From contig NC_089272.1 of NCBI RefSeq assembly GCF_963678975.1, positions 63,748,574-63,812,573 on the forward strand: a DNA stretch of 64,000 nt, read 5' to 3'. A model generated the notes under the pieces. The model was given only the letters and a program-made list of their open reading frames with translations. It did no database searches and was not told the origin of the DNA. Shown here one piece after another: positions 1 through 64,000 of this stretch; positions within the stretch are counted from its first letter, which is position 1; each line of letters begins with the position of its first letter. This DNA comes from Dysidea avara (Eukaryota; Porifera; Demospongiae; Dictyoceratida; Dysideidae). A program made the position numbers and the translations under genes.

Positions 1-1304
1 AACACACACATCCAGTCTCTGTCTTGTGGACTTCTAGTTTGATAAATTATAACTTCCCGTACATTCGATATATCAAACTTGAATCTGTACTGCTTCACTG
101 AGGTACGCAACAATACCAAGTTGTGTCAGCACTACACAAAGACAATGGTCTATAGCTTGACCCTTCAGTTTGTTATGCAGTGAAGTTTCCTGAATTACAA
201 CAGTATTACAAAAAAAAAGTTTTTTGTTTTAGTTGGCATGATTTAGTAGGCATGATTTAGTAACAATTAGATGTTCGTGGGAATGGCATTGAGCATTACA
301 TGCCTCAGTGGTACCTTCACAAGGAAATAAATATGACCACCTCAAATTGAGTAGTCAATTTAGTGTATATAATGAGAGGAAACTACTCAAGGAAACATGT
401 CTATGGCAATAGACTGTGTTACCTGTGAAATTGTTGTGTGATTTATTAATGTGGTGTAAACTTTGTTGAATATGGGCTATATTAATGTGGTCATATTAAT
501 GAGATCATGAAGTGTACATAAGTGGTCTCATAATAGAGGGCTGCTAAGTGAGGTATGGTAGTAGTACATAACTATACATGGTAAGTTTCCTATCCAACGT
601 AATGTGGCAGTACGCCATGTAACCTAGCAACACTCTGTGTGTGTGTGTGTCCCCACTGGAATGTACATTAGTACTGTCACACATTTCTTGGTACACAAAT
701 AAAGACTAAATTGGAAATAATGAATAATGGTTGTTAATTAGATAATGGAGTGCTGCCTAAGATACCACGGAATGAGATGTCCAGTTACTCCAGTAATAGC
801 TGTCCAGTAATAGATGTTCAGTAATAGCTGCTGGCTGTCGTGTAAGTGATTTGATGACCAAACAAATATTTGTGACCCACTAAGCAAAAACTCGACTTGC
901 ATTTTCTTCAAACTTCATTTTATGACTATCTGTTGTCTAGAGAGGATAACCAATTGGCTGTTACAGTTTTAGCCTTATTTGGTAAAGCTTTTGTAGTTAT
1001 AGTGATAGACAACAAGAAGAGCAAAACAATCAATTTGTACAGTGCCTATACAGGGAAAAAAACTACAGGCATATGATCAATCATAAGTCTCGAGTACAAC
1101 AGACTACACAGTTGTCATTCTATTGAGCATGAACTGGGGCAGTAGAGTTATTGGCCTAAATATACCCAAGCTATCAAAAACTGTTCAAGTTTAGAGGCAA
1201 CGGCAATAAAGTTACGTTTTACTGCAATGTAAACAAACACATAATTCATGTTTGCTCCATGGTACAGAAATGAAACAAAGATATTCTTAATCTCCATGAA
1301 GAGG
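1..1304. other. Non-coding stretch, nothing recognised
   Basis: AT-rich sequence with no open frame worth calling. A short GT run lies near 637-650, and phrases such as 'aagtggtctcataatagagg' near 520-540 resemble the 'rate of strand' MITE remnants seen elsewhere in the window (4.3 kb, 54.8 kb). I see no gene, RNA or intact mobile element. Confidence 0.5.
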
Positions 1305-2880
1305 CGAATCTTCTTGGTCCAAAAGTGTCCACTAGAGAGAAAATAACTAAATTTTTTAGCAATAATTACAGCAAAGCTTATCTTTCTATGCTTGATTTAT
1401 AAAACAATTTCTTCAAATGGTTCAGTTGCTCCCATTGCTCTGTATAATTTGTATGCTCATTGCTACTTCATTGCATGCTTAACACTTTTATGTGTAATAT
1501 CATTAGTTGAAGAGGGAGCTTGTTGGTATTGTTATTCCTTATGCTAACAACTGATACACACACGTACCCATAGATGTACACACACTACAAACAAAGCCTT
1601 TGGCTGCTGTATTCATAGCTAATCATCCTGGGAACAAAACTAGTAACCTTCAGAAGGCCGTACAGGTGGACATCTGAAGTCCCACGTGAACCTGTTATGT
1701 GAGACATGCTTCTCCAGTTGACACCCAACCAACACATTTCCTTTTACAGCTGCGTAGCTGAGTAAAATTTCTTGTACCAACCCATACTACTCACCCATGT
1801 ACACACATCCAACTACACAGAAAGTCATTTAATATAGTGATTCTCAGTAGTCCCAGGTACTTTTCTGTTTGTGTCATTATTCCATTCTTTAGTCTATTAT
1901 CCTCTACCTCAAGTGTGCTTACGTGCCGTTGTTATGTCCATTGTATTTCCTTCTTGAAACATGTCTGTTGTCTGAAGTGGAAGAGCGACAGGAAGAAGTT
2001 TTATCTCCGACTCTAATGTACACCTACACTCCATTCACACTTACCGAACTTGAGTCAACCATTGTTCACACTATGGGGCTGGGGATTTTGTGCGCCAAAT
2101 AATGAGCCAGAACAATGTATAATATGAGCTTTAGGTGCTTAATACAACCACTGAAATTGTAGCAACGACACAAAGACGATGTTATAACCATTGTATTATA
2201 GCTAGTGGGTGCCTCTTTTGCCAATGTCAGTAAAACAAAATGGTTGGGAGTCTACAGTTCATGTTGTGGTATGTCCTTGGTGCACTGTAGTCTTGTAGAA
2301 TAGTTTTAGAGTCTAGAAAAATACTTGCTGTGTATCCAAGATTTGTTGTTTTTATTATAGCCATGTTTTTGGTCCTAAAGTGACGTTACCAGGTATAATG
2401 ACTTCTCTTTTAACTGTTGAAAGTGAAATTGAGATGGTCTTATTACTTAACGTGGTCCCTTCTTGTTTGTTATTGCTTGTTGTGTACTTATTGTAAGGAG
2501 CTGTAGAAAAGCTACTAAATTACAACAATTTCCCTGCTGTAGTGATGATGTGTTTACTGTCAACTGATCATTATTAGTATAATATAACATTGTGAGGTCA
2601 ATGAGTCATCTTGATATGTTCAGCATGTTTGTGGGATTAAGTCACGTTTGTGTAGCTAGGTAGGAAACTGTTTGTTATGTGTGTGCATCTGTGTGTGTAT
2701 GTTTATGTGTCTGTCTATGATTGTGTGTCTGTGTGTGTGTGTGCGGTCTACCCAGCTATAACATCAATGGGTACCTGGAGGAACAAATGCCCAACTGTTC
2801 ATGTCTCTTAGCAATGTAACTTATATTCAATTGTTTATTCAGTCCAAATCTTTAGATTGCCAATTAGCTGTACTTCCCAT

Positions 2881-3091
<211 letters not shown>

Positions 3092-3777
3092 ACAGAAGCT
3101 TCTTATCTGATCAACGTTTTATAGCATTCAGTACAAAGTCCATCACAGTAGCCATAGCAAAACCAACACAATCATAAGTTTTTTGTTAAGAAATGCGTTG
3201 ATGGCTAGTGGTACACAGATCAATAACTTAAGTAGTGTCTAACTGCAAATCCACCAACTGCAGTGCAAAGTAAACATTCCTTCTGAAGCTTGGAACTATA
3301 TCATTGTGTACACCCACAAGAATTCCTGTTTGTTGTAAAGGGTACAGAAAGAGGTGTGGTATAGAAGATGTTTGCGGCAATGGTATGCTTATTTCAGACT
3401 TGGTATATAAATTTATAGTGAAGCCATATGAAATGTAGCTGCTTATGGAATGAAATGTGCCACAATACTGAGTACTTGAGAGCTTCCCTGAATTTGAGTT
3501 GATCATCCTGGATGAGATGGTGACATGTGTAGGATAGTGTTACCATACTAGTGCAGCCTTGTATGGTAGCATGTCAGCTTTTTTTGTAAAGGCTTATGAG
3601 GATGGTTTAACTTTTAGCAACAGAAAATGGTGTTTGGCATACATAATGGAAGAATAAGAAAGTTCAGCAGGTTTTCCTCTTTCAGAGTTACATGTATACA
3701 GCCATTCTTGTTGGGACCAAAATCGTTTGTCCTTATTTCTGACAATGTTCGTGTTGTTGTGCATCACTAAATTTGGA

Positions 3778-3988
3778 TACCTATACATGCAAATTTTCGA
3801 GGGACGTAATTTTTGTAGTTGCTTAGCTATCAGCAAAATTTTCACCTCTAAAATTAACAATTAGTATGGTTAGCTCAATGCTTTCTAATAGGCAACCTCA
3901 GCTGAAAAAGCTAGTGATCCTCGAAAATAGAACTAAAATTTGTAATCCGCAAAAATTACGTACTTCAAAAATTTGTGCGTATACGGTA
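3778..3988. mobile_element. MITE, TACC(G)TATAC termini
   Basis: The ends are imperfect inverted repeats: the left end has CAAATTTTCGAGGGACGTAA and the right end the reverse complement of a close variant with AAGTACGTAATTTTTG. A diverged counterpart occupies 7817-8020 in copy B, so this insertion predates the tandem duplication. It has no coding capacity. Confidence 0.55.
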
Positions 3989-3989
3989 G

Positions 3990-4151
3990 CAAGAGTTTAT
4001 AATATTTGTATGGGGAGAGTGTCTAACTCTCAGTATGGCCTGTACAAACACCCTGCGTAAAGTTCACCTTTCATCAAATCAACACCTTTACTGGGGATAG
4101 AATGGATGCATTCTTAGACACTCTCCACCTTACAAATATTGTGAACTCTTG
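3990..4151. mobile_element. MITE of the CAAGAGT family, 7-bp target duplication
   Basis: 162 bp with ends CAAGAGTT...GAACTCTTG, flanked on both sides by ACGGTAG (3983-3989 and 4152-4158). Inside the ends, GGGGAGAGTGTCTAACT is mirrored by AGACACTCTCCACC. Copy B of the tandem duplication has the unoccupied site near 8013-8021, with a single TATGGTAG followed by the downstream sequence. Full-length relatives lie at 24572-24839 and 51718-51964, both with 7-bp duplications. Confidence 0.85.
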
Positions 4152-5117
4152 ACGGTAGCATAAATCACCAAATAAAAATATTTTATTTCTCCATCACATA
4201 AAGGATATGCAGGTGGAAAGAATCACTATAACTTATGGATGTCATGTCATAGAAGTGTGCCCACAACCTTTGTGCTTGACAGTCACCTCTCTAACTATCC
4301 TCATTGTAGTGACCATGTCAGGTGTACTCCATGATAATTAATAAGACCACCTTGAAAAGTACCTAGGTCTTAAACGTAGCTAAAATGTACCTCATGACTT
4401 CATTAATAAGGCCACCCAGTCATTGAGGCCATATTGGACTGTCATCTCAAAACTCTTACTAGGAAAATATCTTTGATCACTAATTATCACTCCCACCACT
4501 ACCATGGACAAGCAGTCCATAATAATTATTCCTTGTACGAGTAATTATGAGATGGAAGTCAGTAACTGACAGGATGATAACATTAGGCTGAGATGGTCTA
4601 CTGGACCAAGATGTTATACTAGAGTATGTTCACGTTGAGTTAATATCTCAAGCCATTAGCACAATGATTGGAAGTTTTGTATGCCACTATAACTATTGAA
4701 TTCCTTTGAAGAATGCTTACAAGTGTGATTTTTATAAATGCAAGTCTCAAATTGTCTTCCTAAGTTGGTATTGAAACCATACAAATCAAATATGCTCTTC
4801 ACACCTTTGCAGTCATCTTACAAGATGAAATATTTACAGAATTGTTCTTATCCTTTAAACTGTTTTCTGAAGTATCAACTCATTAATAGCTTAACTCAAG
4901 TTATTGTACATACCAGCTTATCTACTAATACCTACTTATCTACTAATACCTACTTTGGACGTAATATTACAATTATGTTGGGTTTTCACTCAGTGGGTAG
5001 ATGTAACTGCTTCCATCTCATGATATATTCGAAAGAAAGCCTTCTATTGAAAACAAAGATTTAGTCCCCTGGCTCCATACTCTAAGAAAGGACAACCTCT
5101 TCATTACAGCAAAAATA

Positions 5118-8100
5118 GGCCAAATATTCTTGGTCCGAAAGTGTCCACTAGAGAGAATATGAAATGACTAATTTTTTAGCAATAATTATAGTAAAGCTTC
5201 TCCTTATTTCTATGCTGATTTTAAAAAAACAATTTCTTCAGAATATTTGTTCCTGTATAATTTGGTATGCTCATTGCTACTTCATTGCACACTAGTATCA
5301 TTGGTGTATGCATTGAGCAATGAATGCTCCATAGGATTGAACATCATCTCTGTGTTACTAAATATCTGTAAACAGGAAAGGAGATTAAATAGAATGTTTT
5401 GACTTGTTAATTAATTGATATTTCCAGGAAGGATCTCAATATTATCATGTTGATTTAAAGTGATGGTTGTCTAACTGTGAAACTTGTTATGAGAGGGAGC
5501 TTGTTGGTATTGTTATTCCTTATGCTAACAACTGATACACACACATACCCACAGACGTACACACAATACAAAAAAAAGCCTTTGGCTGCTGTATTCATAG
5601 CTAATCATCCTGGGAACAAAACTAGTAACCTGCAGAAGGCTGTACAGGTGGACATCTGAAGTCTCACCTGAATCTTCATCTGTTATGTGAGACATGGGTT
5701 GGCTGTTTCTCCAGTTGACATCCGGTCAACACATCCCCTTTTACAGCTGGGTAGACTGGAGCAATGTGGGTAAAATTTCTTGTACCAACCCACACTACTC
5801 ACCCGTGCACACACATCCAACTATTATCTCAGACTGAAAATCATTTAATATAGTGATTCTCAGTAGTCCCAGGTACTTTTCTGTTTGTGTCATTATTCCA
5901 TTCTTTAGTCTATTATCTTCTTCCTCAAGTGTGTTTACATGCCATTGTTGTTTCACTTGATTATTCCAACCATTCTGTTTGCCTTCATGATGGAAAGGTT
6001 TATATGCTTTGAAAATTTGAAAGGGTGATGCCTAAGTCTCGTTTTTAACTATATTCCTGAATCTCTATGTTGTCAGAGTCAACTGTAAGTGTGTAGCTAC
6101 CACCACTTGGAGAACCATCTGAAGAACCTACAGTAGTGACAGATACTTGCATTTGGGGATGTTTAAAGATCCCTGCCAAGTCTTATTCCACTGCTTAAAA
6201 CAAACTAAATCATTTTGTGGCATTGTATGGTCAACATGACTTAAAATTGGTTAGTAAATTTTTGTATCATCAACAAAAGTCCACAAAGAACTTTGTTTCC
6301 ATTGTATTTCCTTCTTGAAACATGTCTGTTGTCTGAAGTGGAAGAGCGACAGGAAGAAGTTTCATCTCCGACTCTAATGTGAAACCTCACTTACACCCCA
6401 TTCACACTTATCGAACTCGATTCAACCATTGTTCACACTACCTGGTTGGAGATTTTGTGCACCTAATAATAGCCAAAACAAGGCACAGCATATAAGTTTA
6501 GGTGCTTAATAAAACCACTAAAATTGTAGTGACAACACAAAGACGATGTTATCACCATTGTATGTTAGCCAGTGGGTGCCTCTTTTGCCAATGTCAGTAG
6601 AACAAAATGGTTGGGAGACTACCGAAAGCATGGTGCATCTTGTGGTATGTCCTTGGTACATTGTAGCTTTATTGTAGAATAGTTTTTAGAGTCTAGAAAA
6701 TGTTTGCTCTGTGGCCAACCAAAGCTGTAAACCCGAATTGGCAGCCCGGAGATGTGTTAACATTGACACCAAATGTAGCCAAGATGTGTTATTCTTATTA
6801 TAGTAGGGAAGCAGCCCACCCAGCTGTAACATCAGTGGGTACCTAGCCAACTGTCCTTGTCTCGCATAGCAGGTGATTGTTCAGGTGGGACTTTGGGCAC
6901 CCATATCTTCACCTGTGAGACATGGTACAGCCTCCTGCGGGTTACTAGTCCTGCCCTAAGAGGATTTACCTGTACTGACTTGTAGTACCTGAGTAGTGCA
7001 GTGTCCCAGTGCTGGTTTACTGGGAGGCATGGCAGCAGCAGCAACTAAGGCTTTGCTTTTTTTTTCTGTGTGTGTGTGTGCAGTGTAATATGGTGTAGCT
7101 TATGTTCAATTGTTTATTTAATCCAATCTTTAGATCACTGATGTAATTAGTTACACTTCCCATCAGCTCCACACACTCACACACAACAGAAAGTTCCTAA
7201 CTGATCAACATTTTATAGTATTCAGTACTAAGTCCATTACAGTAGCCTTAGCAAGACCAATAGGTTGATTGCATTTCTGGCTAGCGGTGCCATCAAGCAA
7301 ACTGCAAAGCCAGACATTCCTTCTGAAGGTTAGCTACAGCTTGGGAACTATCACTGCGTACACCCACGAGAGCTCCTGTTTGTTGTAATGGGATGGTATA
7401 GTGTAGAAGATATTTGTGCATATTTCTGACCCAGTAAATTTATAGTGAAGCCATATGAAATGTAGCTGCTTATGGAATGAAATGTGCCACAATACTGAGT
7501 ACTTGTGAACTTCCCTGAATTTGTGTTTATCAGCCTGGACATGTGTAGGATAGTGTTACCATACTAGTGCAGCCTTATATGGTTGCATATCAGCTTTGTT
7601 TATAAAATTTTATGAGGATGGTTTAGCCTTTAGCAACAGAAAATAGTTTAGATTTGTTTGACATACACAATGGAACCTCCATTGAGAGGAATAAGAAAGT
7701 TTAACAGGTTTTCCTCTTTCAGAGTTATAATAAAATGTATACAGCCAGTCTTGTTGGGGTCAAAATCGTTTGTCCTTATTTCTCACAATGCTCGTGTTGT
7801 GCTTCAATAGATTTAGATACTGTATACGTGCAAATTTTCAAGGGGCGTCATTTTCGTGGTTGCTTAGCTGTCAGCAAAATTTTCATCCTCCAAAATTAAA
7901 TGATTAGCATTGTTAGCTAATAGGTAACCTCAGCTGAAAAACTAGTGATCCTCGAAATTAAAACCGACATTCGTAATTCCCAAAAATTACACGCTTAAAA
8001 AATTTGTACATATATGGTAGTATCACCAAACATAAATATTTTTATTTCTTCATCACACCATATGGTTTTTGAAGGCAAGTGGAAAGAATCACTACAACTT

Positions 8101-8655
8101 AATGGATGTCATGAAAGTGGTCCTTGTCCCAGAATACCAATAACCTTTATGTGAAGCCTTACTTGACAGCCACCTCTCTAGGAAAATATCCTTCATTACT
8201 AACTATCACTACCATTAACAAGTAGTCCATAATAATTATTTCTTGTACTAGAAATTAAGAGATGAAGTCAGTAGCTGACAGGATCTGATAACATTAGGCT
8301 GGCAATCAATGATGAGATGGTCTAATGGACAAAGATGTTTGCTCCCTGACGAGAGTATATTTACGTTCAGCTAACATCTCAAGCCATTTAGCAACAATAA
8401 CGCAATGCATTGAAGTTTTATATGCCACATAACTAGTGCATATCTTTGAGAAACGCTTACAAGTGTGATTTTTTATGAATGCAAGTCTTCCTAAGTTGGT
8501 GTTGAAACCATACAAAGTAAACCTGCTCTTCACACCTTTGTAGTTATCTTACAAGATGAAATATTTACAGAATTGTTCTTATCCTTTAAACTGTTTTCTG
8601 AAGTATCAACTCATTAATAGCTTAACTCAAGTTATTGTACATACCAGCTTATCTA
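5118..8655 (+). repeat. Tandem segmental duplication, copy B
   Basis: Second copy of the segment at 1305-4924. It lacks the CAAGAGT MITE and the long AC array but has an extra block (about 5940-6290) and a longer SINE-like stretch at about 5690-5800 (phrase 'agctgggtagactggagcaa'). A 60-codon open frame at 5477-5659 starts with a hydrophobic leader-like segment, but the frame in copy A lacks the ATG, so I do not call it a gene. Confidence 0.8.
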
Positions 8656-11227
8656 TGGATTAGCTGTGTCCAGTCTAGTTATCCTCAGGCATTCTATATT
8701 GTTCATTACCACTGACTATATCAGCAGTTTTGTTGAAATTGTCACGTCCTTTAATTACCCAACATGTGTCAGCCTTTATCCCTATATTAAGGAAGTAAGT
8801 GGGTCAAGAAGTGTTAGCCCACTCTGTGCATCACTAAATGTGCTTGGAATAAGGAAGGAAATAACACCGGAAAAAATACTTGTAGCTAAGTTCCTATCAC
8901 AAGATAACTAACTTGTAATTGGAATTCTTTATTGTGGCACTTCTAAATACAGTTCCAGTATTTGTTTAAATACAGTTCTAGTTACTAAATACAGTTCCAA
9001 ATGCTAAACATACCATGCACTATATACTAAATATGGTCATGTTATGATCTTTTTTATGGACCAATCAACTTGTAGTGGATGTGTTTAGTTGATATTGAAA
9101 TTGGTTTTTCGAAGTGAAAATGTAATTATAATTTAATGGATACAAGGGGATTAAACTGGTGAATGGTAGTTAGTTGGAATTGTTAATAGAATTGGATTCC
9201 AGTAAATCATTTGTGATTTAATAAATTCCCCTCTTATTGTTTGTTTTGTTGTGTGTCATGCCAATATCTGGAGTGTGTCGTGCCGATATCTTGAGTGTGT
9301 TAATGTTTGAGTAGCCAAAACTGTGGCAATGATCCACTTTATGTAGTTAGTTTGTATGTTTCCTGTTGTACAGGGCTTGATTAAATGATACATGTTGCAA
9401 CTAACTCATGTTTCTGTACAGTATTAGTGGCCTATTATCAAAGGAGTACTTTACTTCATAAATATCTCCAGGGAAGTAGTGTCAATCGTGAATTTTCACC
9501 AGTAGGTAGCTCCTTCCTCATAGAATATCTCATAAAAGTTTGAGCATTGGATTCCACTTACTGTCTGTGTTGTGAATGGATTTCTTACATCAACCATTTT
9601 AGAGCATTCGATTCACCCATTATGGGACAAGCAACATAACCTGTGATTGGCCACTATTTGAATAGGTGATATTGCTTTCAGTAATCATACACACTAGCAG
9701 TACAGTGTAAGGCAGATAAATAGCTTCAAGCCTTTAGTAAACATGGAATGTAACGAATTATCATGAATATCCCATGTGAATGGATTCTAGGAACTAACAT
9801 GTTATTATTATCAAGCCTCTTCACTTCTTGTTGGTTGAGTTGTTACCATTCTTATGAAGCAGCTCAATAATAGAAGGTTCCTGCTTCCTTGTAAGTTGTG
9901 TCACACCGCATCACACTTCCTGCTGCTAATGGCTTACTACAGTAGCATTTTATGGCTTCAGTAACTCACTTGATATGGCTTGCCACCTTTCACAAGGAAA
10001 ATGAGAAGATGTGCTCAGCTCAAGTCAGATATAGGAAGTGAATTGTGTTATTTAACTTATTAGGATTCATCTACTTCTTGTAGGGAGTCTTATCAGGTTC
10101 AGGATATGTTAGAATGTTCATTAAATGATAGTTCATTTGCATAGTACACACTTTTTGAGCATATTGTTACACTATTGAGGCTTGTTGGTTGATACATTTT
10201 CTTTTGGGAAAAACTAAGTTAAATGCTCGTAGAATAATAGCTGGTCGAACAGTCAATCAGGAGCTTCTTTAGTTGTTGCCTGGACTACTCTATCTGCAAG
10301 GTCTAATAGATAAGGCCCAACAGATTAATGGTACCCTATTGACACCTACCTGATACATCAATCCTTAAGGGGGATACTTTGGTACTGTTGGCCCAGTTTT
10401 ATATAACTTTTTCTTATTTCCAGAAGTAAAATGCATGGCCGACCTGTTGGAAACAAAATCTATTGTTATGAGGTGTTTATTGTATTCTTAACACAAGGAG
10501 TCTATTAAGAGAGGCTTCACTATAAGACTAGCCTGGCTGTTAACAATGAGCAGTTTATCATATATACCCTAAAGCCTGAAATATCATCTTAGTGGATAAC
10601 ATTACAAATATTACGATAAAATGCATCATTAAGTGGTTAGCCCATTAAGTGGTTAGCCCAGGAAGTGGATAATAATCTGTTTGCATAGTTGTCCACATCA
10701 CATCCTGGTGTGCTTATATGGCTGCTTCCTGCTGTTAAATGTATATAAAAGAGCTATCACAGTTTGGTAGAGTATCATTTTGTGTTTTAGACTTGCTTTA
10801 GTGATAAAAGCTAAACTAGTATTAACTGTATTATTATTATTGATTGATTGTTACTTGAGCAATATGTGTAAGTTTCTTATCTGTTGTATGAATAGTACTA
10901 TAGTAGTAGTAGCAAGAGATAACTAATCCTTGGTAGTAGTATTGGGTTACTAAATAGTTTCCAGTACTGTATAACAACAACTTCTGTGCCTTGTTAGTAT
11001 ATAGAAATGTAAGCAAAGTCTTTGGTCTAGTAAACACATTAGTATTTCTGTGAGGGATGATTTTTTGCTGATAAACTGAAATAGTACATAATTCTTATGG
11101 CTTCTTGTGTAACAACAGTACCTGTTGGTTTCTAAGTTGATTAACAACTTCTTTAATATGAGGTTGTGATAATGTTTGGTTTATTAATGTATTGAAGTAT
11201 TTTATCTCTTGTGTTTCTTCTCTACAG
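8656..11227. other. Intergenic or intronic sequence upstream of the ETS exon
   Basis: No exon was recognised. Because the ETS exon at 11228 begins at a splice acceptor, at least the right-hand part is probably intron. An 81-codon open frame at 8666-8911 has no recognisable motif. The sequence is AT-rich and holds no intact inverted-repeat element that I could see. Confidence 0.4.
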
Positions 11228-12129
11228 GTCAAATCCAATTGTGGCAGTTCTTATTGGAGTTACTAACAGACAAGACCAATGTCAGTATTATTAGCTGGGC
11301 TGGGGAAGAAGGTGAATTCAAACTCAATGATCCTGAAGCAGTTTCCAAACTGTGGGGCATGCGTAAACGCAAACCAAACATGAATTATGACAAGCTCAGC
11401 CGAGCAATTCGTTATTATTATGATAAGAAGATAATGAGGAAAGTCAGTGGTAAAAGATATGTCTACAAATTTGACTTTGGTACAATAGCCAAAATCATTC
11501 AAACATCTCCCAACCCTACTCCTCCTACAATTAAAGAAGTTGTTGATGGTGAACTAAAAGTGTCTGCAGAAGTTAACCCATTCTCTCCTACCCCAACTAT
11601 TAAGTCAGAGGAGCAACAGTCTAATAACCTAATGGGGGCCTTGGCTGATGCAGTGTCACTTGGTAGCCCGGGCAAGCAGGTGTCCCCCCAGCCACCGATG
11701 GCTTCTGGTAAAGAAGGACTAAATGTTCCAGTGACATCACTACAATTACAACATCTACAAAGCATGTTTGGTGCAGCAGCAATGGCAGCCGCAGGAGTCC
11801 CTACTACCAGTAGTTTACAAGGTTACTCTAGTGCTGCTGGTCTCCCAATAATGTCTTCATCCGAGGCTGCAGCCATACAACAGAACTTTGTTCAACAATT
11901 ACAGCAACAACAACTACAGCAACAACAAGCGTTAGCTACTGCAACAGTTATACCAGGTCTGGCACAGTTGTTGGGATCAGGGGCACCATTCAGTCCCGTA
12001 GCTCTACAAGCGCCTGTCTTGTCACTGCCAGCAACGACACAGTACATGATGAGTGGGGCACCGTCCACATTGTCATCGTCGTCAATGGCAACCAGTGAAC
12101 ACTTACCCTACACTACTGCAACACTATAG
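11228..12129 (+). CDS. ETS-domain transcription factor, ERG/FLI-like, terminal exon
   Basis: The ETS winged-helix DNA-binding domain opens the exon (first ~85 residues): [12 protein letters not shown] helix, GEFKL, then the recognition helix [17 protein letters not shown] with the two invariant arginines that contact GGAA, and KRYVYKFDF at the end. The YKFDF ending followed by a short I/Q-rich tail is closest to the ERG/FLI group; ELK and ETS1 types end differently. After the domain come a Ser/Thr/Pro-rich region, a glutamine-rich stretch ([12 protein letters not shown]) and alanine-rich segments, typical of activation regions. The exon starts after the acceptor ctctacag at 11227 with a split Gly codon, so earlier exons (for example a pointed domain) lie upstream and were not found. 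The TAG stop is at 12127-12129. Nuclear regulator, probably a genuine host gene; orthology needs a tree. Confidence 0.9.
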
Positions 12130-12356
12130 TGTGTTCTAATTATTTAGAACACTTTAGTAATGATTTTTATTTTTGATATATGTATCATTCACTATAATTG
12201 TATAGCTGCCTTATTAATGGGATTTTATGCTTCTGATGTTTTCATTGCACAGCTAAAAGTGTTTTACTGTAGCTCGTCATTGTATATTTCACTTGTTTTT
12301 TTCTAATCATCCTTCATTGAGTTGAAAATGATTTCATTAACAGGTGAATTTACTTA

Positions 12357-12545
12357 CTGTAGGGAAAGAAATTTCACGGGACACAGATTTTCGTGGATAT
12401 CACAGGTGTCTTATCAACGAAAATTAAATATTTTGCAGCCTACATACAAGTTATATGGAGATTGACGTCTAAACCACACATAACATTGTTCCACATTTCA
12501 GCAATCCACAAAAATTTTATAGCACGAAAATTTCTTACCCTACAG
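12357..12545. mobile_element. TA-flanked MITE in the ETS 3' region
   Basis: 189 bp with inverted ends CTGTAGGGAAAGAAATTT and the complement of AAATTTCTTACCCTACAG, flanked by TA on each side (12355-12356 and 12546-12547). This is the hallmark of a Tc1/mariner-type non-autonomous element. It begins about 230 bp after the ETS stop codon and so may lie in the 3' untranslated region. Confidence 0.8.
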
Positions 12546-12624
12546 TATTGTAAATATTGGTAGACATATAAATATATGCTGGGGTTTCCCCCAAGAAACT
12601 TTAAGTACAGCTGTGGGACTATCA

Positions 12625-12732
12625 ATTGACTACTAATATCAAGGTCATTTTGTTGATTACATTGACTACTAATATCAAGGTCATTTTGTTGATTACATTG
12701 ACTACTAATATCAAGGCCATTTTGTTGATTAC
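12625..12732 (+). repeat. 36-bp tandem repeat, three units
   Basis: Three head-to-tail copies of a 36-bp unit beginning ATTGACTACTAATATCAAGG; the third has one substitution. A 60-codon open frame with repeating NIKVILLIT is only a translation of this repeat. Confidence 0.9.
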
Positions 12733-12739
12733 ATACATT

Positions 12740-15700
12740 CCTTTAATCACATCAGGTATAGTGGTACAGCGCTACTGCTTGTCAGAGAAGGCCTTGATCA
12801 CTTTGTAAGTTGTTTTGTGATGTCTTGAAGGAGAATTGGCTAATCAGTGTGAATAGCGTTTAGTTACAACCACACTCCCTTCACCATTTTGCTCTAATTA
12901 GTGTACACTTAACACAGCCAATGTGGCCAACTATTACCAGGATGATCAATGTTGGCTGTTATACACAGTTGAAACAGATTCAGCGATCTAATTTTATAAA
13001 CTGTTCAACGAATTGGAAACAATCAGATTGTTACTGTCACAGAACCTTATTATTCTGCACATACTGGCTAACATAATAGCTATACACAATTACACATGCA
13101 AACTTTGCTAGCAAGCTAGCTTGCAGATTTTGTCAAAGAAGTAAAGGACACTAACAAATTAAACTGGTAGTCAGGAGGCCGCACGTCCCTACCCAACTGT
13201 AGTTATGTAGCTAGTCATCTGGATAACAGGTTCCTACATGTGTGAGCCATTCTTCAGTACAGCCAAATAATTAATAATTAGCAGGTCCAATTCAATTAGT
13301 TAATACATGCTTAAGGAGTAGTTTATTGTATTGAGATGTTCCATTAGGTATCATTCTGGGAAAGAGGGAGAATTTGTAAATATCACAGGTCAGACAGAGG
13401 ATTGAATGTACTTGTGGTAAAAGGATGATTTGGTCCAGTTGGTCACACCTCCAGTCCATAACGATGTGAATGTCATATCACATGTTATTGTATCATGTGA
13501 TATTTGATAACATTGTATGTAGTTGTTTGGATCAGTGGTGACCTATAGAGTATAGAGATATATGTGGAGGATCGGTTGGAGTTCCATGTTCCATTGCATA
13601 ATGGAGTGAATTACTATTATGCCAGGTGTTATGACAGTTGAACCTGTTAATCAGGACGCTTGAAAATGAAATAATCTGGACACAAAGTATCCCTTAGCAT
13701 GTAAACTGACCTGGAAAGTCAGGACACCTTAATAATCAGGACACTTTTGGTTGGTCCCAAGGTGTTTGGGGCCCGTTAATGTGGACACTTGAGAATACCT
13801 ATATATACATAATCCAGACATTTAGTTAAAGTCCCAAAGTACTGTACGTACTTAAAATTGACTAAATTTCCTATGATAGAAAAAAAATAATGTGATAGCT
13901 AGCTATGTTTTAGGATGTGTATGTTAGCTACATGCAGTGCTATTTCCATATTTAGCATATTTTCCACCCAACATCCTATACCACTTCACACACACGCACA
14001 CCTATCTTGCTTACGCACCACAATTTCGTGTGCATGCATATAAATTGGTTATCTATACTTTTCAAGCAATATAATTTTTTTTTGTTTATACAGTGCTGCC
14101 TGAAAAATTTCAGCATAAAATTATTTTTATGCTAACCTCAGTAATTATAACATCAGACAGTTTTAATGAAATTGTAACATCTGTTGATTCAGAACAGCAG
14201 TGTTGTGTTGATAGAGATGTTTGAATTCCTTCTTGCATCACCAACCAATATATTTATCACACATTAATGAAAAATGTCATGTGGCATTACAGACACATAC
14301 ACATCCTACACGTGGCTAAGACTTTGCTTCTGTTGACAAGTGAACAGTTGAGACTCTAGAGTTGAGACACTAGAGCAGATCAGAGCAATATGAATGTTGG
14401 AGTTCCACTTAACACACTTCAACCATATTATAATATTACGTTCTGGTGTTATGTGGAAATGTCTTATAATCCCATTAGTGTTACTAATTAGCCCTCTAGT
14501 GCCTAACTGGTAAAGCAGATAAAAACAAACAAAAAAACCAACATAATTATTATATGGCATAATATAAACTTTTGAAAATAGCTGACAACAGTGTTCATTT
14601 ATTTACGTAGCATGCAACTAGTTTCCACTGGAGTATCTTGAGGTGCATACATGAGCTGCTGGTTTTCAAAATTTTATTCATTTACAGGGTGACCTGTGTC
14701 CCTACCTATACAGTGACACATAGAAGATTTGTAAACATATCAAATTTGTTGCCTTGGCTGTGGAGAAAATGTTACTTCAATTCAATGCATTGTTCCTGTT
14801 GTTACTACTGATCGATTTTGGGCAGGGAGTTTGTAGGACCATAAATACCAGAAACACAACTTCGTGTGACCTTATGAATTTTTATTGGAGAGTATATAGG
14901 GGAACATGGCCTGTCTGAACCATGCCACTACAGAAAATGTGTACATTAGACCTACAAGATAGCACACTATATTATAAGAATAATATAAATATCTCTAATT
15001 GAACAGTCATTACAATCACAGTTGGGTCATTGTATCAACCACTTCAGAAATAGGATTTTAGAAAAAGGTCTGAGTGTTCACTGTATCAACATCATAATCA
15101 ACATACCCAGGACCACACTGGATCTGTTAACAGGGCTGCCCAGAGAAATTAAGGAGCCCAGGGCAAAGAGTTAATGTGGGGCCCCTATATAATATTATCA
15201 TGTTTTAATTTTATACACATGAATGGTCATGCCCAAGTCTGAACATTCCATATGCACACTTGGCATGCTCTATCTAGGGGGTCTGGGTCAAAAGCAGTGC
15301 AGTGAGATTGAATTTTAGGGGTATTTCAGGGACTCAATTTGTTTATATTCAAGAAGATTCATAAAGTTATAAATGTTAGTAGCTAATTACTGCAGCTATA
15401 CAGCTATGTTTGTTTTGCTTTAAACTGCAAACTATGTGGTGTGTGTTTGTTTTTTCCCCTGCACAAAAATCATGCAGCACTATAGGTAGCTACAATAGCA
15501 CTCTCTTAGTACATTCTGTATATATACAGGGACTGTGGTATTTTTTTCTATAAAGTCTCAGGTATAACGAAAGGTCATATTATGCATTAAAGTTTTTTGC
15601 AGTACATTTATCACATCATATTATGGCATCTACATAATTCAGCTATTTATCAGTAGTTAAGATGCATAGGATCTTTCATTGTACTTGTGCAAATTAAAAG

Positions 15701-16191
15701 CAACTTACAGTTTATTATTGTGGCACAAATTATTATCAAAGATTGTAGAAAACCAACATTTCAAGCATGTTATGATCACAATTGTTGCCACAATATAAGC
15801 TGCTCTCTTCATTTGTTTCATTAATTAGCCACAAGTGCAATGAAAGGTCCTATACATCTTAACTAGATCATGACTGATAAATAGCCGAATTAGATGCCAT
15901 ATAATATGGGATAAGATGAAGCTTACCTTTTGATTAAATGTATACGATCTTTTATTATACCTGTGACTTTGTGGAAAAAGTACTAACAGCTTGTGATTCG
16001 TTATTTTATAGTATTGCTCATGTTTATGTATGTGTACAGCATTGTACTACAGCATTGTACAGTTACATGAAATATTTTATTTTGATAGCTTCCTTGCCAT
16101 GCCTGTACTGTGCTTTTTGCACATCAGTCATAGCACATGATGTCTCTGAAGTGTGTTTAATTGTGTGTTTTTGAACATTTTAATGTTTATT
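12740..16191. other. Long stretch without a recognised gene
   Basis: AT-rich sequence without a credible open frame. 13636-13810 has spaced phrases such as AATCAGGACAC and AATCCAGAC of a MITE-remnant type. 15121-15190 matches the left end of the inverted-repeat element at 43794-44120 (phrase CCCAGAGAAATTAAGG) and then diverges, so it is a truncated copy. Nothing else was identified. Confidence 0.45.
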
Positions 16192-16821
16192 TGTGACCGG
16201 ATTTCACATAACAAGGCTTCCACACACACAAAATCAAACTTACGTTTTTACCAGAAATGGATTGCTGGCCTAATACACTATTACATTCCACACTGTACTT
16301 CCTTCAGGACTGGCAAGTCTGGTTTCTGTGGCAGCTTTCTTCCGACCCTGTCAAAGCCACGAGTGGGAGATTGGCGCCATTGAATGGCCATGGCTTTGTG
16401 ATAATGGTGCGTAGTGAGCTGGGACTTCACAGAGAGCTCACCAATAGTGCTCTCGGTCAATTTGGAGTGATTTGAGGGCCATGGAGAGCTCAAACTTGGC
16501 CTCTGGATTCCAATCGTCTTCTTACTCCATTTTATACCCGCATATTAAGACCACCATCCACCCCCACCCTCCCACCCTATTACTATCACCTGTGATATTA
16601 TTACTCACTCGAGAAAAGCTGCCCAAAACAGGGCTGATTTTGGGTATCAGAAATGTATACACCCACTCAGTGATAGCTAGTAAATAGATGCATACTTGGT
16701 GCAAATTTTGTTTGCACGGCTGTAGGCACTGGGAAGTTATTACACAATGATTACTTAAAATCGCCATATCTCCTAACGAAGTTTTGTGCGTCGAAGCCGG
16801 GTTTTGTCAAATTCAGTCACA
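16192..16821. mobile_element. Inverted-repeat element, TGTGACYGRATTT ends
   Basis: The left end reads TGTGACCGGATTTCACATAA and the right end is the complement of TGTGACTGAATTTGACAAAA. A relative with ends TGTGACTGGATTTGCGAAAA lies at 46972-47529. No transposase frame is present; the 70-odd-codon frames inside (both strands) show no known motif. Target duplication not clear. Confidence 0.5.
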
Positions 16822-17373
16822 TTTTCTCTTTTGTGACACTAACAACTAAAGATAGCAGAAATACAGTTTTCTGCTGAGTGTATCAGCACTATGGAGCTCC
16901 ACCCACAATTGATTTATATTCCTTTATGATATCTATAGTTTTTAAAATTGAAGTGAAGTGTGGTATATAGGGGTAGTAAATACATTCCATAAATCCAGCA
17001 GCTATCTTCTCTTGGCATCACCAATGCTGAACACAAACACATACCTCTTAATACACTAACCACAAAAAGTGTATTAACCATTGAATTATAGACATTAAAG
17101 CCAAGAAAATATCATGTGAATGAACCAAATTGTCAAATGATACTTTTCTACTGTGACTGCTTAAAAAAGGCTACATATGTGTATTGTCTCAAATACAACA
17201 TAGATATACCTCTTGTAGTATCCTGTGAGTATGCAAGATGTATGCTTAACAGTATTCTTAATTTTAGTTAGAACCCATAGAGTATATATATAGTAAGACC
17301 AGTGTAAAAATGCAATGTGTATTTGAGACAATAGTATCTTCATTGCCAAAAAACACAGACTATAATATAACAC

Positions 17374-18242
17374 CAGTGGTGTAGCTACCATTGAGGCAAC
17401 CAAGGCAGCAAAAATACTCAACAATCCAGGCTGAGCAGGTCTGAGTTTTGGTAGCCGAATTTTCTACTCAAACGTTACTAAACAGCATTACTGCACCACA
17501 CATGATAGAATCTATGGTTGTAGTGTTGGAGCCCACAGTGACATGGTCTGGCATTGGTTGGACCACTTTTCAGCTACTTGAATTTGTATGAATAAAATCG
17601 AGATACTCCAATAGAGCAGTCATGTTCTCATTACACTGCCTTGGACTAAATCATCTACATTTATATTGTCTTTAAATTACTTTTCAAAAGTTCCAGTGAG
17701 TCAACTGCATGACATTGCATTGAGCTAATTGATCATGTGTATTATGTATTGGCAGTTACAATCAAAAAATAGCCTCCATGTGTCATGTATATTTTCAAAA
17801 TTTTCCTTGGAGGAGCATACTCCCAGACACCCTAGTTTGATATGCTTAGCACATGCAGTTGAGCATCACATGAAAGAGATAATCTCTGACTTTATATCAG
17901 ATCAATAAACAAGTATATGTGCATGACTATGACCTCTGTTTCAGTTAATGGATGGCTTGACCACTCAAAATATCTCCGGAGTAAGTCAGTTTTTGTGTTG
18001 AGTACAATTAAACTAGTCTAGTAATTGCAGCATGGTATACTCTAGCATTGTCTAAGCTGGAGCATTACTTGACATGTAGAAAAATGCTCAGAGTCTTCTA
18101 AAACAGTTTCTTCCATCCAACCAGAGAGTCAACCTGTAAATACTGTACCACCCATACTTGAAAGTGTTTGTGAGTCGGTTGAGTCAGAAGCAGGCCCTTT
18201 CAATTAGGTCAATGTATAAACTTTGCCTCGGTAAAAAATTTT
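17374..18242 (-). mobile_element. CAGTGGYG-family element, truncated at one end
   Basis: Starts CAGTGGTGTAGCTACCATTG, the same terminus as the right end of the 46528-48009 element, and runs as a reverse-oriented relative of it up to GCCTCGGTAAAAAATTTTT at 18242. There it meets Ty3/gypsy pol sequence about 15 bp short of the expected terminus. It contains a copy of the CTCTAWTAGAG module near 17597-17622. Confidence 0.65.
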
Positions 18243-18260
18243 TAAGAGACTTATGGTCTA

Positions 18261-19384
18261 GTGTTGGCGGGGGTTCAGTGGACACAATGCCTTGTCTATC
18301 TGGATGATGTGATTATTATTGGCTGGGATTTCGAGGAGCACCTGTATAACTTAAGCAGCGTCCTACAGAAGTTGAGAGAGGCTGGGTTACGTCTAAAACC
18401 AAGCAAATGCTCATTTTGTAGAGAATCAGTTTCCTACTTAGGACACATTGTGTCAAGAGAAGGGGTCACAACTGACCCTGCCAAGGTGACCAGCTGGCCT
18501 ACTCCTAAGTCAGTTCAGGAAGTTCAGCAGTTTCTAGGTTTATCTTCATATTGTCGCAGGTTTGTCCGAAACTTTGTGGAAATTGCCCATCCTTTACATA
18601 GGCTGACAGAGCATGGTAGGAAATTTGCTTGGACATTGGAATGTGAAACAGATTTTGCCACACTTTAAAACCATTTAGCTAGTGCTCCAATCCTATCATT
18701 CCCAGATTTTTCTAAGCCATTTCTATTAGACACCGATGCCAGTTGAGGAGGGATTGGTGCAGTACTGTCTCAAATTAGTGAGGGAGAGGAGAAAGTCATA
18801 GCTTATGCAAGCAGAACACTGAGTAAAGCTGAATGAAAATACAGTGTTACCAGAAAGGAGCTATTGGCAGTTGTGACATTCACCAATCACTTTTGTCCTT
18901 ACCACTTGGGCCGAAATTTTGCCCTATGGACAGACCACAGTTCCTGACCTGGTTGCACAACTTTAAAGAGCCAGATGGGCAGTTGGCACGGTGGATAGAG
19001 AAACTCCAAGAGTACAACTTTGCCATCATTCACCGACAAGGCAAGCGACACCAAAATGCTGACACACTATCAAGGAGACCAGATGACAAGGAATCAGGGA
19101 AATGCAACTCAGATGGTCTGGAACCACAAGTATCAGTGATAGCACTTTCTGGTGAACCAACAACTGCAGTTAGAGATAGCCACTTCAGAACAAAACAGTT
19201 AGACGATGATATAGTTGGTCCCATTTAAGGGCACTGGAAACAAGGAATAAGCCAGATGTGCAGACATTGAAAGGAAAACCAAGAGAAACTTACCTGCTTG
19301 CTCAACTGTGGGACCAGTTGGTTTTGAAGGAGGGGATTCTTCACTGGAAGTTTGAAGAAAATAATGGAAGAAACTCCTATATAA
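18261..19384 (+). pseudogene. Ty3/gypsy pol fragment: RT (3' half) and RNase H
   Basis: RT catalytic box LVYLDDVIII, then the connection with YLGHIVSREGV and FLGLSSYCRRFV, typical of Ty3/gypsy pol. RNase H follows with LLDTDAS and a RTLSKAE segment. In-frame TGA codons interrupt DAS-GG and AE-K, a stop lies at 18666, and a frameshift lies near 18930 before LTWLHNFKEPDGQLARW. The frame continues through ADTLSRRP and, after another shift at 19228, through TYLLAQLWDQLVLKEG to about 19384, where an insertion begins. Polyprotein not functional. Confidence 0.85.
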
Positions 19385-20345
19385 TTTTGAGAATATTATG
19401 TTTATGGTTCTTTGAAAATCAGTTTTAGGCGCGGACGGGTGGAATTCAGCAACAATGAAGTGACTGCTCAATTGGAGTACTTTTTGTGATTTACTGACTG
19501 TTCTATTAGAGTATATCGATCTGTACTATGCACTATGTCCATTTCTTGCAGGTTTTCACAGATAAAATACAAATTACATCACTTAGATAGTTTGATTTAG
19601 AATACTTGTTGCAGCCCAATGGCATTATTTTACCTATGTATTTCTGAAATTTCACATTTCTCCAAAAAAGGATGCGGGCGGTGGGCCAGAAACATAATTA
19701 CCAATTGGAGTGGCCTAAGCTACTAAGAATGATGTATAGCTGACATTATTATAGGAGTGCTACAAAGTGCTGGCTGAAAAGCTTCTAAAAGATCGATCTA
19801 CTTTAATAAAACGTTCAAATACTCTAATAGAGCAGTCAGGTCATTTCAAGTTAACAATCTGCAGTTACTATCAGGGATTTAACTGGATGATTATCTACAA
19901 CTCTGAAGCTTGTACATCTTATACTAGTGTATCTTCTTCAAGTCTTTGAGTATATTGATTGATATCATTATCTCAGTATGTAGCTATAGCTACAGTTTAA
20001 ATACACTAACAGCCAATAATTGACAGCACTTGAATTATTACTACCAGTTTATATTATTATGAACTCTTGTTACTGCACATAGTTTTTCTAAGTTTTCTGT
20101 AACTACATAGATATATGGTTACAAAAACGATGTGTAAGATGGAATGCTTCATATAATGAATATTAATTAATTCTTGGCAAAACTCCTTATGAGCATCTTG
20201 AAAACTAAGTGACTAGCCACAGAAACAGAGAATTATTATGGAATAATAGGCTAGATACAAGAATAAAAAAAGAATAATAGGAGAAATTTTGAGAAATTCT
20301 GGAAAGCATAATAGGTAAAATTTTGAGCACATTAGGCTCAGGCCT
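19385..20345. mobile_element. Insertion inside gypsy pol, composite of small elements
   Basis: Gypsy coding sequence stops at about 19384 and resumes at about 20346 with RSLREEVIEESHTG, so this 1 kb is inserted material. It includes 19430-19725, which ends in GATGCGGGCGGTGGGCC and a GGCCTAA terminus resembling the harbinger-like family below, and two copies of the CTCTAWTAGAG module (19495-19522 and 19818-19840). Exact ends and duplication not resolved. Confidence 0.55.
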
Positions 20346-21552
20346 AGTTAGTAGTACCCAGAAGTTTGAGGGAAGAAGTAATAGAGGAATCACATACAGG
20401 AAGTTTGAGTGGAGAAGATAAAACCCTAGCAAGAGTTAGAGAAAAGTTCTTTTGGCCGGGTTATTCAAGTGCAGTCAAGGAATGGTGTAAAACCTGTGTT
20501 AACTGTGCCACTAGAAAGGCCCCTCCTCAAAAACGTCGAGCCCAACTTAAAAAAAATATTGACAGGGTATCCTATGCAGAAGAGACATCATGGGACCATT
20601 CAATTAAGTACATTTTAGTTGCATCTGATTATTTTACCAGATGGGTTGAAGTCTATGCCATTCCTAATCAGGAAGCATTGACTGTAGCCAGAAAATTGGT
20701 TGACAACATGTTTTGTCATCTTGGCCTCCCTGAACAGCTTTACTCTGACATGGGGGCACAATTCGAGCCCAGGGTAGTCAAGGGGGTGTGTAACATGCTG
20801 CATATCAAAAAGACACATACCACACCTTACCACTCACAGAGCGATGGTCTGGTTGAATGGCCCAATTGCACAATTCAGACAACAGCCATTAATAGTTAGT
20901 CTGAAGACTGGGAATGTTATTTACCTAAAGTGTGCCTTGCATACAATACCAGCGGACGTGCATCAACTGGCTACACTCCATTTTATTTGATGTTTGGCCG
21001 CCAGCCATATATGCCATTGGATATCATTTATGGAACTCCACCTAACTACACCCAGAAGCACTGTCAGTATGCAGCAAAGTTAAGAACAACAATGGAAACT
21101 GCATATCACCTTGACAGGGAAGATATGCAGACTGCAGTTGTTCGGCAAAAGGAGCACTATGACCTCAAAGTGCATGGAGATAAGTTTACATTAGGCCAAC
21201 TTGTGTGGTTGTGCAATCCTATGGAAATTCCAAGAAGCTGCTAGCTCCCTGGGTTGGACCATATAAAGTAATTAAATGCCTTTCAGACACTGTTTATAGA
21301 ATTCAAGACACACAGGCAAGCAGGAGAAGACAAGTGGTACAATTTGATCGTCTTAAGCCCTGCCATCAAGAAGTTCAAATCCAAGAGAAAGAGAATCACC
21401 CACAAAAACAGGTCAACCCATTGTCACCTCCAGGTCAGAGTAAACTGCAACCCCCTGGCACAACACTACAACTTGTGGAAGATGATGACACTGGGCCTGC
21501 TCAAGAGGAAATTAACACACCTGAAATCTCAAATCAGAGACAGCATAGATAA
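20346..21552 (+). pseudogene. Ty3/gypsy pol fragment: integrase
   Basis: Zinc-finger half with TLARVREKFFWPGY and CKTCVNCA; the second histidine of the usual HHCC finger appears lost. Core domain residues are visible: VASDYFTRWVE (first D), YSDMGAQFE (second D) and PYHSQSDGLVEW (E). A TAG at 20897-20899 interrupts the frame, which continues with YNTSGRASTGYTPFYLMFGR. A frameshift near 21235 leads to LLAPWVGPYKV, and the polar C-terminal tail ends at 21552. Acts on element cDNA; clearly inactive here. Confidence 0.85.
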
Positions 21553-21616
21553 CCACAAAGATTGAACCGACAGAGACCTGCAAGATATGATGACTAGACA
21601 TGGGACATGTCTCTTC

Positions 21617-21630
21617 CAAAGAGGGGGTAA
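21617..21630 (+). promoter_or_regulatory. Polypurine tract of the gypsy element
   Basis: AAAGAGGGGGTAA lies immediately before the TGTAG start of the 3' LTR, the position of the plus-strand primer in LTR retroelements. Confidence 0.7.
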
Positions 21631-22289
21631 TGTAGAAATACCTGTAATAAGCTTAACTTGTATGAAATATATTGGATGTATCCACATAGCTAGTTATTAA
21701 CACACACACACGCACGCATTTAATGTAATACGAAACCTGTAAAGAGGGACACAAATCACACAATAGATATAGTTTTGGAGTGTGTGTTGTAAAGAGTTGT
21801 TTGTTTGAGAACTACTGATATCAGTGCTGTCAGATCTGATAACGATAAGGCCCCTATTTGGTGATTATTAGTTTCTCATCCACCGCCCGTATCCTTCTTA
21901 GGCTACTGCATGGTAAGCCATTACTTACTCTGTGCATGGTCAGAAGAACACGTGATACCAAACCATCATAGTTTGCATTGAAACATGGCGGTATTTTTAA
22001 AATTAACGATACAGTACACTATACATATCCAGGTTTCCTTGGCAAATTACTGCAGTGGATTCTATTTTCGACAGTTTTGCAACATTCAACTGAAATCCCA
22101 CTATGATGAAGTCGATAGAGCCCAATTACAACTGTTAACTTGTGAGAGGAAAGAAAAAGAAAATTTGGACATCAGTGTATTAATATTATAATGGCCTAAT
22201 GATAATGCCCTCCCGCCAGCATAATAATTAGAAAGACTGGATGAGAAACTAATAATTACCAAATAGGGGCCTAACTAGCTATTGCTACA
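21631..22289 (+). repeat. 3' LTR of the gypsy element, with nested MITE
   Basis: Begins TGTAG right after the purine tract and ends CTACA at 22289, giving inverted LTR termini. Without the 423-bp MITE and one TAA at 21849-22274 the LTR would be about 233 bp. There is no 5' LTR in the window to confirm the borders. Confidence 0.6.
21849..22271. mobile_element. PIF/Harbinger-type MITE, TAA duplication
   Basis: Inverted ends GGCCCCTATTTGGTGATTAT and the complement of GGCCCCTATTTGGTAATTAT, flanked by TAA on both sides; a TWA duplication is the hallmark of PIF/Harbinger. The interior holds a coding-like remnant (DEVDRAQLQLL) also found at 49318-49494. Viewed with matching ends, that block is inverted relative to the other copy. 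Confidence 0.8.
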
Positions 22290-22443
22290 ATATGACGCCA
22301 AACATTGGAATTGTCCGGAGTTAGGAACTGTCAACTGTAACTTACCTGTTGTTTAGAGCTCGATATCTTCTTTCCTGGCTGAAATATGAACAATTACAAT
22401 ATTTTCTCCATAGGCGCTTTAATATGTAACTTACTAAGTTACA

Positions 22444-22640
22444 GAGGCTCCAACTCTCACGCCCTAGGCGTGATTCTCACGATTTGGCCTTCAATCTCAC
22501 GCTCTCACTCCCAACACTTGTATTCTCACGCCTACAAGCAATCCTCACTCCCCGAATTTTCCAATGCAGACTGCTTCACTCGAGCAAGGGGGTGACACAC
22601 AGGCAAGATCAATTGCCCGTTAGTACCAAAGGTTGAGCGA
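22444..22640. repeat. TCTCACGC-rich repeat
   Basis: Shares CCAACTCTCACGC...AGGCGTGA and AATCTCACGCTCTCAC with the MITE at 56126-56416. The left end CAGAGGCTCCAAC fits that family; the right end is degraded and no target duplication was found. Confidence 0.5.
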
Positions 22641-22736
22641 CTGTCGATTGCCATCATAAAATTTTAAATTTTGCGGGTTTAATGTTTACTAATACGCCGT
22701 TTATGTCGAGTTCATGTATGATGTGGACTCGTGTAT

Positions 22737-23185
22737 GTGTCGACGTGACAAGTTATGCATGTCGACATGAGAAGTGATGTTGACATGAGAAGTCATGCAT
22801 GTTGACATGAGAAGTCATGCATGTTGACATGAGAAGTCATGCATGTTGACATGAGAAGTCATGTTGATATAAAAATCATGTTGACATAAGACTACAAACA
22901 ATCAACACCACATTAGTTAGTATATAATTGTACCTAATACTGTGATTCCCTTTTTTTTTCCTGGGTGCACACCAGCTGTGCTGACTGCCCAGTAATCATA
23001 AATAAATAAATAAATAAAGACTGAGACATGTCAACATGAGAAGTCATGTCATGTCGACATTAAAAGTCATGTCGTGTCAACATTAAAAGTCATGTCGACA
23101 TAAGACTGAGACATGTTGGCAGGAAAAGTTATGTTGACATAAGAGGGAGTTATGTCGACATGAGTGATTGCCATGTCGACATGTA
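22737..23185. repeat. 22-bp satellite-like array, interrupted
   Basis: Head-to-tail units of about 22 bp built on TTGACATGAGAAGTCATGCA (22739-22888), then degenerate units with CATGTCGACAT and ATTAAAAGTCATGTC (23026-23185). 22889-23024 is a separate insertion ending in (AAAT)n, apparently a 3' fragment of a retroelement, flanked by AGACT on both sides. Confidence 0.75.
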
Positions 23186-23404
23186 GGGGCTGGGAGACTG
23201 GGGCCGGATTGAATGGAATCCCCAGAATGGGATCTGGGACAATATACCCTAATTGAGCATTCATGTTTTATTGCAGTATTGGCCACAGCAGAGAGCCGCT
23301 TACCTATTGACATAAGGACTGTGTATCTTTCCACTGTAGCAGACTTACCTATAAGTGTCCATGGACTCTTCTGTACTGTTTATAGCTGGGTGTTGTCAGA
23401 TAGT

Positions 23405-23684
23405 CAGTGGCGGATCTAGAAATTTTCAGAGGGGGTTTTAGATTCCACTCAACTTCAGCCTAGCTGAAAGTTGAAGACCAAAAAAAAAAAAGTCAACCTG
23501 CTATTGAACGCCATAATTGTGATTTCAAAGGCAAAAGTATGGAGTTTCGCCAGTAGAAAGTCCTTCTATATAACACACAATGTATGATTGTGCATGGCGA
23601 TTTTATCACCCACACGATGGGGCGTGTGCTATTTCAGAGGGGGTTTCAGCTGAAACCATTGCAACCCCCCTGTATTCGCCACTG
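23405..23684. mobile_element. CAGTGGCG-type MITE, ATAGT duplication
   Basis: 280 bp with ends CAGTGGCGGATCTAG and the complement of CAGTGGCGAATACAGG, flanked by ATAGT on both sides. The interior has GAAGACC followed by an A run and TCAACCTGCT, a core shared with the elements at 43794 and 47073 whose termini differ. Terminal sequence is hAT-like, but only 5 bp of duplication are visible. Confidence 0.75.
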
Positions 23685-24243
23685 ATAGTTTATACAGAAG
23701 TACTTAGACTACAGATATAGCTCTCTATTTTAAAAATAAATTTGCTGGGAGAATGCATTGTTGGTGTCATTTAACATACTGCCTGCACTATATGATGACA
23801 CTTGCAAATAAAAATATTCTACCAGAACACTCTAATAGAGCAGTCATGTATAATTCTGGGTATGTTAGTACTTTACAGTTAATACATGAGAAGCAGTGAA
23901 ATAAGTGTGTCCTTGTAATTGCATGTATCAAAAAGTCAATTAGTATTTGACATTCATGAACTTTCACTTATTACTCAAGACTGTAGCTGTATACATAGCA
24001 TTTCTCAAGGTTTTAGGGGTAAGCAATCACAGCAGTAGAAATCTGGGGATATCTTCCCAAATACTGTCAACACTCTTGTATTCCATCTCTCCTTGCTGGC
24101 CTTACATTGAATGTACACTAACAACTACAAAGTGTTAGTATGTGAATGTACTGTATCAGTATCTGGAGTAATTATTAGTTTAATTAATCTTATGATGGAT
24201 CTCACAAGAAAGATAATTGTGTGACATTGCCGAGACTGAGCTA

Positions 24244-25930
24244 AATTTATTTATTTATTTAGTAAAGCTTTTCAGTGCAAAAATGTACAGAGGGGTGTGC
24301 ATGTATATATTACAGTGACAAAAAATTGCACTGATGGCACATTGGCATCCTGTGCCAGTGCCCAAAAATAAAAGTAATTATAATAATTAAAATTAGTTCT
24401 ATTTACTTAAGAATTACAGTAAGTAAACCTATTAAATAAATTAGATTATAAGTTACTAATATAACTACAGGTAATCAAAGTTCATGACAGGTTGACTGTT
24501 GACACAACTGCCACAAGGACAAAGGTAATGGAATTTATGTGGGTAATCGGAACTGAAGTGTGTGATAAAATCAAGAGTACATAATATTTATATGGGGGAG
24601 AGTATCTAACTTGAATACATTCCCCAAACACCCTGGGTAAAGTAACAGCTCAGCATTTTGTGAGAACAAAGGCTTACCCTCATCAACATAAATCAACACC
24701 AATCAACAGTTCTCTATTTCCAGTGAAGGTGATGATTTGATGAAAGGTGAACTTTGGTGAACTTTAAACAGGGTTTTTGTATATACAGGCCATACTGAGA
24801 GTTAGATACTCTCCTCCATATACATATTATGTACTCTTGATAAAATGGTTCCAGAAAAAAGTTTTCAATCGTCTTTTAATAGTGTCTGCAGGTATTGATG
24901 ATTGGCAGGGAGTTCCAAAGTCGACAAATTCAATAAAAATAAAAATGATGCTCTCTGTTGGTAAAGGATATGTTATGGTGTAGCTTGACTGAGTTAGATC
25001 TTGTAATACTCTTGGAGAAAGACACATAAGAATTGATGTCAAAGCTTGGGGTTGGATTTTTCAGACAGTTGATGTAAACATTATATCTGATATTTCAAAG
25101 GTATACATTAAGGGAAGTAAATTTAGGTTTATTAGCTGTGTTTTGTAATCTGAGGTGAAGTCGTATTTGGTTGCCCTACGTTGGAGCTGTTCATTTTAGA
25201 GATGTCCTTCAAAAGGTAAGGTCACCATACAGGTGCACAATACATAAGCTGTGATCTAACTAAGGATATATATAGCTTGACTGTAACTGATGGAACAATG
25301 GTTTTACTAAAAGTTCTTCGAACAAGTCCCAGGGTTTTATAAGCTTTCTTTAGGATGTAGTCATGATGTTCATTCCAATTAAGATTATCACTGATCAAAA
25401 CACCCAGGTTTTTGTGTAAATGGGAGGAGTTTATAGGATTGCCATTGATGCTATATAAGTTGTAAATTTACATTTAAATGAGAGATGAGTACTTTTGGAG
25501 GAATGAAATGATAGAAGGGATGTTGTGCTCCAACTTGACAAGCAATTTAGATCGTGTTGTAGAAGTTGCATATCACTAGGTACTTTAATGTGTCTAAAGC
25601 ATTTTGTGTCATCCGCAAACAAAAAAAACACTTTACTATGAGCAACGTAGGGGATATCATTCATGTAAACAATGAGGTCCAAGAATACTACCTTGAGGTA
25701 CTCCTGATTCTACAGGAAGAAGATGGGAATTACAACCACTGATTGATACAAATTGAGATCTGTTAGTTACATATGCCAGAAACCACGCCCAAAGCTCACC
25801 GCCAATGTTAAATGTAGTAAGTTTGTGAAGAAGAGAATTTGCAGTGCTGGATTTCAGAAAGTAAGTTGAAGTTGAATGTGAAGAAGTCTATGATTTAAAC
25901 CAAAGTCTGTTAGAGATGATGAATCACCTC
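24244..25930 (-). pseudogene. LINE remnant, reverse transcriptase and 3' end
   Basis: On the minus strand the RT motifs run SGVPQGSILGP (about 25700-25730), then VYMNDIPYV, FLFADDTKCF (catalytic ADD, about 25600) and further down IKRRLKTFFWNHF (about 24850), a typical end of jockey/CR1-like ORF2. Stops and frameshifts are frequent. The element ends in a (TAAA)n tail (plus-strand TTTA repeats, 24247-24262), usual for CR1/L2-type LINEs. A CAAGAGT MITE is inserted at 24572-24839. Not functional. Confidence 0.75.
24572..24839. mobile_element. MITE of the CAAGAGT family, 7-bp target duplication
   Basis: 268 bp with ends CAAGAGTACATAAT and the complement CAAGAGTACATAAT, flanked by ATAAAAT on both sides (24565-24571 and 24840-24846). 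Subterminal GGGGGAGAGTATCTAACT is mirrored at the right. Inserted into the LINE remnant. Confidence 0.85.
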
Positions 25931-25959
25931 CAGTGTTTTCTGTTAATGATGATGTACGA

Positions 25960-26632
25960 GATATTACCAATCAGAAATATTCTAGGAATTGTGTTTGATA
26001 AAAAGCTAAATTGGAGAGATCAGATATCTCGCGTATGTAACAAAAAATGTCTTATTATCTAATAGAAAATCGCTTTCAACTACCATCATTAAAATGCTTA
26101 TTAACTCTCTTGTGATATCACATCTAGATTATGCACTCCCCGTGTGGCGACCACCACTCACACAGAATCTAGTAGATAGATTACAGCGCCTGCAGAACTG
26201 GGACATACATATAGTTTACTCTTTACGTAAGCTATCATGGCTACCAATTAAAAGTCATATTTGTTATTGTTGTCTCTGTGCTAAGCACCATTATCACTAT
26301 TCTTAGGAGACAATGTTATTCCTCTAGATCCTCCTATCTTATTTGGTTCACTTCATAATCATAATACACAGCACCCTACAACTTATGCAAACACTGAAAG
26401 ATGTCATTTAACAACTACACAATGATATTTTAGAATTCAAGCAATTAAATGGTGGAATCAATTATCTAACAAATTATTTATCAATACCTATCAAGAATTT
26501 ACTTCCACTTTACATCACCATTTACTTACTGATTTTAAGACTATGTATGTACTGTGTATACTCCTATATGGAAGAATGGCTATGCCGAATATAGGAGTTT
26601 AAATTCAAATTCAAATTCAATTCAATTAGGCC
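25960..26632 (+). pseudogene. LINE remnant, C-terminal region and 3' tail
   Basis: Frames contain a diverged LGIVFDKKLNWRD, then INSLVISHLDYALPVW and LQRLQN, the thumb/C-terminal region of jockey/CR1-like ORF2, followed by LSWLPIKSHI. Further broken frames reach 26550, and the element ends in AATTC-type repeats at 26600-26628. It lies head-on to the minus-strand LINE. Not functional. Confidence 0.7.
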
Positions 26633-27249
26633 AGGAAAACTTGATTGCTTGTTTCTCACCCCAGTCTAAAGCCCCCCCCCCCCCAACTTTCAAAAAGCAG
26701 AGGACAGAGCCCCCCCAACAAATGTGTTTTGCGACGTCATAAGACGTATCACATGATCAACACTGTATACGTTTGTAAGCGTGCTTACAGGGCTAATAGC
26801 TCAAGTATTTGTAATGCTGAATTGTAGCAATGCTTATTTACTTTACGACTATTTATCTAGCATTACTGTGATTAAAATTATTGGCTAAAACTGCCTCCAG
26901 ATTCAATCTCATAGCACTTAATTTTCAAAATTTTTCTGACGGGGGCATGCCCCTAGAAGGAGTGCGCTTCATGCATTGTGCATGTATAGCCACAATAGCT
27001 ATACTCAGCCCCCCCAACTTTTCATACCTTCCTCCACCACTGCATCCACAAAAACTAAGCCAGCCTTCTTAGCATCAAAAGAGAGAGACGTCTTATTTGT
27101 TAAGACAATATATAACATAATTACAGGGGTCTAGACTCAGGGGTACCATGCACTGGGTGGACAGTACAGGAGCTTACACTATTATATTACAATACAAAAA
27201 CAATATTTATGGCATGCAGAAAAGTTCGGTTTAGGCAAACTGATAGATC
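26633..27249. other. C-rich MITE remnants, no gene
   Basis: Poly-C runs near 26672 and 27010, and a GGGGGCATGCCCC block near 26940 like those in the 27768 and 17374 elements, mark degraded inverted-repeat elements. No coding sequence was recognised. Confidence 0.4.
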
Positions 27250-27474
27250 CTAGTCTGGGAAGGCTCTAGAATTAAAAATCTTGTATGAGCAGGAGACAGC
27301 AATGCAAGCAGCCTGCTCAAACAGGGATCTTACAGTCTTCTTCATCATTTCACAAGTATTGGCCACTTGGGAAATTGTGTCTGGCATAAAGTGGCCTAAA
27401 CAACTAATCTCAATGGAAATGACTGAGATTAACAGATAAGCCAGAAAGCTGAAGGTCATATTGTAAACAGCCAT
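27250..27474 (-). CDS. Possible small secreted or membrane peptide, unknown
   Basis: A 74-codon open frame begins MAVYNMTFSFLAYLLISVIS, a hydrophobic leader-like N-terminus, followed by a segment with five cysteines (ISC, TCEMM, AACIAVSC) and two amphipathic stretches. The composition is more protein-like than its surroundings, but I recognise no family, and no splice or promoter evidence supports it. A chance open frame is possible. Confidence 0.3.
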   Translation of the reverse strand: MAVYNMTFSFLAYLLISVISIEISCLGHFMPDTISQVANTCEMMKKTVRSLFEQAACIAVSCSYKIFNSRAFPD

Positions 27475-27767
27475 ACAGATCTTCTGTTAAGTGTGCACGT
27501 GATTGATAACAGCAATAATGAAATTAGAGGCGGTGGGGTAAAAAGGGGTGCGGGCGGGGATGAGAAACAATTAATCAAGTTTGTCTGGCCTTATGTACAT
27601 GTATTACATTTTATTCATCCTAATAATGTTAGTTTATCAGTTTTTGCGAGGAAGCGGGCGGCGCCAGACCATGCAGGCCCTAATTCTGGCAATTCGGGCG
27701 GGCGGTGTGAGACTGCACGCAACCACTTGCCAGTGCATGCATGCACTCTCGGAAGCAGATACTATAG

Positions 27768-28629
27768 CAGGGGCGGATCCAGGGGGGGGGGGGGCTTTGG
27801 GGGCTGAAGCTCCCCCCTTCATATTTAATCTTTACTTGATCAATATGCTGAGTATTATAATGAAATTTTGTCTTAGCATAATTATATGATCACTAATAAT
27901 ACAAATACTCATCAAACCACCTTATAAACGTCTTTCCAAGGTATTATCAGTGGATTTATGCTAAAATTTAGGCAACAAGGACCCGAATCAGCATTGGAGG
28001 TTTACAAGATCGAGATACTCTAATAGAGCAGTCAGCTAACTACTCTAATAGAACATTCACTGGAAACATGTAGTTGGTTCTGCTATGGAATTTTTCCAAA
28101 TCTGCCTGCACCTATACATGCAATGAAGTGAATTGGTCTGTTTAAAGGACTTCATTCATCTACTTGTGTAGTTAATATGTATGACAATACTTAATTCAGG
28201 TTCACAATTTCCATTGAAAATGGTCTCAGATTCAATCTTGTATTGTTCAAATTTCAAAATTTTCCATTTTCAACATTATTATTCTAACATGCACCTATTC
28301 AGTGCTGAGCAATTGTGAGAGGGGTGCATCATGTACTTGGTTGTCTGTACCTACCCAAACTTTTCCATTAGCAAAATGCTTCAGAGAGCCATACCTATAA
28401 TCTAAAGGCAGTATATAAAATATCTACAGGCAGAAAATATTATGAATTTTATGTGGAAATGTCTCCAAATTGCAGTGTTTTAGCATCTATTTTTCAAAAT
28501 TTTCCTGGGGGGGCATGCCCCCAGACCCCCCTAGTTCCAGCTGCTGGGAAGTGTGCTTCACTACCTCTACCCAAGAGATTAGTACCTTGAGTTAGCCCCC
28601 CCCTTTTATAAATCCTAGATCCGCCCCTG
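27768..28629. mobile_element. CAGGGGCGGATC-type element, CTATAG flanks
   Basis: 862 bp with ends CAGGGGCGGATCCAGG and the complement of CAGGGGCGGATCTAGG, flanked by CTATAG on both sides (itself palindromic, so the duplication length is uncertain). Long G runs follow the left end. It contains the CTCTAATAGAG module at 28010-28036 and a degenerate second copy at 28040-28060. No transposase. Ends 13 bp before a TATA box. Confidence 0.8.
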
Positions 28630-28641
28630 CTATAGTCTAGG

Positions 28642-28649
28642 TATATAAA
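28642..28649 (+). promoter_or_regulatory. TATA box before the CARD-like ORF
   Basis: TATATAAA lies 45 bp upstream of the ATG at 28687, leaving room for transcription start about 30 bp downstream and a 15-nt leader. Position-based inference. Confidence 0.4.
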
Positions 28650-28686
28650 CAGAGAGTAACGCTCTCTAGCCAAGCATCGGACGAAA

Positions 28687-29031
28687 ATGGCAGAATATGG
28701 TGAAGAGCCGTCTTACATGGATGTATTCATCAGGTATTACCGTGACTTGGTTAGAGGCCTGCCAGCTAGTCGTATGCGGGAGGATTTCATTCATAGAGGA
28801 CTACTGGGTGATGTGTCACTACTTGCTGACATAGATGCTGAGCGAACTGACCAGGCTAAGATACGAATCTTGCTAGAGTCGATCCGAAAAGGAGTGTCTA
28901 TTTGCGTAAATAACTCGTTCCTGAAGTTCTTGGAAGCAGTATGCAAGATTACGGTACAGAAAGTAATAACAACAAGGATCAAAATGACACCTGACGCATT
29001 AGTTGCAGACGTAACAGCCATGCCAGGATAG
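28687..29031 (+). CDS. Small protein with a CARD-like death-fold
   Basis: 114 residues, ATG to TAG. Residues 14-75 follow the hydrophobic pattern of a caspase-recruitment domain: YYRDLVRGLP, then DFIHRGLLGDV, ADIDAERTDQAKIRILLESI (a polar loop before a central helix, as in CARDs), and a last helix NSFLKFLEAVCKI. CARDs mediate homotypic assembly in apoptosis and innate immune signalling. No effector domain is attached; the ORF may be a complete adaptor or the first exon of a larger gene (a GTACAG donor-like site lies in-frame near 28954). The call rests on pattern only and could be wrong; a generic helical protein is the alternative. Confidence 0.5.
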   Translation: MAEYGEEPSYMDVFIRYYRDLVRGLPASRMREDFIHRGLLGDVSLLADIDAERTDQAKIRILLESIRKGVSICVNNSFLKFLEAVCKITVQKVITTRIKMTPDALVADVTAMPG

Positions 29032-29407
29032 ATAATCCTGACCACATCACGATTGTGGCTACACATTAGTTGCGTTATTTGTACCTGCACCATTGACAGA
29101 TCTTACAAATAGTAACAGCACAGGGCAGCTATGAGCTTTCTCACCTGACTGCATCACTATCACTCAGTATCAGTCACAGTGGGTGAGACAACTATGTCAG
29201 TAATGCAGTACAGTGGCCATAGCAATCACATGAGGTTGGGCTTTGGTCTCTGCAAAATCTTACATACTTAGCATGTCCATAGATAATATATACCTTACCC
29301 GGGATTGGAAACGGAGGCAATCAACACCTATCAACAAGTTCACTCAGCGTTGTAGTATCGCGAGTTTAGTGTAACGTAATTCCGTAATTCAGTCCGTGTT
29401 TTATAAA

Positions 29408-30686
29408 ATGGCGAATGCTGGAACTCGTAAAAGAACTCGTGCTAGAAAGAAGAGCTCGAAGCGGAAGAGCGGAGAATCCGATGGAAATGACGATGCTGGT
29501 TCGTTGTCATTATAGCTAACAATAAACAACCAGCGCTGGTAGCAAAATTTGGGCATTTTTACAGCTTAAACATTCAATCACTGATGTGCCTGGCCTGGCC
29601 TTGTGTGCAAGTTATGTTGATGTAGCCATTCATTAGCTATACCCATAGATAATATATACCTTACTATGCTATACCATACCTGTCTTTTTCTTTCAATGCA
29701 GGTCCCAAAGCAAAAGATGCTTTTGTGGAAGCACTCAGAAGCGTATTGAATGATGATTCATTTAAAATAATGTCCTCAGAAGCAATTGAAGCAAGAAAAG
29801 CGGCACAGATTCTGTTGGACTGGTGTCTTGATGCTGCCAACAATAACTGTTTTACAACATTTGTTTTGAAATTGTCAGAAGACCTGAAACAGGCAATGAG
29901 CTCTTGTAAGAAGAAATCATGCAATCGTGAGAAACTTTGGAGAAACTTTTTTCTGTTGCGCTCTTCAGAGAAATTTCGAGAGGACTGGGTAAATTTTTTG
30001 GACTCCGCTAATGTGGCTGCTACACCTATCCTGTATCAGCATTTAACTGATATTTTGTTCAGGGGATACATTGGTGATCATGTGACAGGGTGTACAGCTG
30101 AAACCAAGGTTGATCCAGCACCAGCTGTAACAAAACGCGAAGGGAATGCTCTTCGTTATGCTGCTGGCTATGTTTGTAGACATTTACGTAAGAAAATCGA
30201 ACGCAGTAAACATGAGCTTAAGGAAGAGATGGTATTGTGCCTGATGGCTTTAACAAAGGACACACCCGAAGAACATAGTGAATGTGGCAGTTCTGAAGAA
30301 TGGACATTAGCACTAGATAGAGGTGGGCTATGGTATGTTAAAGAAACAACATTTATATTGTTTATTGCAATAGAAGAAGAAGTGAGAGAATGCCTAAAAA
30401 TGTTACTTGGTAGCAACCCAGCAGCTGGAAAAAAAAAGAGGAGATTGTTGAAAAAGTTATCTCCAGTGATGATGTTGAATTTTATTGGCTGATTTCCACT
30501 GCAGATTTCGAGATTGGTGAGAAGGAGGTACATAGTGCACTTCTTAAGGAAATAGTGCAGCTTTATGTGACTATCCGTGGATTTTCATATGCGAGCTTTT
30601 AGATGGAGAAATTTAAGCAGTCAGCAAAAAAGAGTACACAGCAGTCAAAAAGCTTACGTAGAGACTTGTATGATAGCAGCTTATAG
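29408..30686 (+). pseudogene. Accessory gene of the P-type transposon, unknown function
   Basis: Exon 1 (29408-29498) encodes a lysine/arginine-rich N-terminus (MANAGTRKRTRARKKSSKRK) that looks like a nuclear localisation signal. It splices at G/GTTCGT to an acceptor ending at 29701, keeping the frame. Exon 2 encodes a mostly helical protein with LLDWCLDAANNNCFTTFV, a conserved-looking NALRYAAGYVCRHLRKKIE segment and a basic C-terminus. A frameshift at the A run near 30430 and one TAG near 30599-30601 (before MEKFKQSAKKSTQQSKSLRR) break it. The frame on both sides of each break still looks coding, so decay is recent. No known domain recognised. Likely a partner of the transposase (inference). 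Confidence 0.65.
29644..29668. mobile_element. 25-bp micro-insertion with 7-bp target duplication
   Basis: Begins with the first 20 bp of the P-type element terminus (CATAGATAATATATACCTTA) and ends CTATG, the complement of its own first five bases. It is flanked by CTATACC on both sides (29637-29643 and 29669-29675). The same 25 bp in reverse orientation lies at 53529-53553 with a different 7-bp duplication. Confidence 0.75.
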
Positions 30687-30802
30687 TATATTATATTATT
30701 AACATTTGCAATGCTATGCATAACACAACTTTATTTTGTGATTACAACAACACAGTAAATGATACAAGCAAAATATTAATTAATTGATAATAAAAATGGA
30801 AT

Positions 30803-31358
30803 TTAAGGCAACAGCTTTTGCAGAAGTAATTCTAATACCATTTGTCGCCTAATGCTAGTCATATCACATTGACTAAAGTTGAAAGAAGTTTTGTTAGCCA
30901 GGCACTGAGCAATTCTGCATACAAACACACCACAGTCTGAATTATTTGTCTGTTGTGGAACACCTTGCGAAGTAGAACAATTCCATTCCGTGGTAGAGGC
31001 ACAGTTGGATGATTTCTCTAAAATATATGATTTTAATGCTTCCAAACATGCTGGATTTGGTTCATGCAACGAGTCATAATAAACAATCTGTAGGTCAGCT
31101 GTGCTTATGCTTGCTAAACACCAGTGTGCTCCAAGGTGCACTGGAACCAACAACAACCTCTTGCTAAATAAATCAGTTTCCTTTGTCCACCGGCACACTG
31201 CCTGGGAACCAAAACGTACAAGCTTTGGATAGAAAAATGTGCTGTATACGTAGACATCTGTGTTGGCCTCAGCTACTAATTTCATGTAGCAGTTTATCAC
31301 CTAGCAAAAGAAAATGGCAACACATAAAAAATAAGTACTACATCACGAATAGCCTTAC
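30803..31358 (-). pseudogene. Ulp1/SENP-type cysteine protease domain fused to the transposase
   Basis: The last exon (31300 to 30803) carries a C48-family core: LLLVPVHLGAHWCLASIS with the catalytic His, IVYYDSLHEP with the Asp, and PQQTNNSDCGVFVC with the oxyanion polar residue and catalytic Cys. A 58-bp intron (31301-31358) separates it from the preceding exon, which ends in LNDQ; the next codons are VINCYM, giving the family's usual LNDxVIN entry motif. The tryptophan expected before LND is a TAG stop. Such enzymes cleave SUMO or related ubiquitin-like proteins. All catalytic residues are intact although the gene is broken upstream. Confidence 0.85.
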
Positions 31359-34300
31359 TTGGTCATTTAACTATCCGGTATCTTTTAAAGTCCAGAAGTC
31401 ATGACGTGTTAAAGTAATGGTACAACACCTTGATAATTCTTCCTCCGCAGGTCCTGGTCCTAGTGCCTCACTAATCATATCATCATCAGTAGAATGGGCC
31501 TTCTGCTCAAATGATATGTCCATTTCTGTCACATCATTTCTATCGTGACTGCCAGCAAGTGTATCCTTTTCATCCATTTCAACAATGTCTACTTCTGCAG
31601 AAGTTTGCTGATGCTTATGACTTTTCACCTGATCATTCGAGCAAGATTCATGGGAGGCTTCTGTCACATCTGATGTTGCTTTTTCATTAAGTACTGGTGC
31701 TGGCACATCATTACTGTTAGGGTTATCGCTTGAACTGGCAGGCATATCAACAGTAACAACTTTCTGTACAGGAATATCCAAATATTTTGAAGCTGTAAAC
31801 AATACTTTTCTTGGAGCAAATGACTTTTTTTTAACCTTTTTGGCTGCCAGTAACTTCAATTTGCTTTTGAACACTCTTGGTGGCTTTATAAGCTTAGAAT
31901 AAGATTTGTCCCTACATTTAGCCTTGCACCGTTTCTTAAGTGGCCTGCTCTCCTACTCTATATCTATAGACTGCTTCTTGCCACGGCAATTTCCTTTTGA
32001 AATGCTTCCACAAACAGAATTGATTACTTTCAGTGCCTGACTATTCTTACAAAAATCATTGACATTTGGGTTTTCATGTCTCCCTCCACGTTGCCTTTGG
32101 CAGCCAAAGTAATTTTCAAGAGGATCTTGACAAAGCCTCTCACTCAAGAAGATTTTAACTCCTGGTATGGTGAATATGTATTTAACCAGTTCCACAAATG
32201 ATTTAACTAAAAAAGATTAATTGATAATTAAAATAATATATTATTACTGCATGCAAGACCTGTGACAGTGATGCCAAGACGAGTTTCCCTAGGCATTAAC
32301 ATCATTTCCTTTTGTTTTGGAGAAAATCCTTCCCTTTCATAGACACTTTTCTCCCAGTTCTCCAAGTAAGGCAAAAATTCTTCTTCAAGCCACTGCAGTG
32401 CATAAGCAAACAATAAAGTACAACATCTACTAAGTAGTTCTCTAAAATGGTCTACTGTCTACAAACAATGTCACACCCCAATGCATACATTATAATAATA
32501 CCAATAACATACTTGCAAACGAAAATCCTTTTTAGAAGTGTAGGGATCTTTGAATGATTCCCTGCTGTGGTATCCAGTAACAGCATTGGATACGTTGAAG
32601 CAATCAAAAAACTTATCAATCATTTTAACAAACTTGACTGTTTCCTGTACTTCTTCACCATAATTCTCTTCAAGCGACTTAGCCACTGTCTCACTAAGAG
32701 CCTACACATGTATAATGCATTATACAGCATGCTAATCACATTCTTGTGAACTTACTTGTGCAGCTAAATCCACTCTCATCTTCGAAAACGTCGTTAAATA
32801 AACATGCTCGTACCTCAGCTTTTTCACTTGTCTAATAACTCCTCCTTGTTGGGGTACTGCTTGTGGTCCTCCTGTATCATCAAGGTAAAGTTGTTCTAAG
32901 TGCCCCCATGATATTTCTTTACCATTGCACTAAATGTAAAAGGAAAAATAACGTACTCTCATTGTAGCTATAGCTATCAACTTACCCATAATTTTCGTTT
33001 GTTACTGTTCCAGCTATTTCTAATTGTTTTTAGCAAATGAGGAGGATCAGATATGAAATGCAAGTCACGTGGTCCCTCTCGTGCAAAAGGGTTGGGTACT
33101 TTGTAGACCATTTCATCTTTGGCATTGTGGAGTTTCCACAATCGACGATTTGGTGATGCACCATCACACGTAATTCCTAAAACACGGAAGCCCATTCTCT
33201 CAAGCCTTGATATTGCCTCCCACACAGGGTCAAACATCAACTCTCCACTGAGGTTGTTACAAGCAAACTGCGCATATGGGTAGTTCAACTTCTGAAAAAT
33301 GCCTCTCACCATTAGCACCAACATTGAACTTGCGAGTTGTTGTTCATGTTGTGTCTCACCTAAAGCATTCTCAAATTCAAGCAGTCTATTGTTAGTGTTG
33401 CCTAGATTGACAAAGCCGATTAAAGAACCCTGGTGTTTATCATATACAAGGTCAGTCTTGATATGAACTTCATCCATGACTAAGAAGACATATCTGTTAA
33501 GCTCGTTACTCAAAAAAGCAATGTCGTAAAGCTCTCAATCTGTTTCTGCAGAGAAGCCGATGGTAGTTGATGTATAGTGGGTGTAATCACGCAGTGTTCT
33601 TTGTGAAGGCAGTTTGATGCACCCTGTTTTCCGCAGTAGTTCATATGATTTTCCAGATAAATGTCTGAGATACAAGCTCCACTTAAAGACTAGTGGGTGC
33701 CACTTCATTGACCGAGAGTCCTTTATAGAGCATGCTGTTTGCTGTTGGTCCCAAAAAAGGCGTTGAAAAGATCCTTCTGGATACATAGAATGTACTTGCT
33801 TTGTGGTTGCATCCATCATAGCCTTCATATCATCATGCAGATCAACATTTAAGGTTACACCGTCTTGGGTAGCTGCAGTTGAAATCTTCTCTTGTAATCG
33901 ACAAACACGAAGCTTTGCTTTTTTGCTCTCCTGGTGTAGATTTCTCAAGCGCTCATCTTTTTCAGACGCACTCAAATTCGCATAAGTTGTATGACTGCTG
34001 GGATGAGTCTTCTGATCTTTTCGACGACGTGACAGCATAGCTGATAGTGTTTTCTTGTATTTCTTACAACATATGCACAGCCTGGACTCTTCTGTACTGT
34101 TCATCAATATATCACACTCAACATGATAGATGGATAAGCTACCAGTCCTTGCGGTGTCCAGTGCTGCCACAGTGCTGGTTCCTACAAAAGTTATTCACAT
34201 CAAAGTATCGTGAACACAACAAAGGTATGCACACATAAAACTTGTCATGCTCTATTGACTTTACATACAGTTAAATGTATGCAGAAAGGACAGCTTACTT

Positions 34301-35353
34301 GAATTATCTTTGAGTTCGCCATTCTGAATGTTTGGGAGCTTCAAGAATGCATCATCACAGTTGCCTTCGCAAACCTTGCTTGTACGTAGAATGTTGATAA
34401 AGTTTGATACATGTGAAACTACAGTAAACATAAAATTTCCATTGCATGTTTAATATCGTACAGCAATCCAACCAATACCTGAATTAAGAGATGTCGGAAT
34501 GTCTTTCAAAAGAGCAGATGAGGGCTTCAGAGTTTCTCTTTTATAATTCACAATCCATGAGAAGTCTTCCTTAATGGCTAACGATCTTAAAACCTCAGTG
34601 CCAGACTCAAAATAACCCAGTTGGAATATTCTCAATTCTGCATTTTGGATTGTATCAATCCACCCTGTAAAAGGAACGATTTAGCTAAGCATCTGCACAC
34701 ACTGTGTCACTATACCTGAAGGAATGCCATTACACTGTTTCAGTCTACTGTGCAAAATATCCAAAGACCTGACTGGTGCATCAACAAATGAGCACAAAGG
34801 CAGAGACACTTGAAATGACAGTGGCAGAGACACCTTCAGCACTGACATATCTCTCAAAGGAATTGAAACTGGTAGCCTCTTAGGTTTAGGCTGCCAGTGT
34901 TTGTTACTATGAAGTCTAAGCTTTCTGTGACCTCTCCTATCATTCATCTGTAAAAAAATCCAGTGCAAACTATAGCTATATGCATAATAATAAAGCAACA
35001 GTTCTGAAAAGGAAATACTTGCATTCACTTGAAGATTCAAGGATTTCGCCTACATCAGTACAAGTCAGCAGCCTTAAAACTATCCTATTTTGTTTGTATA
35101 CATATGAATTACAGGAAATACTTAAGAAAGAAAGTTAGTAGCCTTTAGAAAATGACCTGTAGGCCTCAAAACTTAATACCTCAAAATCGCTTGTTTCGCA
35201 GTTGCGCTGCAATTTGATGGCATAAACGGTAAAACTAAGGGTTTTAAGTTGCATGATTTTGTCCGCTAATGTCTCAGCTTTCAAACAGTGTAGTTTACAT
35301 CGAAATATATCGCTCCCACACTGCTCTACGAACCCCAAAAGTCGAGGGTACGA
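31359..35353 (-). pseudogene. P-element-type transposase, multi-exon, with nonsense mutations
   Basis: Exons that fit GT/AG borders: 35353-35180, 34947-34716, 34664-34479, 34418-34299, 34181-32986, 32929-32756, 32701-32513, 32458-32260 and 32206-31359. Motifs in order: a coiled region with basic residues, WHPLVFKWSLYLRH and LPSQRTLRDYTHY, then VMDEVHIKTDLVYDKHQG (first catalytic Asp), LGITCDGASPNRR (second Asp), FISDPPHLLKTIRN (nucleotide-binding insertion), and SERLCQDPLENYFGCQRQRG near the C-terminus (acidic residue). These match P-element/THAP9-type transposases; no N-terminal THAP zinc finger was recognised. In-frame stops are TGA at 33535-33537, TAG near 31940 and TAG near 31370. A polar linker (to 31359) leads to the protease exon. 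N-terminal exon order is tentative. Confidence 0.85.
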
Positions 35354-35693
35354 CTAAAAAGCCATTTTTTGCATAAACCGCGTCAAACGCTATTTGTTCA
35401 AAATTTTGACGATTGTATGCAAGTAATACAACAGTATTGTTCTTACCACCACGGTAAATCCTCTTCATGTTCACAACTAGTAGCTTATCTACCCGTTCTT
35501 TCCTTTCTTCCGTCGGCGAGGTGAACCTTACATATCAAAGCGAAAGTGTTAATTATTACAATGCTGACGGCTCGCGATTTTTGTATTGAAGTGTGTCCGG
35601 TTTCCAATCCCGGGTAAGGTATATGTTATCTATGGCATGTCCAACCATGTGCTCTAAAGACTCCTCTTCACCCACACTGATCATAAAGGCCTA

Positions 35694-36797
35694 TTTATTT
35701 ATTTATTTACCTATACTGTACAACTTCAGAAATGAAGAAAAATGTACAGACAAATCACAAAAAAAAAATAATAATAATAATTCAATACAATAAGTAAATT
35801 ATAATTTAATTATAGATTTAAATACTTCAAGTGAATTAGAGTCTTTAGCTAGGTTAGGTAAATCATTCCAAAGTGAAATTGTTGCTGGAAAAAATGAGGA
35901 CTGATATGAGGTCTTTGATGCTTGCAATGATAGGAGGTTAAAAGGATGATAATTTCTTGTACTGGAATATGTTGCAAAGTTAGTATACAAATCAAATGGG
36001 ATATCAATTTCATTGTGGATAATTTTGTACATCATGGATAATCTTAATTTTAATCGTCTGCTTTCAAGTGATTCCCAGTCCAGCTGGTCCATAAGGTTAG
36101 TTACGCTAACAGTAGGGTCACGTGTGTATGTATTGGTCACAAACCGGGCTGCTCTTCGTTGTATCTGCTCTAACCGGGATATTAAGGTAGACTGCCAGGG
36201 TGCCCACACTGTTGCAGCATATTCGAGTTGGGAACGAATAAATACGGTGTATGCTAATTTCTTAGCATGGATTGAGGCACATGAGATATTACGTTTGAGA
36301 AATCCCAATGTTTTGTTGGCTTTAGCTGTTATGTAGTTGACATGCATGTTCCATTTTAGGTCTGATTGGATGATGACACCTAAGTACTTGCAACTGTCAA
36401 CTTGGGACAAGGGAGAGTTATCCATGTAATAGGTTCTTGAGATAATATAAAGCTTACTTAGGGTTACACTCATGCTGTGACATTTATCTACGTTGAGTTT
36501 CATTTGCCATATCGAGGCCCATTCCATAAAGGAGTTAATGTCGCTTTGGAGTAAAATAGCATCTTCTGTACATTTAATTTGTCTGTATAATATGCAGTCA
36601 TCAGCAAATAGTCTTATTGTGGAGTGTTTGATGACTTCTGGTAGATCATTTATGTATATTGAAAACAGTATGGGACCTAGGACTGTGCCTTGTGGAACTC
36701 CGGAAGTAACTGGAATTGGAGAAGAAATTGAGCCATCTATGATTACTTGTTGATGACGATTTGTTAGAAAAGATTTAATCCACTGATAAAATCTTTT
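35694..36797 (-). pseudogene. LINE 3' fragment, reverse transcriptase
   Basis: 5'-truncated at about 36797. The frame is open from WIKSFLTNRHQQVIIDG through SGVPQGTVLGPILFSIYIND (RT motif 4), RLFADDCILYRQI (catalytic ADD), KLNVDKCH, YLGVIIQSDLKWN and LEYAATVWAPW to FFPATISLWNDLP, ending at 35799. This is the jockey/CR1-like ORF2 pattern. The 3' end has a (TAAA)n tail (plus-strand TTTA repeats 35695-35711). The open frame of more than 300 codons suggests a young insertion. Confidence 0.85.
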
Positions 36798-36849
36798 CCT
36801 GCTTCAGCTATAACGATAGCACCTAGTTCCTAGTTCCTAGGAACTAGGT

Positions 36850-36895
36850 GTAGTGAATAGCGCCTAGTTCCTAGGAACTAGGCGCTATTCACTAC
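36850..36895. repeat. Perfect 46-bp palindrome
   Basis: The 46 bp from 36850 to 36895 equal their own reverse complement, centred on CCTAGTTCCTAGGAACTAGG. Parts of the arm (AATAGCGCCTAGTTCCT) recur at 36909-36925 and 37037-37053. Confidence 0.95.
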
Positions 36896-36930
36896 TAGCT
36901 GGATATAGAATAGCGCCTAGTTCCTGCTTC

Positions 36931-37029
36931 AGCTATAACGATACATATCTGTAGTTCCGCTCAAGCTATAACGATACATATCTGTAGTTCCGCTCAAGCT
37001 ATAACGATACATATCTGTAGTTCCATATC
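36931..37029 (+). repeat. 33-bp tandem repeat, three units
   Basis: Units begin AGCTATAACGATACATATCT; the third ends early. The same start recurs at 37058, outside the array. Confidence 0.9.
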
Positions 37030-37079
37030 TGTAGTGAATAGCGCCTAGTTCCTGCTTCAGCTATAACGATAGCACCCGC

Positions 37080-38625
37080 AGGCTGACAGTGTCGTTTGAC
37101 AGTTATACAGTGGTATAGCACAGTTCACTACAGATATGTACATGACAACATCGATGGCAGTAAACAAAATGGCTACTCAGTTTCCTATACAGTAGCATAT
37201 CAGTTACTGCACTTAACTGAATGACAGGACAGCTACATTTGTAGCATGGTACAGTGACACATCAGCTGATCACTACCACTAAATGGCAGGACTTGCAGCA
37301 GCTGTGGCCACAGTTTAAGCACACTTCAGTTACACCGAGAGCATATGACTATACCTGCTAAGTGACCAGCACAGTGTAGTCAGTCATCAACTTGAGCGTT
37401 AGCACCAGACTATATTATTTGCTGTAGCTAGATGTGGCAGCGATGTTCAGTAGCACATGTACAGTACACAAATATCGGCTAAATCAATAACCAATAATCA
37501 AGATGACCAGCTGCGACTAGTACAGCTCACTTGCTGGGAACACCTTGACTAGAACTCCTAGCAATCAAAAAAAAAACAGACTAGAATATTCTATATCCAG
37601 CTAGTCAGGATGTGACAGATAAGCAGCACACTATAACAGCTATGGTGACCACTGAACAAACAACCGAGTGAGTCTAGATCTAGTAGCACTACTTCAGGCA
37701 ACAAGACAAAGTTGTACTAAGGTAGTTGATCATTACCACATGCCAGCGGTATCATGCACTAGTTTATTGAAATCACACCAGGCATGGTTAACACACATAC
37801 CTACACTATAAATAGAGATGTGAGATTGCCCTAAGCAATATCAGATTAGTGACACATAGACACATCAGACTGGGCTGTGCCTCAATTCTCCGGATACGGG
37901 GGACACGTCAATTATGATTGTGTCAAGAGTGCACAAATAGGTGAGTCAATATTACTCACTATGACTTCACTGCGAGCTGGGGACAGAGCGCAACTGCACA
38001 TCAGCTAGATCATCACATGACTACAGTGCAAAAATCCAACAGGCCATGCAGCCACTAAAACGCACTTGCATACACACGTACATTATAGATTAATAACAAG
38101 CTATAGCTACGGCTACTGATACTGCCAACTTTGCACCACGCTGGTGACACACCTATAGCAAGCAGTCTTAGCATAAGTCATAACTATGACCGTAAAACTT
38201 CAATCAAACAAAGGCTGTAGTGTCAAGCAGCTAAGTATTGATGAAGCTGGGGTAGTCCGCTGACAGTGGATTGCTCGCCAGACCAGGGCATGACACTGAT
38301 ACAACATCACTCACTTAACGTTTTGAAATATATTCCTTTCTATACCGGCCAGTATCAACAACCAATAGCAATTTGCAGCTCCTAAACTGCGCTGCTGGCA
38401 CGGTTTACATAGAGGTGGCCAGGTAGCCATGAATAGGCAGACACACGTGCCGCTAACGCTTAACAGTGCCTATCAAAGGCGACTCGGGACAAGACCTCAT
38501 CTGGGCGATAGGAAAACCAAGCTCAAACATGATGATCATTTTTGACAAGGTTTAAACTACTCCAACTAGCCACTTAGAACCCCCTGCTACCCCATTATGG
38601 GCTTTCTTTGGGCTATGGAACTCTC
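37080..38625. other. No gene recognised
   Basis: Base composition is more even than in the surroundings. I see no open frame of interest, no clear terminal repeats and no RNA gene. It may be the interior of an old element that began with the palindromic block at 36.8 kb. Confidence 0.4.
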
Positions 38626-40429
38626 GTCCAGATCGAGGGGTCCGACACTCTTGAAATCTCGTACGCTTCGTCATAAAATCACATTTGAAATCATGAAATC
38701 ACACACTCAAAAGAAATCAGAAATCACACTTTTTGAAAATGAAAATCGTAAAACTCCGTATATTTCCGTAAATTACGGACGCATTGAATTACGCGATATT
38801 ATTAATTGGAACATAACAGAAGTGATTTAAGGCCCGAATCACTTGATCTGGCACTGGTTCGGCTGCCAATCTTTAGAATTTTACAGCCCAAGCTGAGTCC
38901 ACTAATGGTCAAAAGCTTCCATCACTGGAGCCATAGATTTTAGAGGCGCAAAATCTATGCTGGAGCCACACGAGTGATCTGAGAATCCATCTCGGAATCT
39001 TATTCAGTTTTAACTAGCAATTTAGGCTCTACTCGCAGCCACAAGTGACGGTACATCATAGTGACTGCATGGGTTAATGATGAAACGGGTAAACCATTTA
39101 GAAGGGCTGCAAACTATAAGCACACTTTTGCAAAGAAAGTAGTTCCCAGCATTAGCTTCAGGACAAATAATTATGCAGCTTGTCTAGAAAATATGTATGT
39201 CAGTACTGGTTAGTAACTAGCTACTAGGTGTAACTTTTCAAAGATTAGCTCACATAATATGATTCTGCTTGTTCAGCTGACCCACTAAACATATTTACAT
39301 AACTCGCAAGCAAACATTTCATATAAAACAATCCTGGCATACACAATGAAGACCATGGATGTATCCAGATCAGTTGACTGTGTACTTAGGTGTTTCCTGC
39401 CACTGTGGTTGTTAGTCAATATGAAATGAGATCAGGGTTGTTATCAGAGAGCCATTCCAGTTTTCAATACCATTGTGAAGGAAGGGATGTGCACGTTACT
39501 GATGTTAGCAGAGATATTGTTTATGTCAACTTTCAGGTGTGATTTAATCTATTGTGTATTATAAAACTGGTATAGGTAATATATACAAGTAGCTATCTTT
39601 CTGCATATAGCTAAGTCAGCTTCATGCAGATTAAATACATCACATATTGATCAGATAAGGTTTATAAGTTCTGCTAAATTTTGCAGGTATGTTCATTGCT
39701 GGCAATGCATCATATTGGTTTGCATTATATTATTTGAAGAACTGATAATGCAGGATGCATTGGAGCTAACAGTGTATAGCACACAAATTTTACGGAGAAC
39801 AATTACCTAATCAGTGACTTTATGGAAATACAATGCCAAAATGGTCCTCAGACACTATGCTCTTTGCTCGGAGGACATTATAGATTTTGTTTAGGTTTTA
39901 TAATGTAGTTAAGTAGGTGTAGCTTGTAAGTAGTTTATTTTATTGTAATTAGTGTGGTAGTTTGTAATTTGCTAGTCTTTGTATTCTTTTGTGCTTAACT
40001 TTTCTGTGTACTTGTTTGTTATCTATTTTTGTAAATAATTTTACACCTTTTTCATTACCTAATCATTACTGATTGAGTCCAAGTCTATCTCCTACCAAAG
40101 ATACTGTTTTAAATTCATCATAACTCAGTGATAAAAGTGTAACTGAAATCATGTGGACCCACTGATGACACGCAACCATGTAATAGTAACCAATTCCAAT
40201 ATACTTAATTAATCACATGTATCACCATCAGCTACTTTTATTATTATTATTGCTGGGCATGCCGATGTGCCAAGGGGACGTGAGTAATGCTCCAAGGAAA
40301 AAATACACAAGATAACAACAGTACTGCTTTATTATATCTACCGGTAAAGACGATACTCGACAATGCCTAACATTGCCTATACCATTTTTACTTTACAGCA
40401 CAAGTATGTAGTAGCTTTTTGATAATGCA

Positions 40430-40560
40430 TGCTTTCTGACTCAATCACTGAAGTTGGCAAATTATTCCAGTCGATCCCGGACAGCTCTTGGAAAGAAGGA
40501 ATGCCGGTTCATGTAGCTAAGTACCTGGATGAAGTGGTAAGGGTAGTGGTGTCTAGTTGA
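40430..40560 (-). pseudogene. LINE C-terminal scrap
   Basis: The minus strand reads RHSFFPRAVRD, then after a frameshift WNNLPTSVIES, the C-terminal FFPR...WNxLP motif of jockey/CR1-like ORF2. Too short to assign a family. Confidence 0.55.
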
Positions 40561-40964
40561 ACATTGTGTGGCTAAGAGGATAATGGTATTGATAGGCTGC
40601 AGATAAGTCGTGGATTGCCTCGTAAAAATGCCGGCGGCTAGCTATAACTAGGCCAGTGCGGCATTCCTTGATCCACGCCTATTATTTTTTTTACCCTTGT
40701 TAGAATATAACTTATGCACGAAGTTCTGGGACGGCTTCTATTCATTTTAGACAGCCTCTTTACACTGTTAGCTTGCCTGTTAATCATCAGCACTACCGTA
40801 CGACCGCAACCACAAACCATCACCGCTACTGGTGCCTGGAATCATCTCAGCCAGACGGCTTTGGCCCCAGCATCTTTGCTCTAGTGAAGATATAACTTTT
40901 ACCATCCAGTTTACTGATGACGAAGCTTCTGGACCTGTTCTAGCTCCATGAGAGTCAACAATGG

Positions 40965-41090
40965 TGAAATCACGGAAATCACGAAATCAAAATTGAAATC
41001 ACGAAATCACAATTGAAATCATGAAATCACTAATGAAATCATTGATTTCAGAGAAATCATTGATTTCAGAGAAATCACTGTGATTTCGAA
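40965..41090 (+). repeat. GAAATCAC short tandem array
   Basis: Degenerate units of GAAATCACGAAATCA and TGATTTCAGAGAAATCAT at the inner edge of the right terminus of the 38634-41126 element. Subterminal arrays of this kind are often transposase binding sites (inference). Confidence 0.7.
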
Positions 41091-41384
41091 ATCTCGTACG
41101 CCCTTCGAGAAAGTGGCGGACCCCCGGTCCAGATAGGCTCGAGTTAGCTGCAGGGGCCAAAAATCCTACATCGAGCCATACAGATTACAACAAAGGCTCG
41201 AAAACGCAATAGCAGCTACGTGCTTGTCACCGACCTGCGTTGAGAGGGGATCACGTGCACCTGATCACGTGATTAAACAACCTGACCACCTGCCAAAAAA
41301 ATATAGTTAATAGAGATACTACCAGCATCTACTAAATGTAATTCGATGAATACTTAATACCACCAACAACCACAATACGTGATT

Positions 41385-43163
41385 CGATAAATATGTGCTA
41401 ATCGTAGAAAACCAGCCTACTTACCGACACCCTGCTTGCCTCTTTGTTGATGGTGATGTTCTCTACTCTGAGGAAGGGACAACTCAAGGTGACCCACTTG
41501 GAATGCCATTTTATGCTCTAGCCACTGTACCTTTAATTAAGAAACTCACTGTACCTGTCACTCAGGTGTGGTATGCAGATGATGCTGCTGCCTGTGGTAA
41601 AATTTCTGCTCTTCGTATGTGGTGGGACCAAGTTTCCTCACTGGGCCCTAGCTTTGGTTACTTCCCTAATGCAAAGAAGACATGGCTTGTTACTAAGACT
41701 CAGTTTTGCTCTGTTGGTAAGGAATTGTTTCATGACACAGCTGTAAATGTTACATCTGATGGCAGGCCTCACCTTGGTGCCCCAGTTGGCACCTCTGAGT
41801 ATGTGGAAAGATTTACTTTTGATAAGATTAGCCAGTGGGTTTCTGAAGTTAATACACTCTCCTTCATCGCTATCTCCCAACCTCATGCTGCTTATACATG
41901 TTTTACTCATGGACTATTTAGCCGTTGGCTGTATGTAACATGTACAGTCCCTGATACATCTTCTAGTTTCCAGTCACTCGAGAAAGCCTTATTGACAAAG
42001 TTTATTCCAGCCTTGACTGCCCTTGACCCTCCTGGTGCTCTTCAACATTCACTCTTTGCCCTTCCAACTAGATTTGGTGGTCTAGGCATTGTTGCACCTG
42101 ATTCTTTATCATCTATTGAGTTTTCTGCTTCAATGTATGTCACAGCACCCTTACAATCACTCATTTTATCACAGAATTTTGGCTATACTGCCGATACTCG
42201 TTGTAGTCTGTACTCCCGTAAGCTTGAAATTAAACAATCCAAGACTATCAATTTGTCCACTCTTTCTAAGGAACTGTTCTCTAAGCTTACTCCCACTCTT
42301 CAGAGGGCTGTTACTTTAGCACAGGAAAAGGGTGCTTCTAGCTGGCTTACTGCCCTACCTGTGCAGGAACATGGTTTCTCCCTACACAAGACTGCCTTTC
42401 AAGATGCCCTTGCTTAGAGGTATGGCTGGATGCCCTCTCGTACACCTTCCCACTGTGCGTGTGGTACCAACTTTCTGTTGATCATGCCCTATCTTGTACA
42501 AAGGGTGGATTCCCTTCAATACGCCACAACGAAGTGAGGGATATCACAGCTGAATTGTTATCTGAAGTGTACCATGTTGTGGAGGTTGAGCCTCATCTGC
42601 AGCCTCTAAGTGATGAAAGATTTCAACAGAAGACTGCCAACACTCAGGATGGCGCACGCTTGGACATTGCCATGAATGGATTTTGGGGTGGTCGTTATGA
42701 AAAATGTTATACGGACGTCAGAGTTTTTAACCCATTTGCACCATCCAACAATGGAACCACCCTTCAGTCATGTTACAGGAAACACGAAATAACAAAGAAG
42801 AGATCGAGCTTATGAGTTGCGAATCCGTGAAGTGGAACACAGTTCTTTTACCCCTCTAGTGTTCTCTGCTTCCGGGGGAATGGGCCATGAAGCCAGTGTT
42901 TTTTACAAGCGATTGGCGAGTTTATTGTCTGACAAATGGAATGACCCTTATGCCGCAGTACTAGATGTAGATTGTCATTTTGTTTACTGCGTTCAGCAAT
43001 CCAATGCATTAGAGGAGCACGATCTTCACAAGGTCGTTACATCAAAAGTTCTCCTGTGGCCTTGGTGCAATCAGAGACTCAGTTTTTGATTTAATTGTTT
43101 AACTGTTTATTTGTATGTTCTAATCTTATTTTCTTTATATCTTCAAAAAAAAAAAAAAAAAAA
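41385..43163 (+). pseudogene. Non-LTR retroelement 3' part: RT plus C-terminal zinc/nuclease-like region
   Basis: RT palm: EEGTTQGDPLGMPFYALAT and VWYADDAAACG (catalytic ADD), then FGYFPNAKKTWLV and GRPHLGAPVGT. Thumb follows with LPTRFGGLGI. Downstream are CACGT..DHALSC..GGFPSIRHNEVRD, a C-C-H-C zinc-binding pattern, and DGARLDIAMNGFWGG with TDVRVFNP, which resemble the C-terminal restriction-like nuclease region of R2/CRE-type elements. Breaks: TAG at 42415-42417, frameshifts near 42470 and 42795. A 19-nt poly(A) at 43145-43163 closes the copy. 5'-truncated before 41385. Confidence 0.7.
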
Positions 43164-43325
43164 CAGCCTCAGTGTCTCTCATCAACTCCACCGGCTATCG
43201 TTCATGGCATTTCCAGTGCGTACGTGGCTTGAAATTTAAAAGGAAGTATACGTTTTATGACGAATGTTGATTAAACACCCTGAGCTCTTGCTTGGGGTGT
43301 GAAAACGAGTTTACGTATTGATTCT

Positions 43326-43414
43326 GGACCAGACCCTATTTCGGAGTAGGCGCTTATAATCTCTAATCGATAAGCGCCGTGACAAAGAAAAAGCGGTCTG
43401 GCCACGCGAGACTA
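43326..43414. mobile_element. Partial TAGTCT-family element
   Basis: Ends GCGGTCTGGCCACGCGAGACTA at the right, the terminus seen at 58785-59326 and 49656-50041, and CCAGACCCT at the left. An inner inverted pair GGCGCTTAT...ATAAGCGCC is present. The outer left end is missing. Confidence 0.55.
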
Positions 43415-43793
43415 TAATCAGGCATAGAACAGAACGGCCAAACTTTTAGATTATCTGTGGAATCATTTCACTGCCAATTTCACCTCCAACAACACCTGCT
43501 CTTTTTCATTTCTATGTCCATGCTTAAAGTGTTCAAAGATCCCTCACCAACCTAACTTCAACTCCCTTTAACTGTTAATTTCCCCCCCTTTTAAGTAATC
43601 TTAGACTAGTAAGTAAACTTTGTAGCTAATCACTCTACAATTTAGCTTCCGGCCACTGACACAGGATGTCAGTGGACCATCAGTGTGCTGTCATATGTCC
43701 CAATTCTATCATACCAACATCTGCAACTTGTATGTATGTAGGTATATGTACACTGTAAAGTTAATTATTATTATTATTATTAGAACCTCGCAG

Positions 43794-44120
43794 CAGGGCC
43801 GCCCAGAGAAATTAAGGGGCCCAGGGCAAAGAGTTAAAGTGGGGCCCTTCACCCAAGTTGTAAGTTGAAGACCAAAAAAAAAAAAAAAAAAAAGGTCACA
43901 ACCTGCTGACAATGACAATAGCTACCCATCACCAACCACATCTCCTTATCTATAAGCTTGCTACACTGCTCCTCTGAAGAATACTGTGACTGCTCTATTA
44001 GAGTATATCGATCTTTTAAACAGGTATTCAGGGTGCCCTTCATGGGGCCTCCTGGGGCCCCTTTCAGGCTGGGGCCCGGGGCAAAATGCCCCAGTTGCCC
44101 CCCCCCTGTGGGCGGACCTG
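43794..44120. mobile_element. hAT-type MITE, 8-bp duplication CCTCGCAG
   Basis: 327 bp; ends CAGGGCCGCCCAG and the complement of CAGGTCCGCCCAC, flanked by CCTCGCAG on both sides. The CAG start and 8-bp duplication are hAT hallmarks. The interior has the GAAGACC-A(n)-GGTCACAACCTGCTG core and a CTCTATTAGAG module at 43988-44015. Confidence 0.9.
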
Positions 44121-45644
44121 CCTCGCAGCCTTGTTCTGTGTGGGTCACTGACCGCGGACTGTAAAACGTAGCAACAAGTTGCCTTAGAAAACAGCTATAA
44201 CAGGTTTTTCCTCAAGAGAATCCTTCAAGCACCCAACATTGATACCTCACAGTGGTGCCAAATATTCTATAGGATGGAAAATACAGTCTAAGACTCTTGT
44301 ATATCGTTTTATAATAATTATTTTGTGTATGTGTTGTCCTGTTTGTAGCTAGCTGTTTGTTTTTGTAGTTGTATGTATGTATTGCAATGTCTCCTGCAAG
44401 AAAGAACAGCTTTAGCCGATTGTAAGGAGTTAAAAACATCTATCTCTAAAAATATCTATATGTATATCAATGTAATCCCCGACTACCACCGATATGGGCT
44501 GAGGTGGGAGAAGATGGGTATTTACATTACTGAAAATTACAATTCCCCACCTACTGGGGACATACTGGCAATGCTAACGCCACTCTAAATGAGAAAGTAG
44601 TTTCTGCCCGTGTCATGTTGAAGCACCTGCATTGCATGTCATTATTGCCATTATTTCTCCAATAATCACGTGGTGCTAGCTATTTGGAAAAATTTTTGAT
44701 AAAACCTTTCATTTTATACCTAATAACAGTTAAAACCAAGAAAGAGTATTTCTAGAGGCTGCTATTTAGCAAAGAAGCTGATTTTGTGGCTTCAAGATTG
44801 AGATACTCTAATAGAGCAGTCACATATTTTAATAATGACTAATGGGAATAACCCTCCCGCCCGCACCAGATATTGAAAAAGTCAGGACGGGAAACTACAG
44901 TCTCATTTGGAGTGGCCTAACCCTGACCAAGTCTCGACTTGCAAACCCCGGGATACTGAGGCAAGGAGAAGATTTGCAGTCATGTGGTATTGGTCTAGCA
45001 ATGAATTTGGTCAAGTGGATTGTAGTATGTACGTAGTAGCTAGCTTCAGAGACAGTAATTCCTAAAAACAAAAGGCACACGCCTTTGCTGCCTGAGTGAA
45101 TTTCGTTAGCAAAGAAATCCCCAGTGTGTTGGGGGGGGGGATTAAATGATCAATTCTCCCACCATCTCCAACCTTTCCCCACCCCCAGCCCGTATCTGTG
45201 GTGTAATTTTTGATTACAGCAGTATGACACATGACCAACCTTATGTGATAATATTGTTTGGCTGAAAGATGAAATAAGTTATTAATGGCCATCACAGAAA
45301 ATAAATTTGGTCACCCACTGAGGATATATACTGAAAATTGCAACAATCACTGACGTGTTTGCAAGTTTGCTACTTGTTTACTATTGTGCTATAACTATTA
45401 GTCCCTCCTAGTTTATGTATCTCCTAGCAACGAAAATTATTATGTCAACAATGTAGGTGAGAACCACAAAACAAGTCAACCAACATATTCCTAAATTGGT
45501 CATCAAGTAATTGGTGCTACCCTTCTTGAAGCCAGTGATATTTGATTACTCAGTATGCTGAATGAATAAATATGGCTATGTTACTACAAAGGATACACAC
45601 TTTACTGTGTTATAAATTGCTCATGTTGTATGCACACTATTTAG
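44121..45644. other. No gene recognised; MITE remnants
   Basis: 44793-44822 has a CTCTAATAGAG module, and 44840-44930 resembles a degraded harbinger-like end (CCCTCCCGCCCGCA and TGGAGTGGCCTAA). Nothing else was identified. Confidence 0.45.
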
Positions 45645-45834
45645 CCTGCTGTCTCTTCCCTACCTGCTACATTCTGATCAGCCCAAAGAACCTACATTAT
45701 GGAACTTTGTGACATTCCCAGAACCCTCTAAACCCCAGGAGACTTCTCAGTACTGCCAGCTTCAGGAAGATCGGACCCACGCTACTGAAGAAGCAGAAAC
45801 TGACAAGAGTGATGAATTTGGTCAATTTTGGTGA
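45645..45834 (+). CDS. Candidate last exon of an unknown host gene
   Basis: An acceptor-like ctatttag at 45644 is followed by 62 open codons to a TGA at 45832-45834. The peptide has PYLLHSDQPKEPTLWNFVTF, a Pro/Ser/Gln-rich middle and an acidic tail ending DEFGQFW. Codon usage and composition look coding, unlike the flanks, and there is no ATG, so it would be a spliced exon. It could be a cytoplasmic tail, but no family was recognised. Confidence 0.35.
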
Positions 45835-46971
45835 ACAATTCTAATTGCTCTCACTAGATATAAATGTATGTGTAATTCTGGTGCATGGAGTCTGAGGTTC
45901 ATTATGCAAGGGTAAAGGGCACTGCTGTTTACCAGGAGTTTTTAAGTGTTGAAGGCACAAGGAGCGTGAAACTAATGGATTGAACCATACAGAAGATCTA
46001 CAGTGCAACATTGCCTTATTTGGAACATCACAAATCCACAGGCCACCTGCTGGTGGCTTGGGTACATAAACAATTAGTAAGAAGCACTTACAATGCAACA
46101 GTTCATGTATTGATAACTAGGGAGATAGCGATGGAATTATATTGTGTGAGACAGCAACAAGAGGAGAAATGTTGCTAACCTAGCAAACAGGCTACAACTG
46201 TTGATCCACAACTAGTGCTGCTCTTTCACATTGCATGCATAGCTACTAGTGAATTTGTTTAATAAGTGTAATAACTACAGAAGCCCTTTAAGTATGCATT
46301 AAGGGTAACCTGTGTGGTTGGTGAAGTTTCAACACTATTAGGGTGCTCCATATAAGGTAATTTTGAATCTCCTTGCGCCTTTAGTGCTTATAAGCTCCTG
46401 TGTATAGGTAACAAAAACCCGGTTGTATGATCCAATCTCAGGCTTGTGTGATCCAATCTCAGGCTGGCCATCAACACCTGACCTCTGTTCCAATAGTGGC
46501 TTCACCATATTCAACACCAATTAATCCCAGTGGCGTAGCCAGGAAAAAAATTTTACCGAGGCAAAGTTTATACTTATGACTCAACTGATTCACAAATACT
46601 TTCAAGTTTGGGTGGCACAGCATTTGCAGGTTGACTCTATGGTTGGATGGGAAAAAAACTGTTTCAGAGTGTTTTTTCTACATGTCAAAAGTACTGAATG
46701 CTCCAGCTTTAGTTAATGGTTACAGTGTACCATGCTTCAATTATTATATAGACTAACTCAACACAAAAACCTGACTTAATTACTCCAGAGATATTTTGAA
46801 TGATCAGGCTATCCATGGACTGCAATAGAGGTCATAGTCATGCACGCTATAATGTTATTGATCGGCTCATATTTAACTCAAATTATCTCTTTCATGTTGG
46901 GAGTATGAGGGCATGCTCCCTCAAGAACTTTTTTGAAAATATATGCTTTAAAATGGCATGTGGAAGCTATT

Positions 46972-47529
46972 TGTGACTGGATTTGCGAAAAGGTACCTCA
47001 CAAAGTTTGACCCATTTTTTTAACTTTACAACTTCATAACTTTTTAATCATAACATATTATTGCCTGAATTACAGGGGCGGAGGAAGTAGCTGATATGAG
47101 GGGGGGCTTGGCTGACCCAGACTTAGTCTCTGGTTTGGTATGGTGAGACCAAAAAAAAAAAAAAAAAAGGTCGCAACCAGCTGACAATAGCTGCCCACCT
47201 CACCAGCTACGCATTCACAGCTGATAAATTACATAAAAATCCTTACATAGCTCGCTACAGACTGCCCTAATACTGTGACTGCTTTATTAGAGTATCTCGA
47301 TCTTTATCGCGGTTTTCAGAACCACCAAGAAGGATAACTTCGGCGTGGTACCCCCCCCCCCTTTCCACTGCTTATGGGCCCTGAAATTTCCATGAGTGTA
47401 GCTACAGTGTCTGACTACATTTTGATGCAAAGAGCAACTTAATCAGTATAGGAAGTCAACAGCTATAACATTTTATTTGCTGATATGTAAAATGTGTGGA
47501 AAAGGTACCTTTTCACAAATCCGGTCACA
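46972..47529. mobile_element. Nested TGTGACYGG element
   Basis: Ends TGTGACTGGATTTGCGAAAA and the complement of TGTGACCGGATTTGTGAAAA, both continuing into GGTACC. Lies wholly inside the 46528-48009 element and contains a third element. Confidence 0.65.
47073..47393. mobile_element. Innermost CAGGGGCGG-type MITE
   Basis: Begins CAGGGGCGGAGGAAGTAG with a G run, ends with a C run and a CAGGGCCCATAAG-type terminus read in reverse. The interior has GAGACC-A(n)-GGTCGCAACCAGCTG and a CTTTATTAGAG module, the same core as at 43794 but with different ends. Target duplication unclear. Confidence 0.55.
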
Positions 47530-48009
47530 TTTTTTTGATTGTAACTGCTAATGCATGATACGATCAATTCAGTAACTCAATGCAATGCCATGCAGTTGAC
47601 TCACTTGAACTTTTGAAAAGTAATTTAAAGACATTTTAACATGATTAGACCAAGCAGTGTAATGAGAAGAGTACATGCATGGCTATAATCTGTACTAATG
47701 CTCTATTAGAATAATATAATATTATTACGATGACTGCTCTATTAGAGTATCTCGATCTTTTTTATACAAATTCAAGTAGCTGAAAAGTGGTCCAGCCATT
47801 GCAGGACCTTGCCATCGTGGGCTCCGGCCCTGCTACGCTGCTACATCCATATAGATTCTATTATGTGTGATACAGTATTGAATGCTGTAGTAGTAACGTT
47901 TGAGTAGAAAATTCAGGGTGCCACTAAAAACTCAGGCCTGCTCAGCCTGAGTTGCTGATTTTTTACCGAGGCAGCTGCCTCGGTTGCCTCAATGGTAGCT
48001 ACGCCACTG

Positions 48010-48545
48010 AATCCATGCCTTTAATCTCAGCCACTGTGTCACCAAAGGCTCCCTATAGCAAAATAAAAAATAAAAAATGCAAGGATTATGCAAACTAAGA
48101 ACTTCGGTAAAGAAGTTGGTATGCTGGTTGAAGTCCGAGTACAACATGTGGTGAGTATAGTTTGAAAGTTGGTGGTGTACGTGTGTGGTTGTGTTGTGTG
48201 GGTCAGTAACACATACTGTGTTGGGACAATAGCAGGGTACTGGATTTGAAGAACTGGACCTGACACATACAGTACTTAGCTTGAATATATAACAATATTA
48301 ACAATATATTATGCAGACACATTTCTACACACAGTCACACTATACGTACATAGATGTTGAATACTGGTAGTATGGTATACAATTCTTACAGGGTGTGTGA
48401 AGGAGACATTTAAGGCAGCAAGGTACAAAAATCAGCTATCATGTTTATTGCACCTGTTGTTAAACAACTCACCTGCTTGGAAGAAGAAAACTTATTGAAG
48501 ACATGTTCTGGTTGGCTTGGCATTCTCCAAGAGACTCCACTGGAG
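48010..48545 (-). CDS. Candidate host exons, minus strand, unknown
   Basis: On the minus strand 48545-48475 is open between an acceptor (tgtactccag) and a strong donor CAG/GTGAGT. A second open block after the acceptor tgtgtcag near 48256 has a threonine/histidine-rich frame with PCYCPNTVCVTDPHNTTTH and runs to about 48080. It is followed by a possible 43-bp intron and a short open piece up to the 46528-48009 insertion. The phases of the first two blocks can be joined. The product is not recognised and the model is speculative. Confidence 0.2.
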
Positions 48546-49053
48546 TACAGGTTGGTATGACTTTGGCATGCTCACGCATTTGTTTGTGGATGTATTAGTA
48601 TACAGTAAAGCTAGTCTTAGTAAACTCCAGCTGAATTAAAGCATAATAGACAACACCTCCATAATAAGGATGAAGTGATTTGGTCCTATATATCTAGCTC
48701 CATAAAATTCTTGGTCCCATTCCAGTGTCCATTATAAAGATGTTTCACTTGCAGTTTAAAAGACAGATTACTTGGAGACTTGTGATAGTACGCAATAGTC
48801 TAATCTAACAGTAGATATGTAGTAGTAGTTGGTTGTATGTAGCCATAGAGTGGAAGTGTTTGTTGACATGTTAGTATGACTATTAGCTACACGTTTTAAT
48901 TTGCTATGTTACCATACTGTATCCCTTTCTGTATATGCAGGGTGGATATGTGTAACTGTTGCCAGATGAGTCTACGATCAATGGACAAATCATGGAAATG
49001 GTTATATGGGGTCATTTTTCAATTTTATGGAATCAGTGTAATATAAATAACTG
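48546..49053. other. No gene recognised
   Basis: AT-rich sequence without open frames or terminal repeats that I can identify. Confidence 0.4.
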
Positions 49054-49206
49054 TAGTATATCCATACTATTGTTGTGTTGTAAAGAGTTTCTATAAATAG
49101 AAACTACAGTATATCCATGCTATCATTGTGTTGTAAAGAGTTTCTATAAATAGAAACTACAGTATATCCATACTATCGTTGTGTTGTAAGAGTTTCTATA
49201 ACTATA
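49054..49206 (+). repeat. About 60-bp tandem repeat, 2.5 units
   Basis: Units contain ACTACAGTATATCCATACTAT and TTGTGTTGTAAAGAGTTTC. Each unit includes an internal inverted pair GTTTCTATAAATAGAAAC. Confidence 0.85.
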
Positions 49207-49210
49207 ATAA

Positions 49211-50320
49211 GGCCCCTATTCGGTGATTATTAGTTTCTCATCCAGCCTTACTAATTATTATGATGCGGGCGGGAGGGTATTACCATTATGCCATTATTTT
49301 ATAATATTAACACACTGATGTACAGACCTTGTCCAAATTGTCTTTCTTTCTTTCCTTTACCAGCTGATTCTACTTTTCGTGATCGCCAACTGTTTTTCGA
49401 CAGTCAACTGAAAGCCTGCTTTGATGAAGTCGATAGAGCACGATTGCAACTGGCACTGCAGCAATTTGCTAACAGTTCTCCTGGTGATATATAGCGAATT
49501 GTAGCGTTCATCAACAAAAATTATAACAGTGTGGTATCACGTGTTCTTCTGAGCATGCGCAGAGTAAATAATGGCTTACCATGCGGTAGCTTACAGAAAA
49601 TTGCATTGTCTTTGCAACAACCGGCCATGCGCGGTTTGAGCATGCGCGTGTTTTGTAGTCTCGTGCTCAGACCGCTTTTTTTCTTTTTGTGTGGGGGCGG
49701 AGAAAAAAAGGGTCTGGTGGATCTCCAATACATTTTTTGTGCAGCCGGATCTAAAACTTTTGGGGATCATTGATTAGTTGTGATGAATAGCAAAGGCTTG
49801 TTAACGAAGCGACAATAGTAAATACGGCGCGCGTACCCAAGGATGCAGCCTTGCCAAGCAAACACGCGCCGTGTTTCCTATTGTCGCTTCGTTAACAAGC
49901 CTTTGCTATTCATCACCACTAATCAACGATCCCCAAAAGTTGTAGGTCCGGCTGCACAAAAAATGTATTGGAGATCCACCAGACCCTTTTTTTCTCCGCC
50001 CCCACACAAAAAGAAAAAAAAGCGGTCTGGGCACGAGACTACGTGTTTTGAATAATAAAACGTGCGCAATACCGGGTGCCGTTCAATTCCGCGTCAGTTA
50101 AATCATTGCATAACCGGAATTATACACACTTTTACGGCAAGTATACCAGGAATGGTAGTACTAGTTAGCAAATACCAAAACCCTGTATTGCACGAATTTT
50201 ATTATTCAAAACACGCGCATGCTCAAACCGCGCATGGCCGGTAGTTGCAAAGACAATGCAATTTTCTGTAAGAAGGATGCGGGCGGTGGATGAGAAACTA
50301 ATAATCACCAAATAGGGGCC
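49211..50320. mobile_element. PIF/Harbinger-type element, TAA duplication, with nested MITE
   Basis: Ends GGCCCCTATTCGGTGATTAT and the complement of GGCCCCTATTTGGTGATTAT, flanked by TAA. Subterminal GATGCGGGCGG blocks lie at both ends. A 58-codon coding remnant (49318-49494, DSTFRDRQLFFDSQLKACFD) is shared in inverted orientation with the 21849 copy. An inner inverted pair (49592-49645 and 50210-50267) surrounds a TAGTCT-family MITE. Confidence 0.85.
49656..50041. mobile_element. TAGTCT-family MITE, 9-bp duplication CGTGTTTTG
   Basis: 386 bp, almost wholly two inverted arms of about 180 bp starting TAGTCTCGTGCTCAGACCGC, flanked by CGTGTTTTG on both sides (49647-49655 and 50042-50050). Each terminus contains its own short hairpin (GGTCTG...CAGACC around GGGGGCGG). 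Same family as 58785-59326 and 61281-61564. Confidence 0.9.
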
Positions 50321-51298
50321 TAATTGTGGGTGGTTTGCATGAAGGTCTATGAAGTGTCGTGAAAGCGGTGATGTATGCACTGATGCTAACTGAACACTGA
50401 AATGAATGTCACAGTTTCACTGGCGAAGGGCTGGGAATTATACAGACGTGTACGAGTTATGTAGTAGTCAACTTGCCCAACAATTAGGTGGGGACTATTC
50501 TACGGAACGGAACGGAACGGAACGGAACGGAATGATGGACTAAACCACGGAACGGAACGCTTTCTCAAATTGAAGCTTGCAACTTACCATTGCTGAAACT
50601 TCCCTTATAAGTTAGCAGTGGCATCTCCAGTGGGTAATTAAACATAAGATAAAAAGAATTAACGGATCGATTGTGGGTTTTTGTTGGTTGTCATTAGTAA
50701 CGAAGTATTATTGTGGGATGAGCTGTATCAGTGATGTTCATCCATACGGAAGGGAACTATTTAGACTTTAGAAAGCAGTCTGGGCCGGTCTTTCAAGTCA
50801 TAAGTCAGTGTATAAATAAAGCAAGCAGGAAGATACTGGTAACAGGAAAGAGCCAGCTGAATTAAAACTTGAAGAATTTTGTGCAGTGTGTGAGGAGCAA
50901 ATATTTTGGCAGACCGCAAGGAGGGTATATTCTGCAAACATCACTGAAGTGTATGCATGGAGTTATTTATATATTAACAGCTGGTGCAGTGGACTAATGC
51001 CGTATTCAATAGTGAGCTGATTTTATCTGTTGTGCAATTCAAGGATGTGTCTGACTGCTAGCCTTGAATCAGGCTAAATGCCAAACTCCAAGATCAGCCA
51101 AATCTCTATTATAAGCCGCATGTGAAACCATGCCCGTAGCCACCAGGCAAACGTGATTTGGACCAGGATGTGTGTGTAATTTCAATGTATCTAGTCAGAC
51201 CTGAAATGGAACACTCACATTAATTACATACCACCTAAGAATCCTAGGATTTCTTAAGTGTAACATTTCACATGCTTTACTTCAAACAAAACAGGTTA

Positions 51299-51712
51299 AA
51301 TTTGTTCGTCTATTTTCAAGTGATTCCCAGTCCAGCTGGTCCATGAAATTACAATGGGATCACATGTATTTGTTATAGTGCGGGCTGTCCTGTGTTGGAT
51401 CTACTCTAGAGTTGAAATTTCAAGGTAGACTCACTGCCAATGTACTGACACTAGTACTGTTGTAGCATGTTTAAGTGGAGGACAAATGAAATAGTAATGC
51501 TAGATTATTTATGTATACAAATTTTTCATAATGAAATTGATATCCCATTTTGATTTGTACTTCCACTTTGCAACATATTCAAGAACAAGAAGCTACCACA
51601 CTTAATCTCCAACCACTGTCATTAATTAACCAAGATCTCACTAGTCTGTAATTCACCTTACTGTAGTGATTTTATTGATTCATCTGTATGTTTCTTCATT
51701 TTCCTTTGAAGT
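51299..51712 (-). pseudogene. Decayed LINE fragment
   Basis: Shares long stretches with the LINE at 35694-36797 (for example TCAAGTGATTCCCAGTCCAG and ATATCCCATTTTGATTTGTA variants), rearranged and without open frame. It lies inside the 50487-52991 element. Confidence 0.6.
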
Positions 51713-51717
51713 TGTAC

Positions 51718-51964
51718 CAAGAGTTCATAATAAGGTGGAGAGTGTCTAACTTGAATGCATTCACCAAACACCCTGCTTAAAGTAACACCTTGGCCTTATT
51801 TCAGAACAAAGGCTTTACCTTCTTCAGCAACACTAATCAACAGTTTTCTATCCCCCAGTAAAAGTGTTGATTTGATGAAAGGTGAACTTTACGCAGGGTG
51901 TTTGTACAGGCCATACTGAGAGTTAGACACTCTCCCCCATACAAATCAGTATTACGAACTCTTG
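51718..51964. mobile_element. MITE of the CAAGAGT family, 7-bp target duplication
   Basis: 247 bp with ends CAAGAGTTCATAAT and the complement of CAAGAGTTCGTAAT, flanked by GTTGTAC on both sides (51711-51717 and 51965-51971). Subterminal GGAGAGTGTCTAACT is mirrored at the right. Confidence 0.85.
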
Positions 51965-52994
51965 GTTGTACAGTATAGGTAAACAAAGATAAGTTTCTCT
52001 CCCATCTTATTCTAGGATTTCTATTGACAAGGAAAATTCAATTATTTGTATACAGGCTCAAAATTGAGAAAATATAAAGAAAGTGAATTAATATTATACA
52101 GTCAGTTTGCTTTTGGATATTTAATGTCTCCAACCACAACAAAAATTCGATGAATCCATGTATCTCATCACTGGTCTTCTGAACATTCTGAAAGTGATAC
52201 CTCACTCAATCAACCATATATTCTGTTTATTAGACTGAATAAAGTCATGATTACCTAAACAATCACTTAATTAATGTTTTATATATAATTATCCTATTCC
52301 ATTTTCCTGGAGGTTCCACTGATAAAATGCAATTTCAGCAATGATAGCAGCTAGCCAAGCTGCAAGTTGATTCAGAAAGCATTCCATTCTGTAAAATAGA
52401 CCCCATCCAGAATTCAACTCAGTACTCAGGCTGAGATATCTGACAATAGTCCACTACTCTGTTACTGAATCATTGATGTTCACACAATATAGCCTCCTTG
52501 AGGTATCTGAATGTTTGCTTCTCACACACTGCACAAAATTCCTTTAGATTCTGCTTAGACTGAGTTGATTCAGCTTGTCACTATACTTGTTTCCTTTGTA
52601 GTGCAGCTATACACATACTGATTTATGCCGATTAGAAAGGCTGGGCCTCAGACTGTACATTCTAAAGTCAAGTAAGTAAAAATAACTCACATACTAGTAA
52701 AAACAAGTCATGCATTAAGTTCCCTACTTGATATATCCGAAGATGAACACACTGAGTCAGCTATTCCCACAATTAGTACTTCGTTACTAATGACAACCAA
52801 CAAGAACCCACAATCGATCCTTAAATTCGTTTTATCTTTCTTGGGGTACGTTTGATTACCTGCTGGAAGTGCCACTGATAACTTGTACAGCAATGGTAAG
52901 CTGCAAGCTTCAATCTGAGAAAGCATTCCGTTCCGCAGTTTAGTCCATCATTCCGTTCCGTTCCGTTCCGTTCCGTAGAATAGTCCCCACCAAC

Positions 52995-53210
52995 AATTAT
53001 TTCAACTGTATCCGAAAAGCTTGGCTAGCAATACTCCCTGGTCACACATACGATTACGCGGAGTCAGTGGAGGCATACTATGCCAGGCGAATTGGAATGG
53101 TCAAACAAATGGACTCACAATTAAATCAGTTGACAGCACAGTGTGTCCATTTATCACGTAAGCCAGATGACCTAGCCAACTTTTCATCAGAAGCCACAAT
53201 TTGGGAATAG
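52995..53210 (+). CDS. Candidate terminal exon of an unknown gene, abutting a transposon
   Basis: 71 open codons, without ATG, run from the AACAATTA duplication to a TAG at 53208-53210. The peptide contains CIRKAWLAILPGHTYDYAES, then AYYARRIGMVKQMDSQLNQL and a helical tail; composition is protein-like. The 5' part of the gene would lie left of 50487, interrupted by the 2.5-kb element. Family not recognised. Confidence 0.35.
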   Translation, partial: NYFNCIRKAWLAILPGHTYDYAESVEAYYARRIGMVKQMDSQLNQLTAQCVHLSRKPDDLANFSSEATIWE

Positions 53211-53528
53211 AGGCGGGCACCTGACACCTCGACGTCATGGCGGCAAGTTTGAATCTTCAAAGAGCACAAAAGCGATCTCATAAACTGACAAACAACTTTT
53301 AGCGAAATTAAATGTATAGATACATTGTGTAAAAAGCCCCTGATAGCCGCAGCCTTTTACAATACGACTTCATGGTTGAAAGAAAATCGCCCCAATGGGA
53401 TGCGATGACGAAGAAAATGATGCACTTTTGAATAAATAATTTCATTAATGCATTGTAAATGGGTGGGCGATGGAACAAACTACTCCAACAATTCGCCTGA
53501 CTTTTCGTGTGGTAGTTACTCATTATAC
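53211..53528. other. No gene recognised
   Basis: Short non-coding stretch between the candidate exon and the micro-insertion. The minus-strand open frame here shows no motif. Confidence 0.4.
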
Positions 53529-53553
53529 CATAGTAAGGTATATATTATCTATG
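53529..53553. mobile_element. 25-bp micro-insertion, second copy, 7-bp duplication ATTATAC
   Basis: Identical to 29644-29668 in reverse orientation, flanked by ATTATAC on both sides (53522-53528 and 53554-53560). Termini CATAG and CTATG match those of the 6.36-kb P-type element. Confidence 0.75.
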
Positions 53554-53826
53554 ATTATACAAAGGTTACATGCCCCTGGTTTTCGAGGTAGAATTTTTTG
53601 GTAAGGCTGAGATTTCGCCAGGCGGATTTTAAAAGATTGCATAATCGATCCCTCATGTAAATGACTCACAGTAGTGTCGCGTGTTTATTATTTTGTGGGC
53701 GCGCGCTTTGTGCTTCTTGGCCTCGCGACTCACTATCGCGGACTGCGTGACCGTTGTTACATGATTTTCTTACAGAGGCATTAGCAAATCAAATTCGCTC
53801 GTATCACGAGATCTAGCGCGGCAAAA

Positions 53827-55493
53827 ATGTCTGAGAGCGGGACCTCTAGTGGGACTGCTGTGTCAACTGAGCCAAACAGAGTGATTGTTAATGTAGTGCA
53901 CCAGGACCACCTTTCGAACAGTGTCACTACCGTGAGTGGAGAAACAAGACCGGCTGCCTCTATGAATTCATCTGTGAGTACTCCTGTACAGGCTAATGGA
54001 ATTCGTGGAAACTTACTGCCAGTTAGCAGTGGTATTGTGACACCAATTCTCTCCCAAAAAGGTTTGTCAGCATTATTACAGTCATACATCAGTAGTCAAC
54101 TTTGCCAAGTCTCAAGAAACAGTCAGCCTATTTCAGTGTCAGCACGTACTTCAGCAGCAGTGACACAACCAAGATTTCAACTGTCTAGTACTAGTTCCCC
54201 CGGCACACAACTTGCAGGTGTCAATAATCCTTTGGTTACCAGCCATGTAAAATGTAGTGCTGCTACAAGTTGTAAAGTGAATTTCAATGTCAAGGTAATT
54301 AATCCAACTAAGAAAAAAGAATTTGAAATGTATGCTGAGAGAGGTGTCTAAGGATCATATTTCTACACCAACTTTACTACGTAAAGAACTCGTACAGCAG
54401 TTTGGAGAAAGCTTAGTGTCTACGACTCAGGACTTTGCAGTTGGATATTACAGGGGTTGTTGTAAGCTGAGCATATGCTCTCCTGCAGACATTGAAGAAG
54501 TCTGGAAGTGTGCTTGTAAAGGGGAGAACATTACACTTTGGTGTAATGGACCCAAGCAGACCAGAATTGAAATTGGTTCTGACAGTGATGAAGATGTACC
54601 AAAACAGAGAAAGAAGCAAAAGAGATGTGCATTAGATGAAAAAAACAGACGAGTAGAAAAACTTGTATCTTCTCTTCGAGAAAAGCATGGTGACACATTC
54701 ACCAAGATTCAATACAGCTAGGTTGTGGGCCAAAATGGTAGATGTGGGAACTCAAAAGTACGTTTGTGATGTATAATATTTATGTATACAATTACAGTTA
54801 AACCTTCTTAATAGGACCACCTATATAGCTATGTGAGACTGTACTGTATAGCCTAAATATTTCAAGGGGGAATTTTTGTGATTTTGGTGGATACCAACAA
54901 AAATTTTATCCTTGAAATATTTAGACCTCCATAATTATAGTCTAATACATTTTGGCAATGTTTGCAATTCCATGAACTAGGTAACACTGCTCAACCTTGA
55001 AAAAGGTGCCCTTTGAAATATTTAGGCTATACAGTAAGTCTTGGCCTCAATAATGAGGTGACCTTATTGGAGGTTATCAAGCACATGTAAATTGTGTTAG
55101 GGGCTAGTATTGTATAGTCACAAGGTGGTCTTATTGAGGTGGTCACTGAATATGGTTCATTGTATATTCTATAGGTCTTTAGAAGAACCACCTGGGATAC
55201 CTGCATTTTGTGGTCGTCACAAACAGTCAAGTTCTGAGCAAGCTCTAAGCAGTGCAATGGCAGAAGTAGCAAAGAATTTTGCACCAAAACCACAGAGACC
55301 ATTGCCAACAAGTGATACTGATACCCCAGGGTCATCTACAGTGTCTCCTGGAAAGAATGCTAACTTGAGGGTCAGTTATCTTCAACAGCTGAAGGATTTG
55401 CATGGTCTCTATGATTGTCGTGCTATGAATGAGTCAGAATTCTTGGAGCAGAAAAAGCCAATATTGGAGCAGTTGACAAAGCTTAAGCCCTAG
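53827..55493 (+). pseudogene. Accessory gene of the Tc1/mariner-type transposon
   Basis: Ser/Thr-rich N-terminus (MSESGTSSGTAVSTEP), then a small folded-looking region LLRKELVQQFGESL...FAVGYYRGCCKLSICSPADI...ITLWCNG, which recalls a PB1/ubiquitin-like fold. Next come an acidic/basic stretch (SDSDEDVPKQRKKQKR), a helix VEKLVSSLREKHGD, and after an intron (54760 to 55171) a C-terminal helix YLQQLKDLHGLYDC with EFLEQKKPILEQL. A frameshift lies near 54330 and another near 54720, just before the 3' splice donor. The TA-flanked MITE 54844-55034 sits in the intron. Function unknown; probably DNA- or transposase-binding (inference). Confidence 0.65.
54844..55034. mobile_element. TA-flanked MITE in the accessory-gene intron
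   Basis: 191 bp; ends CTGTATAGCCTAAATATTTC and the complement of CTGTATAGCCTAAATATTTC, flanked by TA (54842-54843 and 55035-55036). Similar in size and layout to the element at 12357-12545. Confidence 0.8.
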
Positions 55494-55573
55494 TGCTTTC
55501 TGCCAACAAAAACATTTTACACATGATTTTAAACTTTGAAATTGTTTTGTTAGTGTGTCACAGTATGTACTGG

Positions 55574-56912
55574 CTACTTGTACCCTGAGTATGTTATGTA
55601 TTTTCTACAATTCTCAACTGATACAGACTGGAATGCCATCAGTAGCATGGTGAGTATGGAGAGTGATGTATCCACTAGCAAATCGTTTGCCTGCATGTAC
55701 TGTTTCACCTCACCGAAGACACATTCTATGGGGTTATAGTCTGGTGAGTATGGTGGGAGAAATCTAACCAAAGCTCCAATGCTACAAATGGCATCAACAA
55801 CATCATCGACATGATGAATTGATGCATTATCCATCACCACCACGGAATTTACGCTTCTTCCATCAAAAGGTCTAAGGATAGGCAGCAATTGTGTATTATT
55901 ATTATTATTGGGGGTACAGGTAAGGAGGCAAAGCCTGTAAAAACCTGTATATATGAAATCCAGAAAAACATCACAATTTACTGTTCTCTCCGTAATGTAC
56001 ATGTCCTGAATACCTTCCATTGACAATATTCCAATGGCAGAATATCGCATACCTCTCAGCTGCAGCTGGTAGTCTTGTGGTGGTAGTCCTCTAATCCCAT
56101 ATCCAAAGAAACGAAGTGTACTTCTCAGACATGCCAACTCTCACGCATTAGGCGTGAGTCTCACTCTTTGGCTAGTAATCTCACGCTCTCACGCCTAACC
56201 CTCTGTTTCTCACTCTTTCAGCTTAGTTCTCACGCATTTCTCACACCTGATCTGCTTCGTAATTAGCCCTGTGCTTATTTTTGTACTTGGAACATGCGAC
56301 GACCGTTTTTTTGGTCTTCACTACCAAAAATCTTGGAGCTGCACTTGAATCTGGTCCACATTGCTGGTAGTGTTTGAGGTCTCACTCCTAAAATTGTTCA
56401 GAGGTTGGCATCTCTGACTTCTCCTGTCACACCCAGTTTCATCAATCCATACTATCGTTGAAGGGTCAAATGCTGACATCTCAGCCACGTATTCAACACG
56501 TTTCACTTCTGATTGCTGCAATGCAATGTGAGTAATCAGTTGACGACTCAAACCCAGCTTTCTAATTGTACGACATATAGTCTAGTTCAGTGATACATCC
56601 ACTACAATTCCACGCACTCTCTGCAACTCTGCCTGTAGCTCCCTCAGGATGGCACGAAATCAGCTCAAGTACTAATAGCTGATCATCATCACTTAACTTG
56701 CAATAACAACCATTACGCCTTTCAAATGGATGGACATGCCCTGTTACAAGAAATCTCTCAGCATACCGATGGACGGTTCTATCGCTGACGAATAGCATAC
56801 GCGCTACTTCATCAGCAGGCTTTGCCAACATGACGTGTTGCCAAACAATTCGCCACCTCAAGTCTACTGAATAGGATACAGGCATGAGTAACTGCTTGCA
56901 TGAATCAGCCAA
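55574..56912 (-). pseudogene. DD34E transposase, interrupted by a MITE
   Basis: N-terminal helix-turn-helix region: VDLRWRIVWQHVMLAKPADE and MLFVSDRTVHRYAERF. Catalytic domain: STIVWIDETGCDRR (first Asp), SVVVMDNASIHH (second Asp) and RFLPPYSPDYNPIE (Glu), with 34 residues between the second Asp and Glu, then FGEVKQYM. This is the IS630/Tc1/mariner (DDE_3) pattern. Breaks: a frameshift near 56640, a TAG just after VDVSLN (about 56580), and a 291-bp MITE after CDRR. An AAT-type expansion (NNNNN) lies near 55905 in the catalytic core. Inactive. Confidence 0.85.
56126..56416. mobile_element. TCTCACGC-family MITE inside the transposase gene
   Basis: Ends CAGACATGCCAAC and the complement of CAGAGATGCCAAC, flanked by ACTTCT on both sides (56120-56125 and 56417-56422). 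Removing the element and one flank rejoins the transposase codons in frame. The interior has many TCTCACGC repeats, as at 22444-22640. Confidence 0.85.
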
Positions 56913-57027
56913 CTTTATAATTTTAAACTCAGTCTATAATGGCTTTCGATTGGTTACTTTTCACGTGATATCATTGACCTAAAAAACTTATTGACAACGG
57001 TCACGAAATCCGCGATATCAAGAGTTA

Positions 57028-57135
57028 CTGAGGATTTTCTGTCCGTTCAAACATTGCGTACTGCGTCAGTGCCGGCTCCATGGATAATAATGCAGTACGC
57101 AATACACAATGTTCGAACGGACAGAAAATCCTCAG
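57028..57135. mobile_element. TA-flanked foldback MITE, 108 bp
   Basis: Two inverted arms of about 40 bp starting CTGAGGATTTTCTGTCCGTT with a 28-bp loop, flanked by TA. It lies 10 bp outside the right end of the Tc1/mariner-type element. Confidence 0.8.
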
Positions 57136-57451
57136 TAATAATCTCTTATTATTATTAACTCTTGGCGATATGAAATCACGGTAGACTAGATACACGTGAT
57201 TTCACCAGTCACGTGACTATACTTCCCTCAAGCCACTGACTACAATTTTTTAAAATCCACAAACTCTCATTGGCCACCCTAGTACATTTGCATAGTTATG
57301 CTTTGAACAACCGTTTAAGCTGCTTTATTTTGAACTAAGACTCTTACGAGACAAGCACCTTTATATCAAACTACCAAGCTAGAATTTTATCTTATCGTAA
57401 ACTTCCTTCCCCTCTTAGCATTCTACAAAGACCACCCGCTTTGTCGAAATG

Positions 57452-57667
57452 CCGTAGGCGGGGAAAGTTACGGCGCGTGGGAATTGTAGTAACCATCGCG
57501 AAACTTTTACGCCGGTTGTATTGCTAGACTGTCTACATGCTTGTATTTGTACAGTAAGATATTCTTATATACACAGTCAGTATCGCGAAACTTTAAGTTT
57601 TCCGCCGGTATACAGAGCAGAGAGCCATTTGCAAAACTTTTCCCACGCGTAACTTTCCCGCCTACGG
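57452..57667. mobile_element. Inverted-repeat MITE, CCGTAGGCGGG ends
   Basis: Ends CCGTAGGCGGGGAAAGTTAC and the complement of CCGTAGGCGGGAAAGTTACG. An inner inverted-like pair has ATCGCGAAACTTT. Target duplication not clear. Confidence 0.65.
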
Positions 57668-58216
57668 TAAATTAATTATCGTGTCGCCGCTGGAAACCCC
57701 TTCCTAACCACAAATACACGCACGCCGCCGCTTAATTCAAGGTATTCTACAAACATAATTTTTATTTCAACACTTCAACATACTTTATTTATTTCACCAG
57801 TTCTCCAACTTAAAGTCATCGTAGAGACTAGCAGCCCACTAAAATAAAAACAAATTTGGGTAACATGACAAGGTAAGCAATAAATTTATTTCCACTGACC
57901 TTAACATTATACACACAGCTCCATACATTCTATTCTTCATTCTTGTGACCTAAGAACATGTCACCTGAGGAAGCTGTCAAAAGCAGAAATGCATTGTGAC
58001 TAGTATTAAGTTCTTAGTTACCTGACTATTGACAATAATATTGTCAGAGTCTCCTGGAGTTCTGAACAACGTCACAGAGTTCCGTCTAGCTACCATCTTC
58101 TCTCTCACCAATTACCTCTTAACACATATCTTAACATACTACAGCATTGAAATTCAATAAACATTTTATTATTTAAAATTTTTTCTCTCCACCACACAAG
58201 TAGCATTATTGAAGAC
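57668..58216. other. No gene recognised
   Basis: AT-rich stretch between a MITE and the candidate small frame. No terminal repeats, RNA gene or open frame of interest. Confidence 0.4.
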
Positions 58217-58405
58217 ATGGATAGTAGTCTCCTGGATAAGTCTGCAGATATCATCGGTGAGATCCCCAAGAAGAAGCCTATACCCCCAAAGTCATTTGCC
58301 AAGGATGTTGTTGAACGCCTGGCAATAGTAACACCATCAGGTAGAGTCAATGCCGCCAAATTCTTAAGTTCCAATAAAACACAAGCGCAGTGCTGGGTCC
58401 TGTAA
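58217..58405 (+). CDS. Candidate small exon, possibly of the gag-like gene
   Basis: 62 open codons starting MDSSLLDKSADIIGEIPKKK and ending before a TAA. The first 45 codons look coding, with a possible acceptor (cacacaag) just upstream and a possible donor CAG/GTAGAG at 58339. It lies 320 bp before the first piece of the gag-like frame and may be its preceding exon. Not recognised. Confidence 0.25.
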   Translation: MDSSLLDKSADIIGEIPKKKPIPPKSFAKDVVERLAIVTPSGRVNAAKFLSSNKTQAQCWVL

Positions 58406-58727
58406 AGCAGTAAGGTAAATGGAAGTAACTTCATGACTGGGGTAGCTATCTTCATGAATTTTTATTTTGATGGACTGTAACTCCTAAACTACTTAAAGAA
58501 ATAACTTTACATTTATATGTTGAAGATACACCAGGCTATGGAGATTATTTGTACCAAAGTGGTAGTTTCACTAGCTACTCTGGTTTTTACGATAGCTTAT
58601 ATTAGTTTGATTGAGGTTCTGGATACAAGGAACAGTGGTATTGCCCCTCAATATAGCTTTACCTAAAGCACATTCAAAGCTGCTCTTTAAATAGAAATCT
58701 CTACTCTAAATATTGCCCTTTAGCTTT

Positions 58728-58772
58728 GCTTGTTAAGCGCGTGATACATCGTCTCAACAACGTGATGGAAGA
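58728..58772 (+). pseudogene. Gag-like frame, piece 1
   Basis: After a possible acceptor (gccctttag) the codons read ALLVKRVIHRLNNV up to the 8-bp duplication ATGGAAGA (58765-58772). The frame resumes at 60916 behind the 2.14-kb inserted element. The call depends on the rejoined frame. Confidence 0.45.
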
Positions 58773-58784
58773 CAGTGGCGTAGC

Positions 58785-59326
58785 TAGTCTCGTGTGCCAG
58801 ACGGTTTGTGTGGGGGCGGCAAATAAACCGTCTGGTCACTGTTGCACACTTTCCGTGAACTCACTGGAATGCAATTAGATTACATTACGGCATTGTTTTG
58901 CGCCAAGGATGATGCAATAATCGTTCCAATCACCTCTTTGAGCAGACTAAGACAATAATTGTACTGGTAATGTCCTGGTGACATATTCGAAACATTGCTG
59001 AACGTCTTCCTCGACAATTCTGTCGTTTCACAAATCCGTAGCGAACCACGATCATTCTTATACGAACGCTTTTAAGAGCCCTGTACTAGGGAAACAAAGA
59101 TCCTAAGCCCATGGCGTTGTTAAACTTTCGAAAAAGTGATCTGTAGCCGAGATTCAGTTCTTTATTACACTAAGAATTTGAATTATTAGTGGTTGTTTCG
59201 TCACAGAGTGCGCGAAGCGATCTGATTGGCTCTGCCAACATTCCGGCAGTGGTCCCGGAATGTGTGCAACAGTGACCAGACGGTTTATTTACCGCCCCCA
59301 CACAAACCGTCTGGCACGCGAGACTA
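58785..59326. mobile_element. TAGTCT-family MITE, 9-bp duplication TGGCGTAGC
   Basis: 542 bp; ends TAGTCTCGTGTGCCAGACGG and the complement of TAGTCTCGCGTGCCAGACGG, flanked by TGGCGTAGC on both sides (58776-58784 and 59327-59335). Each terminus includes a hairpin, CCAGACGGTTT...AAACCGTCTGG around GGGGGCGG. Inserted into the terminal repeat of the hAT-type element. Confidence 0.92.
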
Positions 59327-59790
59327 TGGCGTAGCCAAGGGTGGGCATGGGCGGGCATTTGCCCAACCATCACAGTTTCTTGCCCAACCATCACAAACTT
59401 TTGCCCAACCATCACAGTAGCTTAAGATTCATGCGAGGATTCACAGCAACACACAAAATCACCCTACTTTGATACTGTAAAGCGTAAACATGTACCTCAT
59501 TTCTTGAACCATGACTTCAGAAGGGATCGAGATAGATGGTATATCACGTGATCCATTACGCGGAAAATCCCTTGGGAAGTCCCTATAAAAGACGCACGTG
59601 CCACGCTCCTTGGCGCGGTTTAAATTCGAAATTTAAAATGGAGTCAAAGCGTGGTACACTACGGTCGTGGTACTGTATCTCTGAGTTACAGTGAGTGATA
59701 ATTGTCAGTAGGATTCAGTGTGGATAGTGCTGGCAGCAAAAGATTTCGTTTCAGTGGATTTGTCAAGCGTATTTTTTTGGCAGGTTATAT

Positions 59791-60216
59791 AGAGCCGGTA
59801 CCGGTTACACTGTTTTGCCGGCTATTTTGCCGGCTATTTTGCCGGCTATTTTGCCGGCAGTGGAGGGTATAATACTTAGAATGTTACGTGTATTAAAAAA
59901 AAACTTGTACAAAAAACCTAAGAAAGCGAAAAAAACAGTTGTCTAAGCGAGGGTTCGAACCCGGGCATCCGTACTCATAAGCAATGTTTGTAACGATTAT
60001 ACCACCGGTGCTGCAGCTAGTCATATTATTTAGTTTCTACGTTATAAACATCCGACTGAAGTGAACAAGAGTGAAGAAGAAACCAAAGCTGAACCCTAGC
60101 CTACCCCTAACGCTAAGGAACTACTTTTCGCATCCCCTAAAGTTGAATGCTCGGGGCAACCTACTAGTGCCGGCACAATAGCCGTTAGTGTTTGCAAACC
60201 GGTACCGGCTAAATAT
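59791..60216. mobile_element. Nested inverted-repeat element, AGCCGGTACCGGTT ends
   Basis: Inverted ends AGCCGGTACCGGTT and AACCGGTACCGGCT. Four TTTTGCCGGCTA units follow the left end (59812-59862). It includes the tRNA-like sequence. No clear target duplication. Confidence 0.5.
59945..60014 (-). tRNA. tRNA-like sequence, probably a pseudogene
   Basis: The minus strand has an A-box-like GGTGGTATAATCGTTA and, 30 bp on, a perfect B box GGTTCGAACCC, at the spacing of a tRNA gene. The T stem pairs imperfectly and I cannot close a 7-bp acceptor stem or fix the anticodon, so it is more likely a tRNA-derived relic. It could still bind Pol III factors. Confidence 0.4.
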
Positions 60217-60915
60217 ACACTTCGTATTTTTTTGATAAGGAAAGTACCGTATAGCCTACCTTACTGCTGATGAAAGAAAACAGGAAAACGTGACTCTTCT
60301 AGATAACAATAATAGTATATGCAAATGGAGCTGGAAATGGAGAAAAGGTCAAGTCATTATAAAGCGTCACGTGCACAAATTGTACTGATTAACCGAGTTG
60401 TGGTTTACACCAGATTCATGCAAAATGTACATTGGCTGTTCTAAGTCTGGGACGAAGCTTTCTTGGCATGCTGATAATTGTGTTATAGATCATAAATTAG
60501 CGCCCCCGGCCTTCATTTGGGACCATGTGGCGTTTAATTGAAAAAGCATTTCATATCGCTGTGGTGGTTGGTCTGTAAACTATACTGCCAGTTGATTGTG
60601 TTAAATATGTGATGAACTGTTTACATTGTTGGTTCTTGTAGGTTCAGCAGTTTAATGTCACGTGATACTCAGCTACGGCGATCGTCGGTGGATGCCTGCC
60701 CTACAAGTTTAATAGATAGCATATAGCTAGTAAATGTTTGCATGCATGTAAGCAGCATTTATTTACACTATAGTATAGGTAGCTGTAGACCTTGTGTGCA
60801 TACACTTTTTTATTTTTCTTTGATAATGTCTCACATGAAGGTGAGCGTGTTTCTTGTGTGTGTAGTTAAGTTGATGTTATGCCCAACCATCAAATATTGC
60901 CTGGCTACGCCCCTG

Positions 60916-61249
60916 ATGGAAGAGTGGCACCCAGAGCATCCTGCTCTGTACGACCCTCCAGATCGTGAGGGCATCCAGGTGGGCGCCAATGAGCACCAAC
61001 TTTGTAGTAATTCCTCGCTGGCGGCCAATGCGCACCAGTCGAGAGGGATTGGCGGGCTGGAAGCCAATGTACTCCAGTCGGCGGCTAATCCTATGGTGGC
61101 TGGGAACCACCCTACTACGGAGCCTGTGGTGGGCACCTCCTCGTCGTTCGACCCGAACAGCCTCTCGACTATTTGAAACAGCGTTTCCCCAAGTCACGTT
61201 ACTTAGAATTAGGCACCATTCAGTCGGCGCTGCTGAAGTGTGCGGGACC
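60916..61249 (+). pseudogene. Gag-like frame, piece 2
   Basis: Continues from piece 1 as MEEWHPEHPALYDPPDREGI, a variable Asn/Ala/Ser-rich part, and, after a one-base frameshift near 61155, QPLDYLKQRFPKSRYLELGT and SALLKCAG up to the 4-bp duplication GACC at 61246-61249. The frame resumes at 63783. Resembles gag or ORF1 proteins of retroelements (DIRS-like), by pattern only. Confidence 0.5.
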
Positions 61250-63778
61250 TGTCACGGAAATATCGGTCCGGGTAAAATCGTAGTCTGGCGCCGCCCGCCC
61301 CTTCGCATAAAGTAAGGGTCTGGTGAAATACAGATACTAAATCATTTCTAGCGCCCAGATTCGGCGCTAGCCAATTAGTGCATGCCAATGACGTTCACAC
61401 AGAAATCGCCTTGGCAACACAATACTTTTGTTCGAATTGAAGTGCAATCATCTTACGTAACAAGCATTACGTGCGCTGTCTAATTGAATTCCTTTTGAAA
61501 TGATTAGGTATTTGTATTTCACCAGACCCTTACTTTTTGCGAAGGGGCGGGCGGCGCCAGACTAGTAAAATCGGTCCAGCCGGACCAATTTTGGATACCA
61601 AAACTGGTCCGGCTGGACCAAATTTGGTTGACCAAGTTTAGTCCGGCCTGCCTAAAATTGGTCCTGCCCAAACTTTGTTGGCCACATGCACCACCTGGAC
61701 CAATTTTGGTTGGTCCGCGCGGGTGTACCCGGCATTGTGTGGACAGATCGGTCCGTGCTAAGTATATTGTGATGGATCACTGCAGCCGACTTAGCCTGGA
61801 AACTATAGAAATGAGTAGCGTAGTTTAATTTCCCGAGTTGATTTACGGAAAATGCATATAGTAGCTAGAAACTAAATTCCATGTCATATAGCTATATATG
61901 CAGCGATGAACACAGTCGCAAAATTAATGCTGTTTTAATTTAAAGCAGTGTGGTATGATAAAAGTCCTGCATTCTTCTTCTCCATGTCAATAGCTAGCTG
62001 GGAAGTAGAGGTTTTCTTCCACTCAAATGCATGGTCAATGCTGAATTCATGGTGGTCAATGTTGCATGCAAAAACACAGGTATCAAAATATTCTTCCCAA
62101 GTACGTTTTTATATGTTCAACCACTGTTTGAATGTGAAAACCTTTTCTTGTATTATTGATATAAATTACCAATTAATTTTTTTTAAATGTTCAATAAACT
62201 TCACAAGCATCATCAGCTCTGCAGTGTTTGGTTGAATCTTTCATCCAGCCTGTTTGTGTTGGTTATGACAAACAACTATAGAAACATGATGGAAATCACC
62301 AGCCTATACTGGATCACTTATACTTGAGGATGGTAAACAATATATAAAATCTATCATTAAAACATGTCTTATCTTCAACTTCTGCATATATAGCTCAGAA
62401 TTTAATTTGTTAATTCTGACCCTTGGTCAGTTTTTTTATTAATCTGCATGGGAATACCCATGCATGCATTGTCATACCCATGCATGCATTGTCATAAACA
62501 GATACACATATTATTTCAGGGACTGATCCAGAGGGGTGGATGAGGTGGCTAGCCACCCACCATGCATGGCCTTGCAGCCACTCAGATATGCATTATTTAA
62601 TAATGAATATTACTGATCATGAACACTCTTTTGTTATATCAATATGAACTAAATCCCTACATTGCATCAGATTCCAACGCTAGCTGGCTATAACCTTACA
62701 GTAGATGGTAGCAGTATACATGAATTTATCTATGATCATGGGCAGTATTAACTATCACCAGGCAGAGGACTTCTTGAAGGAAAATATGGGGTCTGCTTTA
62801 GGATTGAGCCAATTTTACTTTTATGTCTGCAGCAACTCACCCTAAGGCTGTGGAATAATGTGACTGCATGCCTCAAAATTTTAAGTTGGCTAAGTAGTAA
62901 AAAACATACTGAGAATATTATAGCTATAACCTTTATAAGGTGATGTTTCTTCCTGTGGGGCATGTCATTAGTAGGAGATGATAGTTCACATTTAGTTATT
63001 CAATGGAGTAAACCTAAACTATCATCTCCTACATATAATCACATATGACAGAGAGGAATGTGCAGTATGCACACATGTGAGTGTTACAGATGTATTGTTC
63101 TAACCATTAGTCATTAGTGTTAACTCATGATAAGACATTATATGTGCATAAGAGCACAGTACACATGCTACTGTGCATGCACTTCACTGTACAAGCCAAA
63201 CAATAACAGTGTCAGCTTTTCCTGATGTATATAAATATATATTAAGACATTTAGGACTCTCAACTTAAAATCTGGGCCAGGCTGGGTATCCACCTACCTT
63301 CATTTATTTCTGGATCAGTGCCTGGTGATGAATGTTATAGGTGACTGCTCTATTAGAGTATCTCGATCTTAAGCACCTCCAATGCGGCTAGCTGATCCTG
63401 TGCTTGCAATGATCCGTGCCCTTGTTGGATAACCTTTTAAGCACAAATTCATGCAGTGATAATGCCTGCAATGCTCATTATTCGAGATTGATAAATGAGA
63501 ATAGCTATAGCTAAGTCGGCTGCAGTGTTCCGTCACAAGCAATTTATAGCTATGCATCATTGGCTGCATGCGTTAGTGGTCCACCCGGACCCATTTTGGT
63601 CTACCAATATTGGCCGAGTGGTCAGGAGTGCATGTGGCCAACTAGGTTTGGGCCGGACCAATTTTGGTCAGGTCTGACCAATTTCGGATGCTAAAAATGG
63701 TCCGGGCGGACTAAATTCGGTCGACTGAAAATGGTCCGGCCGGACCGATTTTTGCCCCGGACCAAAATTTTCGTTACA
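61250..63778. mobile_element. Element with GGTCCGGCCGGACC-rich inverted ends, 4-bp duplication GACC
   Basis: 2529 bp including a nested 284-bp MITE. Ends TGTCACGGAAAT and the complement of TGTAACGAAAAT, followed by about 200 bp of inverted sequence built of repeated GGTCCGGCCGGACCA-type palindromes at roughly 40-bp spacing. Flanked by GACC (61246-61249 and 63779-63782). The AT-rich interior has no transposase; a CTCTATTAGAG module lies at 63342-63371. Confidence 0.85.
61281..61564. mobile_element. TAGTCT-family MITE, 9-bp duplication GTAAAATCG
   Basis: 284 bp; ends TAGTCTGGCGCCGCCCGCCC and its complement, flanked by GTAAAATCG on both sides (61272-61280 and 61565-61573). Arms run about 50 bp, to GGGTCTGGTGAAATAC. 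Nested in the left terminal repeat of the 61250-63778 element. Confidence 0.92.
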
Positions 63779-63782
63779 GACC

Positions 63783-64000
63783 ATTGTCATGTTTGTGGTC
63801 AGAGTTGTTAGACAACAACTTGTTGGAGGATGAAAGGGCTGTAATTGATGTGCTTGAGGCGGTCCAACGCACATTAGTGCTGTTGGGTAATGCAAATGAG
63901 CTTATCTCCCAGACGAGATGTGCTATACTCAAATGTGTGGACCACAATTTAGAGAAGTATGGTAAGGATCCTCCTAAGAACAATGGTGACCTCATTGGAT
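63783..64000 (+). pseudogene. Gag-like frame, piece 3, running off the window
   Basis: 72 open codons with no stop to the window end: SELLDNNLLEDERAVIDVLE, then VQRTLVLLGNANELISQTR and HNLEKYGKDPP. The LLGNAN..IS..R motif recalls ORF1/gag proteins of DIRS-like retroelements in invertebrates. The frame joins piece 2 exactly when the 61250-63778 element and one GACC are left out. More of the gene lies beyond 64000. Confidence 0.6.

What the first reader, a model, noticed from the sequence alone, without database searches (positions are those of the whole stretch)
29644..29668. 25-bp micro-elements with their own 7-bp target duplications
Two copies of the same 25 bp (here and 53529-53553) are each flanked by a different perfect 7-bp repeat (CTATACC, ATTATAC). 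They start with the outer 20 bp of the P-type element and end with CTATG, so they keep both tips and almost nothing else. This would be near the lower size limit for a transposable unit, or the scar of a special excision or abortive insertion.
Basis: seen in the sequence. Interest (0 to 1): 0.88.

Follow-up and report, generated by a model that had tools for sequence, protein, structure and literature searches.

The report
Excision scars of P-type transposons
The two 25-letter sequences are most likely not tiny jumping genes but scars left where a larger P-type transposon was cut out and the broken DNA was joined again, two of many scars of varied length in this genome.

Summary
In detail: identical 25-mers at 29644-29668(+) and 53529-53553(-), each between a different perfect 7-bp repeat. 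The 551-Mb host genome holds 32 exact copies, but 26 are one event carried as a passenger inside a P-superfamily element. The 25-mer belongs to a spectrum of inserts of 20-59 bp built from the two tips of at least three related P-type termini. Of 73 independent sites examined, 47 have a perfect 7-8 bp target duplication and 11 one mismatch; cross-site control 2 of 5550. There are 58 different sequences, joints favour microhomology, and P1 tips of 28 nt or more beside the other tip were not found. Empty paralogous sites show the sequence is derived, including 196 empty copies of the repeat that holds the second window copy; none was found for the first. Drosophila P elements heal this way after excision (PMC2895639), but with 17-nt tails and 8-bp duplications; here tips of at least 21-23 nt are kept and duplications are 7 bp. 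The scar reading is strongly supported; a 25-bp mobile unit is not.

The parts
29637..29643 (+). left copy of the 7-bp target duplication CTATACC
29644..29668 (+). 25-bp excision scar 1: 21 nt of a P1 tip joined to CTATG of the other tip (one shared C); lies inside the P element
29669..29675 (+). right copy of CTATACC
53522..53528 (+). left copy of the 7-bp target duplication ATTATAC
53529..53553 (-). 25-bp excision scar 2, in a dispersed repeat that has 196 empty copies genome-wide
53554..53560 (+). right copy of ATTATAC
29271..29277 (+). 7-bp duplication GCATGTC left of the P element
29278..35634 (.). P-superfamily element (called P1 here), 6357 bp, terminus CATAGATAAYATATACCTTACCCGGGATTGGAAA...
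35635..35641 (+). 7-bp duplication GCATGTC right of the P element
31953..34194 (-). frames with P-type transposase domains: HTH PF12017 (E 0.0075, below cut-off), RNaseH_N PF21787 (4.5e-25), GTP-binding insertion PF21788 (0.003 and 6.5e-5, below cut-off), RNaseH_C PF21789 (7.1e-6)
30803..31300 (-). Ulp1-like cysteine peptidase domain (PF02902, 5.6e-33) inside the P element
29653..30492 (+). open frame of a second, plus-strand gene of the element, no Pfam match; scar 1 lies just upstream of an acceptor-like site, so probably in an intron (inferred)
38932..38959 (.). 28-bp scar-like insert CATAGATTTTAGAGGCGCAAAATCTATG between perfect CTGGAGC repeats (another terminus of similar type)

Best explanation
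The 25-mers are excision footprints of P1-type elements. Shown: both copies of the 7-bp target duplication stay, and between them lie only the outermost bases of the two element tips, with many different joints genome-wide. Inferred from the known P mechanism: transposase cuts one strand exactly at the element border and the other strand some 23-27 nt inside, so the donor gap keeps two 3' single-stranded tails of tip sequence. When the gap is not refilled from a sister copy, the tails are trimmed, paired at microhomologies, sometimes extended on templates, and joined. In P1 the first 23 nt of the tail hold one G, at position 5. A tail trimmed to end in C21 would pair there (or, if the tail is 26 nt long, with the GGG at 24-26), and pairing at position 5 gives 21+5-1 = 25 bp at unrelated sites (inferred). 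Copy 1 formed inside a P1 element, probably in an intron, and was then multiplied as a passenger when that lineage amplified.
For: (1) Spectrum: 15 nt of tip plus 0-28 nt plus CTATG gives 344 strand matches (palindromes counted twice), reversed control 1. The places listed there plus the exact 25-mers make 73 independent events with 58 different sequences of 20-47 bp; 47 of 73 have a perfect 7-bp (one 8-bp) duplication, 11 one mismatch, 15 worse. Cross-site control 2 of 5550 pairs, on the 75 sites before merging. (2) Length limit: 14 sites of 49-59 bp where 49-78 was allowed; 11 of 14 have a perfect duplication. P1 tips of 28 nt or more followed within 28 nt by CTATG: 0. (3) Microhomology: of 41 events without inserted bases, 33 share at least 1 nt at the joint against 38% in random joints; of 16 events whose right part is exactly CTATG, 15 share its C or more. 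(4) Extra bases as in end joining, e.g. L030 with TATG repeated before a perfect duplication. (5) Empty sites: 196 for the repeat around copy 2, four fetched and aligned; L037, L044, L047, L063 have empty paralogues in fetched sequence; L028 lies in a repeat whose 8 window copies are empty. (6) Target motif: in 46 scars T2 37, A6 28, C7 26, G1 25, palindromic GTTNAAC-like, like Galileo GTANTAC (PMC4168063 passages). (7) Precedent: Drosophila P repair joints keep 8-bp target copies and up to 17 nt per tip, one class being a long left tip plus 4 bp of the right tip (PMC2895639 passages).
Against: No excision was observed and no second individual was available. For scar 1 no empty site was found (0 with up to 2 mismatches). 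15 of 73 events lack a good duplication, L006 and L028 among them. The shared C of the 25-mer is a one-base microhomology, weak on its own; the 26-bp joint with a 3-base match (L043, L097) was seen twice, the 25-bp joint 7 times. The P2 and P3 tips were read off the scars, not off intact elements, so their decomposition and the 26-nt figure are partly circular; in P1 the longest unambiguous tip is 23 nt (L112, L119), 26 only in the palindromic joint L071. Left flanks of intact P1 copies match the scar motif well at its right half (A6 13 of 19, C7 13 of 19) but weakly at its left (G1 6, T2 8 of 19). Where a site had several candidate ends the one with the best duplication was taken, a choice that the control does not repeat.
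Confidence: 0.93

Rival explanations
1. The 25-mer is itself a mobile unit, the smallest transposon, moved by the P1 transposase.
For: Identical sequence at unrelated sites, three of them with perfect 7-bp repeats of their own; 7 independent events hold the exact string.
Against: It is one of a spectrum of 20-59 bp inserts with shared tips and different joints; a C variant of the 25-mer exists at L089, as separate excisions would give; 26 of 32 copies are passengers. Drosophila P needs at least 138 and 216 bp of its ends to move; the same passage notes that under 100 bp per end may do in Anopheles (PMC1562414), still far above 25. In sequence held no duplication-flanked insert lay between 53 and 351 bp; later searches added 53, 54 and 55 bp ones. 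Most of that sequence was chosen through scars of at most 48 bp, so the gap is only indicative.
Confidence: 0.02
2. Interrupted gap repair: after excision the gap was copied from a sister P element but copying stopped almost at once, leaving tips only.
For: This pathway is known for P elements, and internally deleted copies exist here (L104-L106, about 2.49 kb).
Against: It predicts a tail of longer tips; none with 28 or more P1 nt next to CTATG within 28 nt was found, and lengths stopped at 59 bp although 78 was allowed.
Confidence: 0.03
3. Abortive or ends-only insertion: cleaved tip fragments were pasted into a new target.
For: Would give tips between target duplications.
Against: It needs two tips joined to each other before insertion, while sites such as L030 (extra TATG) and L028 (part of the duplication lost) look like repair at the target.
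Confidence: 0.02

Closest known systems
Drosophila melanogaster P-element excision footprints (end joining of 17-nt 3' overhangs; passages of PMC2895639 and PMC7776569)
   Same: Target copies kept, outer tip bases kept, microhomology joints, templated insertions, a recurrent class with one long tip and a 4-5 bp tip
   Different: 7-bp instead of 8-bp duplication; 21-23 nt or more kept per tip instead of at most 17; here seen as a natural genomic record rather than in crosses
Galileo transposon (P superfamily; passages of PMC4168063)
   Same: 7-bp duplications, occasionally 8; palindromic target motif GTANTAC, here GTTNAAC-like
   Different: Galileo has long foldback-like inverted repeats; the word footprint does not occur in that paper's main text
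P-MITEs of Anopheles gambiae (passages of PMC1562414)
   Same: Non-autonomous DNA with P tips and target duplications (8 bp)
   Different: P-MITEs have up to 100 bp of P sequence per end and a body of their own; the scars have neither

Membership tests
P superfamily (source element 29278-35634) | P/THAP9-type catalytic domains (RNaseH_N, GTP-binding insertion, RNaseH_C) | tested here: met
   PF21787 and PF21789 above the curated cut-off; PF21788 below it in two frames; PDB 6p5a P transposase weak, E 0.042
[quoted passage not shown]
   no THAP match among the stop-to-stop frames given to Pfam (10, 8, partly the same); introns were not removed
P superfamily (source element 29278-35634) | terminal inverted repeat starting CA and a 7-8 bp duplication | tested here: met
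   window copy GCATGTC; L104, L105, L106 perfect 7 bp; L103 has an altered right tip and no match: 4 of the 5 copies read at both ends
P-type excision footprint | both target copies kept around tip-only sequence | tested here: met
   47 of 73 perfect, 11 one mismatch, 15 worse; control 2 of 5550
P-type excision footprint | variable joints with microhomology and occasional insertions | tested here: met
   58 sequences in 73 events; 33 of 41 insertion-free joints with microhomology
P-type excision footprint | at most 17 nt kept per tip (Drosophila stagger) | tested here: not met
   the 25-mer keeps 21 nt of P1; up to 23 unambiguous in P1, 26 in P2
P-type excision footprint | staggered cleavage by the element's transposase | not testable with these tools
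   needs biochemistry
MITE / mobile micro-element | one conserved body copied to many sites | tested here: not met
   spectrum of 20-59 bp with many joints
MITE / mobile micro-element | ends long enough for transposase binding | tested here: inconclusive
   25 bp against 138 and 216 bp needed in Drosophila (PMC1562414 passage); not measured for this family

The most novel reading that the evidence does not exclude
A P-superfamily transposase with a stagger of about 25 nt, longer than the 17 nt of Drosophila P, has left hundreds of scars that record both its cut geometry and the host's end-joining habits; one scar was then multiplied as a passenger by the same family that made it.
Probability: 0.6. 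Interest if true: 0.65.

Novelty: new variant of a known kind. Interest (0 to 1): 0.5.

Why it matters
P-element footprints are known to me from crosses and plasmid assays (PMC2895639, PMC10983969, passages). Here one genome holds a natural series from which a transposase's stagger, its target motif and the host's end-joining habits can be read without an experiment. It also warns annotators: short repeats with both tips and perfect target duplications need not be mobile.

Tried and rejected
Rejected: a 25-bp mobile unit; interrupted gap repair; abortive insertion (see rivals). An early idea that the overhang is exactly 21 nt was dropped when longer tips appeared. Counting 32 copies as 32 events was rejected: 26 are one event. 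In one search the P2 tip was set to a longer string read off a palindromic scar; its 'left 32' values are an artefact and are not used.

Led nowhere: P1 copies without scar 1 (0). A count of all intact P1 ends did not complete, so the zero has no full denominator; 23 of the 26 scar-1 copies show an intact left end. The tool warns that counts are lower bounds and that no match does not prove rarity. L100 has near-empty paralogues (L043, L053) with a gap at the site itself and is not counted (whose output was cut). The species was not identified. Paper searches (the listings show 20 of 168, 6 of 6, 6 of 6, 15 of 46, 14 of 15, 15 of 79, 15 of 85) listed no survey of natural P-superfamily scars by title; other papers may hold one. 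Of the papers named I saw passages found by terms (PMC10983969, PMC7776569, PMC2895639, PMC1562414, PMC4168063), not whole texts.

Full report
What is there. The two 25-mers and their flanking 7-bp repeats are as described. The window also holds a 6357-bp P-superfamily element at 29278-35634 with a 7-bp duplication GCATGTC and terminal inverted repeats of about 35-38 bp. It carries frames with P-type transposase domains, an Ulp1-like peptidase and a second plus-strand gene. Copy 1 lies inside this element, 366 bp from its left end and probably in an intron; copy 2 lies outside.

Genome-wide copies. The window belongs to a 551-Mb assembly of 108 contigs. The exact 25-mer occurs 32 times, the reversed control 0 times. 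All 32 were read (30, two more). In 26 of 32 the surroundings are the same P1 sequence at different genomic places, so they are one event spread by the element. The six others are L002 (copy 2) and L010, perfect 7-bp repeats; L004, one mismatch; L030, perfect repeats after an added TATG; L028, only CTCT repeated; L006, none.

The spectrum. A search for 15 nt of the tip, 0-28 free bases and CTATG gave 344 strand matches against 1 for the control; only the first places, about a hundred rows on contigs 1 to 4, were listed. Flanks of the listed places were read. With the 25-mers they form 75 distinct sites, 73 after two more duplicates (L012, L065) are merged. They hold 58 different sequences of 20 to 47 bp; 47 of 73 have a perfect duplication (7 bp, in L054 8 bp), 11 one mismatch, 15 more than that. 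Pairing left and right flanks of different sites gives 2 of 5550. The search did not select for duplications, but where a site had several candidate ends the best one was taken. At least three related tips are involved: P1 (the window element), P2 (...CCTCCGGACAC) and P3 (...CTACGTACCC); P2 and P3 are known here only from scars. Five further short inserts with perfect 7-bp repeats turned up unselected: L104:6309 (38 bp), L027:926 (14), L038:1467 (15), L093:214 (17) and window 38932 (28).

The length limit. Allowing 49-78 bp, with at least 15 nt of both tips, found 14 sites, of 49-59 bp; 11 of 14 have perfect duplications. The longest joint without surplus bases is 52 bp, in P2. A search for P1 tips of 28 nt or more followed within 28 nt by CTATG found 0, although the P1 terminal repeat itself runs on beyond that. 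In P1 the longest unambiguous tip is 23 nt (L112, L119). A limit between 23 and 27 nt per side is what a staggered cut would leave.

The joints. Of 41 events without inserted bases, 33 share at least one base at the joint; random joints would give 38%. Palindromic centres recur (CCGG, CCCGGG, TACGTA). In P1 the first 23 nt contain one G, at position 5, so within that stretch a tail that ends in C can pair only there. This predicts P1 products of 20, 21, 25, 26 and 27 bp. Those of 20, 21, 25 and 26 bp were seen, though the 20-mer also fits P3 and the 21-mer a two-base CT match; the 27-mer from P1 was not seen. The 25-bp joint is the commonest, 7 of 73 with its C variant.

Derived state. The repeat around copy 2 has 196 matches of the empty site with a single target copy; four were fetched and align to the window flanks at 82-85%. 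Scars L037, L044, L047 and L063 have empty paralogues in fetched sequence, and L028 sits in a repeat that is empty in 8 of 8 window copies. For scar 1 no empty site was found, which fits one founder lineage but gives no direct proof.

Mechanism and comparison. Drosophila P transposase leaves 17-nt 3' tails, and their end joining keeps 8-bp target copies plus parts of both tips, with microhomology and templated bases (passages of PMC2895639, and PMC7776569). The joint listed there as CATGATGAAATAA(CAT)G is the close analogue of the 25-mer. The target motif of the scars (GTTNAAC-like, palindromic) and the 7-bp size resemble Galileo (passages of PMC4168063); in intact P1 copies only the right half of that motif is clear. 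What differs from Drosophila is the tip length kept. The stagger itself is inferred, not measured.

Verdict. A real feature, correctly seen. It is best read as an excision footprint, not a minimal transposon. The new part is the natural series and the long inferred stagger.

Noticed in passing
window 38932-38959: 28-bp insert CATAGATTTTAGAGGCGCAAAATCTATG with 10-bp tips between perfect CTGGAGC repeats: looks like a scar of another P-type terminus.
   Followed up: partly
L104-L106 against window 29278-35634: A 2.49-kb internally deleted P1 form (joined about 1468 to 5328) recurs at three places with its own perfect 7-bp duplications and still carries scar 1.
   Followed up: partly
window 30803-31300: The P element carries an Ulp1-like peptidase domain beside the transposase frames.
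   Followed up: no
L038:1467 and L093:214: Second scars lie within about 120 bp of another scar, which may reflect local re-insertion.
   Followed up: no
L019/L020:1904 and L023:66: Duplication-flanked inserts of 352-353 and 823 bp with CATAG...CTATG tips, candidates for short non-autonomous forms.
   Followed up: no
window 17594, 28006, 44794 and others: Dispersed repeat AAGATCGAGATACTCTAATAGAGCAGTC, 8 copies in the window at up to 4 mismatches.
   Followed up: no
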